Assembly (NCBI GenBank): GCA_017408885.1
Contig: JAFQTT010000009.1
Span: 124,001 to 188,000, forward strand
DNA: 64,000 bases
Reading direction: 5' to 3'
From: Methanocorpusculum sp.
GTDB taxonomy: Archaea > Halobacteriota > Methanomicrobia > Methanomicrobiales > Methanocorpusculaceae
Part shown: positions 1 to 64,000 of the stretch, in pieces
Position numbering within the stretch: the stretch's first letter is position 1
Layout: the number at the start of each line of letters is the position of its first letter
Notes under the pieces: model-generated
Databases searched by the model: none
The model's input: the letters and a program-made list of their open reading frames with translations, nothing else
What the model was told of the DNA's origin: nothing
Program-made: the position numbers and the translations under genes

Positions 1-1801
1 GACCAGTGCAACTAAAGCAAACGTTAGAACCACCAACGCAGCAAAACGCGGTATCGCAGCAGCAGTTAAAGTTTCCTTCGCATCCGGATCCGTCATGGGT
101 ATGTCCGTCGTCGGTCTTGGATTACTCGGTCTTTCTGCACTCTTCATCATCCTCGTCATCGTCTTCGGCGGATTTGGTGACTTAACCGCAGTCAATGCAG
201 TCGTTTCCGCAATGGCATCCTTTGGTTTTGGTGCATCCTCTGTCGCACTCTTTGCACGTGTCGGCGGCGGTATCTTCACCAAGGCAGCAGATGTCGGTGC
301 TGACCTCGTCGGTAAAGTCGAGGCAGGTATTCCGGAAGATGACCCGAGAAACCCAGCAGTTATCGCAGACAATGTCGGTGACAACGTCGGTGATGTCGCA
401 GGAATGGGCGCAGACTTATTCGAGTCCTACGTCGGTTCCATCATTGCAGCAATGGCACTCGGAGGAGCAGCAGCATTATTCGCAGCAACCACCTTCGGTG
501 AGACTCTCGATGCACTCGCACTCATCCTCCTTCCGATGTTCATCTCTGCATTCGGTATCATTGCAGCAATCATTGGAACTCTGTTCGTCAGAACCTCCAA
601 GAACGAATCCTCTGCAATTCACAAGGCATTCAACACCGGAACCATCATTGCAATCATCGTTTCCCTCCTTGGAACCTATGCATTCACCAGCTTCCTCCTC
701 TACGGCAACTTCACCATGATCACCATGGGTGCAGGATGCCTTGGTATGGGTATCTGGTTCGCAACCATCGCAGGTCTTGTCGGCGGATTCGCAATCGGTC
801 TCATCACTGAGTACTACACTTCCTTCGACTACAAGCCGACCAAGAAGATCGCAGAGTCCTGTCAGACCGGAGCTGCAACCGACATTATCAGCGGTTTCGC
901 AAAGGGAATGGAATCCACCATCTGGCCAGTCTTAATCATCTCTGTTGCAATCTTCATCGCATACAACTTCGCAGGTATGTACGGTATCGGTATCGCAGCT
1001 GTTGGTATGCTCTCTACTCTTGGTATCTCCCTTGCAGTTGATGCATACGGTCCGGTTGCAGACAATGCAGGCGGTATTGCTGAGATGTCCCACCAGGACC
1101 CGAAGGTCCGTGAGATCACTGACACCCTTGACGCAGTCGGAAACACCACTGCAGCAATCGGTAAGGGATTCGCAATCGGATCTGCAGCACTCACTGGTCT
1201 TGCACTCTTCAGTGCATACTCTCTTGCAGTCGGTATCGAAGCAATCGATATCTTAAACACCAGCGTCTTTATCGGTATTCTCATCGGCGGTATGCTTCCG
1301 TTCCTCTTCTCTGCACTCACTATGACCGCAGTCGGTTCCGCAGCAGAGAAGGTTGTCGTTGAAGTCCGCAACCAGTTCAAGAACATTAAGGGATTAATGG
1401 AAGGAACTGCAGATCCGGACTACGAGTCCACCATTAAGATCTGTACCAACTCTGCAATCAAGAAGATGATTGCACCGGGTGTCCTTGCAATCATTGCACC
1501 AATCGCAGTCGGTCTTATCTTAGGCCCGCTCGCACTTGGCGGTCTCTTAGTCGGAGCACTTGTTTCCGGTTTCCTCCTTGCAATCACTATGGCAAACGCA
1601 GGCGGAGCATGGGACAATGCAAAGAAGTTTGTTGAACTCGGTAACTACGGTGGAAAGGGCTCTGAGGCTCACAAGGCAGCAGTTGTAGGTGACACTGTTG
1701 GAGATCCGTTCAAGGATACCTCTGGTCCGTCCATCAACATTCTGATTAAGCTTATGTCTATGATTGCACTGGTTTTCGTTCCAGTCATTCTGATGTTATA
1801 A
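1..1801 (+). CDS. hppA: Membrane-bound ion-translocating pyrophosphatase, 5' partial
   Basis: Integral membrane pyrophosphatase that hydrolyses cytoplasmic PPi and pumps H+ or Na+ outward. The reading frame is open to the left edge (from base 2), and the residues before the first internal ATG at 95 (TKANVRTTNAAKRGIA...) are typical of this family, so the true start lies outside the window. Visible signatures are the substrate loop DVGADLVGKVEAG, the repeated DNVGDNVGD acidic motif, the conserved DAYGPVADNAGG segment and a C-terminal GDPFKDTSGPS motif, with many hydrophobic helices between. The GNTTAA motif has Ala where K+-independent enzymes have Lys, so by family knowledge it should be K+-dependent; whether it pumps Na+ or H+ cannot be read here. 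It stands alone; the next gene converges on it. Confidence 0.96.
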   Translation, partial: TSATKANVRTTNAAKRGIAAAVKVSFASGSVMGMSVVGLGLLGLSALFIILVIVFGGFGDLTAVNAVVSAMASFGFGASSVALFARVGGGIFTKAADVGADLVGKVEAGIPEDDPRNPAVIADNVGDNVGDVAGMGADLFESYVGSIIAAMALGGAAALFAATTFGETLDALALILLPMFISAFGIIAAIIGTLFVRTSKNESSAIHKAFNTGTIIAIIVSLLGTYAFTSFLLYGNFTMITMGAGCLGMGIWFATIAGLVGGFAIGLITEYYTSFDYKPTKKIAESCQTGAATDIISGFAKGMESTIWPVLIISVAIFIAYNFAGMYGIGIAAVGMLSTLGISLAVDAYGPVADNAGGIAEMSHQDPKVREITDTLDAVGNTTAAIGKGFAIGSAALTGLALFSAYSLAVGIEAIDILNTSVFIGILIGGMLPFLFSALTMTAVGSAAEKVVVEVRNQFKNIKGLMEGTADPDYESTIKICTNSAIKKMIAPGVLAIIAPIAVGLILGPLALGGLLVGALVSGFLLAITMANAGGAWDNAKKFVELGNYGGKGSEAHKAAVVGDTVGDPFKDTSGPSINILIKLMSMIALVFVPVILML

Positions 1802-2164
1802 GCTGATATTTCAGAATAAACCCAATTTATTTTTTTGAGGATTTCTTAAAACCTCAATTTCTTCTTGGATTGCTATTTTATGGCAGTTTAAACTGCTGGA
1901 AAAAATCACTAACTCAAAACAGATTTCAACCACTCTAAAGAAGGAAGTTTGCATTCTTTCTGACTGGTGGCTTTCAATGCATATCATGGATTCTCTCAAA
2001 GAGGGGAGTTATCCAGTGTTTCCTTCTTTTCTTCTTCTTCATTTCTTTCAGGTTTTTCTTTCACCTCCAAACAGATAATATGTTGTTCGGTATTGTTAAA
2101 CCATACCCTGAAAAATTAAGGAAACTTTCAAAAAACCGAAAATAAAAGGAGGAGAGATGCCTCT
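1802..2164. other. Intergenic gap between convergent genes
   Basis: This 363-bp gap separates the ends of the pyrophosphatase and F420H2 oxidase genes. It holds a T-run just after the pyrophosphatase stop (about 1829-1838) that could end transcription and a pyrimidine-rich stretch near 2022-2060. The short open frames here have no recognisable protein features and no ribosome binding site. I see no RNA gene. Confidence 0.5.
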
Positions 2165-3391
2165 TTACGGCATCTGCTTGACTGCTTTTGCAATCTCCTG
2201 ACCGAGCTTGAAGAACTTCTCCTTATCGTCTGCCTGCGGACGGTAGGTGAACTCAACAGGTTCGTGCCAAATCTCAATTCCTGCCTTCTGCATGAGCTCG
2301 GTGATGACCTTCGGTGCTCCGCCCTTTCCTCCGTTGGAACCGAATGCGAATCCAATCTTCTTCTGCTCCTGCTTGCCAGGTCTGATTCCTGCAAGATAGT
2401 AGAGGAAGCCTGCAACGGTCGGAAGCGGATAGTCCTCAAGGGTTGGGGAACCGACGATAACTGCTTTGGAGTCTAAGATATCGCGGACAACGTCAGAGCG
2501 GTGAACACCTTCGTATCTTCCGTCTTTGAGTAAGTCGAACTTAACCTCGACACCCTCGGAGATTGCTCCCTCTGCAATGTACTGTGCTGCAGTTCCGGTG
2601 GAGTAGTGCATGGTGTCGTAGACGATTGTAATCTTGTTCTTGGAAACACCCTTTGCCCAGTTGACATATGCGTTGATGATGTCTGCTGCATGGCTTCTCC
2701 AGATGATACCGTGAGACGGTGCAATCATCTCGATTGGGACACCAAGTTCAGTGACTTCGCCGAGCTTCTTTAAGACCTTCGGGGAAAGCGGGACGATTAA
2801 GTTTGCAACGAACTTTGCTGCGTGCTCCATTGCCTCATCGATTCCAAGCTCATCATCGAAGCGTGCACTGGATGCAATGTGCTGACCGAATGCATCGTTC
2901 GGGAAGAGCACCTTGTCCTCTCCAAGGTAGGTGAACATGGAGTCAGGCCAGTGGAGGAATGGTGCTTCAAGGAAGGTTAAGGTCTTTCCGCCAAGCTCAA
3001 GATTCTCTAAGTTCTTGATGGTGTGGATGTTCCAGCCTTCGGTATCATAGTGACGTGCAAAGCCCTTCTTTGCAATCTCGGTCATATAGATCGGCACATT
3101 CGGGAGCTTCTTTGCAAGCATCGGAAGAGAACCGGAGTGGTCGATTTCGATGTGGTTTGCAACGATGTAGTCAATCTTTTCCAGCGGAATGACGGATTCG
3201 ATACGCTCAATCATCTGCCACTCGTGTCCCGGATATGTACCGTCGATTAATGCAACCTTCTCTCCTAAGACAAGATATGCGTTGTATGTAGTGCCCGGAA
3301 GAGTGTATCCATGGTAGTCTCTGATATTCCAGTCGATAGCGCCTACCCAGTAAACGCCCTCTTTAATCTTTACTGCCTGTAACATACTCAT
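2165..3391 (-). CDS. fprA: Coenzyme F420H2 oxidase (A-type flavodiiron protein)
   Basis: Cytoplasmic flavodiiron protein that reduces O2 to water with F420H2, an oxygen-detoxification enzyme of methanogens. The 408-residue protein has an N-terminal metallo-beta-lactamase domain (about 1-250) with diiron ligands visible as HIEIDH, a later H in FLHWPDS, D in PNDAFGQH and H in PSHGIIW, followed by a flavodoxin domain (about 255-400) with IVYDTMHYSTG as the FMN phosphate loop and a GSPTLEDYPLP loop. Length matches the A-type family with no rubredoxin extension. The start at 3391 gives MSMLQAVKI; the ATG two codons on is equally possible. It is monocistronic and divergent from ileS, about 110 bp away. 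F420H2 as donor is inferred from the host, not visible in sequence. Confidence 0.93.
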   Translation of the reverse strand: MSMLQAVKIKEGVYWVGAIDWNIRDYHGYTLPGTTYNAYLVLGEKVALIDGTYPGHEWQMIERIESVIPLEKIDYIVANHIEIDHSGSLPMLAKKLPNVPIYMTEIAKKGFARHYDTEGWNIHTIKNLENLELGGKTLTFLEAPFLHWPDSMFTYLGEDKVLFPNDAFGQHIASSARFDDELGIDEAMEHAAKFVANLIVPLSPKVLKKLGEVTELGVPIEMIAPSHGIIWRSHAADIINAYVNWAKGVSKNKITIVYDTMHYSTGTAAQYIAEGAISEGVEVKFDLLKDGRYEGVHRSDVVRDILDSKAVIVGSPTLEDYPLPTVAGFLYYLAGIRPGKQEQKKIGFAFGSNGGKGGAPKVITELMQKAGIEIWHEPVEFTYRPQADDKEKFFKLGQEIAKAVKQMP

Positions 3392-3504
3392 TTAGTATGT
3401 CATAACGGTGTTATATAATCTTTCGTTCCGGCACATCCAAAAACCCAAGGTAACTGCTTTCTATAAGTAAGACCAATATATAGAGACATATTCGTGGGGA
3501 ATAC

Positions 3505-6500
3505 ATGAAAGAAGTATCAGAAAGCTATGTCCCAAAAAACGTCGAGGCAGAAGTCCGTGCGTACTGGGAAGAAAATAACACTTATCGCGAGACCAGAAAA
3601 CTGCGCGAAGCAGGAAAACCGTGGCTTTTTGTTGACGGCCCGCCGTACACCACCGGTTACATCCACTTAGGAACTGCATGGAACAAAATCTTAAAGGATG
3701 CAATCATCCGCTACCGCTCAATGACCGGAAGAAACATCATCGAGCGTGCAGGATACGACATGCACGGCCTTCCAATTGAGGTCAAAGTAGAAGAAAAACT
3801 CGGATTCAAGAACAAAGCAGACATCGAAGAGTACGGTGTTGACAAGTTCATTGAAGAGTGCCGTGAGTTCGCATTAACCCACAAGGACTTAATGAGCGAC
3901 CAGTTCAAGGAAATCGGTACTTGGATGGACTTCGATGACCCATATCAGACCGTTGACAAGGGATACATCGAGGCTGCATGGTACACCTTAAAGAAGTGTG
4001 CAGACAAGGGATACCTTGAGCGCGGAAGCCGTGTCGTTAACTGGTGTCCAAGATGCGGTACCGCAATCGCAGACGCAGAAGTCGAGTACTCCGATGAAAC
4101 CGACCCGTCGATTTTCGTCAAATTCCCAATTGTCGGAGCCGAGAACGAGTACCTCGTAATCTGGACAACCACCCCGTGGACACTTCCGGCAAACGTCGCA
4201 GTTGCAGTCGGTGAAGAGTTCGTCTACGCAAAGTGCCGTGCAGAAAAGGACGGTAAAGTCGAAGACCTCTGGATTGCAAAAGACTTAGCCGAGCAGATCT
4301 TAAAATACGGAAAATACCAGAAGTTTGACATCATCGAAACCAAGACCGGAGCAGAACTTGCAGGAACCAAATATCTATCCCCACTTTCAACTCAGGTTCC
4401 AATGCAGGCCGAAATCGAGCACAAAGTCGTCATCGCAGACTATGTCGCACTCGAAAACACCGGTATGGTGCACATCGCACCAGGACACGGATGGGATGAC
4501 TACCTTGTCGGTCAGAAGTACGGCCTTCCAATAATCTGTCCGGTTGACGGAAACGGAAACTTCACCCGCGACGCTGGAATCTTCGAAGGAAAATACGTCA
4601 AAGATCCGGAAACCAACGACTGCGTCATCAAAGAGCTTGGCGACTACATGCTTGCCGTCCGCAAGATTACACACAGATACGGTCACTGCTGGAGATGCAA
4701 GACACCGATTATCTACCGTGCAACCTCTCAGTGGTTCTTAAAGGTCAAGGAAGTCAAAGACCAGATGCTCAAAGAGATTGCAGAAGAGGTCACTTGGATG
4801 CCGGATTGGGCAGGATCTGCACGTTTCCACGACTGGATTGCAGAAGCACGCGACTGGTGTATCTCCCGTCAGAGATATTGGGGTATTCCAATTCCGGTAT
4901 GGGTGTGCCCGAAGTGTAACAAATATCACGTTGTCGGAAGCTACGAAGAACTCGAGACCTTATCCGGTCAGAAGATGTTTGACCCGCACAGACCGTACGT
5001 TGATGACATCACAATCCCGTGCGAGTGCGGCGGTCAGATGCAGAGAGTTCCAGACATCTTCGACGTCTGGTATGATTCAGGTGTTGCATCATGGGCAACA
5101 CTGCGCTTCCCGGAGACCACCGAGGACTTCGAGAAGTACTGGCCGGCAGACATGATTCTCGAAGGTCAGGATCAGACCAGAGGATGGTTCTACTCGATGC
5201 TTGCTCTCTCCACAATGGCATTTGGAAAGTCTCCGTACAAGTCTGTCTTAATGCACGGTTTTGCCCTCGATGCAAACGGCAAGAAGATGAGCAAGAGCTT
5301 AGGAAACGTTGTAACTCCTGAAGATGTCATCTCCAACTATGGTGTTGATGTTATGCGTCAGTACATCTTCTCTGCATCTGCACCATGGGATGACTTACGC
5401 TTCTCCTATGAGGGCATCAAGACGACGCTACGTATGTTCAACGTTTTATGGAACGTTTACAAGTTCCCGCTTCCATACATGGCTCTCGACAACTTTGTAC
5501 CAAAGGAAGTCGACGGCAAGTGGGATGCATCAGTCGTCGAAGACCACATCAAGGAGTTCGGACGCGAGGACAGATGGCTTATCTCCCGCGTGAATTCTCT
5601 TGCAGATCAGGTCACCCGTGAGATGGAGCTTGGAAACCTCCACCGTGCAACCCGCCCAATCTCGACCTTCGTGCTCGATGAGCTTTCCCGCTGGTATGTT
5701 CAGTTAGTCCGCCCAAGAATGTGGCTTGAGGAGGATTCTGTTTCCAAGATTCAGGCATACGAGACGATGTACTATGTGCTTCGCAGACTTATCACCATCA
5801 TGGCGCCATTCGCACCGTTCGTCTGCGAGAAGATGTACCAGAACTTAAAGTGCGAGGGAGAAGTCCCGTCCGTTCACATGCAGGACTGGTTTGCAGGCCG
5901 CGAAGAGCTTCGCGACCTTGTTCTCGAGAAGGAGATGGAGCTTATCCAGTCCTTCGATGAGGCTGTTGCAAACGCACGCCAGAACGGTAAGAGAAAGGGC
6001 CGCTGGCCGGTCTTAGAGGTTGTTGTTGCAACTGAGTCTGATGCAGTTGTTGATGCAATCTCTGCAATGAATGATATGGCCTGCGACAGAGCAAACGCAC
6101 GCGCTGTTACCGCTGTCAAGGGTGTCTGGGATAAGCTGGAGTGGACGGCAGTTCCAACAATGAAGGCTATCGGTAAGCAGTTCGGACGCGATGGTCCAAA
6201 GGTTAAGGCATTCATTGAGAACAGCAACGGAAGCGAGCTTAAAGCCGCTCTTATTGCTGACGGAAAGATTGCTTTCTCCGAGGGCGAGTTCTCCTGCGAG
6301 TTAACCGACGAGCACATGACTTTCACCGAGCGTATGCCGGAGAATATCTTCTCTTCCCCGATGGAGGATGCAACGGTTTACGTAAACGTTGCTCTGACCG
6401 AGGAGCTTGAATCCGACGGATATTCCCGTGAGGTCATCCGCCGTATTCAGGAGATGAGAAAGCAGGCAGGCCTTGCAGTCGATGCAAAGATTGTTGCATC

Positions 6501-6678
6501 CGTTGTTATCGCTGACGAGCGTATTGCAGGCCTTGTCGAGCAGCAGAATGCGGTTATCGCAGGCGAGGTCAGAGCAGAGGTTCTGACTGTTCGCTATGCA
6601 ACCTCTTCTGATGCTGATGACACCGAGTGGGACATCGACGGCCTTAAGGCTTTCATCAGCATCGTTCCACTTAACTAA
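3505..6678 (+). CDS. ileS: Isoleucyl-tRNA synthetase
   Basis: Class Ia aminoacyl-tRNA synthetase charging tRNA-Ile. The 1057-residue length fits the archaeal/eukaryotic-type IleRS. The HIGH-type ATP motif is HLGT at residues 54-57 in PPYTTGYIHLGTAWNK and the KMSKS loop is exactly KMSKS at 594-598. The CP1 editing domain lies between (IWTTTPWTLPANVAVAV), and zinc-type cysteine pairs are visible (CPRCGT, CWRCKTP, CPKC). A GGGG-containing ribosome site precedes the ATG at 3505 (gtggggaatac). The gene is alone on this strand, divergent from fprA and convergent with secD. Confidence 0.97.
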   Translation: MKEVSESYVPKNVEAEVRAYWEENNTYRETRKLREAGKPWLFVDGPPYTTGYIHLGTAWNKILKDAIIRYRSMTGRNIIERAGYDMHGLPIEVKVEEKLGFKNKADIEEYGVDKFIEECREFALTHKDLMSDQFKEIGTWMDFDDPYQTVDKGYIEAAWYTLKKCADKGYLERGSRVVNWCPRCGTAIADAEVEYSDETDPSIFVKFPIVGAENEYLVIWTTTPWTLPANVAVAVGEEFVYAKCRAEKDGKVEDLWIAKDLAEQILKYGKYQKFDIIETKTGAELAGTKYLSPLSTQVPMQAEIEHKVVIADYVALENTGMVHIAPGHGWDDYLVGQKYGLPIICPVDGNGNFTRDAGIFEGKYVKDPETNDCVIKELGDYMLAVRKITHRYGHCWRCKTPIIYRATSQWFLKVKEVKDQMLKEIAEEVTWMPDWAGSARFHDWIAEARDWCISRQRYWGIPIPVWVCPKCNKYHVVGSYEELETLSGQKMFDPHRPYVDDITIPCECGGQMQRVPDIFDVWYDSGVASWATLRFPETTEDFEKYWPADMILEGQDQTRGWFYSMLALSTMAFGKSPYKSVLMHGFALDANGKKMSKSLGNVVTPEDVISNYGVDVMRQYIFSASAPWDDLRFSYEGIKTTLRMFNVLWNVYKFPLPYMALDNFVPKEVDGKWDASVVEDHIKEFGREDRWLISRVNSLADQVTREMELGNLHRATRPISTFVLDELSRWYVQLVRPRMWLEEDSVSKIQAYETMYYVLRRLITIMAPFAPFVCEKMYQNLKCEGEVPSVHMQDWFAGREELRDLVLEKEMELIQSFDEAVANARQNGKRKGRWPVLEVVVATESDAVVDAISAMNDMACDRANARAVTAVKGVWDKLEWTAVPTMKAIGKQFGRDGPKVKAFIENSNGSELKAALIADGKIAFSEGEFSCELTDEHMTFTERMPENIFSSPMEDATVYVNVALTEELESDGYSREVIRRIQEMRKQAGLAVDAKIVASVVIADERIAGLVEQQNAVIAGEVRAEVLTVRYATSSDADDTEWDIDGLKAFISIVPLN

Positions 6679-6683
6679 CACTA

Positions 6684-6776
6684 TTTTTTTCGATTCTATT
6701 TGGTCGGCAGTTTTTTTCTTTGGTTTTATAGGAGCGAATTTCATCCGCGTTGCAAAACACCCAAGAAAAAACTGCC
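6684..6776. terminator. Bidirectional terminator-like inverted repeat
   Basis: A T-run at 6684-6690 follows ileS, and an inverted repeat GGCAGTTTTTT (6706-6716) / AAAAAACTGCC (6766-6776) separates ileS from the convergent secD gene. The arms are far apart, but each presents a T-rich tract to the transcript entering it, so termination from both sides is plausible. Confidence 0.45.
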
Positions 6777-6790
6777 AACAAAAAAAGAGA

Positions 6791-8281
6791 TTAGTTCTTC
6801 TTCGACAGAATCTCCATCACAATTCTGCCGTATGCAGGTCTTGTGATGAGAACGCCGATTAAGATACCAAGGATATTAATAATTGCAAAGCCTTTCAGCG
6901 TCGACAAATCCATAATGATTAACGGGAACATCGCAATGATTACCGTTGCCGCAGAGGTCATAATAATCAGCAGAGCACGCTTTAAGCGCTTCAGATAGAT
7001 AACCTTCGAAGGCACCCTTCCCTCATGCATAACCTCATCTGTGATAATCACAAGCTGGTCAATACCTGTACCCAACACCGCAATCAGAGCAGCAATGGCT
7101 GCCAAATCAAGCTGCTGAATGAAGACAGAAATTCCTAAAAGAATTACAATCTCTGCAACATTAGTCAGAACCATCGGAAGAACAATAGCCGCAACGCGGT
7201 ATCTGAGATACACAGTTATCGCAACAGCCGCAAGAGCCGCAATTCCGGCAATTACACAAATAATCTTAAAGTAATCACCAAGAGCTGCAGAAGTCGAACC
7301 AGAACCTGCGATTTCAACCTCAACCGGCAAAGCACCCGCTCTTAAGTGAACCTCAAGCTCCTGAGCCTTCTGCTTTCCTTCCTCACCCACACCTGTAGAT
7401 GCAGAAAGCTGATTTACAGGATGCTTGGAGATGGAAAGAGCAAGCTCATAGGAAAGCGGAGCACTGTAAACCATCTCGGAATCCAGATACATGTTGATTG
7501 GATGGGCAGCCGGATTCTTTGTAGCTCCGGTTTCAATACAGACCTGCTGAAGAGCTAAAGCACCTGCATCATCCAGAGTAAAACCAACACCCCACACACC
7601 TGTTTCAGGATCCATCATCGGAGTCTGAACGGAAATAACAGAATCGCCATAGAGAACATGCTCGGTAGAATCCCCAACGCTCTGTACTCTAATCTCGAAA
7701 AGGCCCTGCTTTCCGACAATCTCCTGAGCCTCCTGCATATCAACGCCTGCAAGCTCAACACGAACATACTGAGCAACACCGTTTAAGTTAGTCAGAACGT
7801 TCACCTTAACATCGCTGGTTCCAAGACTGTTGACCTTAGACTCCAAAATGCGCTTAACAGAATCCGCGGTATCGCTTCCAACACCAGGCTCACATCCGAT
7901 AAAGACAGCGCCTGCCGCTGCAGCAGCAGATTTCAGTTCGGCCTCGGTAAACTTCTTATCGACCTCAACCTTTCCCAAATCTATTGGAATTACCGTACAG
8001 TCAAGAGTCTTTGACATCGACTGAGCCACTGCATTGATATCAACCGGCGTCTGGACCGTTACAACATCCGCCTGGAATTCAAGCTGAATCCATGAACCTC
8101 CTTCGAGGTCGAGACCGAACTGGAGATTCGTAATACCTTCGCGGTCGCCTACAGGCGCAAAGATGGCAATAAGAGCTGCAAGCACAAGAATTGCGGCGAT
8201 AATTACCTGCGGATCGCGGATAAGGGCTGCAAATCCGTGATACTCCTTCTTCTCACGCTTCTGAACCGGCTGTTTTTTCAT
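6791..8281 (-). CDS. secD: Protein-export membrane protein SecD
   Basis: RND-family accessory subunit of the Sec translocon that works with SecF to drive protein export using the ion gradient. The 496-residue protein has an N-terminal membrane segment (about residues 26-45), a large extracellular domain beginning with the SecD signature LQFGLDLEGGSWIQLE, and a C-terminal bundle of five or so helices including GTGIDQLVIITDE. Archaeal SecD is typically about 400-500 residues, so length is normal. Its start overlaps the stop of secF by four bases (ATGA), so the two are translationally coupled in the archaeal order secF-secD. Confidence 0.95.
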   Translation of the reverse strand: MKKQPVQKREKKEYHGFAALIRDPQVIIAAILVLAALIAIFAPVGDREGITNLQFGLDLEGGSWIQLEFQADVVTVQTPVDINAVAQSMSKTLDCTVIPIDLGKVEVDKKFTEAELKSAAAAAGAVFIGCEPGVGSDTADSVKRILESKVNSLGTSDVKVNVLTNLNGVAQYVRVELAGVDMQEAQEIVGKQGLFEIRVQSVGDSTEHVLYGDSVISVQTPMMDPETGVWGVGFTLDDAGALALQQVCIETGATKNPAAHPINMYLDSEMVYSAPLSYELALSISKHPVNQLSASTGVGEEGKQKAQELEVHLRAGALPVEVEIAGSGSTSAALGDYFKIICVIAGIAALAAVAITVYLRYRVAAIVLPMVLTNVAEIVILLGISVFIQQLDLAAIAALIAVLGTGIDQLVIITDEVMHEGRVPSKVIYLKRLKRALLIIMTSAATVIIAMFPLIIMDLSTLKGFAIINILGILIGVLITRPAYGRIVMEILSKKN

Positions 8282-9141
8282 CTCCTCACCCCCAGAGAGT
8301 GCTTTTCAGCATAAATCCGAAGCATTCCTGCGTTGAATCCCCATGTAAAGATTAAATCACAGATAAGACCTATTAAAAGAACCGCAGATATTGTGTATAA
8401 GGTCGGCACATTTCCGATTAATGAAACGATAAACATCGCAAGGATTGCACAAAACGTGGTTGACGTCATGATAAATCCGGTATGGAATGCTCCTTCCATT
8501 TTTTCTGCAAGGTCACCCTGCCGTTTTAAAACCTTGGTAGTCATCAGAATGTTGCTGTCGACAGAGTATCCGATAAGCATCAGAAGAGCCGCAGTTGTTG
8601 CTAAGGACAGTTCGATTCCAAAGATGTTCATGCAGGCTGCTGTGATTGTGATGTCTGCAATTCCTGCGAAAACTACAGTTAGAGCAGGAAGGAGTTTTCT
8701 AAATGCAATAAAGACGACAACAGCCATCCCAAGGAATGCGAATAAGAGAGCTAACATTGCCTGCGCCTGAAGGGTTGCTCCAAAGTTTGCTCCAATCTGG
8801 TCGATTCCGGCATCAGGATATCCTGCTAAGATGTAGTCGTTGAATGCCATCATCTCTTCGTTTGACATTGGTCCGAACTTGAGATAATATCCGCCTGAAA
8901 TTCCTTCTTCGATTGATTTCAGGTCGTATCCTTCAAAGTAGGCTTCAATCTCCTCCTTTGAGTCATCAGTATATATTGTGACAGCAGTTCCTCCGGCAAA
9001 ATCTATACCCGGAGTAACCGGCATGCCGGTCATGATAAATGTGATTATGACAATAACAAGTGCTACGCCGAAAAGAGCGGCAGGAACTGCCATCATCTTT
9101 TTCGGGTTGTATTTGTTAATGTCGTATTTGAATTTCTTCAT
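8278..9141 (-). CDS. secF: Protein-export membrane protein SecF
   Basis: Partner of SecD in the archaeal Sec export apparatus. The 287-residue protein has a first helix near residues 15-40, the conserved TPGIDFAGGTAVTIY segment that opens the extracellular domain, and a C-terminal group of helices containing the MLIGYSVDSNILMTTKVLKR motif typical of SecF. The start ATG at 9141 has an AT-rich upstream with possible TATA elements shared with the divergent Yip1-type gene 100 bp away. The operon is secF-secD only. Confidence 0.95.
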   Translation of the reverse strand: MKKFKYDINKYNPKKMMAVPAALFGVALVIVIITFIMTGMPVTPGIDFAGGTAVTIYTDDSKEEIEAYFEGYDLKSIEEGISGGYYLKFGPMSNEEMMAFNDYILAGYPDAGIDQIGANFGATLQAQAMLALLFAFLGMAVVVFIAFRKLLPALTVVFAGIADITITAACMNIFGIELSLATTAALLMLIGYSVDSNILMTTKVLKRQGDLAEKMEGAFHTGFIMTSTTFCAILAMFIVSLIGNVPTLYTISAVLLIGLICDLIFTWGFNAGMLRIYAEKHSLGVRR

Positions 9142-9242
9142 ACGCAGGTATAGTATTGATGTTCATAGGATAAATACAAATTCAAGAGGATTGGTTGTCA
9201 TAATGAATCTTTAATATTATACAGTCCTATATAGACGGAAGA

Positions 9243-9803
9243 ATGAGTTTCTTACAGTCAACATACAATCTTTTCTTCGATCAGAAGTCCTTCTTTGAAA
9301 ATAGAAATGGTCTTCGTGTGCCGATTATTTTAACTCTTGTTTATGCAGTAGTCTCAACTGTTGCGGGAATACCGATTATGATGTCAACAGCCGCAGGGAT
9401 TCCGTCTGAACTTTTCGGGATACTGATTGGAACTGCTGCGGTGTCGTCTGTTATATCTGCTGTTGTTGTCTGGTTTGCAGTGTCGGCATTTTTCTTTGCA
9501 TGTCTAAAGTTTGTCGGATATGCAGAGTGTTCGTATAAGCAGGTTCTTGAAGTCTGCGGTTATGTGTCTGCGATTCTGATTGTCCAGAGTGTGTTTACAG
9601 GTCTTGTAAGCCTTATTGGGGCAGCACCAGCGGTTCTCCTTCTCCTGTTTGAGGGTGTTTTCCTTCTCTGGTCAATTCCTGTTTGGTACTTCGGGTTCGC
9701 TTCTGTGTGCAATATTGATGAAAAGAAGCTTAGACTTTCAGTCGCCGTGCCTGTTATTGTGATGGCCGTGATTACTTCTGCCGGAGTTATTCTGGCATTA
9801 TAA
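9243..9803 (+). CDS. Yip1-type multi-pass membrane protein
   Basis: A 186-residue membrane protein with an N-terminal amphipathic stretch (SFLQSTYNLFFDQKSFFENR) followed by about five hydrophobic helices. The layout, a short 'FF..P..FF'-like start then five helices with a conserved LEVCGYVSAILIVQS segment, fits the archaeal Yip1 domain family (PF04893). The function of archaeal members is unknown; eukaryotic Yip1 acts in vesicle traffic, which should not be carried over. ATG at 9243 lies shortly after a TATA-like ATATTATA element. It is monocistronic, ending at an 11-T run. Confidence 0.7.
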   Translation: MSFLQSTYNLFFDQKSFFENRNGLRVPIILTLVYAVVSTVAGIPIMMSTAAGIPSELFGILIGTAAVSSVISAVVVWFAVSAFFFACLKFVGYAECSYKQVLEVCGYVSAILIVQSVFTGLVSLIGAAPAVLLLLFEGVFLLWSIPVWYFGFASVCNIDEKKLRLSVAVPVIVMAVITSAGVILAL

Positions 9804-9814
9804 TTTTTTTTTTT
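9804..9814 (+). terminator. T-run terminator after the Yip1-type gene
   Basis: Eleven consecutive T residues directly follow the stop codon of the Yip1-type gene, the usual form of an archaeal intrinsic terminator. No strong hairpin precedes it. Confidence 0.6.
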
Positions 9815-9898
9815 GTAGTTTCTTACATTCGGAATAGAACAGGTATCCAGATTCTACAGAAAACCTTTCAGAACAAAAAAAGGAGATATTATTCTATA

Positions 9899-10483
9899 TT
9901 ATAATCTTCTCATGCACGGAATGCAGACGAGCTTTCCGTCAATCTCTGCACAAAGACCGTCTGCTGTCTGTTCTCCGCAGACAGAGCAGATAACATTTCC
10001 ATACATTCTGGCCTTCATTGGAAGAAGCTCTACGGTCTCCTTTACCTCGAACAGCTTCTCAGCATCGGCTGCCAGAATATTTGCCACATGTATATCTGAG
10101 AGCTCATCATAGCGTGCATGCTGTTCATCCGTTGCCTTGCCTGAGAAAACGATTGGTCGAAGCTCATTCATCTCCTCAGGCTTTGGCACGGCATCAGGAA
10201 TTGCAACAAGTCTTACAGACTTGCCTGTCTTTCTGTTATAGAATGAGAATGCAGTCTTTCCCCATTTATTGACAAAGAGATTTCCTTTGCCGGCGGTGCA
10301 TCCAAGGAATACCTGAATGGCATCTACAGTACATGAATCAGTCTCTGCAATGCAGACAAGCTCTTCATCCTCGGAGAAGGTCACATCAAGCAGTTTTGTA
10401 ACATATTCTGCAAGCTTATATCCCATTGCAAGCCCGCCGCAGGAGTGACCATGAAACTTAACAGCATCCTCAAATGATTTCAT
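9899..10483 (-). CDS. FmdE-domain protein with C-terminal zinc-finger
   Basis: A 194-residue protein of the FmdE family (PF02663). The N-terminal domain (about 1-150) carries the hallmark FHGHSCGGLAMGYK and the C-x-V-D-A-I-Q-x-x-x-G-C-T motif; the C-terminus has a four-cysteine treble-clef-like unit (CSVCGEQ ... CIPCMRRL). Although named for a protein near formylmethanofuran dehydrogenase, the family is not a catalytic subunit and its role is unresolved; members often lie beside iron, corrinoid or molybdate transporters. Here it faces a binding-protein-dependent uptake operon across a 119-bp shared promoter region, which suggests a metal- or metallocofactor-related role (inference). Confidence 0.85.
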   Translation of the reverse strand: MKSFEDAVKFHGHSCGGLAMGYKLAEYVTKLLDVTFSEDEELVCIAETDSCTVDAIQVFLGCTAGKGNLFVNKWGKTAFSFYNRKTGKSVRLVAIPDAVPKPEEMNELRPIVFSGKATDEQHARYDELSDIHVANILAADAEKLFEVKETVELLPMKARMYGNVICSVCGEQTADGLCAEIDGKLVCIPCMRRL

Positions 10484-10496
10484 AGAAGATAATGGG

Positions 10497-10570
10497 ACTG
10501 CATATAAAATAAATCATACGTTTCTGACGTTCGTCAACGTTTGAAACATACGTACTCGAAATATATAATA
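10497..10570. promoter_or_regulatory. Divergent promoter with candidate operator
   Basis: Between the FmdE gene and the uptake operon there are two TATA-like elements, TATAAAAT-type near 10501-10511 read leftward and AATATATAATA near 10560-10570 read rightward. Between them lie a perfect 12-bp palindrome TGACGTTCGTCA (10525-10536) and an adjacent odd palindrome GTTTGAAAC (10539-10547). A dyad between two TATA boxes is a typical place for a metal-responsive repressor. The regulator itself is not identifiable from this window. Confidence 0.45.
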
Positions 10571-10602
10571 CGCAGTAACACCAATTTAAAATTCGTAATA
10601 CT

Positions 10603-11736
10603 ATGAAGAAGTATCTCCCCATCATTCTGGCAGTCGCCGCAATGTTTGCTGTTGTATTAACGGCAGGCTGTGTGACGACCGATTCTCCGCAGAGCGGAGA
10701 GGGCATGGTTACTATCACCGACGCATTCGGACGCGAGGTAACAATTCCGGAGAATCCGGAAAAGATTGCAGTCGTTGGTTCCGGCTCGATGCGTTACTTC
10801 ATATACTTAGGGCTAGACACCGATATGTTTGTCGCAGTCGATGCTCAGGACGGAAGACTCTATTCATACTCATTTGAACAGCGTCCATATGCTCTTGCCC
10901 ATCCGGAACTGAAAGAAAAACAGGCGGTAGGTCCGACAAAAGGCGTTGTTGACAACGAAAAACTCCTGATGTCAGGCGCAGAAGTTCTCTTCATGGGAGG
11001 ATCTACCAGCTCAAATGCGGAGGTTGCAAACGAGATTCAGGAAAAAACAGGCATTCCGGTTGTTATGTTCTATGTAGGAAACTATGTAACTGACAGCGAA
11101 GAGATTCAGGATAGTCTTCTGATGCTTGGAGAGATTCTTGGAAAAGAACAGAGAGCAAAAGACCTGATTGCCTACTTCGATGCAGTAGAAGACGACTTAC
11201 AAAAGAGAGTCAAAGGTCTTTCCGCAGACGAGACAGTCTATGTCGGAGGAGTTGCATATAACGGCGTACATGGACTTGACGGTACTGACCCAACATACTA
11301 TCCGTTTGCTGTACTGAATCTCAAAAACGCTGCATCAGAAGTATCCTCGGTTTCCCAGACCGGATATGCACAGATTTCCAAGGAGAAACTTTTAGAATGG
11401 GATCCTGATTTCATCATCGTTGACCTCGCAACGTTAACTGCTGCAGAAGGCGGAGCACTTGTTGAGCTGAAGAATGATCCGTCATACAAAGAACTCACCG
11501 CGGTCAAGAATAATATGGTCTACACCGTAAACCCGCACACCGCGATGAACGTCAACCATGAGACCACCTTAGCCAACGCATACTTCATCGGAAAACTCCT
11601 CTATCCGGAGCAGTTCGAAGACATCGATCCGGTAAAGAAAGCTGATGAGATTTACTCATTCGTTGTCGGCGAGCCGGTCTTTGAGCTCTTAAAGGAAAAT
11701 GTTGAGGGACTTTCTTACCAGAGAGTTTTCTTCTAA
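10603..11736 (+). CDS. ABC transporter substrate-binding lipoprotein (iron/metallophore type)
   Basis: Extracellular solute-binding lipoprotein of the periplasmic-binding PF01497 (FepB/BtuF) class, 377 residues. A signal peptide of about 22 residues ends in the lipobox LTAGC with Cys23 as the expected lipidated residue. The mature part begins with VTITDAFGREVTIPENPEKI, the usual start of this family, and has two lobes linked by a long helix. The substrate could be a chelated iron, heme or a corrinoid; the sequence does not decide. It is the first gene of an operon with a TrmO-like gene, permease and ATPase; the next gene overlaps it by one base (TAATG). Confidence 0.9.
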   Translation: MKKYLPIILAVAAMFAVVLTAGCVTTDSPQSGEGMVTITDAFGREVTIPENPEKIAVVGSGSMRYFIYLGLDTDMFVAVDAQDGRLYSYSFEQRPYALAHPELKEKQAVGPTKGVVDNEKLLMSGAEVLFMGGSTSSNAEVANEIQEKTGIPVVMFYVGNYVTDSEEIQDSLLMLGEILGKEQRAKDLIAYFDAVEDDLQKRVKGLSADETVYVGGVAYNGVHGLDGTDPTYYPFAVLNLKNAASEVSSVSQTGYAQISKEKLLEWDPDFIIVDLATLTAAEGGALVELKNDPSYKELTAVKNNMVYTVNPHTAMNVNHETTLANAYFIGKLLYPEQFEDIDPVKKADEIYSFVVGEPVFELLKENVEGLSYQRVFF

Positions 11737-12152
11737 TGCCGGAAATACTCTGCACTCCGATTGGATTCGTCTCATCTCCATTCAAAGAGAGAGGAGACGC
11801 ACCGCGTCAGGGCAAATTAACTGATGAAATCAGTCTAATTACTCTCAAGGAAGAATACCTTCCTGCAACCCTTGGACTTGATGAAGAGAAGGATATCTTT
11901 GTTCTCTGCTGGTTTGACCGCTCGGAAAGAGATATTCTCCAAACACATCCTGCAGGCGATGATACAAAACCGCTCAAAGGTGTTTTTGCCAACAGATCAC
12001 CGCATCGTCCAAATCCAATTGCATTAACACTTGCAGAAGTCATCAGAATCGAAGAAAACCGTATCACCGTCAGAGGGCTTGAAGCTCTTGACGGAACTCC
12101 GGTCTTAGATATCAAACCGTTTAGAGCAGAGTTCGATACGCCGAACAGATAA
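11736..12152 (+). CDS. TrmO-like (TsaA/YaeB domain) protein
   Basis: A 138-residue protein of the UPF0066/TsaA family, whose characterised member TrmO is the SAM-dependent methyltransferase for N6-threonylcarbamoyladenosine in tRNA. Visible family features are the opening CTPIGFVSSPF, and the block GVFANRSPHRPNPIALT with the SAM/substrate-binding RSPHRPNPIG-type motif, here ending in Ala. It is a single-domain short form, as in many archaea. The unusual point is its place between the binding protein and permease genes of an uptake operon, overlapping the first by one base. It may methylate tRNA, or in this setting modify a small ligand; the second is speculation. Confidence 0.85.
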   Translation: MPEILCTPIGFVSSPFKERGDAPRQGKLTDEISLITLKEEYLPATLGLDEEKDIFVLCWFDRSERDILQTHPAGDDTKPLKGVFANRSPHRPNPIALTLAEVIRIEENRITVRGLEALDGTPVLDIKPFRAEFDTPNR

Positions 12153-12178
12153 ACTATGAACACCAATATACCTGAAGC

Positions 12179-13240
12179 ATGAAGCACAACGCAGAAGACT
12201 ACAAATCCTATGTCGGAAAAAAAGCCGGCATTCTTATCGCCGGCATCATCCTCTGCGTGGTGCTGTTTTTAATTACAATCTCAGTTGGAGCAATCACAAT
12301 TCCGCTTCCGGATGTGATTGCAACGATTTTTGCAGGGCCGGGCGGCACCGGTTTATTTGACAGAGCACTTTGGAACATCAGAATTCCGCAGGCTCTAACA
12401 GCAGTCGTTGCGGGAGCCGGTCTTGCAATCGCCGGCGTTGCGATGCAGTCTGTTCTTCGAAACCCGTTAGCATCCCCGTTTACCCTTGGTCTTTCGAATG
12501 CTGCTGCATTCGGTGCGGCTGTTGGAATTCTGCTCTTTGGCGCAGGAACGACCGGAAGCACTGTTGCGAATGCGGTTGTGGTAAATAATCCATATCTGAC
12601 AACTATTTGCGCATTTGTCTTCTCGCTTGCAACAACAGCGATAATTCTCGCCATCGCAAAAATCCGCGGGGCAACTCCGGAGACTATGGTTCTGGCAGGA
12701 GTTGCTATCAGTTCTCTGTTCTCCGCAGGCCTTATGGCGATTCAGTACTTTGTTGACGATACTCAGCTCGCATCCATTGTCTTCTGGCAGTTTGGAGATG
12801 TGTCTCGCGCAAGCTGGTCGGAGCTTGGATTAATTGCGGCTGTCGTTTTAGTCTGCTCGCTTTATCTGTTCTTCAAGCGCTGGGACTTCAACGCGATTGA
12901 TGCAGGAGAGGAGACGGCAAAAGGTCTTGGAGTGAATGTAGGCCGTACAAGACTTCTTGGAATGATTGCCGCATCGCTTATCAGTGCAATCGTTGTCGCT
13001 TTCCTTGGTGTAATCGGGTTTGTGGGGCTTGTCTGTCCGCATATGATGCGAAGAATCGTCGGCGACGACCACCGGTTTTTAATTCCGGCAAGCATTATCT
13101 GCGGTGCACTTCTGCTTCTTGCAGCAGATACAGTTGCAAGAACGATTATCGCACCTCAGGTACTTCCGGTCGCAGTTCTGACGTCATTTTTGGGAGCACC
13201 GATATTTATCTACTTAATCATTAAAGGGAGGAGAATGTGA
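12179..13240 (+). CDS. FecCD-type ABC transporter permease
   Basis: Inner component of a metal-chelate importer, 353 residues with about ten hydrophobic helices. Family signatures are RIPQALTAVVAGAGLAIAGVAMQSVLRNPLA near the N-terminus and GFVGLVCPHMMRRIVGDDHR, the cytoplasmic ATPase-contact region, near residues 278-300. This places it in the FecCD/BtuC permease family. A single permease implies a homodimer. The GTG start of the ATPase gene overlaps its stop by four bases, so expression is coupled. Confidence 0.93.
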   Translation: MKHNAEDYKSYVGKKAGILIAGIILCVVLFLITISVGAITIPLPDVIATIFAGPGGTGLFDRALWNIRIPQALTAVVAGAGLAIAGVAMQSVLRNPLASPFTLGLSNAAAFGAAVGILLFGAGTTGSTVANAVVVNNPYLTTICAFVFSLATTAIILAIAKIRGATPETMVLAGVAISSLFSAGLMAIQYFVDDTQLASIVFWQFGDVSRASWSELGLIAAVVLVCSLYLFFKRWDFNAIDAGEETAKGLGVNVGRTRLLGMIAASLISAIVVAFLGVIGFVGLVCPHMMRRIVGDDHRFLIPASIICGALLLLAADTVARTIIAPQVLPVAVLTSFLGAPIFIYLIIKGRRM

Positions 13241-14118
13241 CAGGAGATCATTCACACCACGGACATATGCATGACCATGAGCACATGCACGGAGACGGGG
13301 TGATTCACTCCCACCCGCACTCACACGAAGAAAATCATGAGCACCACTCAGACTGCCCCGGAGAGGCAATCCTGAAGGTGGACGGAGTTGAGTTCGGATA
13401 TAAGAGTTTCAAGGTTTTGGAGAATATCGAGGTTGGTGTTTCCAGAGGTGAGATTCTTGCAATCCTTGGGCCAAACGGTGTTGGAAAATCGACACTTCTT
13501 CGCTGTATGAATATGATTCTGCGCCCGCAAAAAGGGGCAGTCATGGTTGACGGCGAGGAGCTTTCGAAGATGTCGCCAAATGAGATTGCAAAACATGTTG
13601 GATATGTTGCGCAGAGAAGCGAAGCTGCCCGCATGACTGTGTTTGATTCGGTGCTTCTTGGACGAAAGCCGCATATCGGCTGGAGACTGACGGTTGATGA
13701 TTATTCGATGGTGGAGGATGCTCTTGTCAAATTCGGACTTTCGGAGATGCAGCTTCGCTATATTGATGAGATTTCAGGAGGAGAGCTTCAGAGGGTTTGT
13801 GTATGCCGCGCTATTGTGCAGGAGCCGTCAGTTCTTCTGCTTGATGAGCCGACATCTGCTCTTGACCTGTCGCGTCAGATGGAGATTTTGCATCTTATCC
13901 GGCATGTTGTTGACCAGCATAACTGTGCAACAATTATGACGATGCATGATTTGAATCTCGCGCTGAGGTTTGCGGATAGATTTGTGTTTATGAAGGGCGG
14001 AAAAATCTATGCGGCATGTGATAAGTGGGGAGTTACGCCGGAGCTGATTTCGGATGTGTATGGAATCGAAGTGGATGTAATTTTCCATAACGATTTGCCA
14101 GTTGTGATTCCGAAGTGA
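13237..14118 (+). CDS. ABC transporter ATPase with histidine-rich N-terminus
   Basis: ATPase of the FepC/BtuD type, 293 residues. Residues 44-290 form a standard ABC domain: Walker A GPNGVGKST at 78-86, the Q-loop VAQR, the signature ISGGELQRV, Walker B LLLDEPTSALD and the switch His in MTMHD. The first 40 residues are extra: about 15 are His, in runs such as HSHHGHMHDHEH, ending in a Cys. This could hold Ni, Zn, Co or Fe and act as a sensor or store (inference). The start is GTG at 13237, overlapping the permease stop; an AGGGAGGAG ribosome site lies just upstream, inside the permease gene, supporting this start and so the extension. Confidence 0.93.
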   Translation: MTGDHSHHGHMHDHEHMHGDGVIHSHPHSHEENHEHHSDCPGEAILKVDGVEFGYKSFKVLENIEVGVSRGEILAILGPNGVGKSTLLRCMNMILRPQKGAVMVDGEELSKMSPNEIAKHVGYVAQRSEAARMTVFDSVLLGRKPHIGWRLTVDDYSMVEDALVKFGLSEMQLRYIDEISGGELQRVCVCRAIVQEPSVLLLDEPTSALDLSRQMEILHLIRHVVDQHNCATIMTMHDLNLALRFADRFVFMKGGKIYAACDKWGVTPELISDVYGIEVDVIFHNDLPVVIPK

Positions 14119-14125
14119 TGTTTTT

Positions 14126-14167
14126 CCCGCCTGTCCGCCTGCTAATCGCGGCGGACTTTTCGGCGGG
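14126..14167. repeat. Two-step hairpin after the uptake operon
   Basis: Inverted repeat with outer arms CCCGCC (14126-14131) / GGCGGG (14162-14167) and inner arms GTCCGCC (14133-14139) / GGCGGAC (14150-14156). The loop includes GCTAATCGC, a motif that recurs in other hairpins of this window. It may serve as a terminator or be a mobile palindromic unit. Confidence 0.6.
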
Positions 14168-14210
14168 CAATCATGTTTTTGTGACAATTCTTTTTTAATA
14201 TAGATAAAAC

Positions 14211-14268
14211 GGTTGATGCTCTTTTGCTGTTTTTCCGTCGGGCTAAAAACAGCAAAAGAGCATCAACC
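14211..14268. repeat. Perfect 24-bp inverted repeat
   Basis: Arms 14211-14234 and 14245-14268 are exact reverse complements over 24 bases, separated by the 10-base loop CCGTCGGGCT. The stem starts GGTTGATGCT. It lies between two further GC-rich hairpins and between convergent genes. This is longer than needed for a terminator. Confidence 0.75.
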
Positions 14269-14316
14269 TAAAAACCAAATCAGACAAAAGTCTTGAAATC
14301 AAAAAAATCTTTTTTT

Positions 14317-14358
14317 CCCGCCGAATAGAGCGGCGCGGTTAGCAGCCGCTCCGGCGGG
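14317..14358. repeat. GC-rich hairpin before the RbkR stop
   Basis: Outer arms CCCGCCG (14317-14323) / CGGCGGG (14352-14358) and inner arms GAGCGGC (14329-14335) / GCCGCTC (14345-14351). A T-run precedes it on the plus strand. It resembles the hairpin at 14126-14167 in reverse orientation, with the loop reading GCTAACCGC on the minus strand. Confidence 0.6.
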
Positions 14359-14385
14359 CAGAACCACACTACAAAAAAAAGAAAC

Positions 14386-15048
14386 TCAGGAGATAATAAT
14401 CTCCACCGCAGAGCCGTCCTCAACCTTCAAAGCCTCACGGAGACGCTCTCCAGAAATAAGTTCCACAATCTCGGATGGATGATGCGTTCTCAAAGGAGCA
14501 ACAATAGCGCAGGCAATACCCCCAATCGTACACCTCAGACAACGAACCGCACCAAACTGACGATGCTCATCATTAAAGCCCGGAATAATCTGCCACTCCA
14601 AAGACTCAAGACGGTTTCTAATCTGCATACTCTGAGGATTCAGCTTAACATTAAGAGTGCCCGGATATGGAGCAAAACCGCAAATCTCCGAAATCTTATC
14701 CGAATAAATCGACATATAATACCTGCCCTCGCCAACTCCGGACACAACAACACCCTTCATCGAATACATCTCGGAAGACTCGCCAAAAATCTTACAGTAC
14801 TCAGCAAACTCGCGTCTTAAATGCTCCTCGCCTTCTGCCGTAATCAAAACATGCTGACCGCTTGCCTCTGCAGTTCTTGTCACCATCTTTAAACGCTCAA
14901 GAGACAAAAGCCTGCGCGATGCTGTCTGCTGACTTATTCCAAGCATCTCACCCAATGCCTGAGTGGAAATCCTAACCGGACCCTTAATACCCCCAAGAGA
15001 GGCAAGTTTTCGCAGACAAAGCGTATCCTCCGCATCAATATTAGTCAT
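14386..15048 (-). CDS. rbkR: CTP-dependent riboflavin kinase with DNA-binding domain (RbkR)
   Basis: Bifunctional archaeal protein that phosphorylates riboflavin to FMN with CTP and represses riboflavin-related genes. The N-terminal winged helix (about residues 1-90, ALGEMLGISQQTASRRLLSLE) is followed by the kinase barrel with KGVVVSGVGEGRYYMS and FAPYPGTLNVKL motifs and the C-terminal HHPSEIVELIS block. I chose the ATG at 15048 (MTNIDAEDT, 221 residues); an upstream in-frame ATG at 15105 would add residues not typical of the family and would lie upstream of a TATA-like element at about 15070-15080. It is divergent from a regulator gene. Confidence 0.92.
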   Translation of the reverse strand: MTNIDAEDTLCLRKLASLGGIKGPVRISTQALGEMLGISQQTASRRLLSLERLKMVTRTAEASGQHVLITAEGEEHLRREFAEYCKIFGESSEMYSMKGVVVSGVGEGRYYMSIYSDKISEICGFAPYPGTLNVKLNPQSMQIRNRLESLEWQIIPGFNDEHRQFGAVRCLRCTIGGIACAIVAPLRTHHPSEIVELISGERLREALKVEDGSAVEIIIS

Positions 15049-15067
15049 TGTTCCATTATTGTATCGC

Positions 15068-15156
15068 TTCCTATATATGGGTTGACATTGAATCTCTTTC
15101 GTCAATTTACGAATTCGACAACCAGGCTTTTATGCAAGTAACGAAAACATATATAG
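15068..15156. promoter_or_regulatory. Divergent promoter region with TTCGT-N6-ACGAA palindrome
   Basis: The 111-bp gap between rbkR and the regulator gene contains TATA-like elements reading leftward (about 15070-15080) and rightward (CATATATA at about 15148-15155), and a palindrome TTCGT (15098-15102) / ACGAA (15109-15113). RbkR is known to bind palindromes near its targets, so autoregulation is possible. The rightward TATA box sits only a few bases before the annotated ATG of the next gene, which raises doubt about that start. Confidence 0.4.
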
Positions 15157-15159
15157 TGT

Positions 15160-15870
15160 ATGAAGCCGGGCCTGCGTCAGCAGCTTGCCGAAAAGATGGC
15201 AGGCGAAATCACTCTCTCAGACTCACCGGGAAAAGCACTGAAAAAATGGAGGACAAGCTTCCAAATCCCTCCAAGCACTCTTGCTGAATACCTCGGAGTA
15301 TCTCCTTCTGTAGTCAGCGACTACGAAAGCGGAAGAAGAAAAAGTCCGGGCACCGGTGTTGTTGGAAAAATTGTCGACAGCATCTTAGACATTGACGAAG
15401 AAAACGGCGGAAAGTTCATCAAAAAATATGGAAAACTCCTGTTTTCCAATTACGACGATGAAGTCATCTATGACATACATGACTTCGCCGCATCTGTTCC
15501 AATAACGGAACTCTCCGAAATCATCGATTGTGAGACCATATGCGGAGAATTAGACTCTCACATCTTCGGATACACCGTTGTCAACAGCTTAAATGCAATC
15601 CTGAATCTCTCACCAAGCGAATTCAACCGCATTTACGGCTGGAGTACCGAACGTGCACTCATATTTACCGACGTATCGTCTGGAAAATCTCCGATGATTG
15701 CAATCCGCGTTACGCCGTTTAAACCTCCTTATGTGATTCTGCAAGGGATTACCGCCGAGAAAGTGCACCCGATGGTAAAACTCCTCGCCGAAAAAGACCA
15801 TATCAACGTACTCTGTACCCCGCTTGGCGTACAGGAAATCATCACCAGACTGAGGAAAGCAAAATGGTAG
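15160..15870 (+). CDS. Helix-turn-helix regulator upstream of the mevalonate genes
   Basis: A 236-residue archaeal regulator. Residues about 28-75 form a Cro/C1-type helix-turn-helix ([23 protein letters not shown]); the remainder (about 100-236) is a ligand-type domain of the kind annotated as COG1709, ending [10 protein letters not shown]. It overlaps the HMG-CoA synthase start by seven bases, and this kind of regulator precedes HMG-CoA synthase in several methanogens, so it probably controls isoprenoid synthesis (inference). The start is uncertain: ATG at 15160 follows a TATA-like element too closely for a leader, and ATG at 15196 (MAGEITLSD) would suit a leaderless transcript. Confidence 0.8.
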
Positions 15871-16907
15871 GTATCATAACCTATGGGGCATACATCCCCA
15901 GATACAGAATAAAAGTCGAAGAAATCGCACGCGTATGGGGAGCAAACGCAGCAGAGATTTCAGGCGGCCTTGGAGTACATGAAAAGGCCGTTCCAGACTA
16001 CGACGAAAACACAGCAACATTTGCAGTCGAGGCCGCCCGCGCAGCGCTCGCACGCCGCGAGGTTGACGTCTCAGAAATCAAAGCCGTCTATGTGGGTTCA
16101 GAGTCCCACCCGTATGCTGTAAAACCAACTGCCGTCACCGTAGGCGAAGCAATCGGAGCAACACCAGTGATGACCGCCGCAGACTATGAGTTTGCATGCA
16201 AAGCAGGAACTGCGGCAATCCAGACATCTATGGGCCTTGTTGCATCAGGCATGATGAAGTACGCAGTCGCAATCGGCGCAGACACAGCTCAGGGTGCTCC
16301 GGGAGACGCATTAGAGTACACAGCAGCCGCAGGAGGTGCTGCATACATCATCGGAAATGACGATCCGATTGCAGAAATCAACGACACATGCTCATTTACA
16401 AGCGACACTCCGGACTTCTGGAGACGTGAAGGAGAAGACTACCCGCAGCACGGCGGAAGATTCTCCGGTGAGCCTGGATATTTCAAACATGTCGAATCTG
16501 CCGCAAAGATGATGATGGAAAGACGCGGCACTCGTCCGTCTGACTACGACTATGCAGTCTTCCACCAGCCAAACGCAAAGTTTCCGCAGAAAGCAGCAAA
16601 GACGCTCGGATTTACAGCAGAACAGATTAAGCCGGGACTTCTTGTCCCAAGACTTGGAAACACATACAGCGGAGCTGTTCCACTCGGACTTGCGGCAGTC
16701 CTTGATATCGCAAAACCAGGAGACAGAATCTTTGTCACAAGTTATGGAAGCGGAGCTGGTTCTGACTCATTCGACATCACAGTGACTGATGCAATTCTCG
16801 ATAAGATTGACAGAAGCAAAGCCCCGTCTGTTGAATCGATGCTTGAGAAGAAGAAGTATCTTGACTATGCGGTCTACGCACGTCACAAAGGAAAAATCAA
16901 GGTGTGA
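15864..16907 (+). CDS. Hydroxymethylglutaryl-CoA synthase, archaeal type
   Basis: Condenses acetyl-CoA with acetoacetyl-CoA in the mevalonate route to archaeal lipids. The 347-residue protein has the thiolase fold; the catalytic Cys lies in [13 protein letters not shown], a conserved His in FHQPN and the [12 protein letters not shown] loop near residue 270. Length fits the archaeal short form. It sits ahead of the thiolase and DUF35 genes with which, in characterised methanogens, it forms one complex that channels acetoacetyl-CoA. Its ATG overlaps the upstream regulator by seven bases. Confidence 0.94.
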
Positions 16908-16913
16908 GGTAAA

Positions 16914-18080
16914 ATGGTAGAAGTAGCAGTAATTGGAGCCGGAATGACAAAATTCGGCGAACGCTGGGACGCATCGCTTCGCGACCTTTGTACCGAAGCA
17001 GGAGTTGCAGCCCTTGAGGACGCAAACGTCTCAGGAGAACAGATTGACGCACTCTTTGTCGGTTCGATGTCTGCCGGACGTTTCATCGGACAGGAGCACG
17101 TTGGTGCATTAGTCGCAGACTATGTAGGTCTTGGAGGGGATTTACACATTCCGGCAACACGCGTTGAAGCTGCATGTGCATCCGGCGGTCTTGCCTTCCG
17201 CCAGGCGGTTGCAGCCGTTGCTTCCGGCATGTCTGATGTTGTAATCGCCGCAGGTGTTGAGAAGATGACAGATGTCGGAGATGCAACCGATGTTTTAGCA
17301 GGTGCGGCAGACCGCGAGTGGGAAAGCTTTGCAGGCGCAACTTTTCCGGGCCTCTATGCAATGATTGCCTGCGATTACATGAATAAGTACGGATTAACCC
17401 GTGAGGAGTTAGCACAGGTTGCAGTAAAGAACCACTATCATGGGGCAAGAAATCCATACGCACATTTCCAAAACGAAATCACACAGTCCACTGTGATGAA
17501 CTCAACAATGGTTGCATCACCATTACGGCTCTTTGACTGTTCTCCTGTATCAGACGGAGCAGCAGCAGTTGTTGTCTGTTCCTTAGAGAAAGCCCGCGAG
17601 TTTACAGACACCCCAATCACAGTCCTCGCATCTGCTCAGGCAGGAGACACCATTGCTCTGCATGACAGACCTGACTTTTCCACAATGGGGGCAACAGTTG
17701 CAGCAGGACGCAAGGCATTCGCACAGGCAAAGATTGAGCACAAGGATGTTGACTTCGTAGAAGTTCATGACTGTTTCACAATTGCAGAGCTCTGCGCAAT
17801 CGAAGATCTCGGTTTTGTCCCGAAGGGAACTGCTGGTAAGTTCACCGCAGAAGGAGAGACTCAGATTGGAGGAAAGCTTCCTGTAAACACTTCAGGCGGT
17901 CTGAAGGCCTGCGGTCATCCGGTCGGTGCTACCGGAATCAAGCAGGTCTGGGAGGTTGTACAGCAGCTTCGAGGCGAGGCAGGACGCCGTCAGGTTGACG
18001 GAGCAGAAATTGGTATGACGCAAAACGTTGGCGGCACAGGAGCTACGGTTGTGAGCCACATCTTCAGGAGGGAATGCTGA
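16914..18080 (+). CDS. Acetyl-CoA C-acetyltransferase (thiolase)
   Basis: Makes acetoacetyl-CoA from two acetyl-CoA for the neighbouring HMG-CoA synthase. The 388-residue protein has the nucleophile Cys in [13 protein letters not shown] (about residue 86), the His of [11 protein letters not shown], and the C-terminal [11 protein letters not shown] loop with the second catalytic region. It belongs to the SCP2-like archaeal thiolase group. It starts six bases after HMG-CoA synthase, with a GTGAGG ribosome site, and overlaps the DUF35 gene by seven bases. Confidence 0.94.
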
Positions 18081-18472
18081 TGACAGTTGCAAGATTCTGG
18101 AGACGCATTCCGCAGAGGTACAATCTGATTGGAACCAAGTGCGAGACATGCGGACATGTTTTCTTCCCGCCAAGAGCATTCTGTCCGCACTGCAGAAGAG
18201 GAGGAGACCTGCATGAGATTAAATTCTCAGGAAAAGGAAAGGTTCTGACCTTCTCAGTAGTTCACTCTGCAAGCGACCAGTACGCAGATCAGAAGCCGTA
18301 CGTCCTTGCAATTATCGAGCTCGAAGAGGGAGCACGCATGACAACACATGTAGTCTGCGAGCCGGATGAGGTCTACATTGGAATGCCTGTTCGGTCAGTC
18401 TTCCGTGTGCTCGATGAAGACGGAGCAGACGGAGTAATCCACTACGGAACAAAGTTCGTTCCGGATGAGTAA
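18074..18472 (+). CDS. DUF35 OB-fold protein with zinc ribbon
   Basis: A 132-residue protein with an N-terminal rubredoxin-like zinc ribbon ([18 protein letters not shown], about residues 19-36) and an OB-fold. In archaeal thiolase/HMG-CoA synthase complexes this protein bridges the two enzymes and helps form the shared CoA site. Gene order and overlap here match that role. ATG at 18074 overlaps the thiolase end; ATG at 18080 two codons later is an alternative. A T-run at 18492-18498 follows. Confidence 0.92.
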
Positions 18473-18525
18473 TTTTACTTACTCAGTCTACTTTTTTTAT
18501 AATTAACAATCAGATAAAAAAGATT

Positions 18526-19047
18526 TTAGAGCTGATCAACAGCCGCAGATACAATAGAAAGCACCTGCTCCTGATTGAAACGCTCGGAGCTGAGCACCAG
18601 ATGATACGGCGTCTGGTCAGTGATATCAATATCATAATAAGCCATATATCTGTCAGCCTCGCACTTCTCGCGCTCGACGGTCAGCTCATATGATTTTTCC
18701 GGAGTCAGATTTTCGCGCTCCGCAATTCTTGCCGAGCGGCACCGCTGGGATGCCCAGAGAAGAATTTTTAAGTCTGCCTCTTCGACCATCCATCCTGCAA
18801 GGCGGCCCTCTAAGATGATATTATCATTGGTCTTTGCAAACTCCTTCTGACGCTCATCGACCTCCTTGTCGATTGCCGGATCTTTTTTGGCAAGCTCACC
18901 GAATGCAGCTAAATCAAGACCTCTGTCCTTTGCGCATGCTCTAAAGAACTCACCGGCGGAAACATAGCGGAGTCCGTACTTCTCGGCAAGCGCCTTGCCG
19001 AGAGTGGTTGTACCAGAACCAGGAGATCCACTAATCGTAATTCTCAC
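18526..19047 (-). CDS. cmk: Cytidylate kinase, archaeal type
   Basis: Phosphorylates CMP/dCMP with ATP. The 173-residue protein has a P-loop GSPGSGTTT at about residues 7-15, a CMP-binding region YVSAGEFFRA, and ILEGRLAGWM; the lid contains RCRSARIAERE. It lies immediately after the EMC3/YidC-like gene, which in turn follows adenylate kinase, a cluster that in many archaea sits at the end of the ribosomal protein operon after secY. Confidence 0.94.
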   Translation of the reverse strand: MRITISGSPGSGTTTLGKALAEKYGLRYVSAGEFFRACAKDRGLDLAAFGELAKKDPAIDKEVDERQKEFAKTNDNIILEGRLAGWMVEEADLKILLWASQRCRSARIAERENLTPEKSYELTVEREKCEADRYMAYYDIDITDQTPYHLVLSSERFNQEQVLSIVSAAVDQL

Positions 19048-19695
19048 TTACATTCCCCCGATGTTTAATGCCTTGCGGATAATCTGTGTCATACACAGAG
19101 AGCAAAGCAGATACCATAGAATCCACAGCGGGAACACCCAGAGATAGATGTCAAAGTAAGATGAAAGTCCTGCAAACGGAATCACAATCGAGTTGGATAA
19201 GTCTGCAATTGCAGCAGTAATTTCTCCAGGCATCGGCATATATCTAATCTTCTCATAAATCCAGAAGAAGATCGGGATTGTCACGATCATGATGTAAATC
19301 ATCGGCTTAAACTGCTGCTGAGTCATCTGCATCTGCTCATTTAAGATAGCCTGCTGTCTAGCCTGCATCTTCTTAATCAGACGCTCATCTCCAGACATCT
19401 GAGCTTCGCGGAACTTCACATTAAAGTCCTTGAGCTTTTCCTGAACTTCTGACATCTTCTCGTAGTCGATAGTATACTTCTGGATTAAAGAAGAGTAGAA
19501 ACCGGTAATCGTTGCCAGAATCAGGAGAAGGGCAAAGAACGGCAGTCCCATCGCAACAAACGGACCAATAACAATGTCTACAATGCCTGCAATAGTCTGG
19601 CGTGCCCACTCCCACTGATAGAGCAGCATAATGCCAATCATCGCGGCAAGAGCGATGAACATTCCGTATTTATTGCCGAACTCGGAGAGTTTCAT
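19048..19695 (-). CDS. EMC3/TMCO1/YidC-family membrane insertase (DUF106)
   Basis: A 215-residue membrane protein of the DUF106 group, the archaeal member of the YidC/Oxa1 superfamily, thought to insert proteins into the membrane. It shows a first helix at about 12-28, a second at about 40-65, a cytoplasmic coiled coil (YEKMSEVQEKLKDFNVKFREAQ, then a MQARQQAILNEQMQMTQQQ stretch rich in Met and Gln), and two or three C-terminal helices. The Met-rich segment is typical for contact with hydrophobic clients. Genes adkA-this-cmk are spaced by 0-6 bases. Confidence 0.88.
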   Translation of the reverse strand: MKLSEFGNKYGMFIALAAMIGIMLLYQWEWARQTIAGIVDIVIGPFVAMGLPFFALLLILATITGFYSSLIQKYTIDYEKMSEVQEKLKDFNVKFREAQMSGDERLIKKMQARQQAILNEQMQMTQQQFKPMIYIMIVTIPIFFWIYEKIRYMPMPGEITAAIADLSNSIVIPFAGLSSYFDIYLWVFPLWILWYLLCSLCMTQIIRKALNIGGM

Positions 19696-19701
19696 GGAGT
19701 T

Positions 19702-20304
<603 letters not shown>

Positions 20305-20404
20305 TTATAATTTTGGGTTTGCAGGATTATAAATATGCAGGCTGTGTAATGGTGAAATACACACAGTAACGAAATTCAGAAAAGAAAAAATTGGGTTATT
20401 GGAT

Positions 20405-20854
20405 TTACTCGTAGAGCTGTCCCTCGTCGATCTTTGCGTATGCGACGAGTTCGGACTCTTCGAAGTGGATTGCAATCTCGCGTGCTGCGCTTTCTGGTGC
20501 GTCAGATGCGTGGATTACATTCTTTCCAATGGAGAGTGCATAGTCACCGCGGACGGTTCCTGGTGCTGCCTCTGCCGGGTTGGTTGCTCCGTTCATCTTA
20601 CGAACAGTTGCGATTACATTGTCACCTTCAAGGACGAAGCGGAAGACCGGTCCGCTGGTGATGTATGCTTTCATTCCTGGGTAGAACGGTTTTTCAAGGT
20701 GCTCTTCGTAGTGTTTGTCAACAACTGCTTCGGAAAGGACGCCGAACTTTGCGGCAACAATCTTGAATCCTTTCTTCTCGAAGCGGGAGAGGATCTCGCC
20801 GACAAGTCCGCGCTGGACTCCATCCGGCTTGATCATTACAAAGGTCTGCTCCAT
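20405..20854 (-). CDS. ndk: Nucleoside diphosphate kinase
   Basis: Balances nucleoside triphosphate pools through a phosphohistidine intermediate. The 149-residue protein matches the family length; the catalytic His is His115 in NVIHASD, and the opening [19 protein letters not shown] is diagnostic. It is the last gene of the rpl7ae-rps28e-rpl24e-ndk operon, five bases after L24e. Confidence 0.97.
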
Positions 20855-20859
20855 AGAAC

Positions 20860-21051
20860 TTACTCCTTTCCGCGTGCTTTACGGCCTGCTGCAGTCCATG
20901 CAACACGTCTTGGGAGTCTGCCGAGCTTGTAGTTGCTCTGGCACTTGGAGGAGCAGAAGTAGAATACTGCACCGTCTTTTCTTACGAAAAGCTTGCCGGT
21001 TCCAGGCTCAAGCTGCTTTCCGCAGTAGCTGCAGGTGTATCTGTCAACCAT
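20860..21051 (-). CDS. rpl24e: Ribosomal protein L24e
   Basis: A 63-residue large-subunit protein with a zinc-finger: [13 protein letters not shown] then FCSSKCQ, giving the C-x2-C ... C-x3-C pattern of L24e. Rich in Arg and Lys at the C-terminus. It lies between S28e and Ndk in a conserved archaeal operon. Confidence 0.96.
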
Positions 21052-21058
21052 TTTTTAC

Positions 21059-21268
21059 TCACCGTCTCGAAAGTTTCTTTGCTTCACGTTCAGTCTCAAG
21101 GAGCATTAAGATGTCACCCTCACGGATTGGACCGAAGGTGTTGCGGGTGATAATGCGTCCCTTGTTCGGGCCGTCAAGGACGCGGCATTTAATCTGGGAT
21201 GCTTCACCGTGCATACCAGTAAGGCCGACGACCTCGATGACTTCTGCCGGCGTTGCGTCGTCTGCCAT
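21059..21268 (-). CDS. rps28e: Ribosomal protein S28e
   Basis: A 69-residue small-subunit protein with an OB-fold. The segments [25 protein letters not shown] and the end [16 protein letters not shown] are characteristic of S28e. It is four bases after rpl7ae. Confidence 0.96.
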
Positions 21269-21272
21269 AGGC

Positions 21273-21641
21273 TTATCCTCTCAGTGCTTTAATCTGACCT
21301 GCGAGTTCGTCGACGATTTCCTTTCCTTTGCCGACTTTGACGATTGCAACAGCAGTGCATCCGACTTCAAGACCGCATGCGGCTCCGATGTCTGCCTGCT
21401 TGTTGATGAAGACGAATGGGATTTCCTTCTCGTCTGCAAGGCCTGGGATGTGCATAACAATCTCTTCCGGTGCAACGTCTGCGCCGATTAAGACAAGTGC
21501 TGCGGTTCCGCGCTCGACAGCCTTGGTTGCTTCGTTTGCGCCTTTCTTGATCTTTCCGGTGTCACGTGCAAGCTCTAATGCTTCAAGTGCTTTGTTCTGG
21601 AGTTCTTCTGGAACTTCAAACATCTGGTAAATTTTTGCCAT
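21273..21641 (-). CDS. rpl7ae: Ribosomal protein L7Ae
   Basis: RNA-binding protein of the ribosome, box C/D and H/ACA particles and RNase P, recognising kink-turns. The 122-residue product from ATG 21641 ([20 protein letters not shown]) has the signature [36 protein letters not shown]. An upstream in-frame ATG would add 12 residues ([12 protein letters not shown]) not seen in the family, and would consume a leader hairpin, so I prefer 21641. Neighbours rps28e, rpl24e and ndk form the standard operon. Confidence 0.96.
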
Positions 21642-22014
21642 GATAATCACTTCACTCGAGGGGAAAACCCCTGTCATCGCTCATCAGCGGCTATGTCGTG
21701 GTGTTTCAAACACTTATCAGGAGAGCTTCCTTTCATGTTTCCACGGATGACATGTCAACCGTTGCTGGCGTAACTATATTTATGGAACTTAGTCTGCCAT
21801 AAAGGTATGGTTCATCTTTGAACAAAATAGAGGGTTGAAGACATAAGAAATTATACACGCGCATGGTCGGATATACAGTCCAGAAAGGTATAGTAAATAA
21901 TGCTTCTGACTGTTCGCAGGAGAAACTTTTTGACAGTTATCAACCAATACTAACAAAGTCATAATATATCCATGACTCACATATATAACACAATTACCTA
22001 AAGGTGTCACCAAC
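21642..22014. other. Intergenic region between rpl7ae and the CetZ gene
   Basis: A 373-bp gap with divergent promoters. On the minus strand the rpl7ae leader has a GGGG/CCCC hairpin (21659-21672 on plus) flanked by GAUGA and GA, a possible kink-turn. TATA-like elements are present near 21775-21782 (leftward) and near 21962-21988 (rightward, ATAATATATCC and ATATATAACAC). The short open frame across 21789-22055 reads into cetZ antisense and has no support. Confidence 0.5.
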
Positions 22015-23202
22015 ATGCGAGTATTCTTTATAGGATTCGGACAGGCAGGCGGCAAACTGGTTGATATGTTCCTTGCTCAGGACAAGAAAACAGGCGCCAA
22101 CAGTTTCCGCGGTATTATCATTAACACTGCCCGCACCGACTTAATGGGTGTCAAAAACATCCCGATGGAAGACCGTCTTTTAATCGGTCAGACAAAGGTG
22201 AAAGGACACGGAGTTGGAACTGATAATGTAACCGGTGCAAAGGTTGCAGCAGATGAAATCGATACCATCATCAATGCAATCGACCGCCGCGGCACTCACG
22301 ACATCGATGCATTCGTTGTCTGTGCCGGTCTTGGAGGCGGAACCGGTTCCGGAGGAGCTCCGGTTCTCTGCCGTCACTTAAAACGCATCTACCGCGAGCC
22401 GGTCTATGCATTAGGTGTCATTCCGGCACCGGAAGAAGGACGTCTCTACTCCTTAAACGCAGCACGCAGTCTGTCCACGCTGGTCAATGAGGCTGACAAC
22501 GTCATTGTCTTCGACAACAGTGCATGGAAGAATGACGGAGAAAGCGTGAAGAGTGCATACGAGCGCTTAAACGAGGAAATCGTCCGCCGTTTCGGTGTTC
22601 TTTTCCGTGCAGGAGAGGTCACCAAATACGGCGTTGGAGAAATGGTTGTCGATTCCAGTGAAATCATCAACACCTTACGCGGCGGAGGTATCTCTTCTGT
22701 AGGATATGCAATCAGCGAAGCAATTCCGAAGGGAAAGAGTGCTGCAAAGTCCGGAGGAGGTTTATTCGGCGGCCTTCGCAAGAAGGAAAAGGCAGAGCCG
22801 CACGTTGACATCACCGGAGATGACAAGTCGGCAAAAATCATTGGTCTCGTCCGCCGTGCAATGCTTGGACGTTTAACCCTTCCGTGCGACTACTCAACTG
22901 CTGAGCGTGCACTCGTTCTTGTTGCAGGTCCGCCGGCTGAGCTCGACAGAAAAGGTGTTGAGAAATCCAAGAGCTGGGTTGAAGAAAACATCGCAGGAGT
23001 TGAGGTTCGCGGTGGAGATTATCCGGTTGACAGCGGATATGTCGCAGCAGTTGTTCTTCTTGCATCCATTGGAAACGCACCGCGTATCCGCGAGTTAATG
23101 GAGCTTGCAAAGGAAGCAAAAGAAGAGGTTGCAAAGTCACGCGAGCGTGCAGCAGCAGTATCGATGTTTGAAGACAGCGAGGTAGACCCGCTGTTCGAAT
23201 GA
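22015..23202 (+). CDS. CetZ-family tubulin-like GTPase
   Basis: Tubulin/FtsZ-superfamily GTPase of the CetZ group, 395 residues. CetZ proteins form dynamic cytoskeletal filaments and in haloarchaea control cell shape and motility rather than division. The nucleotide loop GLGGGTGSGGAP is at residues 105-116, the opening FFIGFGQAGGKLVDMF matches CetZ, and an internal Gly/Lys-rich stretch (about 243-268, SGGGLFGGLRKKEK) looks like a surface loop. The C-terminal tail is acidic (FEDSEVDPLFE). A gene for a secreted, membrane-anchored protein starts 13 bases downstream and is probably co-transcribed. Confidence 0.9.
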   Translation: MRVFFIGFGQAGGKLVDMFLAQDKKTGANSFRGIIINTARTDLMGVKNIPMEDRLLIGQTKVKGHGVGTDNVTGAKVAADEIDTIINAIDRRGTHDIDAFVVCAGLGGGTGSGGAPVLCRHLKRIYREPVYALGVIPAPEEGRLYSLNAARSLSTLVNEADNVIVFDNSAWKNDGESVKSAYERLNEEIVRRFGVLFRAGEVTKYGVGEMVVDSSEIINTLRGGGISSVGYAISEAIPKGKSAAKSGGGLFGGLRKKEKAEPHVDITGDDKSAKIIGLVRRAMLGRLTLPCDYSTAERALVLVAGPPAELDRKGVEKSKSWVEENIAGVEVRGGDYPVDSGYVAAVVLLASIGNAPRIRELMELAKEAKEEVAKSRERAAAVSMFEDSEVDPLFE

Positions 23203-23215
23203 GGTTTAGAGAAAT

Positions 23216-24322
23216 ATGAATGTAATGAGAAAGATTATCGGAGTTCTGGCAGTACTGCTCATCTGCACTGCATTTGTCGGCGCAGGAGCAGCCGCATCAG
23301 CCGGGTATAGTGATGCCACAATAACACCATCCACCTCTTTAAGTCCAGGACAGACAGTAACAGGTGTATTTAAGATAAGTCTTCCATCAGGCAGTATCTC
23401 TGATACTGACACACTGACTTTCAGTTCCCCTCTTGAGAACGTTAAATGGGAGATTAAGGTTTTCAAAGGTGAAGCAAACAAAAACTCACAAAACCCTGCA
23501 ACAACAATGACAGGGTCTAGCAAACCAAATATCCCATACAAACCATCAATGTTCGCCATCTATTATGACGAACAGGATGTCACCCTTGTGGTTTCATTTA
23601 GTGGAACAGTACCCTCCTCGTCCAAAGGCACTTCGATTAGTGTAGCCAATGTTCTTTGTTCAAACTCTAAGGTTGGATCATACACCACCCCATCTCAAAA
23701 GGTTTATAATCCTGCAGAATTCTCAACGAATCTTGCAAATCTGAACAAGGATATCACAACTACAGAGCAGAGAATCAGTACTTATGCTGCTTATGGTATT
23801 GATACAGCCGCTGCGACACAAAATATAGCATCTGCAAAAACGAAAGCATCTGCTGCCCAGTCAGCTGGATCAAATGATATTATTACCGCCAATGCAAATC
23901 TTGAAGCAGGAGAGGCATTTATCACCAATGCAGAGCGTACTCTTGCTCTTGCCGGATTAAAAGCGGCAAACGCTAATATTGTCTCTATTGATAAAGCAGC
24001 CGACACGCTCTACGAACGTGGATGGAGCAAAGAGGCTCAGTACCTTGAAACAAAAGTTACTTCTATGAAGTATTCTTATGATTCCCTTGCTGCAACCTAT
24101 AATGGTGGAGGGAATCCAGATACTGCCAAATTAGATACATTAATCAAAGATTCATATACTGTTATCAATCAGGCAAATGAATATCTCGAGAAATCCAAAG
24201 TTCCTGCCATCGTCAAAATTCTTCCATTCATCCTCATTGGAGTTGCTGTCGCCGGAGCAGTTGTTGGAATCGTCTTCCTCATCCGCAGAAGAAGAGCAAA
24301 CAGCTGGGACGAGTTAGGATAA
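23216..24322 (+). CDS. Secreted, membrane-anchored protein of unknown function
   Basis: Not recognised by family. The 368-residue protein has a signal peptide (about 1-28, IIGVLAVLLICTAFVGAGAAA), an extracellular beta-rich domain (about 33-165), a long helical region (about 170-325, rich in Ala, Asn and Thr and compatible with a coiled coil), one transmembrane helix (about 330-352) and a short basic cytoplasmic tail RRRRANSWDELG. It is therefore a type I surface protein with its C-terminus inside. It follows the CetZ gene by 13 bases; the link suggests, but does not prove, a tie between the cytoskeleton and the envelope. ATG at 23216 or 23225 may be the start. A 10-T run (24345-24354) follows. 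Confidence 0.75.
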   Translation: MNVMRKIIGVLAVLLICTAFVGAGAAASAGYSDATITPSTSLSPGQTVTGVFKISLPSGSISDTDTLTFSSPLENVKWEIKVFKGEANKNSQNPATTMTGSSKPNIPYKPSMFAIYYDEQDVTLVVSFSGTVPSSSKGTSISVANVLCSNSKVGSYTTPSQKVYNPAEFSTNLANLNKDITTTEQRISTYAAYGIDTAAATQNIASAKTKASAAQSAGSNDIITANANLEAGEAFITNAERTLALAGLKAANANIVSIDKAADTLYERGWSKEAQYLETKVTSMKYSYDSLAATYNGGGNPDTAKLDTLIKDSYTVINQANEYLEKSKVPAIVKILPFILIGVAVAGAVVGIVFLIRRRRANSWDELG

Positions 24323-24344
24323 CCCGTCCAAAAAGACACCTTTC

Positions 24345-24354
24345 TTTTTTTTTT
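24345..24354 (+). terminator. T-run terminator after the surface-protein gene
   Basis: Ten consecutive T residues lie 22 bases after the stop codon, between convergent genes. A typical archaeal terminator. Confidence 0.6.
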
Positions 24355-24359
24355 AAATA

Positions 24360-25016
24360 TTATCTGAACAACTCATCCATATATTCGACAGACCGCCCTT
24401 CCGCTTCCTCTTTTGTAAAGACGGTGATTACATCATCCGGCATGATTACAACATCTCCAGTTGGAATAATCAGTTTTCCGCCTCTTCGAATTGCGATATA
24501 GAGCATGTCTTTTACACCGGAGACCTCACGAACAGTTTTGTTCACACCTTTTGCTCCGTCTGCCACAGTAATTTCAAAAATGGTGCCCCCTTCGATTGAG
24601 GCTAAGAGCTGAGTGTCAGGATTTTCTGACCAGAGGAAGAGACTGCGTGCGACAATTTCATCAGGATTTTCGCTGATGCGCACACCAACCTCTTTGAAAA
24701 GGTCTGCGTGCTCTTTCTGGTTTACAATGGAGACTAAGGTTCTAACCTCATATTTCTTCGCAAGCCAGCAGGCCATTAAATTAAGTGCGTCGTCACTTGT
24801 TGTGGCGACCAGAGCATCAGCTCTGTCAATTCCTGCATCTTCTAAAGTATTTTTATCGGTTGCGTTTCCAGAGACAGCAAGGAGGTCATATTCTTCTAAG
24901 ATATCTGCGCATTTTTCCTCATCGCGGTCAATAACCACAACACTGTGTCCTTCCTCAGCGGCAAGTCCTGCAAGTGCTCTGCCGATTCCGCCAAGGCCAA
25001 CGACAATCAGATACAT
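24360..25016 (-). CDS. TrkA-type NAD-binding K+ transport regulator
   Basis: A 218-residue cytoplasmic RCK protein. RCK_N (about 1-135) begins with the Rossmann motif VVGLGGIGRALA and an acidic residue after the second strand (VVIDRDEEKC), favouring NAD(H); RCK_C follows (about 140-215, GKLIIPTGDVVIMPDDVITVFT). Such proteins gate TrkH or Kch-type potassium systems. No membrane partner lies nearby, so its target must be elsewhere. Confidence 0.9.
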   Translation of the reverse strand: MYLIVVGLGGIGRALAGLAAEEGHSVVVIDRDEEKCADILEEYDLLAVSGNATDKNTLEDAGIDRADALVATTSDDALNLMACWLAKKYEVRTLVSIVNQKEHADLFKEVGVRISENPDEIVARSLFLWSENPDTQLLASIEGGTIFEITVADGAKGVNKTVREVSGVKDMLYIAIRRGGKLIIPTGDVVIMPDDVITVFTKEEAEGRSVEYMDELFR

Positions 25017-25075
25017 AAAGAATAGTATGCTTGCCGGAGGTATTAATATCTGCTTTTGGCAAATACTAGTATCTC

Positions 25076-25711
25076 ATGTGGATATGCGGTATTGATGAGG
25101 CTGGAAAAGGGCCGGTTTTAGGTCCAATGGTCGCAGCAGGCGTTCTTGTGTCGGATGATGAAGATTTGTCATCTCTTGGAATCAGGGATTCCAAACAGCT
25201 TTCAGCAAAGAAAAGGGAGGTAATTTTTGATGAAATCTGCGCGTCATATAAGACGGCTGTTGTTGTCAAATCTCCTACCGAGATTGATGCCCGCGAATGT
25301 ACAATGAATCAGTTTACAGTGCTCTTGCATGCCGAAGTGCTTCGGACACTCTCTCCAGACAAGGTGTATCTTGATGCATGCGATGTGAATGCAGAGCGTT
25401 TTGGCGTAAATGTGCTCTCTGCATCTGGAATTGATGCGGAAGTTGTATCCGAACATAAAGCAGATACACGCTACGCAGTGGTTGGAGCGGCAAGTATTGT
25501 GGCAAAGGTTACACGCGATAGAATTATCGATGAACTACGTTTAGAGTTCGGCGAGATTGGAAGCGGGTATCCATCAGATGCAAAAACGGTTGCGTTCTTA
25601 AAGGAATATATCAGAGAGCACGGAGTGCCTCCGGCGTGCGCCAGAAAAAGCTGGCAGACGGTGACAGATATTCTGTCAAAGTCTGCTCAGAAGAATCTGT
25701 TCGATTTTTAA
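25076..25711 (+). CDS. rnhB: Ribonuclease HII
   Basis: Removes RNA from RNA/DNA hybrids and single ribonucleotides from DNA. The 211-residue protein has the acidic active site: CGIDEAGKGPVLGP near the N-terminus (Asp and Glu), YLDACD near residue 100 and SIVAKVTRDR near residue 143. Length is normal for archaea. Convergent with the thioredoxin reductase fusion, with only three bases between stops. Confidence 0.96.
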   Translation: MWICGIDEAGKGPVLGPMVAAGVLVSDDEDLSSLGIRDSKQLSAKKREVIFDEICASYKTAVVVKSPTEIDARECTMNQFTVLLHAEVLRTLSPDKVYLDACDVNAERFGVNVLSASGIDAEVVSEHKADTRYAVVGAASIVAKVTRDRIIDELRLEFGEIGSGYPSDAKTVAFLKEYIREHGVPPACARKSWQTVTDILSKSAQKNLFDF

Positions 25712-25714
25712 AAA

Positions 25715-26908
25715 TTATTTTTTGAGATAGTCATATGCAGAAAGCAGAGCTTTGACACCCTCTCCAAGCGATGATGCAATCTGTTTTGCCTTAATCGAAG
25801 TGGAGTCTCCTGCGGCAAAGAATCCTTCAACATTGGTCTCACAGTTTTCGTTGACGATGATTTCTTTTTCAGCGTTCATCTCAACAAGGCCTTCGAACAT
25901 TGCAGTGTTCGGATTGAGACCAATTCCAAGGAAAACACCCTCGACTGGAACTTTCTCGATTCCGGATTTGAAAATTCTCGTGATGCCGCCGCCAATCTTC
26001 TTGAGGGCAACTCCTTCCACAAACTCTCCGCCGTAGATTTCTTCGATTTCATATCCGGTATGGAAGACGACATTCTTCTTTGCCTTTAAGCGGTTTAAGA
26101 GAATCTCATCTCCGCGAACCTTGCTTCTTACAATCATGTGGACTTCGGATGCGATGTCTGCGAGTTCGAGTGCCATGTCAAGAGCAGTGTTTCCGCCGCC
26201 GATAACAGCCACTGATTTTCCTTTGTAAAGCGGGCCGTCGCAGGTGGTACATACTGCAACGCCTTTTCCAAAGTAATCGGTTTCACCCTTGGCTCCGGAG
26301 AATCTCGGGATTCTGCCGGTTGCAGCAATCACAGCTTTTGCGGTTACTTTGTTTCCGTTGAGGGTTTCAATCTCGAACACTCCGCCTTTCTTGACGATGG
26401 AGGTTCCAACATCCTCTAAGAACTCAACACCGGTAGACTTTGCATGGTCAGCAATCTTTCCCATCAAAACATCTCCCGGAACATCCGGGATTCCCGGATA
26501 GTTTTCGATGGTCTTGCTCTGGTTTACCATGCCGCCGATAGCTCCCCCAATAACAAGTGTATCCAGCTCTTTTCGTCCTGCATAGAGTGCTGCCGGAAGA
26601 CCTGCTGCCCCGGCACCAATGATGACTAACTCATGGTCTGCTTTGATTGGAGCTTCCTTCTGCATGGATGATTCATCAAGCAGGAGAATCTGGAGCTTCA
26701 TTAAGTCGTCTCCAATTACCATCTCTTTTCCATCGATGATAATGACCGGAACTCCGCGCTGTCCGGAAAGCTCAATCATCTTTTTTGCATTTGCGCTGTC
26801 TGATACATCGTAGTTTGTGTATTCGATATTGTGTTTTGCAAAGAATGCCTTCACGTTTTTACAGTGCGGGCAGTCCGGAAGGGAATAAATCTCGACAGTA
26901 TGTGGCAT
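25715..26908 (-). CDS. Glutaredoxin-thioredoxin reductase fusion protein
   Basis: A 397-residue fusion. Residues 1-80 form a glutaredoxin/NrdH-like domain with a CPHC redox motif (Cys13, Cys16) and GVPVI cis-proline loop; residues 90-397 form thioredoxin reductase with FAD motif IIGAGAAGLPAAL, active site CTTC (Cys220, Cys223) and C-terminal GFFAAGDST. The pyridine-nucleotide loop after GGGNTALD reads VRSKVRGDE, where the NADPH HRR signature is only partly kept, so the electron donor could be NADPH or something else such as F420H2. The fusion implies direct transfer from reductase to the attached redoxin. Confidence 0.92.
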   Translation of the reverse strand: MPHTVEIYSLPDCPHCKNVKAFFAKHNIEYTNYDVSDSANAKKMIELSGQRGVPVIIIDGKEMVIGDDLMKLQILLLDESSMQKEAPIKADHELVIIGAGAAGLPAALYAGRKELDTLVIGGAIGGMVNQSKTIENYPGIPDVPGDVLMGKIADHAKSTGVEFLEDVGTSIVKKGGVFEIETLNGNKVTAKAVIAATGRIPRFSGAKGETDYFGKGVAVCTTCDGPLYKGKSVAVIGGGNTALDMALELADIASEVHMIVRSKVRGDEILLNRLKAKKNVVFHTGYEIEEIYGGEFVEGVALKKIGGGITRIFKSGIEKVPVEGVFLGIGLNPNTAMFEGLVEMNAEKEIIVNENCETNVEGFFAAGDSTSIKAKQIASSLGEGVKALLSAYDYLKK

Positions 26909-26963
26909 ACTATAACTATCTGTACCTGAATCTATTTAGATTTCTGGTTCAGAGGAAAAAAGG

Positions 26964-27527
26964 TTAGTTGTATTTTTTGATTTTAATCTCAGGCTGTGCC
27001 TTAATCGATTCATCAATCTCAATTGGAGAGAGGTTCTCGATTTTTCTGATGCCGATTCCGTGAACCGAAAGACTTCCTGCGATTGCGTATTTTTTCACAA
27101 CCATACCGACTGCTTCGATGTTGTCTCCGACTTTAATCTCTTCATCAAGCGGCATTGAACGGAAAACAATCAGAGCACCTGAGCCGTCAAAAATCTGATA
27201 CTTCGGACGTCCCATGATTTTTCCTTTGACACTCTGGACAACTCCCTCAACTCTGACAGCTTTTCCCTGCATGTTGAGGTTGACATTCTTGATTTTCATG
27301 TCCTTTGCGCCAGCTTCGTATTCAGGAAGGAGTTTGATGTACTGTCCGCCAAGACTGTAACTGCTCACAGCCGGGATGATTAAAAGACACAGACAAAGCG
27401 GCAGTCCCCAGTAGATGTAGCTGAAGTCATTTGTCAGGAAGAATGACCAGATAAACAGGAGAACAAAGAATACGAATACGATAATTACCGCAGGAGATAC
27501 ATGGATTTTTACGCCTTTGATTTTCAT
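26964..27527 (-). CDS. Membrane-anchored OB-fold-like protein
   Basis: A 187-residue protein with two N-terminal membrane helices (about 12-30 and 37-55) and a soluble part (about 80-165) that looks like an OB-fold (VRVEGVVQSVKGK, FDGSGALIVFR, VGDNIEAVGMVVKK), a layout seen in nucleic-acid-binding tRNA_anti-like and NfeD-type domains. I cannot name the family. It stands alone between the reductase fusion and UPF0146 genes. Confidence 0.6.
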   Translation of the reverse strand: MKIKGVKIHVSPAVIIVFVFFVLLFIWSFFLTNDFSYIYWGLPLCLCLLIIPAVSSYSLGGQYIKLLPEYEAGAKDMKIKNVNLNMQGKAVRVEGVVQSVKGKIMGRPKYQIFDGSGALIVFRSMPLDEEIKVGDNIEAVGMVVKKYAIAGSLSVHGIGIRKIENLSPIEIDESIKAQPEIKIKKYN

Positions 27528-27567
27528 TTTCTCTTAACTTATCAAATGATGTCTATCACATAAATAG

Positions 27568-27960
27568 TTAATTCTTTTTTACATACCGATGCAGAAGAAC
27601 TCCATCCGCATTGATTCTCTCGCCGCCGTTCATGTAAAGTTCAAATCCTAAGTGATAGACAATTAAGTCACAGTTCATTTTTTGTGCGAGGGAGATTAAT
27701 GCCGGGACAATCTCAACACCCGGTCTTATTGCATAGATGACGTCTGCATTTTCGTAGAGTGAGTAATCCGGCTCAACGCAGTCATCAACAACTGCCGGAA
27801 CATCTGTATTATATGTGTGCACATCTGTGCAGAGAACAGGAATTCCTGCCTCAAGCAGAATCTTTGCAGCAACTGTTTTTCCGCCAAATCCTACCTCCAC
27901 TGCTGATGTGTAGTGGTCTCTTATGTAGTTTCCAACGGCTGTTTCGATATGGTAAATCAT
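27568..27960 (-). CDS. UPF0146 family protein
   Basis: A 130-residue archaeal protein with a minimal Rossmann-like core: AVEVGFGGKTVAAKIL then VLCTDVH and VIYAIRPGVEIVPALISLA. This matches the UPF0146 group, which resembles a SAM-dependent methyltransferase core but has no proven activity. It is divergent from the archaemetzincin gene. Confidence 0.8.
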   Translation of the reverse strand: MIYHIETAVGNYIRDHYTSAVEVGFGGKTVAAKILLEAGIPVLCTDVHTYNTDVPAVVDDCVEPDYSLYENADVIYAIRPGVEIVPALISLAQKMNCDLIVYHLGFELYMNGGERINADGVLLHRYVKKN

Positions 27961-28014
27961 GAGAACTCGTTAAGGTACATTTATGTCCCTTTGCAGAGAA
28001 AATATCTATCGATT

Positions 28015-28620
28015 ATGGGGGTACATATTTTCTGGGATTCGCGAGTGCCAATCGGCCTCTCGCGTCCGGTCACAGAGGAGCTCTCAGCAGTTCTCGGCAC
28101 ACCGGTTTCACGGATAGACAACGCTATCTTCCCCCTCGAAGGATACGATCCGGCACGCTGTCAGTATGATGCGGTAAAGATTTTAACCAAACTCGATATG
28201 TTCCGCAGACGCCGTGCAGACCTTTTCAAACCGCAGGATATGGATTTGGACTTTTTCAACCGTTATAACCATATTTATGAAAAGGTCCTGCTGATTACAC
28301 CAGGAGATTTATTTGCTCCAAAGACAAGTTTTGTCTATGGTCTGGCACACTTAAAACTTGGTGCTGCTGTTGTGTCTTCCTTCCGCCTGACAAATGAGTA
28401 CTACGGACGCCATCCTGATGACGATGCATTAATTGACCGTCTTGTGACCGAAGGCGCTCACGAGATTGGTCACTTGTATGGTCTTGAGCACTGCGATAAT
28501 CCGGGATGTATTATGTACTGCCCAAACAATCTGGATGATTTAGACAGGAAGCGCAAGTATTTCTGCGGAAGATGCAGGCTTGACCTTGATTCGCGTATCA
28601 GAGGAGGGTTTGAGTATTGA
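28015..28620 (+). CDS. amzA: Archaemetzincin (AMZA-type zinc protease)
   Basis: A 201-residue metalloprotease of the archaelysin family. The extended zinc motif is complete: HEIGHLYGLEH (His149, Glu150, His153, His159) followed by Cys160, Cys165, the Met-turn Met167 and the pair Cys184/Cys187, which hold a second zinc. Its substrate in archaea is unknown. I use ATG 28015; the frame extends upstream but with no family-like residues. The next gene, a cas1 homologue, starts at a TTG that overlaps this stop (TTGA), after a GAGGAGGG ribosome site inside this gene, so the two are likely co-translated. Confidence 0.93.
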   Translation: MGVHIFWDSRVPIGLSRPVTEELSAVLGTPVSRIDNAIFPLEGYDPARCQYDAVKILTKLDMFRRRRADLFKPQDMDLDFFNRYNHIYEKVLLITPGDLFAPKTSFVYGLAHLKLGAAVVSSFRLTNEYYGRHPDDDALIDRLVTEGAHEIGHLYGLEHCDNPGCIMYCPNNLDDLDRKRKYFCGRCRLDLDSRIRGGFEY

Positions 28621-29537
28621 TTCCGTGGGTTACTGTCTGGGGATTTGGAGCAGACATTAATGTCCGGGGGAACTCTCTTTTCGTGAGGGAAAAAGGAGCT
28701 AGTGAAGCGAAGAGGCATTCGCTTTCAGATGTTTCACACCTGATTGTTGCAGGAGATAATGTTTTACACACTGCAGTTATTTCGAAGTGTGCAAAACATG
28801 AGATTCCAATCTCTTTCTTTGATGTTCACGGAAAGGCAGAAGGTTCTCTTTTCAAATCCGAGAAGCCGAGGCTTTCTTTTGCTCAGGATTCGATTCCAAA
28901 ACATGCCTTTGCACTTTCTGCGGCAGAGAATGCGGCAGATTCACGCATGCGTTTTCTGCATGAGTTAGCAGAAACCCATGAGAATCTGTTCTATCAGGGA
29001 GAATTTGATTTGCTCACCCATGCAAGGTCTGAGTTTGAGTATCTGATTACTATTCCTGAACTCAGCCGCGGTTATCTTTTAACGAAGAATATGTATTACG
29101 AGATTCTCTCACGCGTTGTCCCAAGAAAGCTTGGATATGTACGCCGCGTGGAAGGGGCGTCTCCTGATGCAGTCAACGCGTTATTTTCAAGAGGCTATGC
29201 TGTACTTTATGCAACAGTTGCCGCCGCGTGCACTGGTGCAGGTCTTGATTTGAACAAGGGTTCTCTTTACGAGAAGAGCGGAGCTTGCGTGTATGATATA
29301 ATGGAAGCGGCTCTTGTTCCAATGGTTGACAGAGCCGTTATCAAAACAGCAGCGTCAGGTCTTCTTGATGACTGCTCGATGTCATCAACGCGCTGTATTC
29401 TCTCTGAAGATGCAGTGTCTTTCTTTTCAAAAGAGCTTGCGGCATCCATTGACCGCAAGGCAATTGATGAGAATGTTTTAGCTTATGCAAAAGCGGTTGA
29501 AGATGGGGTTTGTGTTTCGTACCACTATCCGGCATGA
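28617..29537 (+). CDS. cas1: Solo Cas1-family protein with altered active site
   Basis: A 306-residue homologue of Cas1, the integrase of CRISPR adaptation. The N-terminal beta domain (about 1-75, with SHLIVAGDN and ISFFDVHGK) and the helical catalytic domain (about 95-295) are visible. Of the metal-binding triad, Glu179 (RRVEGAS) and Asp227 (VYDIME) are kept, but the His expected in the GFLH-type motif is Tyr218 (GSLYEK). No cas2, other cas gene, CRISPR array, PolB or terminal repeats are in the window, so it is neither a normal CRISPR locus nor a casposon. Stand-alone Cas1 groups are known in methanogens. Start is TTG overlapping archaemetzincin. Identification rests on motif reading. Confidence 0.85.
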   Translation: MIPWVTVWGFGADINVRGNSLFVREKGASEAKRHSLSDVSHLIVAGDNVLHTAVISKCAKHEIPISFFDVHGKAEGSLFKSEKPRLSFAQDSIPKHAFALSAAENAADSRMRFLHELAETHENLFYQGEFDLLTHARSEFEYLITIPELSRGYLLTKNMYYEILSRVVPRKLGYVRRVEGASPDAVNALFSRGYAVLYATVAAACTGAGLDLNKGSLYEKSGACVYDIMEAALVPMVDRAVIKTAASGLLDDCSMSSTRCILSEDAVSFFSKELAASIDRKAIDENVLAYAKAVEDGVCVSYHYPA

Positions 29538-29601
29538 ACACACAAAACATAACTATTCCCCAAACCCATTCTTACTCATACTGATTCAATAGGATATTAT
29601 C

Positions 29602-30777
29602 ATGTTACTTATCGCCCTCGCCGGAAAGCCAAACTGCGGCAAATCAACGTTTTTTAAATCGTTAACGCTTGCAAATGTTGAGATTGCAAACTACCCGTTC
29701 ACAACTATCGATGCAAACAAGGGTGTTGCCTATGTGCGTTCTAAATGCCCGTGCAAAGAACTCGGAGTTTCGGACACCTGCACCCAGTGTGTTGACGGTG
29801 TTCGCTTTACCCCTGTTGAACTTTTAGATGTTGCAGGTTTAGTTCCTGACGCACACTTAGGACGCGGTCTTGGAAATCAATTCCTGGATAATCTCCGTGA
29901 GGCTGATGCAATTATTCAGGTTGTTGATGCATCAGGCAGTACTGATGCGGAAGGAAATCCGGTCGATGTTGGAACCCGCAATCCGAAAGAGGATGTTGAG
30001 TTCCTGCGTTATGAGTTTGCTATGTGGATGGCCGGAATTATCCAGAAGCATCTTCCGCGTCTTGTCCGTCAGGCACAGAACAGAGAGCCGGTGTTAATTG
30101 AGCTCTTGGGAGGGGCACTTGCAGGTCTTCGCATCAGTCCGGTTGAAATCCGCGAAGCTGTTGATGAGTGCGGTATTAATCTTGCAAAGGCAACCGAAGA
30201 GGAGATTGCAGAGCTCGCGGCAGTTCTTCTCCGCGTTTCCAAGCCGATGATTATTGCGGCAAACAAGGCTGACCAGGCATCTGAAGAGAATATTGCAGCG
30301 CTTAAGGAGATGGGGGCTGTTCCAACCATTGCCGCGGGAGAACTCGCATTAAAGTCTGCTGCATCTGCAAAGCTCTTATCTTATCTTCCGGGAGACTCTT
30401 CATTTGCTCCGGTTGAGGGAGCAAAGCTTTCCGCCCCGCAGGTGAAAGCCTTGACAATGATTGCCGAGAATATGAAAAAGCTTGGAAACACCGGTGTTCA
30501 GGAGACGTTAAACCGCGTTGTCTTCGATGAGCTTGGTATGATTATCGTCTATCCGGTAGAAGATGAAGGAAAGTACTGCAACGCAAAAGGTGTTGTTCTG
30601 CCGGATGCTCTGCTTCTCCCGAAGGGAACTACCCCGCGCGATTTAGCATTCCGCATCCACACAGATATCGGAAACGGATTCTTATATGCAGTTGATGCAA
30701 AGAGTAAGATGCGCATCAAAGATTCAGCAGAGCTGAAGATGGGAGATGTCATCAAGATTGTGAGCACCGCAAAATAA
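29602..30777 (+). CDS. YchF/Ygr210-type translation-associated GTPase
   Basis: A 391-residue Obg-family NTPase related to eukaryotic Ygr210 and bacterial YchF, which bind ribosomes. G1 is GKPNCGKST (residues 8-16), G3 is DVAGLVPDAHLG and G4 is NKAD; a TGS domain ends the protein. An insert near residues 48-65 holds four Cys (KCPCKELG and TCTQC), a zinc-ribbon-like feature found in archaeal and eukaryotic members. It starts 64 bases after cas1. Confidence 0.92.
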   Translation: MLLIALAGKPNCGKSTFFKSLTLANVEIANYPFTTIDANKGVAYVRSKCPCKELGVSDTCTQCVDGVRFTPVELLDVAGLVPDAHLGRGLGNQFLDNLREADAIIQVVDASGSTDAEGNPVDVGTRNPKEDVEFLRYEFAMWMAGIIQKHLPRLVRQAQNREPVLIELLGGALAGLRISPVEIREAVDECGINLAKATEEEIAELAAVLLRVSKPMIIAANKADQASEENIAALKEMGAVPTIAAGELALKSAASAKLLSYLPGDSSFAPVEGAKLSAPQVKALTMIAENMKKLGNTGVQETLNRVVFDELGMIIVYPVEDEGKYCNAKGVVLPDALLLPKGTTPRDLAFRIHTDIGNGFLYAVDAKSKMRIKDSAELKMGDVIKIVSTAK

Positions 30778-30820
30778 GCGGGAAGATATATTAGGGTTGA
30801 AGACTCAATATAGAGTATCT

Positions 30821-31138
30821 ATGGGAAGCGAGGTCTATCAGGCTCAGGTTATCAAGGCGTTCTTTGATACGATTACTGGTACTGACAGGAATCTCACCAG
30901 GATTTATCTTTGTGTTATCTCGCTTGCCAAACTGAGAAATGAATCTCCGGAGAAGATGCGTTTCTTAGTTGAACAGCTTCAGGCAAGTAAAGCCAAGCGC
31001 GAGTTGTCGGTCGATATTTTAGATTATGTCGCAGAAGCCGCAAACTCTCTGGAGTCACGTGCGGCATTTTCCGCCTTCGGCATTGCTGAATCCACAAATG
31101 CCGATGATTTCTTAGGCGTTTCACTGGATTCTCTTTAA
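30821..31138 (+). CDS. Small hypothetical protein
   Basis: Unrecognised 105-residue soluble, mostly helical protein (QAQVIKAFFDTITGTDRNLTRIYLCVISLAKL ...). I chose ATG 30821 because a TATA-like element ATATATTA lies at about 30785-30792, leaving a short leader; the frame can also start at TTG 30797, giving eight more residues. It lies downstream of the GTPase on the same strand. Codon use resembles its neighbours, which argues that it is real. Confidence 0.55.
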   Translation: MGSEVYQAQVIKAFFDTITGTDRNLTRIYLCVISLAKLRNESPEKMRFLVEQLQASKAKRELSVDILDYVAEAANSLESRAAFSAFGIAESTNADDFLGVSLDSL

Positions 31139-31208
31139 TCATTTTTGAGTAAGTCTACTCATGCGCAACCATACTTTAATTAGTTTTTAATGAGAAACCA
31201 TTTAACGC

Positions 31209-32681
31209 ATGAGTTTCTTTGAGGCTATCAACGACGCTATCGCAAGCGTCAACTCAGTTGTTAACACCTATGCATGGTATCTTGCATTCGTGTTCCTGAT
31301 TGGTTTAGGTCTCTACTTTACTGTCAGAACCAAGGGTGTTCAGCTGAACAGACTTGGTGAGGCATGCAGAGTAGCCTTCACCGGTATTAAAGAAAAGAAA
31401 GGTAAGCAGACTATCTCTTCCTTCCAGGCATTCTGTACCAGTATGGGTGCAAGAATTGGTGTCGGTAACATCGCTGGTGTTGCCGCAGCAATCGTTATGG
31501 GAGGTCCGGGAGCTGTCTTCTGGATGTGGGTCTTCGCCTGCATTGGAGCAGCAACCAGTTTCGTTGAGTGTACTGTTGGTCAGATCTTCAAGGAGAAGAA
31601 GGGCGACGGTTACTTCCACGGCGGTCCGGCATACTATGTCAAGAACGGTCTTGGAAAGCCAAAGTTTGCAATCTTCATGGCACTCCTTGTCATCGTCACC
31701 TACGGTCTCATGTTCGTTGGTGTTCAGGCAAACCAGGCATCCAACGCACTCCAGACTGCATTCGGTGCAGACCTTGCTATCGTCTTCGCAATTGTCCTTG
31801 CTGTCTGTGCAGCATTAATCGTCTTCGGCGGTATCAAGAGAGTCGCAAGAGTTTCCACCTGGCTCGTCCCGACTATGGCAATCCTCTGGATGCTCCTCGC
31901 ACTTGCAGTTATCTTAGTCAACTTCACCCAGATTCCGGCAGTTATTGAGACCATCTTCTCCTACGCATTCGGCGTTCAGCAGTTTGTCGGCGGAGGTATG
32001 GGTATGATGCTCCTCTGGGGTCTGAAGCGCGGTGTCTTCTCCAACGAAGCAGGTATCGGTTCTATCCCGAACGTTTCCTCTTCCGCAGATGTTAAGCACC
32101 CGGCAAAGCAGGGATTAATGCAGTCTGTCGGTGTTTTAATCGACACTCTTGTTGTCTGTTCCGCAACTGCATTCGTTATCATCATCTACACCAATGCAGC
32201 ATATCCAGGCTACGCATTCACTGCAGCACAGCAGGGCACCTTAAACGGAGTTCCGCTTGTCGCAGAGGCACTCGAGGCAACTCTCCTCGGTCCGGCAGCA
32301 CCGTACGTGCTTTCTGTCTTCATGCTGGTTTTCGCATTCAGCAGTTTAATCAGCTACTACTCGATGAGTGAAACCAACTTAAAGTTCATCACCGAGAAGA
32401 AGGGCGCACTTGTCGTCTTACGTGTTGTCATCGTAGCTATGGTCTTCTTCGCATCCATGATGTCCATGGGTCTCGCATGGGACTTAGCAGATACCTTCCA
32501 GGCATTCATGGGTATCTTCAACACCGCAATCATTCTCTTCCTTGGTAAGTACGCATTTGCCGCACTCAAGGACTACTTCGACCAGAGAGGAGAAGGTGTC
32601 GAAGAGCCGGTCTTTGACCCGTCCTGTCTCCCAAACCAGAACGGTGTTACCTGCTGGCCGCCAAAGGACGACAAGCAGTAA
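31209..32681 (+). CDS. Sodium:alanine (AgcS-family) symporter
   Basis: A 490-residue membrane transporter with about ten or eleven helices. AgcS signatures include the N-terminal GLYFTVRTKGVQ and the block SFQAFCTSMGARIGVGNIAGVAAAI, and GLKRGVFSNEAGIGS with SADVKHPAKQG, which are highly conserved. It should import alanine or glycine with Na+. Monocistronic, followed by a hairpin terminator. Confidence 0.95.
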   Translation: MSFFEAINDAIASVNSVVNTYAWYLAFVFLIGLGLYFTVRTKGVQLNRLGEACRVAFTGIKEKKGKQTISSFQAFCTSMGARIGVGNIAGVAAAIVMGGPGAVFWMWVFACIGAATSFVECTVGQIFKEKKGDGYFHGGPAYYVKNGLGKPKFAIFMALLVIVTYGLMFVGVQANQASNALQTAFGADLAIVFAIVLAVCAALIVFGGIKRVARVSTWLVPTMAILWMLLALAVILVNFTQIPAVIETIFSYAFGVQQFVGGGMGMMLLWGLKRGVFSNEAGIGSIPNVSSSADVKHPAKQGLMQSVGVLIDTLVVCSATAFVIIIYTNAAYPGYAFTAAQQGTLNGVPLVAEALEATLLGPAAPYVLSVFMLVFAFSSLISYYSMSETNLKFITEKKGALVVLRVVIVAMVFFASMMSMGLAWDLADTFQAFMGIFNTAIILFLGKYAFAALKDYFDQRGEGVEEPVFDPSCLPNQNGVTCWPPKDDKQ

Positions 32682-32689
32682 GACCATTC

Positions 32690-32721
32690 TCGTGAACCAA
32701 CAGGTTCACGATTATTTTTTT
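32690..32721 (+). terminator. Hairpin plus T-run terminator
   Basis: A perfect 9-bp stem TCGTGAACC (32690-32698) / GGTTCACGA (32703-32711) with loop AACA is followed by a T-rich tract (32712-32721). It resembles a bacterial intrinsic terminator and lies eight bases after the symporter stop. Confidence 0.75.
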
Positions 32722-32882
32722 ACACGTCTTTTTTTTACAGATTCATTTTCTGCATCTTATCACCTCATGTGACTGAAGTGGAAATACTCTCTCTTCCAAT
32801 AACATCTGATAATCTCCTCCGAAGTATTATCTCTCTATAAATTCCATATATACAGACACATCCATTTTTGGTGAAACTCAAT

Positions 32883-34397
32883 ATGGAAGAAAAAGTACAT
32901 GAGAAAATCCACTGGGCAGATGCGAAGGCTGCTCAGGTCCCATCCGATGCCCCGCAGAGAGTGGCAACCGGAATCACCCCGTCCGGACCAATCCACCTTG
33001 GAAACATGCGCGAAGTCATGACCGGAGACATGATTTACAAAGCTCTTCTTGCCCGCGGCACCGAAGCAGAGCTTGTCTATATCGCAGATGACTTTGACCC
33101 ACTGCGCAAAGTCTATCCATTCCTCTCCGACGAATACCAGAAATATATCGGCTGGCCTGTCTCCGACATCCCGTGCCCGTGCGGAAAACACAAGAGCTAC
33201 GCAGAACACTTCCTCGAACCATTCCTGTCTGCAATCGAAGAGTTAGACATTCACCCGCGTGTCATCAGAACCAGCGAAGCATACCGCTCCGGTATGTTTA
33301 CCGAGCAGATTGCTCAGGCATTAATCCACGCAGAAGAGATTAAGGAAATCTTAGAGCGCGTCTCTGGAAGAAAACTCGAAGACGGATGGACTCCTTACTA
33401 TCCAATCTGCGGCAACTGCGGCCAGATTTCCCGTGCACAGATTCTCTCTCACGATGTCGAAAACCACACTGTAACATACAAATGCCCGTGCGGACACGAA
33501 GGTGTCTCTGACTACTCCAAAGGTGAGGGAAAACTTGTATGGCGTGTTGACTGGCCGATGAGATGGGCAGTACATGGTGTAACCGTTGAACCATTCGGAA
33601 AAGACCATGCATCTCCTGGTGGATCTTACGACACTGGAAAAATCATCACCCGCGAAATCTTCGGATACAAAGAACCAGTACCAGTAACCTACGAATGGAT
33701 CAGCCTCAAAGGAAAGGGCGAAATGCACTCCTCAAAGGGTGTCGTTCTTACCATCCGCGATATGCTTGATATCGTACCGCCTGAGGTTCTCCGCTTCTTA
33801 ATCGCAAAGACAAAGCCGGACAAGACAATCGCATTCGATCCGGGAATGGGACTTCTCAGATTAATCGACGAGTACGACCGTGCAGAAAGAGCTGGAAACT
33901 CCCGCGAGTTCGAACTCTCAAAGATTAACTCCCCGCAGTCAACCATTCCATTCCGCCACATGATTACTGTTGTCCAGATTGCAAGAGATGATGATGCAAT
34001 CTTCTCCATCTTAGAACGCAGCGGATACGAAATCATTGACCGTGAAGCAGTCCTCGATCAGGCAAACCGTGCAAAGATCTGGCTCGAGCGTTATGCACCA
34101 GAAGATGCCAAGTTTGCAATCTCTGAAACATTACCGGAAATCGCAGCAAACGAGCCGGCAAACGTTAAGGCAGCCGTTGCCGCCTATGCAGCAGCAATCA
34201 AAGACGGCGAGTGGAAGGCAGACATCATCCACAATGCAGTCTACGATGCAGCAGAAGCAAACGGCGTCACTGGAAAAGACGTCTTTACCGCAGTATACCG
34301 TGCATTCCTCGGTGCTGACAGAGGCCCGCGTCTTGGATGGTTCTTAGAGGCATTAGGCCGCGAAGAAACCCTCGCACGTCTTGCATTAATGGAATAA
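32883..34397 (+). CDS. lysS: Class I lysyl-tRNA synthetase
   Basis: Archaeal class I LysRS, unrelated to the common class II enzyme. From ATG 32883 it is 504 residues with HLGN (38-41) in SGPIHLGNMRE as the HIGH motif and MHSSKG (281-286) as the KMSKS-type loop; paired Cys motifs (CPCGKH, CGNCGQ, CPCGHE) suggest zinc sites. In-frame TTG codons upstream exist but the ATG gives the expected start. The radical SAM gene begins two bases after the stop. Confidence 0.95.
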   Translation: MEEKVHEKIHWADAKAAQVPSDAPQRVATGITPSGPIHLGNMREVMTGDMIYKALLARGTEAELVYIADDFDPLRKVYPFLSDEYQKYIGWPVSDIPCPCGKHKSYAEHFLEPFLSAIEELDIHPRVIRTSEAYRSGMFTEQIAQALIHAEEIKEILERVSGRKLEDGWTPYYPICGNCGQISRAQILSHDVENHTVTYKCPCGHEGVSDYSKGEGKLVWRVDWPMRWAVHGVTVEPFGKDHASPGGSYDTGKIITREIFGYKEPVPVTYEWISLKGKGEMHSSKGVVLTIRDMLDIVPPEVLRFLIAKTKPDKTIAFDPGMGLLRLIDEYDRAERAGNSREFELSKINSPQSTIPFRHMITVVQIARDDDAIFSILERSGYEIIDREAVLDQANRAKIWLERYAPEDAKFAISETLPEIAANEPANVKAAVAAYAAAIKDGEWKADIIHNAVYDAAEANGVTGKDVFTAVYRAFLGADRGPRLGWFLEALGREETLARLALME

Positions 34398-34399
34398 TC

Positions 34400-35404
34400 A
34401 TGGCAAAAGACAAAATCCCAAGAAACCTTTCAGAAGGATGCAAGCTCTGCTATCAGGGAGCAAAGCTTGTGCTCTTCATCTCCGGACTGTGTGACAGAAC
34501 CTGCTGGTACTGTCCACTCTCCGAAGAAAGAAAGGATGTGGATGTAATCTTCGCAAACGATCAGAAAATCACAACGCCTGAAGAAGCCATAGAAGAAGCT
34601 GAAATTATGGATGCTCTTGGAACCGGTGTTACCGGAGGAGAGCCGCTCTTAGTCATCGAACGCGTTGTTGAGTTCTGTACAGCCCTCAAAAAACACTTCG
34701 GAGAAGATCATCACATCCACTTATATACCGGACGTGCACCAACCGAAGAAGACTTAGCAGCGCTTCAGCCTTGTGTTGATGAAATCCGTATGCACCCTCC
34801 GCACGAGGAGTGGGCAAAGATTATGGAGTCGGACTATCCAAAATCCATCGCAGCTGCAAAACGCATGGGCTTTTCTGTGGGAATTGAAGTGCCCTCTCTT
34901 CAGGGACTTCGCCACTTCTTCCCGCTGTTTGACTCGCTTGACTTCTTCAACATCAACCAGCTCGAATGGGGAGATGCATGTGCGGAAGCCATGCGTCTTC
35001 GAAAGCTTGAACCAATCAACCCGCTCTGTAACGCAATCAAGGGTTCTACAAAATGGGCAGGCGAAGTAAACGGACACCCGAAAGTTCACTACTGTACATC
35101 AACCTTCAAGGACTCCGTTCAGCTTCGCGAACGCTTAAAGCGCATCGCAAGAAACTCCGCCAGACCGTTTGACATGATTACTGATGACGGAACCATCATG
35201 TACGGAGTTATGGACCCGTTAGACGACCTCGAGATGATTCTCTCCCAGATGCGTCCCGGAAGCTACTATGAGGAGATGCCGGATGGAACAATCGAGCTTG
35301 ACTGGCAGCAGATGAGAAAAATCCCGCGCAAGTTTGGAGGCGAGAGAAAAATTATCGAGCGCTATCCAAACGATGGTATGATTGTTGAGGTGATTCCTCT
35401 TTGA
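34400..35404 (+). CDS. Radical SAM protein (COG2108-like)
   Basis: A 334-residue radical SAM enzyme with the iron-sulfur motif CDRTCWYC (Cys31, Cys35, Cys38), preceded by an additional Cys pair CKLC (Cys14, Cys17). GVTGGEPLL matches the SAM-binding GGE motif. The substrate is unknown; the family is common in methanogens. It is two bases after lysS and overlaps the cis-prenyltransferase gene (TTGA), so all three genes look like one operon. Confidence 0.85.
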   Translation: MAKDKIPRNLSEGCKLCYQGAKLVLFISGLCDRTCWYCPLSEERKDVDVIFANDQKITTPEEAIEEAEIMDALGTGVTGGEPLLVIERVVEFCTALKKHFGEDHHIHLYTGRAPTEEDLAALQPCVDEIRMHPPHEEWAKIMESDYPKSIAAAKRMGFSVGIEVPSLQGLRHFFPLFDSLDFFNINQLEWGDACAEAMRLRKLEPINPLCNAIKGSTKWAGEVNGHPKVHYCTSTFKDSVQLRERLKRIARNSARPFDMITDDGTIMYGVMDPLDDLEMILSQMRPGSYYEEMPDGTIELDWQQMRKIPRKFGGERKIIERYPNDGMIVEVIPL

Positions 35405-36171
35405 ATTGTCTTCGCTCCTTTGCTGAATCAGTCTATGCAGAATTAGTCCTTCGCAGGCTGACTAACACCCCGAAGCATGTCGCCATCATTCAGGATGGAA
35501 ACCGCCGGTATGCTAAAGAGCACGGGATGAGCGTGGATATGGGACACAAGCTTGGGGCAGACACAACTCTTCGTGTACTTGAGTGGATGAAAAAGCTTGG
35601 AATCAAACACATCACATTCTACGCTTTCTCTACTGAAAACTTCAAACGCGATGCAGACGAAGTCGATGGTCTGATGGAACTCTTCGTTGACAAGTTCACA
35701 GAGATGCTTTCCGACGCACGTGTTGTTGATAATAAAATCAATGTCACTGTGGTTGGAGACAGAACCCTCATCCCGCCGCATGTCTTAGAAAAGATTGAGG
35801 CAGTCGAGGAAAAGACAAAAGATTTCAACGACTATTATGTCCATTTCGCTCTCGCCTACGGCGGAAGAAATGAAATTGTGGAAACCGCAAAACGCGTAGT
35901 TTCAGCATATCGGAATGGCGAGATTACTCTTGATGAGATTACGCCGGAAAAAATTACCGAGAGCATGTATCCTGCAGGAGACATGCCGCCGGTTGACCTG
36001 ATTCTACGGACAGCAAATGACAGGAGAACTTCCAACTTCCTGCCCTGGCTTGCAAACGGAAACGAAGCGGCAGTCTGTTTCTGTGTTCCAACATGGCCTG
36101 AGTTCCGCTATGTGGATATGGTAAGAGCTCTTCGGACATACGACGAGCGGATGAAAAGTTCTGCTCGGTAA
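35401..36171 (+). CDS. uppS: Cis-prenyltransferase (UppS family)
   Basis: Makes long-chain cis-polyprenyl diphosphate, the lipid carrier precursor for archaeal glycosylation. The 256-residue protein shows HVAIIQDGNRRYA (normally IIMDGN, with the catalytic Asp kept), FYAFSTENFKR and RTANDRRTSNFLPW near the C-terminus. The start is TTG at 35401, overlapping the stop of the radical SAM gene; the family's N-terminal helix (about 20 residues before HVAII) supports it. An archaeal rather than bacterial flavour is seen in NGNEAAVCFC. Confidence 0.92.
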   Translation: MNCLRSFAESVYAELVLRRLTNTPKHVAIIQDGNRRYAKEHGMSVDMGHKLGADTTLRVLEWMKKLGIKHITFYAFSTENFKRDADEVDGLMELFVDKFTEMLSDARVVDNKINVTVVGDRTLIPPHVLEKIEAVEEKTKDFNDYYVHFALAYGGRNEIVETAKRVVSAYRNGEITLDEITPEKITESMYPAGDMPPVDLILRTANDRRTSNFLPWLANGNEAAVCFCVPTWPEFRYVDMVRALRTYDERMKSSAR

Positions 36172-36186
36172 TTCTTTTTTATTCGA

Positions 36187-36430
36187 GAAACACGAATCCA
36201 CACTAATCAAAGCGAATCGCGTGCCTATTCACGGCTCATTTCACTGCTTATCGCGGTGAGCCGCGGCACGCTTGCGCCCTCGCAGTCGGCTCGGGCGTAA
36301 TGTTGATTCTCGAATCTTTCCGCCCGAGCCGACTGCGAGGGCGCAAGCACGTTTAGGCGCGTAGGCGATAAGCCGATTACGCGCCGTTAAGAGCGTGCGA
36401 TTTGTGTTGATTAGTGTGGATTCGTGTTTC
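36187..36430. repeat. 244-bp cloverleaf-like palindromic element
   Basis: The ends form an exact 24-bp inverted repeat (36187-36210 and 36407-36430). Inside are three further hairpins: left (CGTGCC 36220-36225 / GGCACG 36265-36270, with nested CGGCTCA/TGAGCCG), a central exact 28-bp repeat (36270-36297 / 36321-36348), and right (GGCGCGTA 36356-36363 / TACGCGCC 36378-36385). Folded, this gives a four-way, tRNA-shaped secondary structure. It sits between the uppS end and the end of the convergent regulator gene and reaches its last codon. It has no open frame of note. It may be a MITE-like unit, a structured RNA or a strong terminator. Confidence 0.8.
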
Positions 36431-37244
36431 AGGATAGGTTTTGAACAGGAGAAGAATTCACTGAATCTATCAAATGAAAGAGATTATACTTCTTACTCCA
36501 CTCTCGCATCTCATCACTTAACTGATAGAATGCAGTTCCGCTCTCAACTCTTTTTCGTACAACTTCCTCTCCCTTATGGCTTAGGTGATAGTACACAGTA
36601 TCAGGAGACAACTTTGTTTTTTCAGCAATATCCTGCCGTGACAGTTCTCCTCCATCAAAAAGAACACCACAAATTTTCCAATCTATCTCATCATCGAATA
36701 CTTGTATGAATGATTGTACTTTTTCGTCCGCTGTAACAGGTAATGCAGAATAAAATGTTCTGCCTCCAATCTCTTTAGAAAATATTTTGCCTTCGCGACT
36801 TAGGCGATGAATCTGATATCTTACAGAGCCGCGAGAGATATCAAGTTCTCTAACGAGTTTACTCAGAGATGCTGGAGGATAATGATTCAGATATGAGAGA
36901 ATCTTTGCCGGAGTTGATGCAGCATTTTCCTCTGGATTTTTTCTGCGGCTGAACAGCAGAAAACCAGAGACGGAAAGTATTGTGAGAAGGATTAAAGCAT
37001 ATGGATAGAGGGTATAGCGGATAAAATCTTCTGCTACTTCGGGCATGGATGGAAGATACCCAAGATACTCTGGTTTGTTTATTACTATATAACTATCAGG
37101 ACTTAGAATATGTTCAAATATGATAGGATGTACTGTTACATCTCCATGAATAAGGAGAGGCAGAGCTTCTTCAGAATTTACAGGATTAGATATGAAGATA
37201 GTAAGAAGAAGGATGGTTAGTATGAGAATCGCACGTTTATTCAT
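36429..37244 (-). CDS. Membrane-anchored regulator with two winged-helix domains
   Basis: A 271-residue protein with an N-terminal signal or membrane helix (about 5-22), an extracellular part (about 24-75), a transmembrane helix (about 79-100) and a cytoplasmic region with two winged-helix domains (about 112-170, LSKLVRELDISRGSVRYQIHRL; and 188-250, LSRQDIAEKTKLSPDTVYYHL). This fits the DUF-type membrane-bound transcriptional regulators of Methanomicrobia. Both helix-turn-helices look intact. It lies 84 bases after the secreted protease gene and may control it. Confidence 0.8.
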   Translation of the reverse strand: MNKRAILILTILLLTIFISNPVNSEEALPLLIHGDVTVHPIIFEHILSPDSYIVINKPEYLGYLPSMPEVAEDFIRYTLYPYALILLTILSVSGFLLFSRRKNPEENAASTPAKILSYLNHYPPASLSKLVRELDISRGSVRYQIHRLSREGKIFSKEIGGRTFYSALPVTADEKVQSFIQVFDDEIDWKICGVLFDGGELSRQDIAEKTKLSPDTVYYHLSHKGEEVVRKRVESGTAFYQLSDEMREWSKKYNLFHLIDSVNSSPVQNLS

Positions 37245-37328
37245 CCAATCAAACTCAATTCAGTAATAAAAAAAAATGTTTTTGAGAGTATAAATACTCA
37301 TTGGCCAAAAATTACCATCTGGTCTTTT

Positions 37329-38477
37329 CTACCGTGTTTTTGGAACAATGCCTAAATCTGTCATAACATCACCTAAAGATGAGAAGATTCTAACGTTGAG
37401 GTCATCATTTTTGCCCCAATGTAACCCAACAAGACAAAATTCATGTGTTGTTCTATCTTGCTGAAAGACCGGTGCTCCGCTGTCCCCGTATGTACCACTG
37501 TAAGATGCTAACCACTGATCTGGGAGAGTACGACCAAATTTATCATGTTCTACATCAGCTAACCCAATCAAATTGCCATATGAATGTGTCACTGCACCTG
37601 CCATAACAACAACTTTTGAACCATCAGGCACACTTGCATAGGTAGATACAGCTCGTTTGTTTCCACTTGAGCCTGGACTATATATAGATGCTTCAACATT
37701 TCCAAATGGAATCCATGCAGAATCAGAATTAACCGAGCCAATTGCAGCGACAGTTCCTACTAAGTTATCAGATGAATATGTTGGTTGATAAACCTGAGAG
37801 CCGATTACAAAGTCATGTCCATGTGTAACAAAACCATTCTGTCCATTTTTGGTAGCTGCAAATCCAACAGTACTATCAAAAGCAGTTGATGATGTAACAC
37901 CTAATTGTTGAATACCACCAATAAGTGGTCTCCATCTATCATCATTCGTTGCTCGTGAAGTTATATCGACTGACTTTGTTGTAGTAGTAGCTCCATTTGT
38001 TACTTTAACAAGAAGAGGAATCTCACCATAAGTTTTCTGAGTTATTTTATCAAAACCCTCTATAATAGAAGATATCGTGGTATCGTCCACAGAGCTCTTA
38101 ACCCATATAAAGTAATATCCAAATCTGTCTATACCAAATCCAGATACCACTCCTTTTTCAATCAATTTAGAGAAGTAACTAGATACTTTTTCATCACGGT
38201 GAACCAATGCTAATTTCTGAAGTTTCTCTTCTAATGTGAGAGATGATAAACCATCACGAGAATAAATACTCTTTTCTTTCAGTTTTACAATCTCAGCATC
38301 AGTAGACCTAAGTTGTTCGTTATCCGGATTATATAATCCGCGTACGATATCATCAGTACTGAGCTTGAATTGTTTCTCAGAATCATCAGCAGAAACAGCC
38401 CCTGCAAAACATCCAAGCATGATAAGGAAAAAGCATACAATGTATGCAGTTTTTCTTTTGTTTGTCTGTAATTTCAT
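37329..38477 (-). CDS. Secreted chymotrypsin-fold serine protease
   Basis: A 382-residue secreted protein with a signal peptide (about 1-30, cut near VSA-DD), a propeptide-like region (about 31-175) and an S1-type protease domain. The likely triad is His221 (GFVTHGHDF, like the GFVTAGHC of alpha-lytic proteases), Asp252 (NSDSAWIPF) and Ser333 (GDSGAPVF). The prodomain arrangement also resembles alpha-lytic-type enzymes. Secreted S1 proteases are rare in methanogens. Base composition is more AT-rich than neighbours, a hint of transfer. Confidence 0.85.
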   Translation of the reverse strand: MKLQTNKRKTAYIVCFFLIMLGCFAGAVSADDSEKQFKLSTDDIVRGLYNPDNEQLRSTDAEIVKLKEKSIYSRDGLSSLTLEEKLQKLALVHRDEKVSSYFSKLIEKGVVSGFGIDRFGYYFIWVKSSVDDTTISSIIEGFDKITQKTYGEIPLLVKVTNGATTTTKSVDITSRATNDDRWRPLIGGIQQLGVTSSTAFDSTVGFAATKNGQNGFVTHGHDFVIGSQVYQPTYSSDNLVGTVAAIGSVNSDSAWIPFGNVEASIYSPGSSGNKRAVSTYASVPDGSKVVVMAGAVTHSYGNLIGLADVEHDKFGRTLPDQWLASYSGTYGDSGAPVFQQDRTTHEFCLVGLHWGKNDDLNVRIFSSLGDVMTDLGIVPKTR

Positions 38478-38570
38478 ATGCTTTACCTCCGTTGAAGGTT
38501 TTTGACAATGTTAACCATTGCCTAAAAGATACTTTTCTCTATCAGCATATGAATAGATTGACCAGATTTT

Positions 38571-39251
38571 TCAATCAGCTTTCCTTTTCATTCCCTCAAG
38601 CCGCTTTTTCTCCGCATCAGAAACCCTCAAAGACTCTTTTATCTTCTGGATTGATTTGTTAAAAGTCCAGTCATCAAGATTTGATTCCTTCAGCCAGTCT
38701 TCCGTTTTTTCCGGATACTTCACATAACAGACCGACACAGCCCAGGCGGCTGCCATCTTTGCATAATATCCCGGAAGTTCGGCGGCCCCTATTTTCTCAA
38801 GCACTGAATCGATGTACTCATCAGACACAAAATGAGACATCAGAAGAACAATTCCAAAGCGGACGGAAAACTCTGTACCTTCTGCAAGGCATGCATCAGC
38901 ATATCCAAAGTATGCCGGATGATTCTTTGCCGCCTTTAAGGTCATCGCTGTACTGTCGCAGACCGACCAGTTATTTATCTTCGGAATAAAAGCATCAAGA
39001 GCAGTGATAATCTCTGTGGGGTTCGCCTTCGCATATCCGATAACCAGACCTTGCAAAAGAATCTCCTCGAAGGAATCATCCTTTGCATCATCTAAAAACT
39101 CCTTCCAGTTTTCTTTTGCAATACGTTTTGCAATCACCCGAAGCTTCGGGATTCTAACCCCTAAGATATTATCTACACCGGGAAGAAGAGATGCCGAAAA
39201 CTTCTGATACTCTGGTTCTGCTAAAGAGAGCAGTTCACTTTTCACGTTCAT
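38571..39251 (-). CDS. AlkD-like DNA alkylation repair protein
   Basis: A 226-residue all-helical HEAT-like repeat protein of the AlkD/DNA alkylation repair family (PF08713). Features are LGVRIPKLRVIAKRIAKENW, the EEILLQGLVIGYAK block, INNWSVCDSTAM (with the conserved WxxxD) and WAVSVCYVKYPEKT near the C-terminus. Expected to excise alkylated bases. Its first 17 bases overlap the 3' end of the flavodoxin-fold gene, so the pair is coupled. Confidence 0.9.
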   Translation of the reverse strand: MNVKSELLSLAEPEYQKFSASLLPGVDNILGVRIPKLRVIAKRIAKENWKEFLDDAKDDSFEEILLQGLVIGYAKANPTEIITALDAFIPKINNWSVCDSTAMTLKAAKNHPAYFGYADACLAEGTEFSVRFGIVLLMSHFVSDEYIDSVLEKIGAAELPGYYAKMAAAWAVSVCYVKYPEKTEDWLKESNLDDWTFNKSIQKIKESLRVSDAEKKRLEGMKRKAD

Positions 39252-39840
39252 TTACAATTCCTTTTCCAAGAGCTAAGCCCTTCTCGTATGCAGCGGCTAA
39301 GACTTCCGGCTTCTTTTCAATATTTCCAATCCTGTCCATATCATTTTGCAAAAGCTCATCAGAGTATTTTGCATCGATAATATCTGAGAATGCTTTTGCG
39401 GTTAAAACCGGTCCGGTAAATATATCCTCTTTGTTCATTCCGCCGATGCAGATGAAAAGCATCTTTCTGATTTTTGCATGATCGGGTTTGATGAACGGCT
39501 GTTTTCTATAGTATTTTGCCATATAAAACGGCTGGCAGCGGTCGATAAATGATTTAAGAGCTCCCGGAATTCCGTATGTCATAACAGGCGTTGCCATGAT
39601 AACTCCGTCTGCTTTTTTCAAGATGCTGAAATATTTTTCAAATCCGTCCTCGATTGCACAGCGGGGCTCTGTCATACAGCCGAATGTCTGCATACAGGAA
39701 GCTACCGGATGATGTGCTATATCGATTCTTTCAACAGTACACCCTGCATCCTCTACCCCGCGTATTGCTTCTTTGAGCAGTTTATCAGTATTTCCTCCGG
39801 AAATATTACTTCCAAAGATTGCCGCAACCATTTTTGTCAT
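39235..39840 (-). CDS. NADPH-dependent FMN reductase/iron-sulfur flavoprotein-like
   Basis: A flavodoxin-like protein of about 201 residues. It has the FMN phosphate loop IFGSNISGGNTDKL, an N-x-x-P-type loop ATPVMTYGIPGALKSFIDR, and cysteines CMQTFGCMTEPRC in the position where the iron-sulfur flavoproteins bind a cluster, though the ISF motif is not fully standard. I chose ATG 39840 (MTKMVAAIF); upstream residues of the frame are not family-like. Divergent from the CMD-family gene, an association that suggests a redox or stress role. Confidence 0.85.
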   Translation of the reverse strand: MTKMVAAIFGSNISGGNTDKLLKEAIRGVEDAGCTVERIDIAHHPVASCMQTFGCMTEPRCAIEDGFEKYFSILKKADGVIMATPVMTYGIPGALKSFIDRCQPFYMAKYYRKQPFIKPDHAKIRKMLFICIGGMNKEDIFTGPVLTAKAFSDIIDAKYSDELLQNDMDRIGNIEKKPEVLAAAYEKGLALGKGIVNEREK

Positions 39841-39938
39841 TGAAATGAATTTTGTTTGTGAAGTATAAATAAGATGGGGTTCAGGTGAAAAATACCTCAA
39901 ACCTCATCATATTATACTCACACGGAAAATAATATGGT

Positions 39939-40376
39939 ATGACACCAAAGTCTGAACCATGCATCCCATCCAAAGAAGGTGGAACCACAATGTCTGGAGG
40001 TACTTGCAATGTATCTTCCAAAGACGGGGGAGGTTTTCCAGGAAAACACCACGACCTCGAATCAAAAATAGGACATGTGCCTGTTTTTTTCAAGCATCTT
40101 GCAGATTCTGACCCGACAATGCATGATGCTGTCTTAAAGCTCGATTCATACATCTGGGCAGACGGACTTCTTTCACGCAAACAAAAGAAACTGACAGCCA
40201 TCGCCATTGCTGCGGCCATGCGCGACAACCATGCACTCCATGCTCAGCTTCAGGGCGCAAAGAATTTAGGCATCACCTTAGGAGAGGTTGATGAGATTCT
40301 CAGAGTCACCTTCATGCTTGCCGGAATGCCTGCATATGTGTATGGAAAGACAGCAGCAGAATCAATCTTCAAATAA
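39939..40376 (+). CDS. Carboxymuconolactone decarboxylase (AhpD-like) family protein
   Basis: A 145-residue CMD-domain protein. The core (about 45-140) is helical, with SRKQKKLTAIAIAAAMRDNHALHAQLQGAKNLGIT. AhpD peroxidases carry C-x-x-C before the conserved His; here that place reads RDNHALH, so the two redox cysteines are missing and peroxidase activity is unlikely. A second start at 39990 (MSGGTCNVS) is possible, since AAGGTGG precedes it. Ends at a bidirectional hairpin. Confidence 0.8.
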   Translation: MTPKSEPCIPSKEGGTTMSGGTCNVSSKDGGGFPGKHHDLESKIGHVPVFFKHLADSDPTMHDAVLKLDSYIWADGLLSRKQKKLTAIAIAAAMRDNHALHAQLQGAKNLGITLGEVDEILRVTFMLAGMPAYVYGKTAAESIFK

Positions 40377-40381
40377 AATAG

Positions 40382-40397
40382 AGGGGGCAATCCCCCT
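40382..40397. terminator. Bidirectional hairpin between convergent genes
   Basis: A stem AGGGGG (40382-40387) / CCCCCT (40392-40397) with a CAAT loop fills the 20-bp gap between the stops of the CMD-family and tmk genes. It is likely to serve transcripts from both sides. Confidence 0.6.
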
Positions 40398-40996
40398 TAC
40401 TGTTTGTTTATCCGCTCACGGATACTTTTTTCAACAAAGTCTAATATTGTATCAGCCGGAAGCTCTGCATCAACTAAGATGAAGCGGGTTGGATTTTCTG
40501 ACATTCTGTCGAGATAATTTTTCTGGACTTCCTCCAAGAACTCTTCCTGCTCGAAATGTTCCATTTCTCCGCGGTCGCCAAGGCGTGCTAATGCATTCTT
40601 TGGAGAGATGAGAAGAAGGAATGTGATATCAGGAACGATTGACCATCTGGAGTGTACTGCCGTAAGCCATTCTTTGGGATTTTCATGATATCCTTTAAGA
40701 GAGACCTGCTGATATGCGAAGCGTGAGTCTGAGTATCTATCAGAGATTACAAGTCTTCCTTCTTCGAGTGCGGGGCGGACTACAGTTGCGAGGTGAACTG
40801 CATGGTCTGCGACAAAGAGTGCAGCTTCCGCAAGCGGGTCATTGTTTTCGGCAATCGCACGGCGAACAGCTTCACCCAAGTATGGTGAGCCAGGCTCACG
40901 AGTGAAGAGCGGGTTTAAATCTGCCAGACGTTCTTCTAATCCGCGATAGAGAGTTGACTTTCCAGAGCCGTCAATTCCTTCCAAAGTGATTAACAA
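40397..40996 (-). CDS. tmk: Thymidylate kinase
   Basis: Phosphorylates dTMP. The 199-residue protein starts MLITLEGIDGSGKST (P-loop at about 7-15), has the DR motif VISDRYSDSRFAYQ and a lid region with LARLGDRGE. Its ATG overlaps the HisA-like gene by seven bases, forming the operon cofE - hisA-like - tmk. Confidence 0.95.
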   Translation of the reverse strand: MLITLEGIDGSGKSTLYRGLEERLADLNPLFTREPGSPYLGEAVRRAIAENNDPLAEAALFVADHAVHLATVVRPALEEGRLVISDRYSDSRFAYQQVSLKGYHENPKEWLTAVHSRWSIVPDITFLLLISPKNALARLGDRGEMEHFEQEEFLEEVQKNYLDRMSENPTRFILVDAELPADTILDFVEKSIRERINKQ

Positions 40997-41658
40997 AATT
41001 CTCCCTCCTGAATTAATGATAATGGAATTGCTCCTTTGTGGACAGCAGTTGAGATGATTGCTCCGTCAAATCCTGCATCAGCCAGAACTTTTAAGTCTGA
41101 TTCAGAACGTACGCCGCCTCCATAGAACAACGGTTTTTTGGTTACTGCACGAAGGGTTTTTACAAACTCAAGGTCGATTCCGCACTCAGTTCCAACTGAT
41201 GAGATGTTCAGTATGATGAATCCTTCAAATGGAGTGTCTGCCACAGATGCCAGAAACTCTACAGGAGCTTCTCCGTTTGGAATTACTTTTCCGTCTTTTA
41301 TGTCTATGCTAAGAAAACCACCTAAGAACTCTTCATATGGTGCATCTATTGTTTCAGTTCCAACAATTGTTTTGATTGGCGACGGCAGGTATTCTTCAGG
41401 AATCTCGGTACCTCTGTCAACATACATCTCAGAAACTGTTCCGGCAAGTCTGAGGATGGTTTCCGTGTGGTCTCCGCAGAATCCGATTCTGTCTAAGTCT
41501 GCGACATAGAGGTACTTTGGTTTCATCACGGAGATGTATGAGTGAGGTTCAGCGGAAGGTGAAAGTCCCCAGTTGAGCGGAGCATACTCATCACGGTTTC
41601 CGCTTTTTCCGTGAACCACCATGCCGTCTTTTAAGTCAGCTGCGAGGATGATTTTCAT
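40990..41658 (-). CDS. HisA-like TIM-barrel protein (COG1411-type)
   Basis: A 222-residue protein related to phosphoribosyl isomerase HisA. It has the first-strand AADLKDGMVVHGKSG, an ADLDRIG motif and phosphate-binding FYGGGVRSESDL and GAIISTAVHKG loops. It is a separate group from true HisA (normally longer, with a second catalytic Asp in a standard place) and is found near cofactor genes in methanogens. A role in methanopterin or another cofactor pathway is an inference from position between cofE and tmk. Start ATG 41658; upstream residues are out of family. Confidence 0.8.
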   Translation of the reverse strand: MKIILAADLKDGMVVHGKSGNRDEYAPLNWGLSPSAEPHSYISVMKPKYLYVADLDRIGFCGDHTETILRLAGTVSEMYVDRGTEIPEEYLPSPIKTIVGTETIDAPYEEFLGGFLSIDIKDGKVIPNGEAPVEFLASVADTPFEGFIILNISSVGTECGIDLEFVKTLRAVTKKPLFYGGGVRSESDLKVLADAGFDGAIISTAVHKGAIPLSLIQEGEFC

Positions 41659-41660
41659 GC

Positions 41661-42398
41661 TCAGATGTGGATGGCTTTTCTGATGAAGTCCTCTTCTTTG
41701 GTGAAGTAGAGGTTGTCGTGACCTGTCCAGCTTCCGCATCCCGAGAACTTAACAGCTGGGATTCCTGCGTTGCTTTCTCCCATTATGAAGTTGGAAAATG
41801 CTGCAATCTCATCAACTACAGCTTCTTCGGTGATTTCAAGCTCAAGTCCAAAGAGGTCGTGATCTCCTCTGAAGTCGCGAATAGCAGTCATGCCAGCCCA
41901 TCCAATGGCTGTTCCGCACTGTCCTCTGCGGAATGCTCTTCCACAGGTGTCAGTGATGATAACTCCGACATCTTTTCCGCATATTTCTTTAATCTGCCCG
42001 CGGAGTTTTGCGGCATCTTCCATTGGGTTTGGCGGCAGGATAATGATGTTTTCTCCTTCAACATTGCTGTTGTCAACACCGGCTCTAACTCCTACATGCC
42101 CGCAGGCTACTTCGGATAAGATAAATGGATATTCTATGATGATGTCTTTGGATGAGTCAAGAATCCCCTGAATAAAACGCGGGTCCTCTTTGGTGAGACC
42201 GGAGATGCGGACTGCATCTTCTGTCGGCTCAATGTCTTTTAATGCACGAAGATATCCGTTTGCTTTCGAGACAATAGTAGATGCGATACATACAATATCA
42301 CCATCTTCAAATGAGGATTTTTCGCAGAGGATTTTAGCGATATCATCGCCGGTTTTGATGAGAGGGATTCCGGTGATTCCGGTGACCTGAATAGACAT
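41661..42398 (-). CDS. cofE: F420-0:gamma-glutamyl ligase
   Basis: Adds glutamates to F420-0 with GTP, the last step of coenzyme F420 synthesis. From ATG 42398 it is 245 residues, the usual length. Diagnostic blocks are the N-terminal ITGIPLIKTGDDIAKIL, VIITDTCGRAFRRGQCGTAIGWAG and the DHDLFGLELEITEEAVVDEIA segment. The open frame continues 43 codons upstream without family likeness. First gene of the cofE - hisA-like - tmk operon. Confidence 0.95.
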   Translation of the reverse strand: MSIQVTGITGIPLIKTGDDIAKILCEKSSFEDGDIVCIASTIVSKANGYLRALKDIEPTEDAVRISGLTKEDPRFIQGILDSSKDIIIEYPFILSEVACGHVGVRAGVDNSNVEGENIIILPPNPMEDAAKLRGQIKEICGKDVGVIITDTCGRAFRRGQCGTAIGWAGMTAIRDFRGDHDLFGLELEITEEAVVDEIAAFSNFIMGESNAGIPAVKFSGCGSWTGHDNLYFTKEEDFIRKAIHI

Positions 42399-42628
42399 AG
42401 TTTTGTTTTTCTTTTGTATGGAGATAAAATAGTTGGTTTGATTTTCGGCTAAGGCAAAGCCGCATGCCAAAGATGTAACTGGAGATGTTAAATGCCGCCG
42501 CAAAACAATATCCAATGAAAAATCCACCCATACGTATTATTTATGAAAATAAGCCTGAAAATACGAGCAAAACTCAATTTAAAATGAACAGCAACACTCA
42601 TATCAGTTCCAATCCAATATAGTATGTT

Positions 42629-44149
42629 ATGAATAAGGGTTATGGGCTTATAGCAGGTCTTGCAGCATTCTTCATTCTGCTGCTTGCCCCCATCGATCCA
42701 TCCATCATGCCGGAAGCAGCCCGCATCACTGCGGCAGTCACCGCAATGATGGTCATTTTCTGGATCACACAGCCAATCCCAATTGAGGCAACATCTCTTA
42801 TTCCGCTGGTAGCATTTCCGGTTCTCGGAATTTTATCACCATCTCAGGTAGGAGTATCCTACGCGGACAACGTGATTTTCCTCTTCATGGGAGGCTTTAT
42901 GATTGCAATGGCTATGCAGAGATGGAATCTGCATAAGCGCATGGCACTGAAAATTATCTCCATCACCGGTACCAGTCCATCCAGACTGATTCTCGGATTC
43001 ATGATTGCAACGGCATTCCTCTCTATGTGGATGTCCAATTCTGCAACCGCAATGATGATGGTTCCAATCGCAATCGCAATTATTGCAACCGTTCTGCCGA
43101 CTAAAAACTATAAGGATATGGATGAGTCGCAGAAGGCATTCTCCGGATGTTTAGTCTTGGGTATTGCATATGCTGCAGGTCTTGGCGGTATCGGAACTCT
43201 GATTGGAACACCGGCAAACGGAATTTTAGTTGCTCAGCTTGCAAAACTCTTCCCGGGAGCACCGGCAATTGACTTCTTCCAGTGGATGCTCTTCGGAGTT
43301 CCATTTGTCGCCCTCATGCTTCCGATTATGTGGCTCTGGCTTACCAAAGTCCCGTACAGAAAGATGCCGAAGACTTTAGATAATACCAAAGAAGCTCTTC
43401 AGCGCGAAATCGAATCCATGGGACCAATGAGCCGCGGAGAAAAGAACACACTCTTCGTCTTTATCCTCGTTGCAATCGCATGGATCTTCCGTGCATCCAA
43501 AGACATTGGAGGATTCGTAATTCCAGGTTTAGACATGCTCTTCCCGGGAATCGAGGACTGCACAATCGCAATTCTTGGAGCTGTGCTGCTGTTCATGCTT
43601 CCGGTCTCCTGGAAGAGACATGAGTTCACCTTAAACTGGCAGTGGGCTGTCAGAATCCCATGGGGAATTCTGCTTCTCTTCGGCGGAGGTATGGCATTAT
43701 CCAATGCATTCAAGGCAAGCGGACTTTCCGAGTGCATCGCAGAGTACTTCGGATTCTTAAACGGTGTCCCAATCGTGCTCTTAGTATTCATCTTAGCAAT
43801 TGTTGTGATGATCTTAACCGAGTTCACCTCGAATACCGCAGTTGCAAACATCATGATTCCGGTACTCGCAGGAATTTCAGTTACCGCCCTTGCGGTCAAT
43901 CCAATGATTATGATGATGACCGTAGCCGTTGCATCATCTCTGGCATTCATGCTTCCTGTCGCAACCCCGCCGAATGCGGTTGCATACGGTACTGAATATG
44001 TCACCATGAAGGACATGGTAAGTGCAGGAGGTGTCCTGAACATGATTGGTATCATTCTCTTTACCGTGTTTATGTTCACCTTCGTGCTGAACATCTTCGG
44101 TATGAGCATCGGTCTTCCAGACTGGGCATTCTCATACATCGCCCCCTAA
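42629..44149 (+). CDS. DASS/SLC13-family sodium:dicarboxylate transporter
   Basis: A 506-residue membrane transporter with about eleven to twelve helices. It has the two Ser-Asn-Thr-type sodium and substrate motifs, WMSNSATAMM (about residues 134-143) and EFTSNTAVANIM (second half), and the FLFMGGFMIA helix. Substrates in the family are C4-dicarboxylates, citrate or sulfate; which applies is not visible. Two DUF308 genes follow. Confidence 0.93.
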   Translation: MNKGYGLIAGLAAFFILLLAPIDPSIMPEAARITAAVTAMMVIFWITQPIPIEATSLIPLVAFPVLGILSPSQVGVSYADNVIFLFMGGFMIAMAMQRWNLHKRMALKIISITGTSPSRLILGFMIATAFLSMWMSNSATAMMMVPIAIAIIATVLPTKNYKDMDESQKAFSGCLVLGIAYAAGLGGIGTLIGTPANGILVAQLAKLFPGAPAIDFFQWMLFGVPFVALMLPIMWLWLTKVPYRKMPKTLDNTKEALQREIESMGPMSRGEKNTLFVFILVAIAWIFRASKDIGGFVIPGLDMLFPGIEDCTIAILGAVLLFMLPVSWKRHEFTLNWQWAVRIPWGILLLFGGGMALSNAFKASGLSECIAEYFGFLNGVPIVLLVFILAIVVMILTEFTSNTAVANIMIPVLAGISVTALAVNPMIMMMTVAVASSLAFMLPVATPPNAVAYGTEYVTMKDMVSAGGVLNMIGIILFTVFMFTFVLNIFGMSIGLPDWAFSYIAP

Positions 44150-44204
44150 TCTTTTTTTTCTCCCGAACAGAGTATTTATCTCTCCTGCTGACGAATAGTC
44201 CTCT

Positions 44205-44756
44205 ATGTCTGAATTTATAGAAGATTACACACCATCATTTGGCGCACTGTTTGGAAGGGGGATTCTTATCACCATCCTCGGAATCCTGATGATTGTGTTT
44301 ACCTATGCCTCAATCCTCATAGGTGACGTTCTTGCAGCAGTACTTCTGATTTTCCTTGGAATCTCAGTCCTTACAACAGGACCTGCATTCTTCGGCCGCG
44401 AGAAGCGCACCTGGTGGATGGTTATCTTAGGAATTCTGATTATCATCATAGGCATTCTTGGAATCCTCTTCCCGGTTATGTTTACAGTCTATCTGGTCTA
44501 CCTCGCAGCATTCGCAGCACTGTTTAGCGGAATCACAGATTTAGTTGCCGCATTTACCGGAAAAATAGGAACCGCAGGAAAAATATTATCCGGAATCTCC
44601 GGAGTACTTGGAATCCTGCTTAGTATTCTCTTCCTTGTCCAGCCTCTCATTTCCGCATTCACAATCATCGATGTAGCCGGAATGTTTTTGATAGCATTTG
44701 GTGTGCTGGCAATTATTGAAGCATTCATTGTCCGCTCTGCGGCAAAGAAGGCTTAA
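44205..44756 (+). CDS. DUF308 (HdeD-family) membrane protein, copy 1
   Basis: A 183-residue protein with six hydrophobic helices arranged as pairs, as in HdeD-like DUF308 proteins (WWMVILGILIIIIGILGILFP, ILSGISGVLGILLSI). E. coli HdeD is linked to acid resistance; archaeal function is unknown. The short N-terminus (SEFIEDYTPSFGALFGRG) is hydrophilic. Confidence 0.8.
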   Translation: MSEFIEDYTPSFGALFGRGILITILGILMIVFTYASILIGDVLAAVLLIFLGISVLTTGPAFFGREKRTWWMVILGILIIIIGILGILFPVMFTVYLVYLAAFAALFSGITDLVAAFTGKIGTAGKILSGISGVLGILLSILFLVQPLISAFTIIDVAGMFLIAFGVLAIIEAFIVRSAAKKA

Positions 44757-44778
44757 ACCAATACTCTTTTTCCCGCGT

Positions 44779-44799
44779 TTGCGGCAAAATTTGCCGCAA
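44779..44799. repeat. 21-bp palindrome between the two DUF308 genes
   Basis: TTGCGGCAAA (44779-44788) and TTTGCCGCAA (44790-44799) are exact reverse complements around a single central base. As a hairpin without a real loop it is better as a protein-binding dyad than as a terminator; it lies 23 bases after the first DUF308 gene. Confidence 0.5.
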
Positions 44800-44924
44800 T
44801 CAAAAACTGATTTTCTACCGCTAACTAAATATTGAAATATCATCTCTTTGTTAATTTCTGCTCTGTTCTATAGATTTAAAAAAGAGTGATTCGTATCTTA
44901 GAATTACAAAGGAGATTTAATATT

Positions 44925-45494
44925 ATGAATTCTTTTGCCGTATTCGATGAGGCTTCTGCTGAAGGAGTCTGGAAGGCAATGATTATCAAGTCAATTATCT
45001 TCGTAGTACTTGGTATCTTCTGCCTGGCATTTCCATTCGCCACAATGAATCTTAGTGCATATCTTCTCGGATTCTTCCTGCTGATTATATCCATCGCTGC
45101 AATATTTTCAGGATTTTCAGCATTCGGTTTCTTTAAAAGAAACTGGATTGTGATAGTCCTTGGAATTGTAGGTATTGTCCTTGCGATTTATTCCTTCATT
45201 AATCCTGCATTTATGATGTCGTTTGCAACAATTATCGTAGGACTTATCGCACTTATCGCAGGTATTGCTGACATTGTCCTCGCATTCGGACATGATGTAT
45301 CTATCGGAATGCGGATTTTAACAATCCTTCTCGGTCTTGTAGAAGCTGCTGTTGGTATTATTTTCTTAATCAGCCCCGGCATTGGAGCAGAAGTATTAGT
45401 AATTGTACTTGGTGTAGGACTGATTATCAATGCAGTAATTTCCTTAACCGAAGCAGTTGTAATTAAGAAAGACTTAAACGAACTTGAAGATTAA
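44925..45494 (+). CDS. DUF308 (HdeD-family) membrane protein, copy 2
   Basis: A 189-residue paralogue of the preceding gene, with six hydrophobic helices (FVVLGIFCLAFPFA, IVIVLGIVGIVLAIYSFINP, ILTILLGLVEAAVGIIFLI). I chose ATG 44925 because AAAGGAG lies seven bases upstream; an in-frame GTG at 44886 would add 13 residues. The pair probably arose by tandem duplication, but the copies are clearly diverged. Confidence 0.8.
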   Translation: MNSFAVFDEASAEGVWKAMIIKSIIFVVLGIFCLAFPFATMNLSAYLLGFFLLIISIAAIFSGFSAFGFFKRNWIVIVLGIVGIVLAIYSFINPAFMMSFATIIVGLIALIAGIADIVLAFGHDVSIGMRILTILLGLVEAAVGIIFLISPGIGAEVLVIVLGVGLIINAVISLTEAVVIKKDLNELED

Positions 45495-45516
45495 AAAAAA
45501 AGAGGGGTAAAACCCT

Positions 45517-47013
45517 TCATGCATATTTTTCGCGAAGTTCACGTCTTAGAAGCTTCCATCCGTTAACTCTTGGAAGAGCTTCTGTAGTGATTACTTTGCG
45601 CGGCACCTTGTATCCTGCTAAATGCTGTTTTGCGAACTCAAGCAACTCTGCCTCATTTTCTTTAGAGTAACCTTCCTTCCAGACAACAGCCGCCGCCGGA
45701 ATCTCTCCACGATGTTCGTGGGGGAGACCAAATACCGCAATCTCTGCAATTCCCTCAAAGCGCAGTAAGGCATCCTCAACTTCTGTTGGATAAATTTTCC
45801 ATCCGGACATTACAATCATGTCCTTTTTGCGGTCAGTGATGCACAGACGGTTATCTGAATCCAGATATCCGACATCTCCAGTTAAGAACCATCCGTCATC
45901 CAGGAATGCAGCCTTTGTTTCCTCTTCCATATTCCAGTATCCAAGAGCGACTGCAGGGCCGCGAAGAGCAATCTCTCCGGGAGTTCCAACAGGCATCTCA
46001 ATGGATGCATCTGCCTCATCCACGATTTTTACTTCAGAGAAGCAGACCGGATGACCGACACTTTGGAAGCGGTCTGCGGATGCGTAGTCTTCAGGACGGA
46101 TTGCAGTTCCAGTACCTATAACCACAGTTTCCGAAAGACCGTAGGCGTTGATTACCGGAATATTATATCTATAGTGGAAGCGTTTCCAGATATCATGGTG
46201 AAGCGGACCCCCTCCGGAGATAATTTCGCGAACCGTTGCGAGAGCTTCTTCAGTGCCGGAATTATTTGGAGCTTCGGTTAATGAGTGGATAACTGGAGGC
46301 ATTCCGGCAAGAACAGTTACACCAAACTTTTTGCAGAGTTCAAGATAGCGTGTCGGCTCATATCTCTCCATCATGACATAGAGAGCACCAGCTCTCATCG
46401 CAGCAATTCCCCATGAAAGCCCAACGTGTCCCATTGGATAAATTCCTAAGTAGACATCATCCTGCTTTAAGGTCAAGACATCACATTCGTTGTGAATCGC
46501 AGCAAGCCAGTTTCCATGAGTAAGCATCGCACCTTTCGGTTTTCCGGTTGTGCCGGATGTGTACTGAAGCTGACAGAGGTCATTGAAATCAGTCTTTGCC
46601 GGAGGCATAACATCTGCTGTGCGGAATGTTTCGACATCTTTTGGAACATACAAGGAAATTCCAAGACCGTCTGATGCTAAAGCACCCTCTGCATCCGTTA
46701 TAATCACCTTTGCTCCGGAATTTTCCACCATATAGGAGAGTTCACTTGGAGTATAGACACGATTCGTCGGTATTGCAACAGCACCAAGACGCCATACAGC
46801 AAAGTATGAGAAGAGATACTCTGGAGTACTGTTCATGTAGAGCATAACGCGGTCTCCCATTTCAACTCCAAGTGACTGAATCTGACGCGCAATCTCTGAA
46901 GAGATAGAAAGAATGTCTTTTGAGGTGTAACTTACATCTCTTTCCGGACAGTAAAAGACAGATTTATCCAGACGGCAGGCATTTGCATCAAGGAATGTGG
47001 TTATGTTCAGCAT
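45517..47013 (-). CDS. AMP-forming acyl-CoA synthetase/ligase
   Basis: A 498-residue ANL-superfamily enzyme that activates a carboxylic acid as acyl-AMP then acyl-CoA. Motifs: YTSGTTGKPKGAM (A3), YGLSE (A5), the TGDVGY and DRKKDMIVMSGWKIYP region (A7-A8) and a C-terminal PRVNGWKLLRREL where the catalytic Lys lies (Trp replaces the usual Ser-Gly context). Its acid substrate is unknown; medium or long fatty acids are possible. Confidence 0.92.
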   Translation of the reverse strand: MLNITTFLDANACRLDKSVFYCPERDVSYTSKDILSISSEIARQIQSLGVEMGDRVMLYMNSTPEYLFSYFAVWRLGAVAIPTNRVYTPSELSYMVENSGAKVIITDAEGALASDGLGISLYVPKDVETFRTADVMPPAKTDFNDLCQLQYTSGTTGKPKGAMLTHGNWLAAIHNECDVLTLKQDDVYLGIYPMGHVGLSWGIAAMRAGALYVMMERYEPTRYLELCKKFGVTVLAGMPPVIHSLTEAPNNSGTEEALATVREIISGGGPLHHDIWKRFHYRYNIPVINAYGLSETVVIGTGTAIRPEDYASADRFQSVGHPVCFSEVKIVDEADASIEMPVGTPGEIALRGPAVALGYWNMEEETKAAFLDDGWFLTGDVGYLDSDNRLCITDRKKDMIVMSGWKIYPTEVEDALLRFEGIAEIAVFGLPHEHRGEIPAAAVVWKEGYSKENEAELLEFAKQHLAGYKVPRKVITTEALPRVNGWKLLRRELREKYA

Positions 47014-47081
47014 GAGTGTTCACAACAATGTGCTTTAATGTACAATAATATGCATTTGAAAATATAAATACCTGTGCTGAT

Positions 47082-47582
47082 TCAGAGGATAATTGAATCG
47101 ACCGCAGGTAAGTTCTTTAATTTCTGGAGCGCGTCTGCAGGAAGCTGTCCATCGATGATTATAACAAGTCTCGGATTTTCAACAGCATAAGGATCAGTTA
47201 CGAAAATCTGTCTGAGAGGCAGATCATAGCTTGCAAGAACCGACACTGCAGATGATACAATATTTTTGTCCCCCGCATTCTTTGGAAGAATTGTAATCAC
47301 AGAAAGCCCTAAGTGTTTGGCAACATCAGTAAAATCAGGAGTTACACGAAGACGGGTAAAAACAGGCTCAAGCTCTGGAAACTCGCGAATGCGCTTTATG
47401 GTTGTATCAACAACCCTTCTGTCAACCTTTACCGCGCGCGAGAGGGAGGAAGCAGTTATCTCGACATCATTTACCATAACCTTTCCATCGCGTGAAATCC
47501 CGAATCCGTTCTCCAAAAGGAAGCGTACGACCTTCTGCTGAGATGGAGAGTCAGAAAAAAGCTCAAGAATTCGCTGCCACAT
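47082..47582 (-). CDS. ACT-domain regulator of amino acid metabolism (COG2150-like)
   Basis: A 166-residue protein with an N-terminal winged-helix-like region (about 1-75, ASSLSRAVKVDRRVVDTTIKRI) and a C-terminal ACT domain (about 95-166, LSVITILPKNAGDKNIVSSAVSVLASYD). The family is predicted to regulate amino acid genes by sensing an amino acid. It is the last gene before tRNA-Leu and runs the other way. Confidence 0.82.
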   Translation of the reverse strand: MWQRILELFSDSPSQQKVVRFLLENGFGISRDGKVMVNDVEITASSLSRAVKVDRRVVDTTIKRIREFPELEPVFTRLRVTPDFTDVAKHLGLSVITILPKNAGDKNIVSSAVSVLASYDLPLRQIFVTDPYAVENPRLVIIIDGQLPADALQKLKNLPAVDSIIL

Positions 47583-47695
47583 TACTTAAACGTGTGAGGC
47601 AGAAGAAGATAAATGCATTGCCCCATAGCGGCAGAACTACAGAAACGATTCGGAGGATTTATATCCTCAACTGTCTAATATGTATAGGTCATAAG

Positions 47696-47780
47696 GCGAG
47701 GGTAGCCAAGCCAGGTCAACGGCGCTAGCTTGAGGGGCTAGTCTCATAGGAGTTCTTGGGTTCGAATCCCATCCCTCGCA
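47696..47780 (+). tRNA. tRNA-Leu (anticodon GAG)
   Basis: An 85-nt class II tRNA. The acceptor stem pairs GCGAGGG (47696-47702) with CCCTCGC (47773-47779), discriminator A at 47780; the anticodon stem CTAGC/GCTAG surrounds loop TTGAGGG with GAG at 47732-47734; a long variable arm precedes the T-arm (TTCGAAT loop). No intron and no encoded CCA. Confidence 0.95.
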
Positions 47781-47896
47781 CTGTTTTTCTTGTTTTTCTA
47801 AAATTACAAAAATAATTTGTCTGCATATCCAGTCTTCAGGATATCTCAAGCTCAAATAAGCACATTAATTAGTCCACAAACCAAACCTATAGAGAT

Positions 47897-48130
47897 ATGG
47901 TATCTGGTATCGTTCTCCCAATAAAGAAGGTCAATTCTCTCGTTGACACAAACATTGTTGTTGAGATTAAAGATGAAGGATGCAAATTCGAGGGACTTCT
48001 TGTCGCAATGGACGAATATCTCAACCTCCACCTGGAAGATGCAGTTGAAATCACTGCAGAAGGCAGAAGAGACCTTGGATGTGTCGTTATCCGCGGAAAC
48101 AACATTCTGAGCATTGCACCGCTCAACTAA
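47897..48130 (+). CDS. Lsm (Sm-like archaeal) protein
   Basis: A 77-residue Sm-fold RNA-binding protein that assembles as a heptameric ring. Sm1 is seen as VEIKDEGCKFEGLLVAMDEYLNLHLEDA and Sm2 as LGCVVIRGNNILSIAP. It starts shortly after tRNA-Leu and is followed eight bases later by a cysteine-bearing winged-helix gene with which it is probably co-transcribed. Confidence 0.95.
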   Translation: MVSGIVLPIKKVNSLVDTNIVVEIKDEGCKFEGLLVAMDEYLNLHLEDAVEITAEGRRDLGCVVIRGNNILSIAPLN

Positions 48131-48138
48131 ATTAATTC

Positions 48139-48495
48139 ATGACAACCAGTACAGAAGAGTTAGCGCAGAAAGCAGAACAGGCACTATCACTCATCAGAAA
48201 CCACCCGGATGGAATAGTCCAGAGTGAGCTTTGGAAAGAGCTTGGAATTGACAGCCGCACCTGCTCACGCATCTTAAAACACTTAGAAGACGAGGGGAAG
48301 ATCTCACGCAAATCTGTAAAAGGAAATACTTACCTCGTCACCTGGGTGAAATCAGATAAAAAAATTGACCCGATGCTCATTATGGCAGGAGAGGCAATTC
48401 TCCCGTGTGTTGCATGCACAGAAGAATGTGATGTTCCATCCTGCAAAATGCTTGAAGACTGGATTTATGAACTGGTCTTCGCAGAAATGGAATAA
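48139..48495 (+). CDS. Winged-helix protein with C-terminal four-cysteine motif
   Basis: A 118-residue protein. Residues about 10-72 form a winged helix (VQSELWKELGIDSRTCSRILKHLEDEGKISRKSVKGN). The C-terminus carries Cys90, Cys93, Cys97 and Cys102 (PCVACTEECDVPSC), with spacing C-x2-C-x3-C-x4-C that could hold an iron-sulfur cluster or zinc. Similar Lsm-linked genes occur in methanogens by my recollection. It may be a redox- or metal-sensing regulator or RNA-linked factor; no function is established. Confidence 0.78.
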   Translation: MTTSTEELAQKAEQALSLIRNHPDGIVQSELWKELGIDSRTCSRILKHLEDEGKISRKSVKGNTYLVTWVKSDKKIDPMLIMAGEAILPCVACTEECDVPSCKMLEDWIYELVFAEME

Positions 48496-48556
48496 CACAA
48501 CAACTTTTTTTTAAACAGAAACCTATTTACGCCCATACGAGATAATTTCTAATATT

Positions 48557-50047
48557 ATGTCGGCAGGTTTTTTCGACCGTTTTACCTCTAAGAAACCATG
48601 GGTTGTTGAAAGTGTAGCTCCGCCTTCAACAGGACATGGAGCAGGAATGCAAGTTCCTGAGTACAAGTCTAAACCATACTTCATTGTCGCATCCGTTGAG
48701 ATGGGAAATACCACCACGAAATGCATCTTAACCGGAACTGACCTTGCAACAGGACACTCCTATGTTCTTGGAAAGACAGTTTCAATGAGCCGTGACGTTC
48801 GTCCGCCAAAACCGGGAGAGACGGTGTTTGGTGCAACGCTTGACGGGACCGAACTCACCCGTGAATCAGTCACAGAGCTCGTCCGCGACACCCTTGTGAA
48901 ATGCCACAAAGAAGCAGACCTGAGTATCAAAGATGATCTCGACTTCGTTGTCAGAAGTACAGGTGTTGTCGCTGCAATGGATTCACCAGATCAGGTTGGA
49001 GAGTTCATCAAGGCATTGGCAGACGGATGTCTCTTAGCAGGAGTTCCTCCAAAAAAGATGACACCCCCAATGGGAATCGGAAGCCTTCCGCCAAAACTTC
49101 GCCCGCACAGTTTCGCAGACCGTTTAGTATTTACCGGAGCTGTTGCAGGTGTTACTCCGCCGTCTGGAACCACCGGCGTTGAAATGGTCGCAAACGAGAT
49201 GGAAGGAGAACTTGCCATGGCAGGAATCAAGGAAGGTGCGAAGTGGACACCTGTTGATTTCAGAAACCCATGCATCTCAATGGACTTTGGAACAACGCTT
49301 GACGGAAGAATCACAAGCGATGTCGACCCGAATGCAGAATCACCATTCGCAAAGACGATTGGAAACTTCTGCGGTCTTGCAGGAGCCATTCCTGATGCAA
49401 TTATCAGGGGCACAGGCCTTGTAGATAAGAAGAAGGGAACAGCCCTTGATTTATTCGGAGAACACTGCGCACCTGCATCCACCCGTGCAACAAAGAAGGC
49501 TCAGCCGTATATCGACCGCTGCCTTGAAATTATCGAAGTATGTGAAGTCCCGCGCGACAGAACCCGCTTTGGAAAAGTTCCGGTCTGTGCAGATGTTGCA
49601 AAAGACTCAGGAATTGTTTTAATCGGTGTTGATGCAGGAGTTAACGGAGACAGAATTCCGGAGCTTGAGGCAATCGGTGCTGAGCTTGCAAAGAACGAAA
49701 ATAAAGCAGTCATAAAAGAGGTTGTCGACCGCGTATGTGCAGATGTCGCACTCCAGATTATTGATCTCTGCGCTGAAAGAAACCTCCTTCCGCCAAACAG
49801 CTCCATTGGATTTACCGGAAGAGCAATCATTTCAGGAAATAAACCTCAGTACATCTTAGAAGGTGTTACCAAACGCGGCATCTACGCAGAGCCGGTAAAC
49901 CACTTAGTCTTCGTTGATGACGGTCTTGCCCGCGGTTCTGCCCTTATGGGACGCTGTATGAACAGCATCGGACACCCGAAGTGCCCGATTGGAGGTGTTC
50001 GTGGCGGAAAGTGTATTATGGCGAAGAGACAGAAAATAGGGAAGTAA
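48557..50047 (+). CDS. Methanogenesis marker protein 14
   Basis: A 496-residue protein conserved in methanogens, in the ASKHA superfamily near the RamA-like reactivators (DUF4445). The actin-like phosphate loops are VEMGNTTTKC (about 47-56) and ISMDFGTTLDG; the end carries Cys residues (GHPKCPIGGVRGGKC). No iron-sulfur binding motif of the RamA type is obvious in the C-terminus beyond these. Role in methanogenesis is implied by phylogeny, not proven. A 79-residue gene starts two bases after. Confidence 0.9.
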   Translation: MSAGFFDRFTSKKPWVVESVAPPSTGHGAGMQVPEYKSKPYFIVASVEMGNTTTKCILTGTDLATGHSYVLGKTVSMSRDVRPPKPGETVFGATLDGTELTRESVTELVRDTLVKCHKEADLSIKDDLDFVVRSTGVVAAMDSPDQVGEFIKALADGCLLAGVPPKKMTPPMGIGSLPPKLRPHSFADRLVFTGAVAGVTPPSGTTGVEMVANEMEGELAMAGIKEGAKWTPVDFRNPCISMDFGTTLDGRITSDVDPNAESPFAKTIGNFCGLAGAIPDAIIRGTGLVDKKKGTALDLFGEHCAPASTRATKKAQPYIDRCLEIIEVCEVPRDRTRFGKVPVCADVAKDSGIVLIGVDAGVNGDRIPELEAIGAELAKNENKAVIKEVVDRVCADVALQIIDLCAERNLLPPNSSIGFTGRAIISGNKPQYILEGVTKRGIYAEPVNHLVFVDDGLARGSALMGRCMNSIGHPKCPIGGVRGGKCIMAKRQKIGK

Positions 50048-50049
50048 TT

Positions 50050-50289
50050 ATGACAGAAAATATTGAAGACGAATTTGATCTGGTTATACCGCCCGGAACT
50101 CCAAGAGCAGCCATTCGTGATGCCGCACTGAAGTTTGATGTTGAACTTGTATCAGTTACAAGACCGCTCAACTTCGCAAACATGGTAAATGATGAGCGTG
50201 AGCTTTTAGCTTTCCGCGGAAAGAGAGAAGAGATAGAAAAGGTAAACGAGTTCCTCTACGCAGAAATTAAAAAATTCATCGGAGAATAA
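50050..50289 (+). CDS. Small conserved-looking protein downstream of marker 14
   Basis: A 79-residue soluble protein beginning MTENIEDEFDLVIPPGTPR and ending FLYAEIKKFIGE. It starts two bases after the marker 14 stop, so it is in the same operon. I do not recognise a family; the sequence (RAAIRDAALKFDVELVSVTRPL) suggests a small alpha-beta fold. Followed by a T-run. Confidence 0.7.
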   Translation: MTENIEDEFDLVIPPGTPRAAIRDAALKFDVELVSVTRPLNFANMVNDERELLAFRGKREEIEKVNEFLYAEIKKFIGE

Positions 50290-50342
50290 ATCTCTTCTTT
50301 TTTTTAAGAAACTTAGTATATCCATATTTCATAGATAGATAT

Positions 50343-50726
50343 ATGAACCGGATTCTTCGAAAAGTACTGACATTTGCCGCAGTACTCATTTGTATCCTTC
50401 TGGTTATTTTCGGATTTGAGTTTGCCTCTGTTTGGACAGGCATCATATTTGCAGTTCTGCTCTGTGCAATAAGCCTGCCTCTGGAAATATTTGCATCAGC
50501 CATCCCGCGATCACTATTCGAGCTGAGAAAAATATCTGAGACACAATCAAGGATTTTGTTTGTTGTACTCGACACCACAGCAACCCTTGTTGTGCTTGGG
50601 GTTCTCGACTATTTCATGAATGATGTAAGCATTATGCCTGTTTCAGCATTTATCATCGCATTGATTCTGGCATTATTTTCACTTACGGATTTCAATGAGA
50701 AGCTGCTTGAAAAAAAAAGAAGATAA
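50343..50726 (+). CDS. Hypothetical four-helix membrane protein
   Basis: A 127-residue protein with about four hydrophobic helices (VLTFAAVLICILLVIFGFEF; TGIIFAVLLCAISLPLEIFA; LFVVLDTTATLVVLGVLDYF; VSAFIIALILALFSLTDF) and a basic C-terminus (LEKKRR). No family recognised. Convergent with the coiled-coil RHH-like gene. Confidence 0.65.
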   Translation: MNRILRKVLTFAAVLICILLVIFGFEFASVWTGIIFAVLLCAISLPLEIFASAIPRSLFELRKISETQSRILFVVLDTTATLVVLGVLDYFMNDVSIMPVSAFIIALILALFSLTDFNEKLLEKKRR

Positions 50727-50762
50727 TGGATTGTTAATTTAAGAATGGAAAGTAGAAGGTTG

Positions 50763-50780
50763 TGGGAAAAATAATTCCCA
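50763..50780. terminator. Hairpin between convergent small genes
   Basis: Arms TGGGAA (50763-50768) and TTCCCA (50775-50780), flanked further out by partly complementary GTAGAAGGTT and AACCTAC, form a stem between the two convergent small genes. A likely shared terminator. Confidence 0.5.
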
Positions 50781-50789
50781 ATTTAGAAC

Positions 50790-51125
50790 CTACTCTTTTT
50801 TGTAATCATTCTGCATCTCAGAAACAGCACGATTCACAGTTGCACACTTTGACTCTACAAGAGACAGTCTCTCGTGAAGGATTTCATTCTGAATTTTTAA
50901 ATCATTGATTTCTTCAATGGTAGTTGAAAATTTGCCGTCAACAAAATCTTCGATACGACGTAGCTGTCTGTTGCTGCCGTACTCAATAATAATCTGACAA
51001 ACTGCATCGGTAGTGCTGTCGTCACCACGTTCAACTTTTACCTGCTCAATGATGTCCAGAACAGTTTTGGGAGCATAGAAGGTAACTCTCTGCTTTAATG
51101 GGACAATAATCTGTTCATTTTCCAT
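50790..51125 (-). CDS. Ribbon-helix-helix-like protein with coiled coil
   Basis: A 111-residue protein. The N-terminal half (about 8-50, VTFYAPKTVLDIIEQVKVERGDDSTTDAVCQIIIEYG) resembles a ribbon-helix-helix DNA-binding unit; the second half (about 65-108, FSTTIEEINDLKIQNEILHERLSLVESK) is a coiled coil. Upstream lie repeated AGT(C/G)ACAAAATA sites, which could be its own operators. No partner toxin is visible. Confidence 0.6.
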   Translation of the reverse strand: MENEQIIVPLKQRVTFYAPKTVLDIIEQVKVERGDDSTTDAVCQIIIEYGSNRQLRRIEDFVDGKFSTTIEEINDLKIQNEILHERLSLVESKCATVNRAVSEMQNDYKKE

Positions 51126-51172
51126 ACATCAATGTGTATGCCGTTGAGATATAATTGCGTTTTGAGGTCAAA

Positions 51173-51288
51173 ATAGTGACAAAATATAACCATATGTTCT
51201 AAATAATGTCAAATTAGTCACAAAATAACACCAAATCAAGCATAATATATCAATACAGATGTCAAGTGTATATTTAGTCAACAAATCA
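51173..51288 (-). promoter_or_regulatory. Repeated TAGTSACAAAATA-like sites upstream of the RHH-like gene
   Basis: Three related sites occur in the AT-rich upstream region: ATAGTGACAAAATATAAC (51173-51190), TTAGTCACAAAATAACAC (51214-51231) and TTTAGTCAACAAATCA (51273-51288). They are spaced by about 41 and 59 bases. Repeated half-sites ahead of a small DNA-binding protein suggest autoregulation. Confidence 0.4.
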
Positions 51289-51352
51289 TACACACGAACA
51301 ATGATTCAGAAATATATAGTAAACAAATAAAAATGGTACCGGAAAGTTCCGG

Positions 51353-52609
51353 TCAGTGTATTTCGTGGATTACCATTCCAGAAAGAAGTTTGGGCTCGAA
51401 CCAGGTAGACTTTGGAGGCATGATGAGACCTGCGTCAGCTACATCAATTACCTGCTGAGCGGTTACAGGCTGCATGATAAATGCGGCAGAGAATTCTCCA
51501 TTGTCAACATCTCTGATGACATCTGCGAGAGGGACAATTCCGCCGACAAAGGAAATTCTCGGATCTCCTCTTGGATCGAAAATTGCAAGCATATCATCCA
51601 AGACAAGATTCTGAAGGACAGAGACATCAAGTCTCTCGATTGCATCTGCATTTTCGTCCGCCTTGCGGGTGAGTTCGTACCAGTTGCTTTCGAGATAGAG
51701 GTGGATTACATGCATATCATCCCCTTTCTCGAGTGCAGGCACTGCATTCTTCTTTACATCGACCTTCTTAATCGGAGTGATGTTGAAACGAAGCGCGAGG
51801 TCAGATAAGAACTGATCTGCATTTAACCCTGCGAGGTCGCGGATTAAACGGTGGTATCCGTAGACGGTTACTGAATCATGAGCGAATAAGACACTCATGA
51901 AGCGCTCGGCATCTGCGGTCAGACGATTTTCTGCAAGGCGTCTGTCATAAACATTTGCAGAAGACTTTGCACGGTGGTGTCCGTCTGCGATGTAGAGGTT
52001 TGGAATTGCAGAAAACATTTCGGTAATCTTTGCAACCTCTGCTTCATCATCAACACGATAGAGCTGATGAAGGTTTCCGCCTTTTGATGTGTACTCTCCG
52101 ATTGGCTCTTTTGCATCAGCCATTCCTTTGAGTGCTGCAAGAACTTCGCTTTCATCTTTGTAGAGCAGGAAGACCTGTCCTGTGTGTGCAGATACGGCAT
52201 CAATATGACGGGTTCTGTCCTCTTCCTTCTCGTAGCGGGTGAGTTCGTGCTTCTTGATTGTGTCGTCTTTGTATTCAGCAACGGAGACGCATGATACAAG
52301 TCCAGTGAAGGTCTCGCCGCCTAAGGTGATGCGGTAGATGTAGTATGCATCCTTTTCATCCTCGACAAAAAGCCCATCTGCCTTAAACTTAGCAAACATC
52401 TCTTTTGCACGCTCGTAGATTGCATCGTCATACGGGTCGGTGTCTAAGAGTTCAGCATCAGTTCTGATGACACGAAGGAGAGTGTTTGGATTTTCAGCAA
52501 TTTCTGCTGCTGCCTCGTCGCGCTCGATGACATCGTATGGTACGGATGGTACAGTCTTGAATGCCTCAGCAGACGGATGAAGTCCTTTGAACGGATAGAT
52601 GGTAACCAT
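51353..52609 (-). CDS. DUF1015 family protein
   Basis: A 418-residue cytoplasmic protein of the DUF1015 family, conserved in archaea and bacteria, unknown function. Landmarks are IYPFKGLHPS near the start, VPYDVIERDEAAA, LYIADGHHRAKSSANV and a C-terminal FIMQPVTAQQVIDVADAGLIMPPKSTWFEPKLLSG. I chose ATG 52609 (MVTIYPFKG); the frame runs 40 codons further with no likeness. Forty bases separate it from the divergent RimI-like gene. Confidence 0.88.
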   Translation of the reverse strand: MVTIYPFKGLHPSAEAFKTVPSVPYDVIERDEAAAEIAENPNTLLRVIRTDAELLDTDPYDDAIYERAKEMFAKFKADGLFVEDEKDAYYIYRITLGGETFTGLVSCVSVAEYKDDTIKKHELTRYEKEEDRTRHIDAVSAHTGQVFLLYKDESEVLAALKGMADAKEPIGEYTSKGGNLHQLYRVDDEAEVAKITEMFSAIPNLYIADGHHRAKSSANVYDRRLAENRLTADAERFMSVLFAHDSVTVYGYHRLIRDLAGLNADQFLSDLALRFNITPIKKVDVKKNAVPALEKGDDMHVIHLYLESNWYELTRKADENADAIERLDVSVLQNLVLDDMLAIFDPRGDPRISFVGGIVPLADVIRDVDNGEFSAAFIMQPVTAQQVIDVADAGLIMPPKSTWFEPKLLSGMVIHEIH

Positions 52610-52649
52610 ATGTGATATATTGGTTTGGAGTTCAATAGTAAAATAGCAG

Positions 52650-53132
52650 ATGGTAATCGTAAATGGTGTTGGGGGCACTCGTGCCGGATGTACAATCCGA
52701 AAGGCGACTTTAGATGATATTCCAGACATCTACAGAATTGAGCTTCTCTGTTTTAACGACCCTTGGGATTACAAGGCAATGATTGAGATGATGACGCTTT
52801 ATCTTACATCGTTTTACGTTGCCGAGGCTGACGGAAGAATAGTAGGCTTTTCCGCAGGAGCTATTGAAGAGACTGATGAGGAAAAATATGGGCATATTTG
52901 TAATATTGCGGTCACTCCTGAGATGCGCGGGTTTGGAATAGGCCGTCTTCTGCTCAGAAAAGTCGAGCGTGATTTTTTCCTCGAAGGATGCCGTGCATGC
53001 AGTCTTGAGGTTAGAAAAAGCAACACAAATGCTCACGGATTCTATGAGCGTCTGGATTATGAGGATGTGATTGTATTCGGCGGTTATTATTCAGACGGTG
53101 AAGACGCCATCGTTATGATGCGCTGGTTCTAA
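52650..53132 (+). CDS. RimI-like GNAT N-acetyltransferase
   Basis: A 160-residue GNAT-fold acetyltransferase. The acetyl-CoA loop is RGFGIGRLLL (R/Q-x-x-G-x-G/A) and the opening IRKATLDDIPDIYRIE and end YDEDVIVFGGYYSDGEDAIVM fit the RimI/Ard1 group that acetylates protein N-termini. Divergent from the DUF1015 gene. Confidence 0.88.
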   Translation: MVIVNGVGGTRAGCTIRKATLDDIPDIYRIELLCFNDPWDYKAMIEMMTLYLTSFYVAEADGRIVGFSAGAIEETDEEKYGHICNIAVTPEMRGFGIGRLLLRKVERDFFLEGCRACSLEVRKSNTNAHGFYERLDYEDVIVFGGYYSDGEDAIVMMRWF

Positions 53133-53161
53133 AAAATAGAAATTATTTATTCAAACTTTTT

Positions 53162-53530
53162 TCAGGATACCATCCATCCGATTACATAGTATTTGCCGTC
53201 ATAATCCAGATAGGCTGAACCGAATTTTTCGCGAATCTCGGCTGCGGTAGAAGGATTGACTCTCTTATCATTCGCGAGAATTTGTGAAAACATTGTGTCG
53301 CGAATGCCAATTCCGCTTGGAGGGCCTTCAAGCATCGGATATTCAGCAAAGATTTCATCCGTCATTTTGATGACAGGCAGGTCATTCTCAAATTCCGTGA
53401 CCTCCATGATGGTGAGAGCACCAGGGCTGCCCGGCATAAACAGCCAGACAGCGGCAGTAATCGCAAGAATGCCCAACGCAACATACACCAGTGTGAGTAC
53501 AACATCTTTTGCTTTTACGTCTTCGCTCAT
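53162..53530 (-). CDS. Hypothetical single-span membrane protein
   Basis: A 122-residue protein with one N-terminal transmembrane helix (about 9-31, VVLTLVYVALGILAITAAVWLF) and a soluble remainder likely outside. No family is recognised. It is convergent with the acetyltransferase gene and divergent from the coiled-coil gene. Confidence 0.6.
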   Translation of the reverse strand: MSEDVKAKDVVLTLVYVALGILAITAAVWLFMPGSPGALTIMEVTEFENDLPVIKMTDEIFAEYPMLEGPPSGIGIRDTMFSQILANDKRVNPSTAAEIREKFGSAYLDYDGKYYVIGWMVS

Positions 53531-53600
53531 ACTGAATAATCACGCTGACACCATATAAACTTATTGAGCAAAAAACAACACTCCGCCTCCTTTATCTCTT

Positions 53601-54203
53601 ATGACTTCCAATAGTAGAACATCTATGTCCGAAGCACCGAAAAAAGTTGCAGAGATTGCAGTAATTCTCGGCATCCCCGAATCCGAAGTCCGTGAGATTG
53701 CAAAAGAATACGAAGTCATCCTTCCGGGCAAAAAAATCGGCAAAGTTGCCGTATATGAGGACAGCGTCGTTGACCGCTTTAGAAAAGTTGCCGACTTACG
53801 CGCTCAGGGCCTCCCGCATGAAGTAATTGTGCCGGCTATCCGCGGCGGAAAATCCTTGGAAGAACGAGCCATAGAAGACATGAAAAAGATGGGAATCGCT
53901 GTTCCAAAGGAAGAACCAAAGGAGGCACCAAAACCGATTCCGCGGACAGAAACTGAAGAGGAATTAATACTGGCTGTCCGCTCGATGGAGGCAAAAGTTG
54001 TCAGTATGGACCACCGTTTTGCAGCACTCCGCGACAAAAACGAGGAAGATATGGAAAAGTTTTCGGATGCTGTAGCCTCTCTTTCTGCTGACATTGCATC
54101 ATTAAAAGACCAGATGTTTACTCTCTGGGATCAGATTGCATCTCTCGAATCCTTCCTCAGAGAACAGAGCAAAGAGAATAATAAACCATTCTGGAAGAGA
54201 TAA
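53601..54203 (+). CDS. MerR-like helix-turn-helix protein with C-terminal coiled coil
   Basis: A 200-residue soluble protein with an N-terminal MerR-like helix-turn-helix (about 16-75, VAEIAVILGIPESEVREIAKEY) and, after a Pro/Glu-rich linker, a coiled coil (about 120-190). A start at ATG 53625 (MSEAPKKV) is as likely as 53601. No effector domain is visible. It resembles chromosome-segregation or spatial-organiser proteins in layout, but that is only a resemblance. Confidence 0.7.
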   Translation: MTSNSRTSMSEAPKKVAEIAVILGIPESEVREIAKEYEVILPGKKIGKVAVYEDSVVDRFRKVADLRAQGLPHEVIVPAIRGGKSLEERAIEDMKKMGIAVPKEEPKEAPKPIPRTETEEELILAVRSMEAKVVSMDHRFAALRDKNEEDMEKFSDAVASLSADIASLKDQMFTLWDQIASLESFLREQSKENNKPFWKR

Positions 54204-54295
54204 GTCTCACCTCTTCCCTATAGACTACTTTTTTACCTTTCACGTCCAAAATAATTAAGGTTTAGATAACTCACTAGCCGGGAGTTTTCTTAAAA

Positions 54296-56026
54296 ATGAC
54301 ACAACTAAAAATTACCGATACCACGCTTCGTGATGCACATCAGTCCTTAGCTGCGACCCGCATGCGCACCGAAGATATGCTTTCCCTCGCCGCCGAGATG
54401 GAAAAAGCCGGTTTCTGGTCAGTTGAAGCATGGGGAGGTGCAACCTTTGACACCTGTATCCGTTACTTAAACGATGACCCGTGGCAGAGACTGCGTGATC
54501 TCCGCGAAATATTTGTAAAGACACCAATCCAGATGCTCTTACGCGGTCAGAACCTCGTTGGATACAAACACTATCCAGACGATGTTGTTGACAGATTCAT
54601 CGGTGCCGCTGCTAAAAACGGCGTTGGAGTATTCCGCGTATTCGATGCATTAAATGATATCCGCAACATGCAGCGCTCGATGACTGCCGTAATTGATAAC
54701 GGATGCCACCTTCAGGGCACAATATCATATACTACAAGCCCTGTCCACTCTATCGCCGGCTTTGTGGATATGGCTGAAGAGCTCTACAGCAAGGGCTGTA
54801 ACTCAATCTGTATCAAAGACATGGCAGGCCTCATCATGCCGGAGGCAGCACGCGAACTTATCACAGGCATCAAAAAGCGTGTTGACATCCCGGTGTGTCT
54901 GCACACCCACTCAACATCCGGAATTGCTCCGATGAGCTATCAGGCCGCAATCGAAGCAGGTGTTGACATTCTCGATACTGCAATGTCTCCGTTTGCAGGG
55001 GGCACCAGCCAGCCGGCAACTGAGTCGATTGTCGCATCTCTTTCGGGCACTGCCCGCGATACCGGCATATCCCTTGAGACTCTTCGCGACATCAAGAATG
55101 AAGCACTCAAAGTTCGCGGAAAGTACGACTGCTTAATCGATGGAATTTCGATGCGCATCGACTCCGATGTCTTAGTCTACCAGCTTCCGGGCGGAATGAT
55201 CTCCAACCTTGTATCTCAGCTCAAAGAGCAGAATGCTCTTGATAAGCTCGACGAGGTTTTAGTCGAGATTCCGCAGGTCAGAGCAGACTTAGGCTTCCCG
55301 CCGCTCGTTACCCCAACATCCCAGATTGTCGGAACGCAGGCAGTATTAAATGTCTTAATGGGCGGAAGATACAAGACAGTCACAAACGAAGTCCGTGACT
55401 ACCTCCGCGGCCTTTACGGAAAGAGCCCGAAGGCACTTGATACGGCATTCATCGAATCCATTGTAGGTCCAGTTGAGAGAATCGAGTGCAGACCTGCTGA
55501 CACCTTAGAACCTGTTTATGACAAGATGAAGGCAGATGCTGAATCTCAGGGACTTGTGAAGAAGGAAGAGGATGTCTTAACATACATCCTCTACCCGGCA
55601 ATCGCCCCGGCATTCCTTAAAGGAGAAAAGAAGGCAGAGCCAATGCCAGAACCAAAGACTGCAGCACCAGCAACTGCTGTCGACTACGAGATTCCGCGCT
55701 CGATGGAGGTCGAAGTCGACGGAGAAATATTCGCAGTCCGTATCTTATCTGTGGAAGGCGAATCTGTAGTCAGTGCCGATGCTGATGAAAACCACCGCCC
55801 AAGAGGAGATGTTCCAGGCGGTGTCAAGAGCAGCATTCAGGGAATGGTTCTCAATATCAAAGTTCAGACCGGACAGAAGGTTTCCGCAGGAGACACTCTT
55901 CTCGTACTCGAAGCTATGAAGATGGAAAATCCGGTTGTCAGCCCTGTTGACGGAACGGTTACTGAAATCTTTGTGGAAGAGGGAGCTGTTGTCCAGAGCG
56001 GCGACGTTCTTGTGGTGGTGAAATGA
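54296..56026 (+). CDS. pycB: Pyruvate carboxylase subunit B (carboxyltransferase and biotin carrier)
   Basis: Carboxylates pyruvate to oxaloacetate from carboxybiotin; anaplerotic step feeding the incomplete reductive TCA path of methanogens. The 576-residue protein has the HMG-lyase-like TIM barrel with [11 protein letters not shown] and the Cys/His metal region CLHTHSTSG, a PYC/OADA conserved domain and a C-terminal biotinyl domain with the biotin Lys542 in EAMKM. It overlaps pycA by four bases. Confidence 0.95.
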
Positions 56027-57525
56027 GCAGAAACCAGTACTTTGACAAAGTATTAGTTGCAAACCGCGGTGAGATTGCGATTCGTGTCATGCGCGCCTGC
56101 CGCGAGATGGGAATCGAGACGGTCGCCGTCTATTCCGAAGCCGATGAGAATGCACTCCATGTAAAGTATGCAGATGAGGCATTCCTAATCGGCCAGGCAC
56201 ACCCGACAAAGAGTTACCTCAATATTGAGCGTATCTTAGAGGTTGCAGACATGGCAGGAGCTGACGCCATTCACCCGGGATATGGTTTCCTTGCAGAGAA
56301 AGCAGCATTCTCGGGAGCGGTGAAAAAAGCAGGATTTGCCTTTATCGGACCATCTGAAGAAACGATTCGCATGATGGGCTCAAAGCTTGATTCCAAGCAG
56401 GCAATGCACGACGCAGGCGTTCCGGTTCTCCCGTGGACACAGTCCACAAGCCATGAAGAGGCAAAGGCGTTTGCAGAATCCATCGGTTATCCGGTTATCG
56501 TCAAAGCATCTGCCGGCGGCGGCGGAATTGGTATGACGATTGTAAACAATGAGGCAGAACTCGATGAGGCAATCGCTAAATCCAGCAGAACGGCTGCTGC
56601 TGCATTCGGCGACTCAACAGTATTCATCGAGAAGTATCTCGCAAAACCAAGACACATTGAAGTTCAGGTCTTCGCAGACAAACAGGGCGACGTTGTCCAC
56701 ATGTTCGAGCGTGAGTGTTCGATTCAGAGAAGACATCAGAAGTTAATCGAGGAGGCGCCGTGCCCGATTATGACTCCGGAGCTGCGCGAGAGAATGACTC
56801 AGTCTGCAATTACTGTTGCGAAAACCTGCGGATATGAGAATGCCGGAACTGTTGAGTTCCTCTATGATAACGGCAACTACTATTTCATGGAGATGAACAC
56901 CCGTCTGCAGGTCGAGCACACAGTCACAGAACTCATCACAGGTATTGACATGGTGAGAATGCAGATTATGGTTGCAGCAGGCGAACCATTGCCGTATGCA
57001 CAGGAGCAGATTACCTGCCGCGGCCATGCAATCGAGTGCCGTATCAATGCAGAAGACCCGATGAACAACTTTGCAGCAGACGCTGGAAAGATTACGCATT
57101 ACCGCTCCCCGGGAGGGCCTGGTATCAGAATCGACAGTTGTATCCACAATGGATATTCAATTCCGCCGCATTATGATTCCATGATTGCAAAGCTCTGTGC
57201 CCGTGCAATGACGCGTGAGGAGACTATCAACCGCATGCGCCGTGCATTGATGGAATATGTTATCTTAGGCGTTAAGACAACACTGCCGCTCCATTATGCA
57301 GTGATGAACAATCCTGAGTTTATCGCAGGAAACACTCACACTCACTTCCTATCTGAGCCGACTGTGGAAAGCAGTCTTCTTCAGTACATGCGCGAGAGTG
57401 AGACACGCATGCATCAGCTTGCAGATTCCCTTAAAATAGAGAAGGGCAAGACTGTTGCAGTAACTGCTGCGGTTACTGCATATATGAATGCGTTAGCACA
57501 GAAGAACGCTGCAAAGAAGGATTAA
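56023..57525 (+). CDS. pycA: Pyruvate carboxylase subunit A (biotin carboxylase)
   Basis: ATP-dependent biotin carboxylase of the two-subunit archaeal pyruvate carboxylase. The 500-residue protein has [22 protein letters not shown], the ATP-grasp Gly-rich loop [11 protein letters not shown], and [14 protein letters not shown], all diagnostic. Paired with the upstream subunit by an ATGA overlap. An oxaloacetate decarboxylase is excluded by the lack of a membrane subunit nearby. Confidence 0.96.
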
Positions 57526-57588
57526 ATCCTTCAAAACTATTTTCGGAACATATATATTCTCAAACAGCATTCTTAATATGCACTTTTT

Positions 57589-57662
57589 GCTGCGGTGGCC
57601 TAGCTGGTTAGGGCGTCGGACTCATAATCCGAAGGTCGGGGGTTCGGATCCCTCTCGCAGCA
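57589..57662 (+). tRNA. tRNA-Met (anticodon CAT), elongator-like
   Basis: A 74-nt tRNA. The acceptor pairs GCTGCGG (57589-57595) with TCGCAGC (57655-57661, one G-U pair), discriminator A; the anticodon loop CTCATAA is flanked by TCGGA/TCCGA; the T-loop is TTCGGAT. It lacks the three GC pairs next to the anticodon loop of initiator tRNA, so elongator Met is favoured. A CAT-anticodon Ile2 tRNA cannot be fully excluded. Confidence 0.9.
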
Positions 57663-57705
57663 CTTTTCCTAAAACAATTTATAATTTCATTGCGTATTTT
57701 TCATC

Positions 57706-58122
57706 ATGAAGAAATTCGCTGTGTTATTATTAACACTCCTTCTCCTCGGATGTTTTGTATCAGCAGGTGCTGCCGAAGAGACAACACATACTGAAGCAAC
57801 GGTTTTTGCAAAGTGCGGAGAGATGATCATCATCTCCGCTGTGGGCAATCCGACAACCGGATACTCCTGGTCTGAACCTGAGGTCTCAAACGGACTTGAG
57901 GTGGTTTTCTCCGAGTATACCCAGTCTAATCCGGGAATGATTGGAAAAGGCGGTGTCTTTGAATGGGGCGTCACTGCTGCATCTCCGGGATTCTATCAAT
58001 TCAAAACCGATTACAATCGTGCATGGGAAAAAGCCCCTGCAAAGACGCTGAAGGCAATGTTTGTTTACTTCCCTGAGTTCATGAACATACAGTCAGGCGT
58101 TGTTTCAATCCGCGCTTTCTAA
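57706..58122 (+). CDS. Chagasin-family (I42) cysteine-protease inhibitor, secreted
   Basis: A 138-residue secreted protein with a signal peptide of about 22 residues. The three I42 loops are NPTTGYSW, GKGGVFEW and NRAW (the last usually RPW). Chagasin-type proteins block papain-like cysteine proteases. It is followed 55 bases on by a second member, a tandem duplication. Confidence 0.85.
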   Translation: MKKFAVLLLTLLLLGCFVSAGAAEETTHTEATVFAKCGEMIIISAVGNPTTGYSWSEPEVSNGLEVVFSEYTQSNPGMIGKGGVFEWGVTAASPGFYQFKTDYNRAWEKAPAKTLKAMFVYFPEFMNIQSGVVSIRAF

Positions 58123-58177
58123 GCGCCAAACCTCTTTTTAGTGAAAGAATATATACTGTCGTTGCGTATAACTCTCC

Positions 58178-58582
58178 ATGAAGAGAATCATAATCCTGTC
58201 TCTTGCATCCATAGTTCTCTTCGGATGTGTGTTTAGTGCAGGATGCATTACTGATGATAATTCACAGCACCTTGCAGAGTTCGGATACACAGGAGGAGAA
58301 CAGTCAATCTCTGCAAAAGTTGGAGATGTCATAACCATCTCCGCCAATACGAACCCATCCACCGGCTACTCCTGGACTGAACCCGAAGTCTCCGAAGGTC
58401 TGAAGATTCTTGGAATCGGCTCATATGCAGAGTACAATCCGGAACTTATTGGAGCAGGCGGAATACGCTACTGGGATGTTACAGCAGAAGAAGCAGGAAC
58501 TTATACATTTACCGCTGAATACATGCGCCCATGGGAAGGAGAAGCTATCGGAAAAATAGAAGTAACAATCACCTTCAGATGA
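58178..58582 (+). CDS. Chagasin-family (I42) inhibitor, lipoprotein
   Basis: A 134-residue protein with a lipoprotein signal (VFSAGC, Cys at about 24). The loops NPSTGYSW, GAGGIRYW and MRPWEG match the I42 family more closely than those of the upstream copy. It would sit on the cell surface, where the first copy would be free. Ends in a hairpin. Confidence 0.87.
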   Translation: MKRIIILSLASIVLFGCVFSAGCITDDNSQHLAEFGYTGGEQSISAKVGDVITISANTNPSTGYSWTEPEVSEGLKILGIGSYAEYNPELIGAGGIRYWDVTAEEAGTYTFTAEYMRPWEGEAIGKIEVTITFR

Positions 58583-58588
58583 TAAATA

Positions 58589-58604
58589 GCGGGAAAACTC
58601 CCGC
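58589..58604. terminator. Hairpin between the inhibitor and ilvC genes
   Basis: Arms GCGGGA (58589-58594) and TCCCGC (58599-58604) with loop AAAC lie between the convergent inhibitor and ilvC stops, followed by a T-rich stretch on the plus strand that runs into the ilvC end. A likely shared terminator. Confidence 0.6.
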
Positions 58605-58607
58605 ACA

Positions 58608-59594
58608 TTATTCTTTCTTTGTTTCTAAGATTTTCCGGAATGCAATACCTGCTTTTTCCATCTCGCTTTCCCGCGCGTTCTCTACAAGCTCCCGGAAGTG
58701 TCCGCTTCCGGCACGCTTTTCAGCAACCCATTCTTCGGCAAACTCACCGGACTGCACCTCGCGGAGAATCTCTTTCATATCCGATTTCAGACGCTCGGAA
58801 ATCAGGCGCTTTCCGCGGGTAATGCCTCCGTAGCTTGCGGTTCTTGATACTGAATCATACATTGCGCCGAAGCCTTTTGCATAGATTAAATCAATAACGA
58901 GCTTTACCTCATGGGCGCACTCTGAATAGGCAAGCTCCGGAGGGTATCCAGCTTCGATTAGAATATCCACAGCTGCCTCGATTAATGCCGGAATGCCGCC
59001 GCAGATAATTGCCTGTTCTCCAAAGAGATCAGTTTCCGTCTCGTCCTTGAACGTGGACTCCATAATTGCTGAGCGGGAAGAGCCGATTGCCGCAGCAAAT
59101 CCGAGCGCGGTTTGCAGGGCACGCCCCGATGCATCCTGATGCACCGAAACAAGAGAAGCAACGCCTCCGCCCTCCTCATAAAGCCGGCGAACCATAGGAC
59201 CCACACCTTTTGGTGCTGCGAGAACCACATCCACAAACTTTGGCGGCTGAATAAGATTATAGAGAATATTGAAACCGTGCGCGAAAAGCAGTGTGTGTCC
59301 CTCATGCAGATAAGGTGCGATTTCTGCCGCGTAAATGTCTGCGGCAGATTCATCCGGAAACAGCAGAGCAAGCACATCTGCCTTCTGCACTGCCTCGCAA
59401 ACCGGGTAAACTGCAAACCCGTCTTCTGCCGCACGGTCAAAACTTTTTCCCGCGCGGTTTCCAACGATTACATCTGCCCCGCTGTCTCTCAGATTCAGCG
59501 CCTGCGCCCTTCCCTGAGAGCCATATCCAAGGATTGCGACACGCTGACTTAGGAAATGCTTCTCATCTTCGGCTGAGACAGAATACGTATTCAT
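58608..59594 (-). CDS. ilvC: Ketol-acid reductoisomerase
   Basis: Second enzyme of valine, leucine and isoleucine synthesis. The 328-residue protein is a class I enzyme with the nucleotide fold VAILGYGSQGRAQALNLRDSG, the metal and substrate residues in DETETDLFGEQ, and SECAHEVKLVIDLIYAKG with SRTASYGGITRG. No acetolactate synthase gene lies beside it. The beta2-alphaB loop reads VGNRAGKSFDRA, usually NADPH-type. Confidence 0.96.
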   Translation of the reverse strand: MNTYSVSAEDEKHFLSQRVAILGYGSQGRAQALNLRDSGADVIVGNRAGKSFDRAAEDGFAVYPVCEAVQKADVLALLFPDESAADIYAAEIAPYLHEGHTLLFAHGFNILYNLIQPPKFVDVVLAAPKGVGPMVRRLYEEGGGVASLVSVHQDASGRALQTALGFAAAIGSSRSAIMESTFKDETETDLFGEQAIICGGIPALIEAAVDILIEAGYPPELAYSECAHEVKLVIDLIYAKGFGAMYDSVSRTASYGGITRGKRLISERLKSDMKEILREVQSGEFAEEWVAEKRAGSGHFRELVENARESEMEKAGIAFRKILETKKE

Positions 59595-59713
59595 ACTTGC
59601 ATCTTAGGTTTTAGTTCAAACTATATATTTCTACGGCGCTCGCGCTCGTTTATAAAAATATCCACTTCCCCATGCACTCCATTTATCTTATGAGACAGGA
59701 TATTAAACAAAAA

Positions 59714-59803
59714 GTTATATAGACATATGCCTATAAAGATAGATACACGTTAAACTTCCCTGCAAATATACGCAGAAGTTGACGGGAAAGGACACGATAG
59801 ATA
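59714..59803 (+). promoter_or_regulatory. mptA promoter and leader hairpin
   Basis: A TATA-like TTATATAG lies at about 59716-59723. Downstream, a two-part stem TTCCC-CTGC ... GCAG-GGGAA style hairpin covers about 59755-59788 (TTCCCTGC then GCAG and GGGAA), within the leader, and GGGAAAGGAC precedes the ATG. The hairpin may be incidental, or a translational control site. Confidence 0.3.
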
Positions 59804-60739
59804 ATGTCATTACCAGATGTTCAGTCCACCGCGCCTGATGTAAGAATCAGCCTTACGCGTGTTGGTGTGAAAAATGTCAAGAAACTCGTCGAAGTGGCGA
59901 GACCAGGAAAGACACGTCCAGCAATCTTCATCTCTGAATTTGACGTGTTCGTTGATCTGCCAAGCAGCCTGAAAGGTGCAAACCTTTCCAGAAACTTCGA
60001 AGTAATTGATGAAGTCCTTCAGCAGGCAACTAACGGCGAGGTCAAGGGAATTGAAGACATCTGCGGCGTTGTCGCAAAGAAGCTCTTAGACCACCACGAG
60101 TATGCAGAGCAGACTGAGGTCTTCATGCACAGCTGTTACATGATGAACCGCGAAACTCCGGTTTCCAAGACCACCTGTCAGGAAGTCGTCAATGTCTATG
60201 CACATGCAATCGCACAGCGTAACAACAACGACCCAATCGTTAGAAAGAGCATTGGAGCAGAGGTTACCGGTATTACTGCATGCCCGTGTGCACAGAACAT
60301 TATGAAGGATCACGCAATGCATGTTATGGAGCAGCTTGAGATTCCAAAAGAGAAGATTGACGCATTCTTCCAGGAAATCCCAATGGCATCCCACAACCAG
60401 CGCGGACGCGGATTCTTATCCATCGAGACCGACGGTGAGACCATTGTCCCGCTCGACAAAGTCATCAATGTCTTAAAGGACTCCATGAGTGCAAGAATCT
60501 ACGAGCTGTTAAAGCGCGGAGATGAGAGCTACGTTGTTATGGCAGCCCACAAGAATGCACGCTTCGTTGAAGACTGTGTTCGTGAGATGGCACGCCAGGT
60601 CGTTGCAAACTTCGCAGATCTCCCAGGAGAGACACGCGTTACCCTTCGTCAGACAAATGAAGAGAGTATTCACCAGCACGATGCATACGCAGAGCGCGAT
60701 GCAACCCTTGCTGAGCTCAGAAGTGAGCTGAACGCATAA
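59804..60739 (+). CDS. mptA: GTP cyclohydrolase MptA (archaeal, FolE2-type)
   Basis: Fe(II)-dependent enzyme that opens the GTP ring for methanopterin synthesis, giving the cyclic dihydroneopterin phosphate. The 311-residue protein has the FolE2/MptA motifs ITACPCAQNIM (metal Cys) and ASHNQRGRGFLSI, the family length, and a C-terminal DERIAAL-like AERDATLAELRSE tail. It is upstream of, but separate from, the frh operon. Confidence 0.93.
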   Translation: MSLPDVQSTAPDVRISLTRVGVKNVKKLVEVARPGKTRPAIFISEFDVFVDLPSSLKGANLSRNFEVIDEVLQQATNGEVKGIEDICGVVAKKLLDHHEYAEQTEVFMHSCYMMNRETPVSKTTCQEVVNVYAHAIAQRNNNDPIVRKSIGAEVTGITACPCAQNIMKDHAMHVMEQLEIPKEKIDAFFQEIPMASHNQRGRGFLSIETDGETIVPLDKVINVLKDSMSARIYELLKRGDESYVVMAAHKNARFVEDCVREMARQVVANFADLPGETRVTLRQTNEESIHQHDAYAERDATLAELRSELNA

Positions 60740-61079
60740 ATAAAATCTCTTCACAAATTCCCTATTTTTTAATTTAAGTCCGCATAATCAAGCGCATTTT
60801 GAAAAAGACTTCATTTAACCCTTCGATTAACATTCATAATACACATAGTCAAATAAGTGTCCAAAACGTAGCACTATTTTTAACATGTGTAACACCCACA
60901 TCACATCAACTCTCCATAATCGGGTTGTTTTCCAAAAAGGAATGAGAATCTTTAATATTCCACAAAGAAGAGATTATACATAACGTACCTCTGTACGTGT
61001 CATTAATCCAAAAGGACAATGGTAATATTTCCGTATAGCTGTTTGAATACCCTAAATAACTTAGGATGAGGCGAAAACA
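60740..61079 (+). promoter_or_regulatory. Upstream region of the frh operon with a dyad
   Basis: A 340-bp gap. A T-run near 60764-60770 may end mptA. A TATA-like ATTATACA lies at about 60973-60980, and a dyad ACGTAC (60983-60988) / GTACGT (60993-60998) with loop CTCT follows directly, between this TATA and the probable start site. An alternative TATA (TTTAATATT, about 60952) would place the dyad at the start of the leader. The leader to frhA is about 75-100 bases. No small gene is evident. Confidence 0.45.
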
Positions 61080-62447
61080 TTGTCGAAAGTAGTAGAAATT
61101 TCCCCGACCACCAGACATGAAGGTCACTCCAAACTCGTTTTAAAGGTCAACGATGAAGGCATCATCGAGCGCGGAGACTGGCTTTCTATCACCCCGGTTC
61201 GTGGAGTAGAGAAGCTTGCCATTGGAAAGACCTATGAGCAGGTTCCAAAGATCGCTTCCCGCGTGTGTGGTATCTGTCCGATTGCACACACCCTTGCCGC
61301 AACTGAGGCTATGGAAGCATCCATGGGTGTTGAGATTCCAGACGACGCATACCTTCTGCGTATCATTCTGCAGGCAGCAAACAGACTGCACTCCCACGCA
61401 CTGCATGACATCCTTGCACTGCCGGATATGTACCTCCCAGGTACTGACTCCAAGATCAACCCGTTCTCCCCGGAGGAGCCGGTTAGATCTGTTGCAAAGC
61501 GCATCCAGACTCTCCGTATGATCGGTCAGACCATCGGTGAGATCGTCGGCGGCGAAGCAGTCCACCCGTCCAACCCACGCGTTGGTGGTATGTACAAGAA
61601 CATCACTCCACGTGCAAAGGCAAAGGTCCTCGACCTTGCAAAGCAGGCACTCCCGCTCGCACGTGAGCAGATGGAATTCATGATCGCAGTCTTCGAGAAC
61701 TACGGCAAGCGCGACTGGGCAGAGATGTGCGGACGCGAAGTTGCAATCCCGAAGGACCTCGGTTACCACCAGCAGGGATACATGGCAACCGACCCAATGT
61801 ACGGAAGCTCTTCCCTCGACGAGCACCCGACCTGGGACCCAGCACGCTGGCTTGAAGTCAGACCATGGGACTGGTACATGGGCGAAGAAGAAATCACCCT
61901 TGAGGATGAAGCATACCCAGTTGGCGGAACCACCAAGGCAGGAACCAAGGCATGGCCGCAGATGCAGGCATGCACTGGTGTCCCACTCTACGACGGACAG
62001 CCGGTCGAAGTCGGTCCACGCGCACGTATGTCTATCTTCAAGAACTACGACCGTAAGGGCGCAATCGGCTTAAACATCGCTCGCGAGATGGAGTACATGG
62101 ACTCTGTCTACAAGATGATCGAGGCAGCCGACGCACTCAACACCAGCGGATCCGTCGTTGCAGACGTTATCCCACAGGGTGACGGTTCTATCGGATGGGC
62201 ATCCAACGAAGCACCACGCGGAGCAGACGTTCACCTTGCAAAGGTCCGCAACGGCAAAGTCGAGTGGTTCTCTATGCTCGTCCCGACCACCTGGAACTTC
62301 CCAACCTGCAGCCGTGCACTCACTGGCGCACCATGGGAGCTCGCAGAAGTTATTGTCCGTGCATACGACCCGTGTGTCTCCTGTGCAACCCACATGATTG
62401 TACTGGATGAAGACAACAAGCTTGTTGCACAGAAGCTCCTTGAGTAA
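61080..62447 (+). CDS. frhA: F420-reducing hydrogenase subunit alpha
   Basis: Large NiFe subunit that oxidises H2 for F420 reduction. The 455-residue protein starts at TTG 61080 (MSKVVEISPTTRHEG, near-perfect for FrhA) after a GATGAGG site. The four nickel ligands are all Cys: Cys63/Cys66 in RVCGIC and Cys432/Cys435 in DPCVSCATH, with no in-frame selenocysteine codon. Seventeen residues follow the His of ATH, the tail that the maturation protease removes. Next is frhD. Confidence 0.97.
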   Translation: MSKVVEISPTTRHEGHSKLVLKVNDEGIIERGDWLSITPVRGVEKLAIGKTYEQVPKIASRVCGICPIAHTLAATEAMEASMGVEIPDDAYLLRIILQAANRLHSHALHDILALPDMYLPGTDSKINPFSPEEPVRSVAKRIQTLRMIGQTIGEIVGGEAVHPSNPRVGGMYKNITPRAKAKVLDLAKQALPLAREQMEFMIAVFENYGKRDWAEMCGREVAIPKDLGYHQQGYMATDPMYGSSSLDEHPTWDPARWLEVRPWDWYMGEEEITLEDEAYPVGGTTKAGTKAWPQMQACTGVPLYDGQPVEVGPRARMSIFKNYDRKGAIGLNIAREMEYMDSVYKMIEAADALNTSGSVVADVIPQGDGSIGWASNEAPRGADVHLAKVRNGKVEWFSMLVPTTWNFPTCSRALTGAPWELAEVIVRAYDPCVSCATHMIVLDEDNKLVAQKLLE

Positions 62448-62457
62448 GTAATATACA

Positions 62458-62940
62458 ATGGATGGCCTATTCCCAGAAATAATAATAGCCGGAGTCGGTA
62501 ACGAACTCTTTGGCGATGACGGATTTGGTCCTGCAGTAATCAGAGCTTTAGCTGACCACGAACTCCCAGACAATGTAAAAGCAATGGATGTCGGCCTTGG
62601 AGGCCCCCACCTCATCTTTTCCATGCTGGAGCCGGAAGTAACTAAGAAATTGATTATTGTGGATTGCATGGACTTCGGTGGAAAACCCGGAGACGTGACG
62701 AAGATTCCAGCCGACCTTTTGCCTGAGGGCAGGGAAGAGCGTTACATGGACGCCCATTCCGGAAATCTGCTTGATCCAATCGGCAGACTGAAAGGAAAAA
62801 TGGACATTGTTATCATTGGGTGCCAGCCCGCGTGTATTCCAGCTCCGGATTCCGAGGACTTTGTTCTCGAACTGAGCCCGGAGGTCGAAGGAGCCGTTCC
62901 CAAAACTGTATCTGTCATTTTACAGGAGATAGGAGCTTAA
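62458..62940 (+). CDS. frhD: Hydrogenase maturation protease
   Basis: Endopeptidase that trims the C-terminus of FrhA after nickel insertion. The 160-residue protein has GVGNELFGDDGFGPAVIRAL with the nickel-binding Glu and Asp, DCMDFGGKPGDV, and AHSGNL. It lies 10 bases after frhA and one base before frhG. Confidence 0.95.
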   Translation: MDGLFPEIIIAGVGNELFGDDGFGPAVIRALADHELPDNVKAMDVGLGGPHLIFSMLEPEVTKKLIIVDCMDFGGKPGDVTKIPADLLPEGREERYMDAHSGNLLDPIGRLKGKMDIVIIGCQPACIPAPDSEDFVLELSPEVEGAVPKTVSVILQEIGA

Positions 62941-62941
62941 A

Positions 62942-63916
62942 ATGGGATTATTAGATAAACTCAAGAGCTTACTGTTCGGTAAAGAGGCTGTCAGCGAGGG
63001 AAAACAGGACGCAAAGCCTGGTGCAAAACCAGCTGACGAAGCTATTGTCGAAAAGCCAGCAGAGCAGCCAGTAGCTGCAAAGCCGGCAGAAGACAAAGTC
63101 GAACAGGTCGAACAAAAGCATATTATTCAAAAACCTAAGGAGGAGAAGCCAGTGGCTGACAAGATTACTGTAGGACACGTTCACATGAGCGGATGTACCG
63201 GATGTCTCGTGTCCCTTGCAGATAACTACGAAGGATTACTTACAATCCTCGATAAATACGCAGATCTCGTCTACTGTCTGACTCTTGCTGATGTACGTCA
63301 CATCCCGGAGATGGATGTCGCATTAGTTGAGGGTTCTGTCTGTATTAACGACGAGTGCTCTATGGAAGAGATTTTAGAAACCCGTGAGAGAGCAAAGATT
63401 GTTGTTGCTCTCGGCGGATGCGCCTGCTACGGAAACACTACCCGTTTCTGCCGCGGTGGTCAGCAGAACCAGCCGCAGCACGAGGGCTTTGTCCCAATCG
63501 GAGACCTTATCAAGGTCGATGTTTACATCCCGGCATGTGCACCAACCCCGCAGCAGATTAGAAACGTCTGTTTAATGGCATACCTGTTACTCAAAGGAAA
63601 CGACGAGCAGAAGGCACTTGCAACCGCATACCTTACTCCGTTAATGAACCTTGCAGCAGCAGGAACCGAAGCATGCGGCTGCGACCTGATGACCGAAGTC
63701 ATCAACCAGGGTCTCTGTATGGGCTGTGGAAGCTGTGCAGCAGCATGTACCGTCCGTGCAATCACCATGCAGTACGGCAAGCCGCAGGTCGAGCGTGACC
63801 TCTGTATCAAGTGCGGAGCATGCTACGCCCAGTGTCCAAGAAGCTTCTTCAGCTTCGATGTCTGCGGACAGTACGAATCGATTACCGAACTCATCGGCGA
63901 GGTTATGAAACCATAA
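62942..63916 (+). CDS. frhG: F420-reducing hydrogenase subunit gamma with N-terminal extension
   Basis: Iron-sulfur small subunit that passes electrons from FrhA to FrhB. From ATG 62942 it is 324 residues: an amphipathic opening (GLLDKLKSLLFGK), a hydrophilic Lys/Glu/Ala/Pro-rich stretch to residue 70, then the conserved FrhG body (HMSGCTGCLVSLADNYEG ... GGCACYGNT, and two ferredoxin clusters CMGCGSCAAAC and CIKCGACYAQC). An exact in-frame GTG at 63152 with AAGGAGG eight bases upstream could start a 254-residue form of normal FrhG. Both starts have plausible ribosome sites. Confidence 0.96.
   Translation: MGLLDKLKSLLFGKEAVSEGKQDAKPGAKPADEAIVEKPAEQPVAAKPAEDKVEQVEQKHIIQKPKEEKPVADKITVGHVHMSGCTGCLVSLADNYEGLLTILDKYADLVYCLTLADVRHIPEMDVALVEGSVCINDECSMEEILETRERAKIVVALGGCACYGNTTRFCRGGQQNQPQHEGFVPIGDLIKVDVYIPACAPTPQQIRNVCLMAYLLLKGNDEQKALATAYLTPLMNLAAAGTEACGCDLMTEVINQGLCMGCGSCAAACTVRAITMQYGKPQVERDLCIKCGACYAQCPRSFFSFDVCGQYESITELIGEVMKP
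63137..63154 (+). promoter_or_regulatory. Internal ribosome site and GTG start in frhG
   Basis: AAGGAGG (63137-63143) stands eight bases before GTG (63152-63154), in frame with frhG at residue 71, where the conserved domain begins (VADKITVGHVHMSG). A strong Shine-Dalgarno-like site in this exact place is unlikely by chance and suggests initiation at a second start. Confidence 0.5.
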
Positions 63917-63934
63917 GGTTCGGAGGTTAAAAAA

Positions 63935-64000
63935 ATGTCTGAATATCTTGGAGAATACAAGGCAGTCTACAAGGCAAAAACCGCCTGTGCAGACATTCTC
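63935..64000 (+). CDS. frhB: F420-reducing hydrogenase subunit beta, 3' partial
   Basis: Only the first 22 codons are present (MSEYLGEYKAVYKAKTACADIL), cut by the right edge. The GEYKAVYKAKT pattern at the N-terminus and position directly after frhG match FrhB, the FAD-containing subunit that reduces F420. CGGAGG precedes the ATG. This completes the gene order frhA-frhD-frhG-frhB. Confidence 0.85.
   Translation, partial: MSEYLGEYKAVYKAKTACADIL

Follow-up and report, generated by a model that had tools for sequence, protein, structure and literature searches.

Cas1-solo group 1 has been described as a set of Cas1 homologues that is restricted to the Methanomicrobiales, lies off CRISPR loci and has no mobile-element context (Makarova 2013; Krupovic 2014, PMC4046053). 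Neither signs of horizontal transfer nor a member with a full active site were reported for it (PMC4046053), and an earlier suggestion was that the group is vestigial (reported in PMC9755687). The existence of solo Cas1 groups in methanogens, stated in the initial annotation of this DNA, and the lack of complete active sites in this one are thus already covered by published work (PMC4046053). Casposases, which make up Cas1-solo group 2, keep all four catalytic residues (PMC4046053). For the archaemetzincin AfAmzA the zinc motif HEXXHXXGXXHCX4CXM and a Cys4 site were described, with X17 quoted before the CXXC (PMC3427221).

We analyzed a window of 64,000 nt, by which we mean the whole stretch of Methanocorpusculum DNA, and concentrated on a pair formed by an archaemetzincin gene, amzA, and a cas1-like gene (Table 1). 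The stop end of amzA and the TTG start of the cas1-like gene share 4 nt, and GGAGGG is present inside amzA; the overlap and the sequence resembling a ribosome binding site had both been read correctly in the initial annotation. Profile matches assign both products firmly to their families. The amzA product matched Peptidase_M54 in Pfam (PF07998, 71.6 bits) and archmetzin in NCBIfam (NF033823, 161.3 bits, cut-off 145). The cas1-like product matched Cas_Cas1 in Pfam (PF01867, 112 bits, cut-off 22.3) and cas1 in NCBIfam (83.8 bits, cut-off 71.7). A regular expression found the zinc motif of AmzA intact as HEIGHLYGLEHCDNPGCIM-X16-CGRC, and the HEXXHXXGXXHCX4CXM motif of archaemetzincins (M54) is present. 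The zinc motif and the Cys4 site are thus shared with AfAmzA (PMC3427221), whereas the spacing before CXXC is X16, identical in all relatives examined, and not the X17 quoted there. AmzA is an ordinary archaemetzincin orthologue.

Table 1. Features of the amzA-cas1 region, in positions of the window.
Feature	Positions	Strand	Basis
UPF0146 gene, divergent partner of amzA across most of the order	27568..27960	-	PF03686, 68.6 bits
amzA, archaemetzincin zinc protease, 201 aa (ATG at 28015, stop TGA 28618-28620)	28015..28620	+	PF07998 (Peptidase_M54), NF033823
GGAGGG, Shine-Dalgarno-like, inside the amzA 3' end and ahead of the TTG start of cas1	28603..28608	+	read from sequence
cas1-like gene, Cas1-solo group 1, 306 aa (TTG start 28617, stop 29535-29537)	28617..29537	+	PF01867
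Tyr153 codon, catalytic Glu position (E. coli Cas1 E141)	29073..29075	+	alignment with active-site-intact Cas1; HMMER alignment to 4n06
Tyr218 codon, catalytic His position (H208); L006, the 96%-identical sister, has His	29268..29270	+	alignment
Codons 227-230, with the acidic residues Asp227 (D218 position) and Glu230 (D221 position) retained	29295..29306	+	alignment
YchF-related GTPase gene, right-hand neighbour of the cas1-like gene in Methanocorpusculum only	29602..30777	+	NF007171, 533 bits; neighbour clustering

Among named records, the closest to the window are from Methanocorpusculum. The genome to which the window belongs (90.5% complete, 13 contigs) encodes exactly one Cas1, the product of the cas1-like gene, and neither Cas2 nor RAMP Cas proteins were found in it. 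Arrays were looked for between positions 14000 and 44000 of the window. In this range no family of CRISPR-like repeats was detected, and no inverted repeats or element ends bracket the cas1-like gene. The cas2 and effector genes of a canonical CRISPR cas1 are missing nearby, and the flanking genes are housekeeping genes according to Pfam, NCBIfam and neighbour clustering, with neither the PolB nor the terminal repeats of a casposon. The gene thus shares with Cas1-solo group 1 the lack of linkage to CRISPR-cas genes (for arrays, within 14000-44000). The initial annotation had excluded a CRISPR or casposon locus, and our results agree with it; a second cas1 in a CRISPR-Cas locus elsewhere, which it had named as refuting, was not found in this 90.5% complete genome. 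Casposase (PDB 6opm) and the window protein both represent the Cas1 fold outside CRISPR. However, casposases have four catalytic residues and belong to elements that carry PolB and terminal repeats, and none of this applies to the gene in the window. A mobile or viral origin of group-1 Cas1 was considered and rejected, as no relative was found among viral contigs or phage records. The plasmid collection likewise contained no group-1 relative; its matches were annotated CRISPR Cas1 proteins with an identity of up to 28%.

Several other features of the window were recorded. An intergenic near-complete palindrome of about 244 nt (36187-36430), with arms of 34 nt (91%) and 31 nt (97% complementarity), has a second, 92% identical copy at G000:C8:2166-2409 and is a MITE-like repeat. 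At 14211-14268 there is an inverted repeat whose 24-nt arms match perfectly around a 10-nt loop. The gene at 22015-23202 encodes a CetZ tubulin-like protein (PF21011, 246 bits) and is followed by the gene for a 368-aa protein without Pfam match.

Homologues of the window protein were found in 217 of the 232 genomes of the order. The gene was present in 133 of the 135 genomes that are at least 90% complete and in all 27 single-contig genomes. When profiles were searched against 393 genomes of the phylum, no score fell below 319 bits in Methanomicrobiales, and none exceeded 163 bits elsewhere. In the tree, group 1 was monophyletic with 100% bootstrap and a long stem. These homologues thus form a clade of Methanomicrobiales in its own right, matching the description of group 1. 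By its order-wide distribution and the published description, the cas1-like gene is assigned to Cas1-solo group 1 as a Methanocorpusculum member. Nothing distinguishes the window protein from the group; within it, aromatic residues prevail at the two lost catalytic positions in the Methanocorpusculum clade, which also has amzA upstream. Duplicate group-1 copies were noticed in one genome (G143), one of which seems to match the locus of another genome (G144) and may be contamination.

Many genomes of the order also have canonical Cas1 genes, as would be expected if the protein were a regulatory subunit of CRISPR adaptation that pairs or competes with an active Cas1. However, the group persists where there is no other Cas1, both in the genome of the window and in 6 of the 27 single-contig genomes, and the group-1 gene sits outside cas loci. 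We consider such a subunit improbable.

The columns of the active site were set by alignment to Cas1 proteins from the same order with an intact canonical quartet, and a HMMER alignment between the profile of the group and 4n06 (A. fulgidus Cas1) gave the same Glu column. All 27 comparison Cas1 sequences from outside the group read E-H-D-E/D. The window protein has the incomplete quartet Y153-Y218-D227-E230, as known from Cas1-solo group 1, instead of the Glu-His-Asp-Asp/Glu of a canonical integrase; at the second acidic position stands Glu230, in agreement with most of the canonical relatives that were sampled. Glu179 and Asp227 had been named as the remaining catalytic residues. This holds for Asp227 but not for Glu179: the catalytic Glu column falls on Tyr153, and Glu179 is part of the RRVEGASPDAVNA loop preceding DPVNA and belongs to the least conserved columns (rank 281 of 306). 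Glu148 was rejected as the catalytic Glu, since this would require five extra residues within helix 146-167, which is predicted to run without a break, and MAFFT and HMMER both give residue 153. The exchange of His for Tyr218 is real in the window sequence, where the catalytic His column falls on Tyr218 and not elsewhere in the alignment. It is, however, not the defining change: among close relatives residue 218 is His in L006, L002 and L005 and Tyr in L003 and L004, and across the group H, Y, F, N, R, S and K occur.

Of 91 group members, 86 have lost the catalytic Glu and show H, F, Y, S, Q, A or D in its column. Among the 306 columns the Glu column ranks only 174th and the His column only 197th in conservation. 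Position 227 is D or E in 72 of 72 aligned sequences and position 230 is mostly E or D. In Methanocorpusculum aromatic residues are found throughout the Glu column and mostly so in the His column; outside this genus the commonest quartets are HHDE (9) and HHDD (8), together 17 of 53 aligned sequences. A group-1 Cas1 with the full Glu-His-Asp-Glu quartet was encountered at L064:6470-7396, so in this larger sample the published absence of complete active sites does not hold without exception.

Given the retained D227, the mostly acidic position 230 and these 17 sequences, a changed metal site is possible. The protein would then be a re-specified metalloenzyme, using the His-His-Asp-Asp/Glu site outside Methanocorpusculum as a modified nuclease or for another phosphodiester reaction, and Methanocorpusculum would later have swapped both His-equivalents for aromatic residues. 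The prevalence of HHDE and HHDD, the acidic residue at 227 in every aligned sequence and the scaffold residues R177, D184, N187 and Y194, kept as in canonical Cas1, are in line with this. However, the residues at the two His positions vary freely (R, N, S, K, Q, F, T, A), also between relatives, as reflected in their ranks, and we regard a re-specified enzyme as rather unlikely.

In pairwise comparisons of close relatives, dN/dS was about 0.06-0.14, which shows purifying selection. Eleven residues are invariant in 72 sequences (H41, G46, G128, E129, E148, R151, Y160, Y161, E162, R166 and D238), and W4 does not vary either, with a gap in one sequence. W4, H41, E129, E148, R151, E162 and R166 are conserved in the group but not in canonical Cas1. 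The AlphaFold (AF2) model of the cas1-like protein is confident over its whole length (pLDDT 92.7), so the claim that the fold stays intact agrees with the prediction. Its best PDB match in Foldseek was A. fulgidus Cas1 4n06 (TM 0.80, E=4.9e-18). With this protein and other CRISPR Cas1 integrases it has in common the whole-length fold, the DPVNA loop, Asp227 and Asp238; it differs from them in lacking the catalytic Glu and His, Cas2, an array and effector genes, and identity is ~18%.

A lost active site and the published view of the group as 'probably vestigial' (as reported in PMC9755687) would both suit a remnant of a CRISPR cas1 that is decaying and in the course of being lost. The low dN/dS and the presence of the gene in nearly all good genomes (133/135; 27/27 single-contig) show that it is not a relic, and the invariant residues and the predicted fold also speak against decay. 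This reading, which is already contradicted, is in our view very improbable; the conserved non-immune function that the initial annotation had suggested is likelier.

The adjacency of amzA and cas1 is confined to Methanocorpusculaceae. In Methanocorpusculum the genes overlap by 1-8 nt in 23 of the 24 loci in which both are visible and are separated by 28 nt in the remaining one. In the sister genus amzA lies about 77-100 nt upstream of cas1 in all 8 genomes, and the acylphosphatase gene is still convergent on the downstream side. In other families amzA is as widespread as cas1, both being near-universal, but in none of the 61 loci sampled was it detected next to cas1. The proposed search for the pairing across Methanomicrobiales thus succeeded within Methanocorpusculaceae and failed in the other families. 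There, amzA and UPF0146 form a divergent pair in 9 of the 10 loci sampled. Outside Methanocorpusculum, 58 of 66 cas1 loci have acylphosphatase as a convergent neighbour. The divergent UPF0146/amzA pair (27568-28620 in the window), kept across most families, makes UPF0146 a stronger candidate than cas1 for a functional partner of amzA; a second amzA paralogue without adjoining UPF0146 was noticed at L202 (G045:C1:1466000-1479000).

Because the pairing occurs in one family only and the two blocks are separate elsewhere, the coupling is the product of rearrangement and compaction. Most simply, two conserved blocks came to lie side by side in the ancestor of Methanocorpusculaceae, and the gap between them closed later; the arrangement in the sister genus looks like the intermediate. 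The overlaps and the constant adjacency in the sister genus would also be expected from a functional module, in which AmzA would act on the Cas1-like protein by processing or regulation, or the two would share a pathway. However, both genes are near-universal yet apart in other families, where amzA keeps UPF0146 and cas1 keeps acylphosphatase, and the sister genus speaks for a transition. We therefore hold a module to be quite improbable, and the idea of amzA as a meaningful partner was not sustained. The overlap may couple expression of the two genes, which does not imply a shared function.

Our preferred explanation, held with about even confidence, is that a single-copy, vertically inherited Cas1 homologue of Methanomicrobiales kept its fold, lost its metal centre and took on a housekeeping role, which we propose to be that of a non-catalytic DNA-binding scaffold. 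We infer that catalysis is absent and that the protein, probably as a Cas1-type dimer, would recognize DNA with branches or ends in the course of repair or replication; the overlap with amzA would be a rearrangement specific to Methanocorpusculaceae, followed by compaction. DNA binding and dimerization are assumed by analogy from the Cas1 fold, and DNA binding is perhaps the most plausible non-catalytic role. The retained D227, the mostly acidic position 230 and the 17 sequences with HHDE or HHDD count against this explanation, as does the full quartet at L064. Outside Methanocorpusculum the neighbours of group-1 cas1, identified from sequence as acylphosphatase, a TPR-like protein and a phosphohexomutase, gave no functional clue; the missing hint of DNA repair appears to count against it as well. 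More tentatively, and with somewhat less than even confidence, Cas1-solo group 1 could be an order-wide core protein with a new function, for example a DNA repair or replication factor, built on W4, H41, E129, E148, R151, YYE160-162 and R166 and independent of CRISPR and the old metal site.

The vestigial view of Cas1-solo group 1 does not fit these data. The gene is near-universal and strongly constrained, it is variable at the catalytic positions but frozen at other residues, and it therefore looks like a relative of the CRISPR integrase domesticated for a non-immune task. A group formerly set aside as probably vestigial thus looks like a clear case of domestication, and its invariant residues are concrete targets for mutant tests.

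Follow-up and report, generated by a model that had tools for sequence, protein, structure and literature searches.

A gene-less cloverleaf palindrome in Methanocorpusculum and its link to putative mobile elements encoding a GxxExxY nuclease

The 64,000-nucleotide stretch of a Methanocorpusculum sp. genome analysed here (the window) carries, between two convergent genes, a 244-base palindrome that folds as a cloverleaf, which raises the question of whether it is a MITE-like unit mobilised in trans or a structured RNA, the two possibilities put forward in a sequence-only reading of the same DNA. Sequence comparison and folding reproduce the architecture described in that reading: the outer arms (36187-36210 and 36407-36430) form a stem of 24 exact pairs and enclose three hairpins, the central one of which (arms 36270-36300 and 36318-36348) contains 28 consecutive pairs. 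The arms had also been called perfect, and this is true of the 24 outer and 28 central consecutive pairs but not of the arms at greater length, the outer arms being 91% complementary when extended to 34 nt and the central arms 97% complementary. Folding z-scores were -17.8 for DNA and -17.0 for RNA, and an equally good fold appeared in none of 200 dinucleotide shuffles. A left remnant immediately outside the palindrome (TTATTCGA, 36179-36186) is similar to the extended end (TTACTCGA) of other copies. When the window was compared with itself, one other comparably long palindrome was found (14114-14370), which is unrelated to the cloverleaf and has an A/T-rich outer part and CCCGCC hairpins; by eye, parts of it are similar to sequence near another locus, L011.

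Table 1. Positions of the cloverleaf, its modules and the adjoining features in the window (a dot marks features without a strand)
Feature	Position	Strand	Remark
Gene-less palindromic element, 244 bases	36187..36430	.	Extent as drawn in the sequence-only reading
Left terminal arm, about three 10-base units (..CACGAATCCA CACTAATCAA AGCGAATC)	36187..36218	+	Units of this architecture also flank GxxExxY genes
Side hairpin X, type A, loop CTTATCG	36219..36271	+	
Central hairpin with variable loop	36270..36348	.	Same loop in L057 contains a GxxExxY gene
Side hairpin Y, type B; stem unlike X, loop same as X	36347..36398	-	
Right terminal arm, inverse of the left arm	36399..36430	-	
Winged-helix regulator	36429..37244	-	Stop codon 36429-36431 shares two bases with the end of the element
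Block of element, regulator and protease-like gene, 2.4 kb	36172..38570	.	Present in G000 (own genome) and G002

The cloverleaf lies between a UPP synthase gene on the forward strand, which ends at 36171, and the convergent winged-helix regulator gene; the convergent setting noted earlier was thereby borne out, as was contact with the regulator's last codon, in the form of the stop-codon overlap entered in Table 1. In both genomes with the block, the UPP synthase gene is followed by the element and the regulator and then by the protease-like gene. The latter (37329-38477, reverse strand) encodes a 382-aa protein with a signal-like start that has no match in Pfam or NCBIfam and is termed protease-like from its sequence by eye only. 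In 12 congeners without the block, the UPP synthase gene is convergent with a DNA-alkylation-repair-like gene 3-100 bases away, and the other 10 of the 24 UPP-synthase loci gave no alkylation-gene match in the stretch covered. Judged by the UPP synthase protein (98.8%), the closest relative of the own genome is G007, yet it is without the block, which leaves repeated gain of the block, its exchange or its precise loss as explanations. The same-site element of G002 is 95.5% identical to that of the own genome, compared with 72-88% for the flanking genes, and the recent origin that had been read from the perfect arms is therefore not required. The intergenic sequence at the far end of the block (38478-38570) is 98.9% identical between these two genomes, with genes of 72-81% identity on either side.

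Searches of the genome and its relatives revealed that the cloverleaf is not unique but dispersed and multi-copy. A second copy, 92% identical, is located elsewhere in the own genome, where only these two copies of the subfamily match, and matches were obtained in 6 of 60 relatives (7 of 61 genomes including the own one), all from the same genus, with many copies in G010 and one at ~95% in G002. Comparison of the copies yields a common order of modules, which starts with an outer arm of some three 10-base units and runs through the side hairpins to the central hairpin with its variable loop. The side hairpins have at least four stem types and share the loop CTTATCG; the two are unlike each other in all 13 full gene-less copies and alike in the gene-bearing copy L057 described below (a shuffle test of the unlikeness gave P 0.0034, a weak value that is only indicative as the 13 copies are not independent). 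Additional modules are seen in some copies (e.g., a 44-base hairpin inside the outer arms of L055, L062, L064 and L071, with AT on both sides in 4/4; a hairpin with TGCCCTTCGG..CCCTCGC in the central arm of L060, L069, L071 and L072). The AT on either side of the 44-base hairpin gives the impression that small hairpins insert into the 10-base units and duplicate 2 bases as they do so. Long flanks are common to several copies, so larger segments may have been copied in some other way.

These comparisons bear directly on the proposal that the palindrome is a structured RNA, or a bidirectional terminator between convergent genes, used by the host. Its position between convergent genes, its higher identity to the G002 copy than that of the neighbouring genes, and an apical stem kept by double changes would all suit such a role; across the 8 sequences of side hairpin type A, 97.8% of cells are paired, and the apical helix has three pairs with changes on both sides. 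Double changes can also come from hairpin-templated correction. A host-used RNA or terminator is nevertheless quite improbable, given that the same junction exists without the element in 12 congeners, that no Rfam family was matched at the gathering score (the best hit reached 27.2 bits against 75, with only sub-threshold microRNA-like and other matches), that a gene-bearing element occurs among the relatives, and that hairpin stems are swapped wholesale between copies. Of the earlier suggestion of a structured RNA there remain the double changes by which one side hairpin keeps its pairing. A modular DNA element is the better fit for side hairpins that are exchanged whole between copies.

The gene-bearing element (L057, 3588-4315, in G010) matches the cloverleaf in its outer arms, side hairpins and central arms, and its central loop is opened by an open reading frame. 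The product of this frame, the sole gene seen in the loop, belongs to the GxxExxY family (PF13366, 8.7e-37; TIGR04256, 2.8e-37), with scores above the curated cut-offs (127.6 versus 35 bits for TIGR04256 and 126.5 versus 22 bits for PF13366), and we infer that L057 represents an autonomous element. The link of the cloverleaf to the GxxExxY element family is strong, and its descent from that family of nuclease elements is very likely; the fuller reading, in which the cloverleaf belongs, as a gene-less and non-autonomous member, to a palindromic mobile-element family whose autonomous form encodes GxxExxY, is probable. Within the genus, and counting the own genome, 16 of 25 congeners have GxxExxY genes. 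Amongst the loci examined from these genomes, 14 of 26 unpaired GxxExxY genes are situated between inverted repeats scoring at least 60, compared with 0 of 303 control intervals, and the arms around GxxExxY genes reach 215 nt at 95%; for GxxExxY genes in convergent pairs, the count between such repeats is 0 of 22. None of the GxxExxY loci read in the own genome is tightly enclosed by inverted repeats. At least eight opposed unit pairs in another congener (G015), with starts 324-417 bp apart, have no GxxExxY match between them.

The paired genes form a second GxxExxY subfamily, in which two convergent genes lie 1.3-8.7 kb apart around differing restriction-modification genes (e.g., L144, L145 and L146 on contigs C7, C11 and C13 of G000, and L150 and L152 on contigs C4 and C6 of G007, plus further pairs). 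The bracketed genes include a C5 methyltransferase, type I hsdM/S/R, MmeI-type IIG, DpnI and HSDR_N, while some brackets gave no defence match. The paired GxxExxY genes look like bookends of exchangeable defence cassettes.

Beyond the genus, a GxxExxY query provided 80 loci from named archaeal and bacterial records, with taxa assigned by record title. The sources include, among archaea, Methanophagales and, among bacteria, Chloroflexi, Planctomycetota, Acidobacteria, Bacteroidetes, Thermodesulfobacteriota, Verrucomicrobia, Omnitrophota, Cloacimonadota, the cyanobacterium Chamaesiphon, Alpha- and Gammaproteobacteria, and Firmicutes. Directly 5' and 3' of the GxxExxY gene there are inverted tandem units (e.g., ACCGCAGAGAACGCAGAGAGCGCAGAG), and a two-unit motif, picked after inspection of the same loci, is present on either flank of the gene in 60 of 75 loci (5 of the 80 were dropped because of short flanks) versus 0 of 252 shifted controls. 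An inverted-repeat score that uses no motif was at least 40 in 24 of 74 loci (6 of the 80 dropped) versus 0 of 258 controls. Tandem units are common throughout genomes, the three-unit pattern having been recovered from all 10 genomes searched, with one reversed-control match in all. Among other archaea of the phylum, the eight inspected loci of one family, f10 (L117-L124), lack long enclosing repeats, whereas four f14 loci (L125, L127-L129) do have them. Taken together, the finding of GxxExxY between matching inverted ends in archaea and many bacteria hints at a mobile element of a kind that is widespread and apparently undescribed. At the sensitivity used, GxxExxY was detected on 8 of 72,556 plasmids and 0 of 50,697 phages, a rarity implying that its spread is not simply a matter of plasmid or phage carriage. 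The breadth of this association also weighs on the possibility that the cloverleaf derives, as a MITE, from an ordinary DDE insertion sequence (ends TGTCCTTACTC..AACACGAATCC) with which GxxExxY merely hitch-hikes. Four copies (L056, L066, L070 and L072) do lie inside longer repeats with ends like ATGAAAACCTCT; since these outer repeats are not common to all copies and unrelated genomes whose outer sequence differs also show the GxxExxY association, this origin is very improbable.

The GxxExxY proteins retain the catalytic residues of a PD-(D/E)xK nuclease, D..ExK with QxxxY (D in 61/61, E in 60/61, K in 60/61, Q in 61/61 and Y in 60/61 proteins). A search of solved structures by sequence returned no significant GxxExxY relative. 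The nearest fold to the predicted model (pLDDT 96) is SSO0001 (Z 9.6), which we take to be a Cas4 protein, followed by the archaeal Holliday-junction resolvase Hjc (Z 7.0) and a Cas4 protein (Z 6.3), although values of Z below 8 may mean a common fold only. To our knowledge, it would be unusual for a PD-(D/E)xK enzyme to serve as the sole mobility protein, and the predicted likeness to Cas4-like and Holliday-junction nucleases would be as compatible with a function in repair as with one as a transposase. GxxExxY could accordingly be a homing-type or repair-provoking nuclease that cuts empty sites or cruciforms, its copies spreading by recombination (gene conversion) instead of transposition, a route with which the fold matches, the long flanks common to some copies, and the better conservation of the element than of its neighbours between G000 and G002 are all compatible. 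Gene-bearing elements are found at many sites with differing neighbours, unlike a homing element restricted to one site, and we regard the homing or repair scheme as unlikely. Mobility through GxxExxY itself is somewhat favoured.

Presence and absence of elements at corresponding sites provide further information. The gene-bearing element L178 of G015 occupies ~1 kb between two flanks that are 9-38 bases apart in G012, G017 and G014 and that overlap in the alignment in G003, and a gene-less copy is present at this site in G020; because the intergenic flanks have diverged, the exact ends of the G015 element are not fixable. Likewise, a palindrome of the own genome with another end type and 10-base units nested inside (L147) is absent from the same site in G007, where the flanks are 87-91% identical. 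The search for empty sites thus succeeded at the L178 site, at the L147 site and for the window block, while a comparison of L057 with L068 gave no clean empty site. Target duplications, looked for by eye outside the arms of 14 gene-bearing copies, were not evident for whole elements. The earlier notion of a MITE-like unit mobilised in trans accordingly gains dispersed copies, presence/absence sites and a gene-bearing form with the same ends, but no movement was observed and no clear target duplications accompany it.

With regard to known systems, the cloverleaf resembles a MITE in being short, gene-less, intergenic and present in multiple dispersed copies, in having terminal inverted repeats, and in possessing, in L057, a gene-bearing form with matching ends. 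It differs in that this form encodes a PD-(D/E)xK nuclease and not a DDE transposase, and in that the ends of its family consist of tandem 10-bp units and hairpins, outside which no clear target duplication was evident. The cloverleaf can be described as MITE-like, a gene-less passenger of a gene-bearing element. REP/REPIN elements, which are thought to be moved in trans, are likewise palindromic and dispersed and are associated with RAYT (Y1 HUH) transposases; a Y1 transposase (PF01797) was found in none of 8 genomes by a search that was positive in 5 of 14 known genomes used as control. The 23S rRNA intervening sequences with a four-helix-bundle protein also have a long stem whose loop accommodates a small gene, but the GxxExxY element is not in rRNA and its protein is unrelated. 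A REP measures 20-40 bp in the excerpt available from one account (PMC3733652), unlike the 244 bp and three hairpins of the cloverleaf. For the GxxExxY family, of which the L057 gene is a member, the accessible portion of one publication contains no mention of palindromic ends (PMC8934634), and the excerpted text of a MITE review is without the words 'nuclease' or 'PDDEXK' (PMC10969869). In the open-access literature searched, no description of a GxxExxY-bearing palindromic element or of the cloverleaf was found, and none joining PDDEXK with palindrome, mobile or terminal-inverted-repeat.

Under the preferred reading, that of a palindromic mobile-element family with GxxExxY as the gene of its autonomous form, each arm of an element would comprise an end built from roughly three tandem units, each 10 bp or one helical turn long, then a side hairpin and half of the central hairpin, the loop of which would hold, in the autonomous form, a single gene for a GxxExxY-family PD-(D/E)xK nuclease. 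This protein may bind the 10-bp units in phase, or an extruded cruciform, and may cut at the element ends, such that its cutting would move its own element and, in trans, the gene-less copies. The side hairpins of the gene-less copies may differ because, if the palindrome were symmetric and its loop short, it would collapse to a single, unstable hairpin. Extended to the whole family, GxxExxY elements would be a new class of prokaryotic mobile element: a palindrome with three helically phased 10-bp repeats per end, whose sole gene encodes a RecB/Cas4-like PD-(D/E)xK nuclease that moves the element and swarms of gene-less hairpin derivatives (e.g., the cloverleaf) in archaea and more than a dozen bacterial phyla, with a paired subfamily that brackets exchangeable restriction-modification cassettes; this generalisation is tentative, falling slightly short of an even chance. 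A nuclease family that is annotated but functionally blank, and often present in many copies per genome, gains a concrete, testable role, and tandem-unit palindromes of environmental genomes become linked to the GxxExxY gene. The known mobility routes are DDE, HUH, tyrosine, serine, Cas1 and reverse transcriptase, and if the nuclease alone moves the element, a PD-(D/E)xK enzyme would be added to them.
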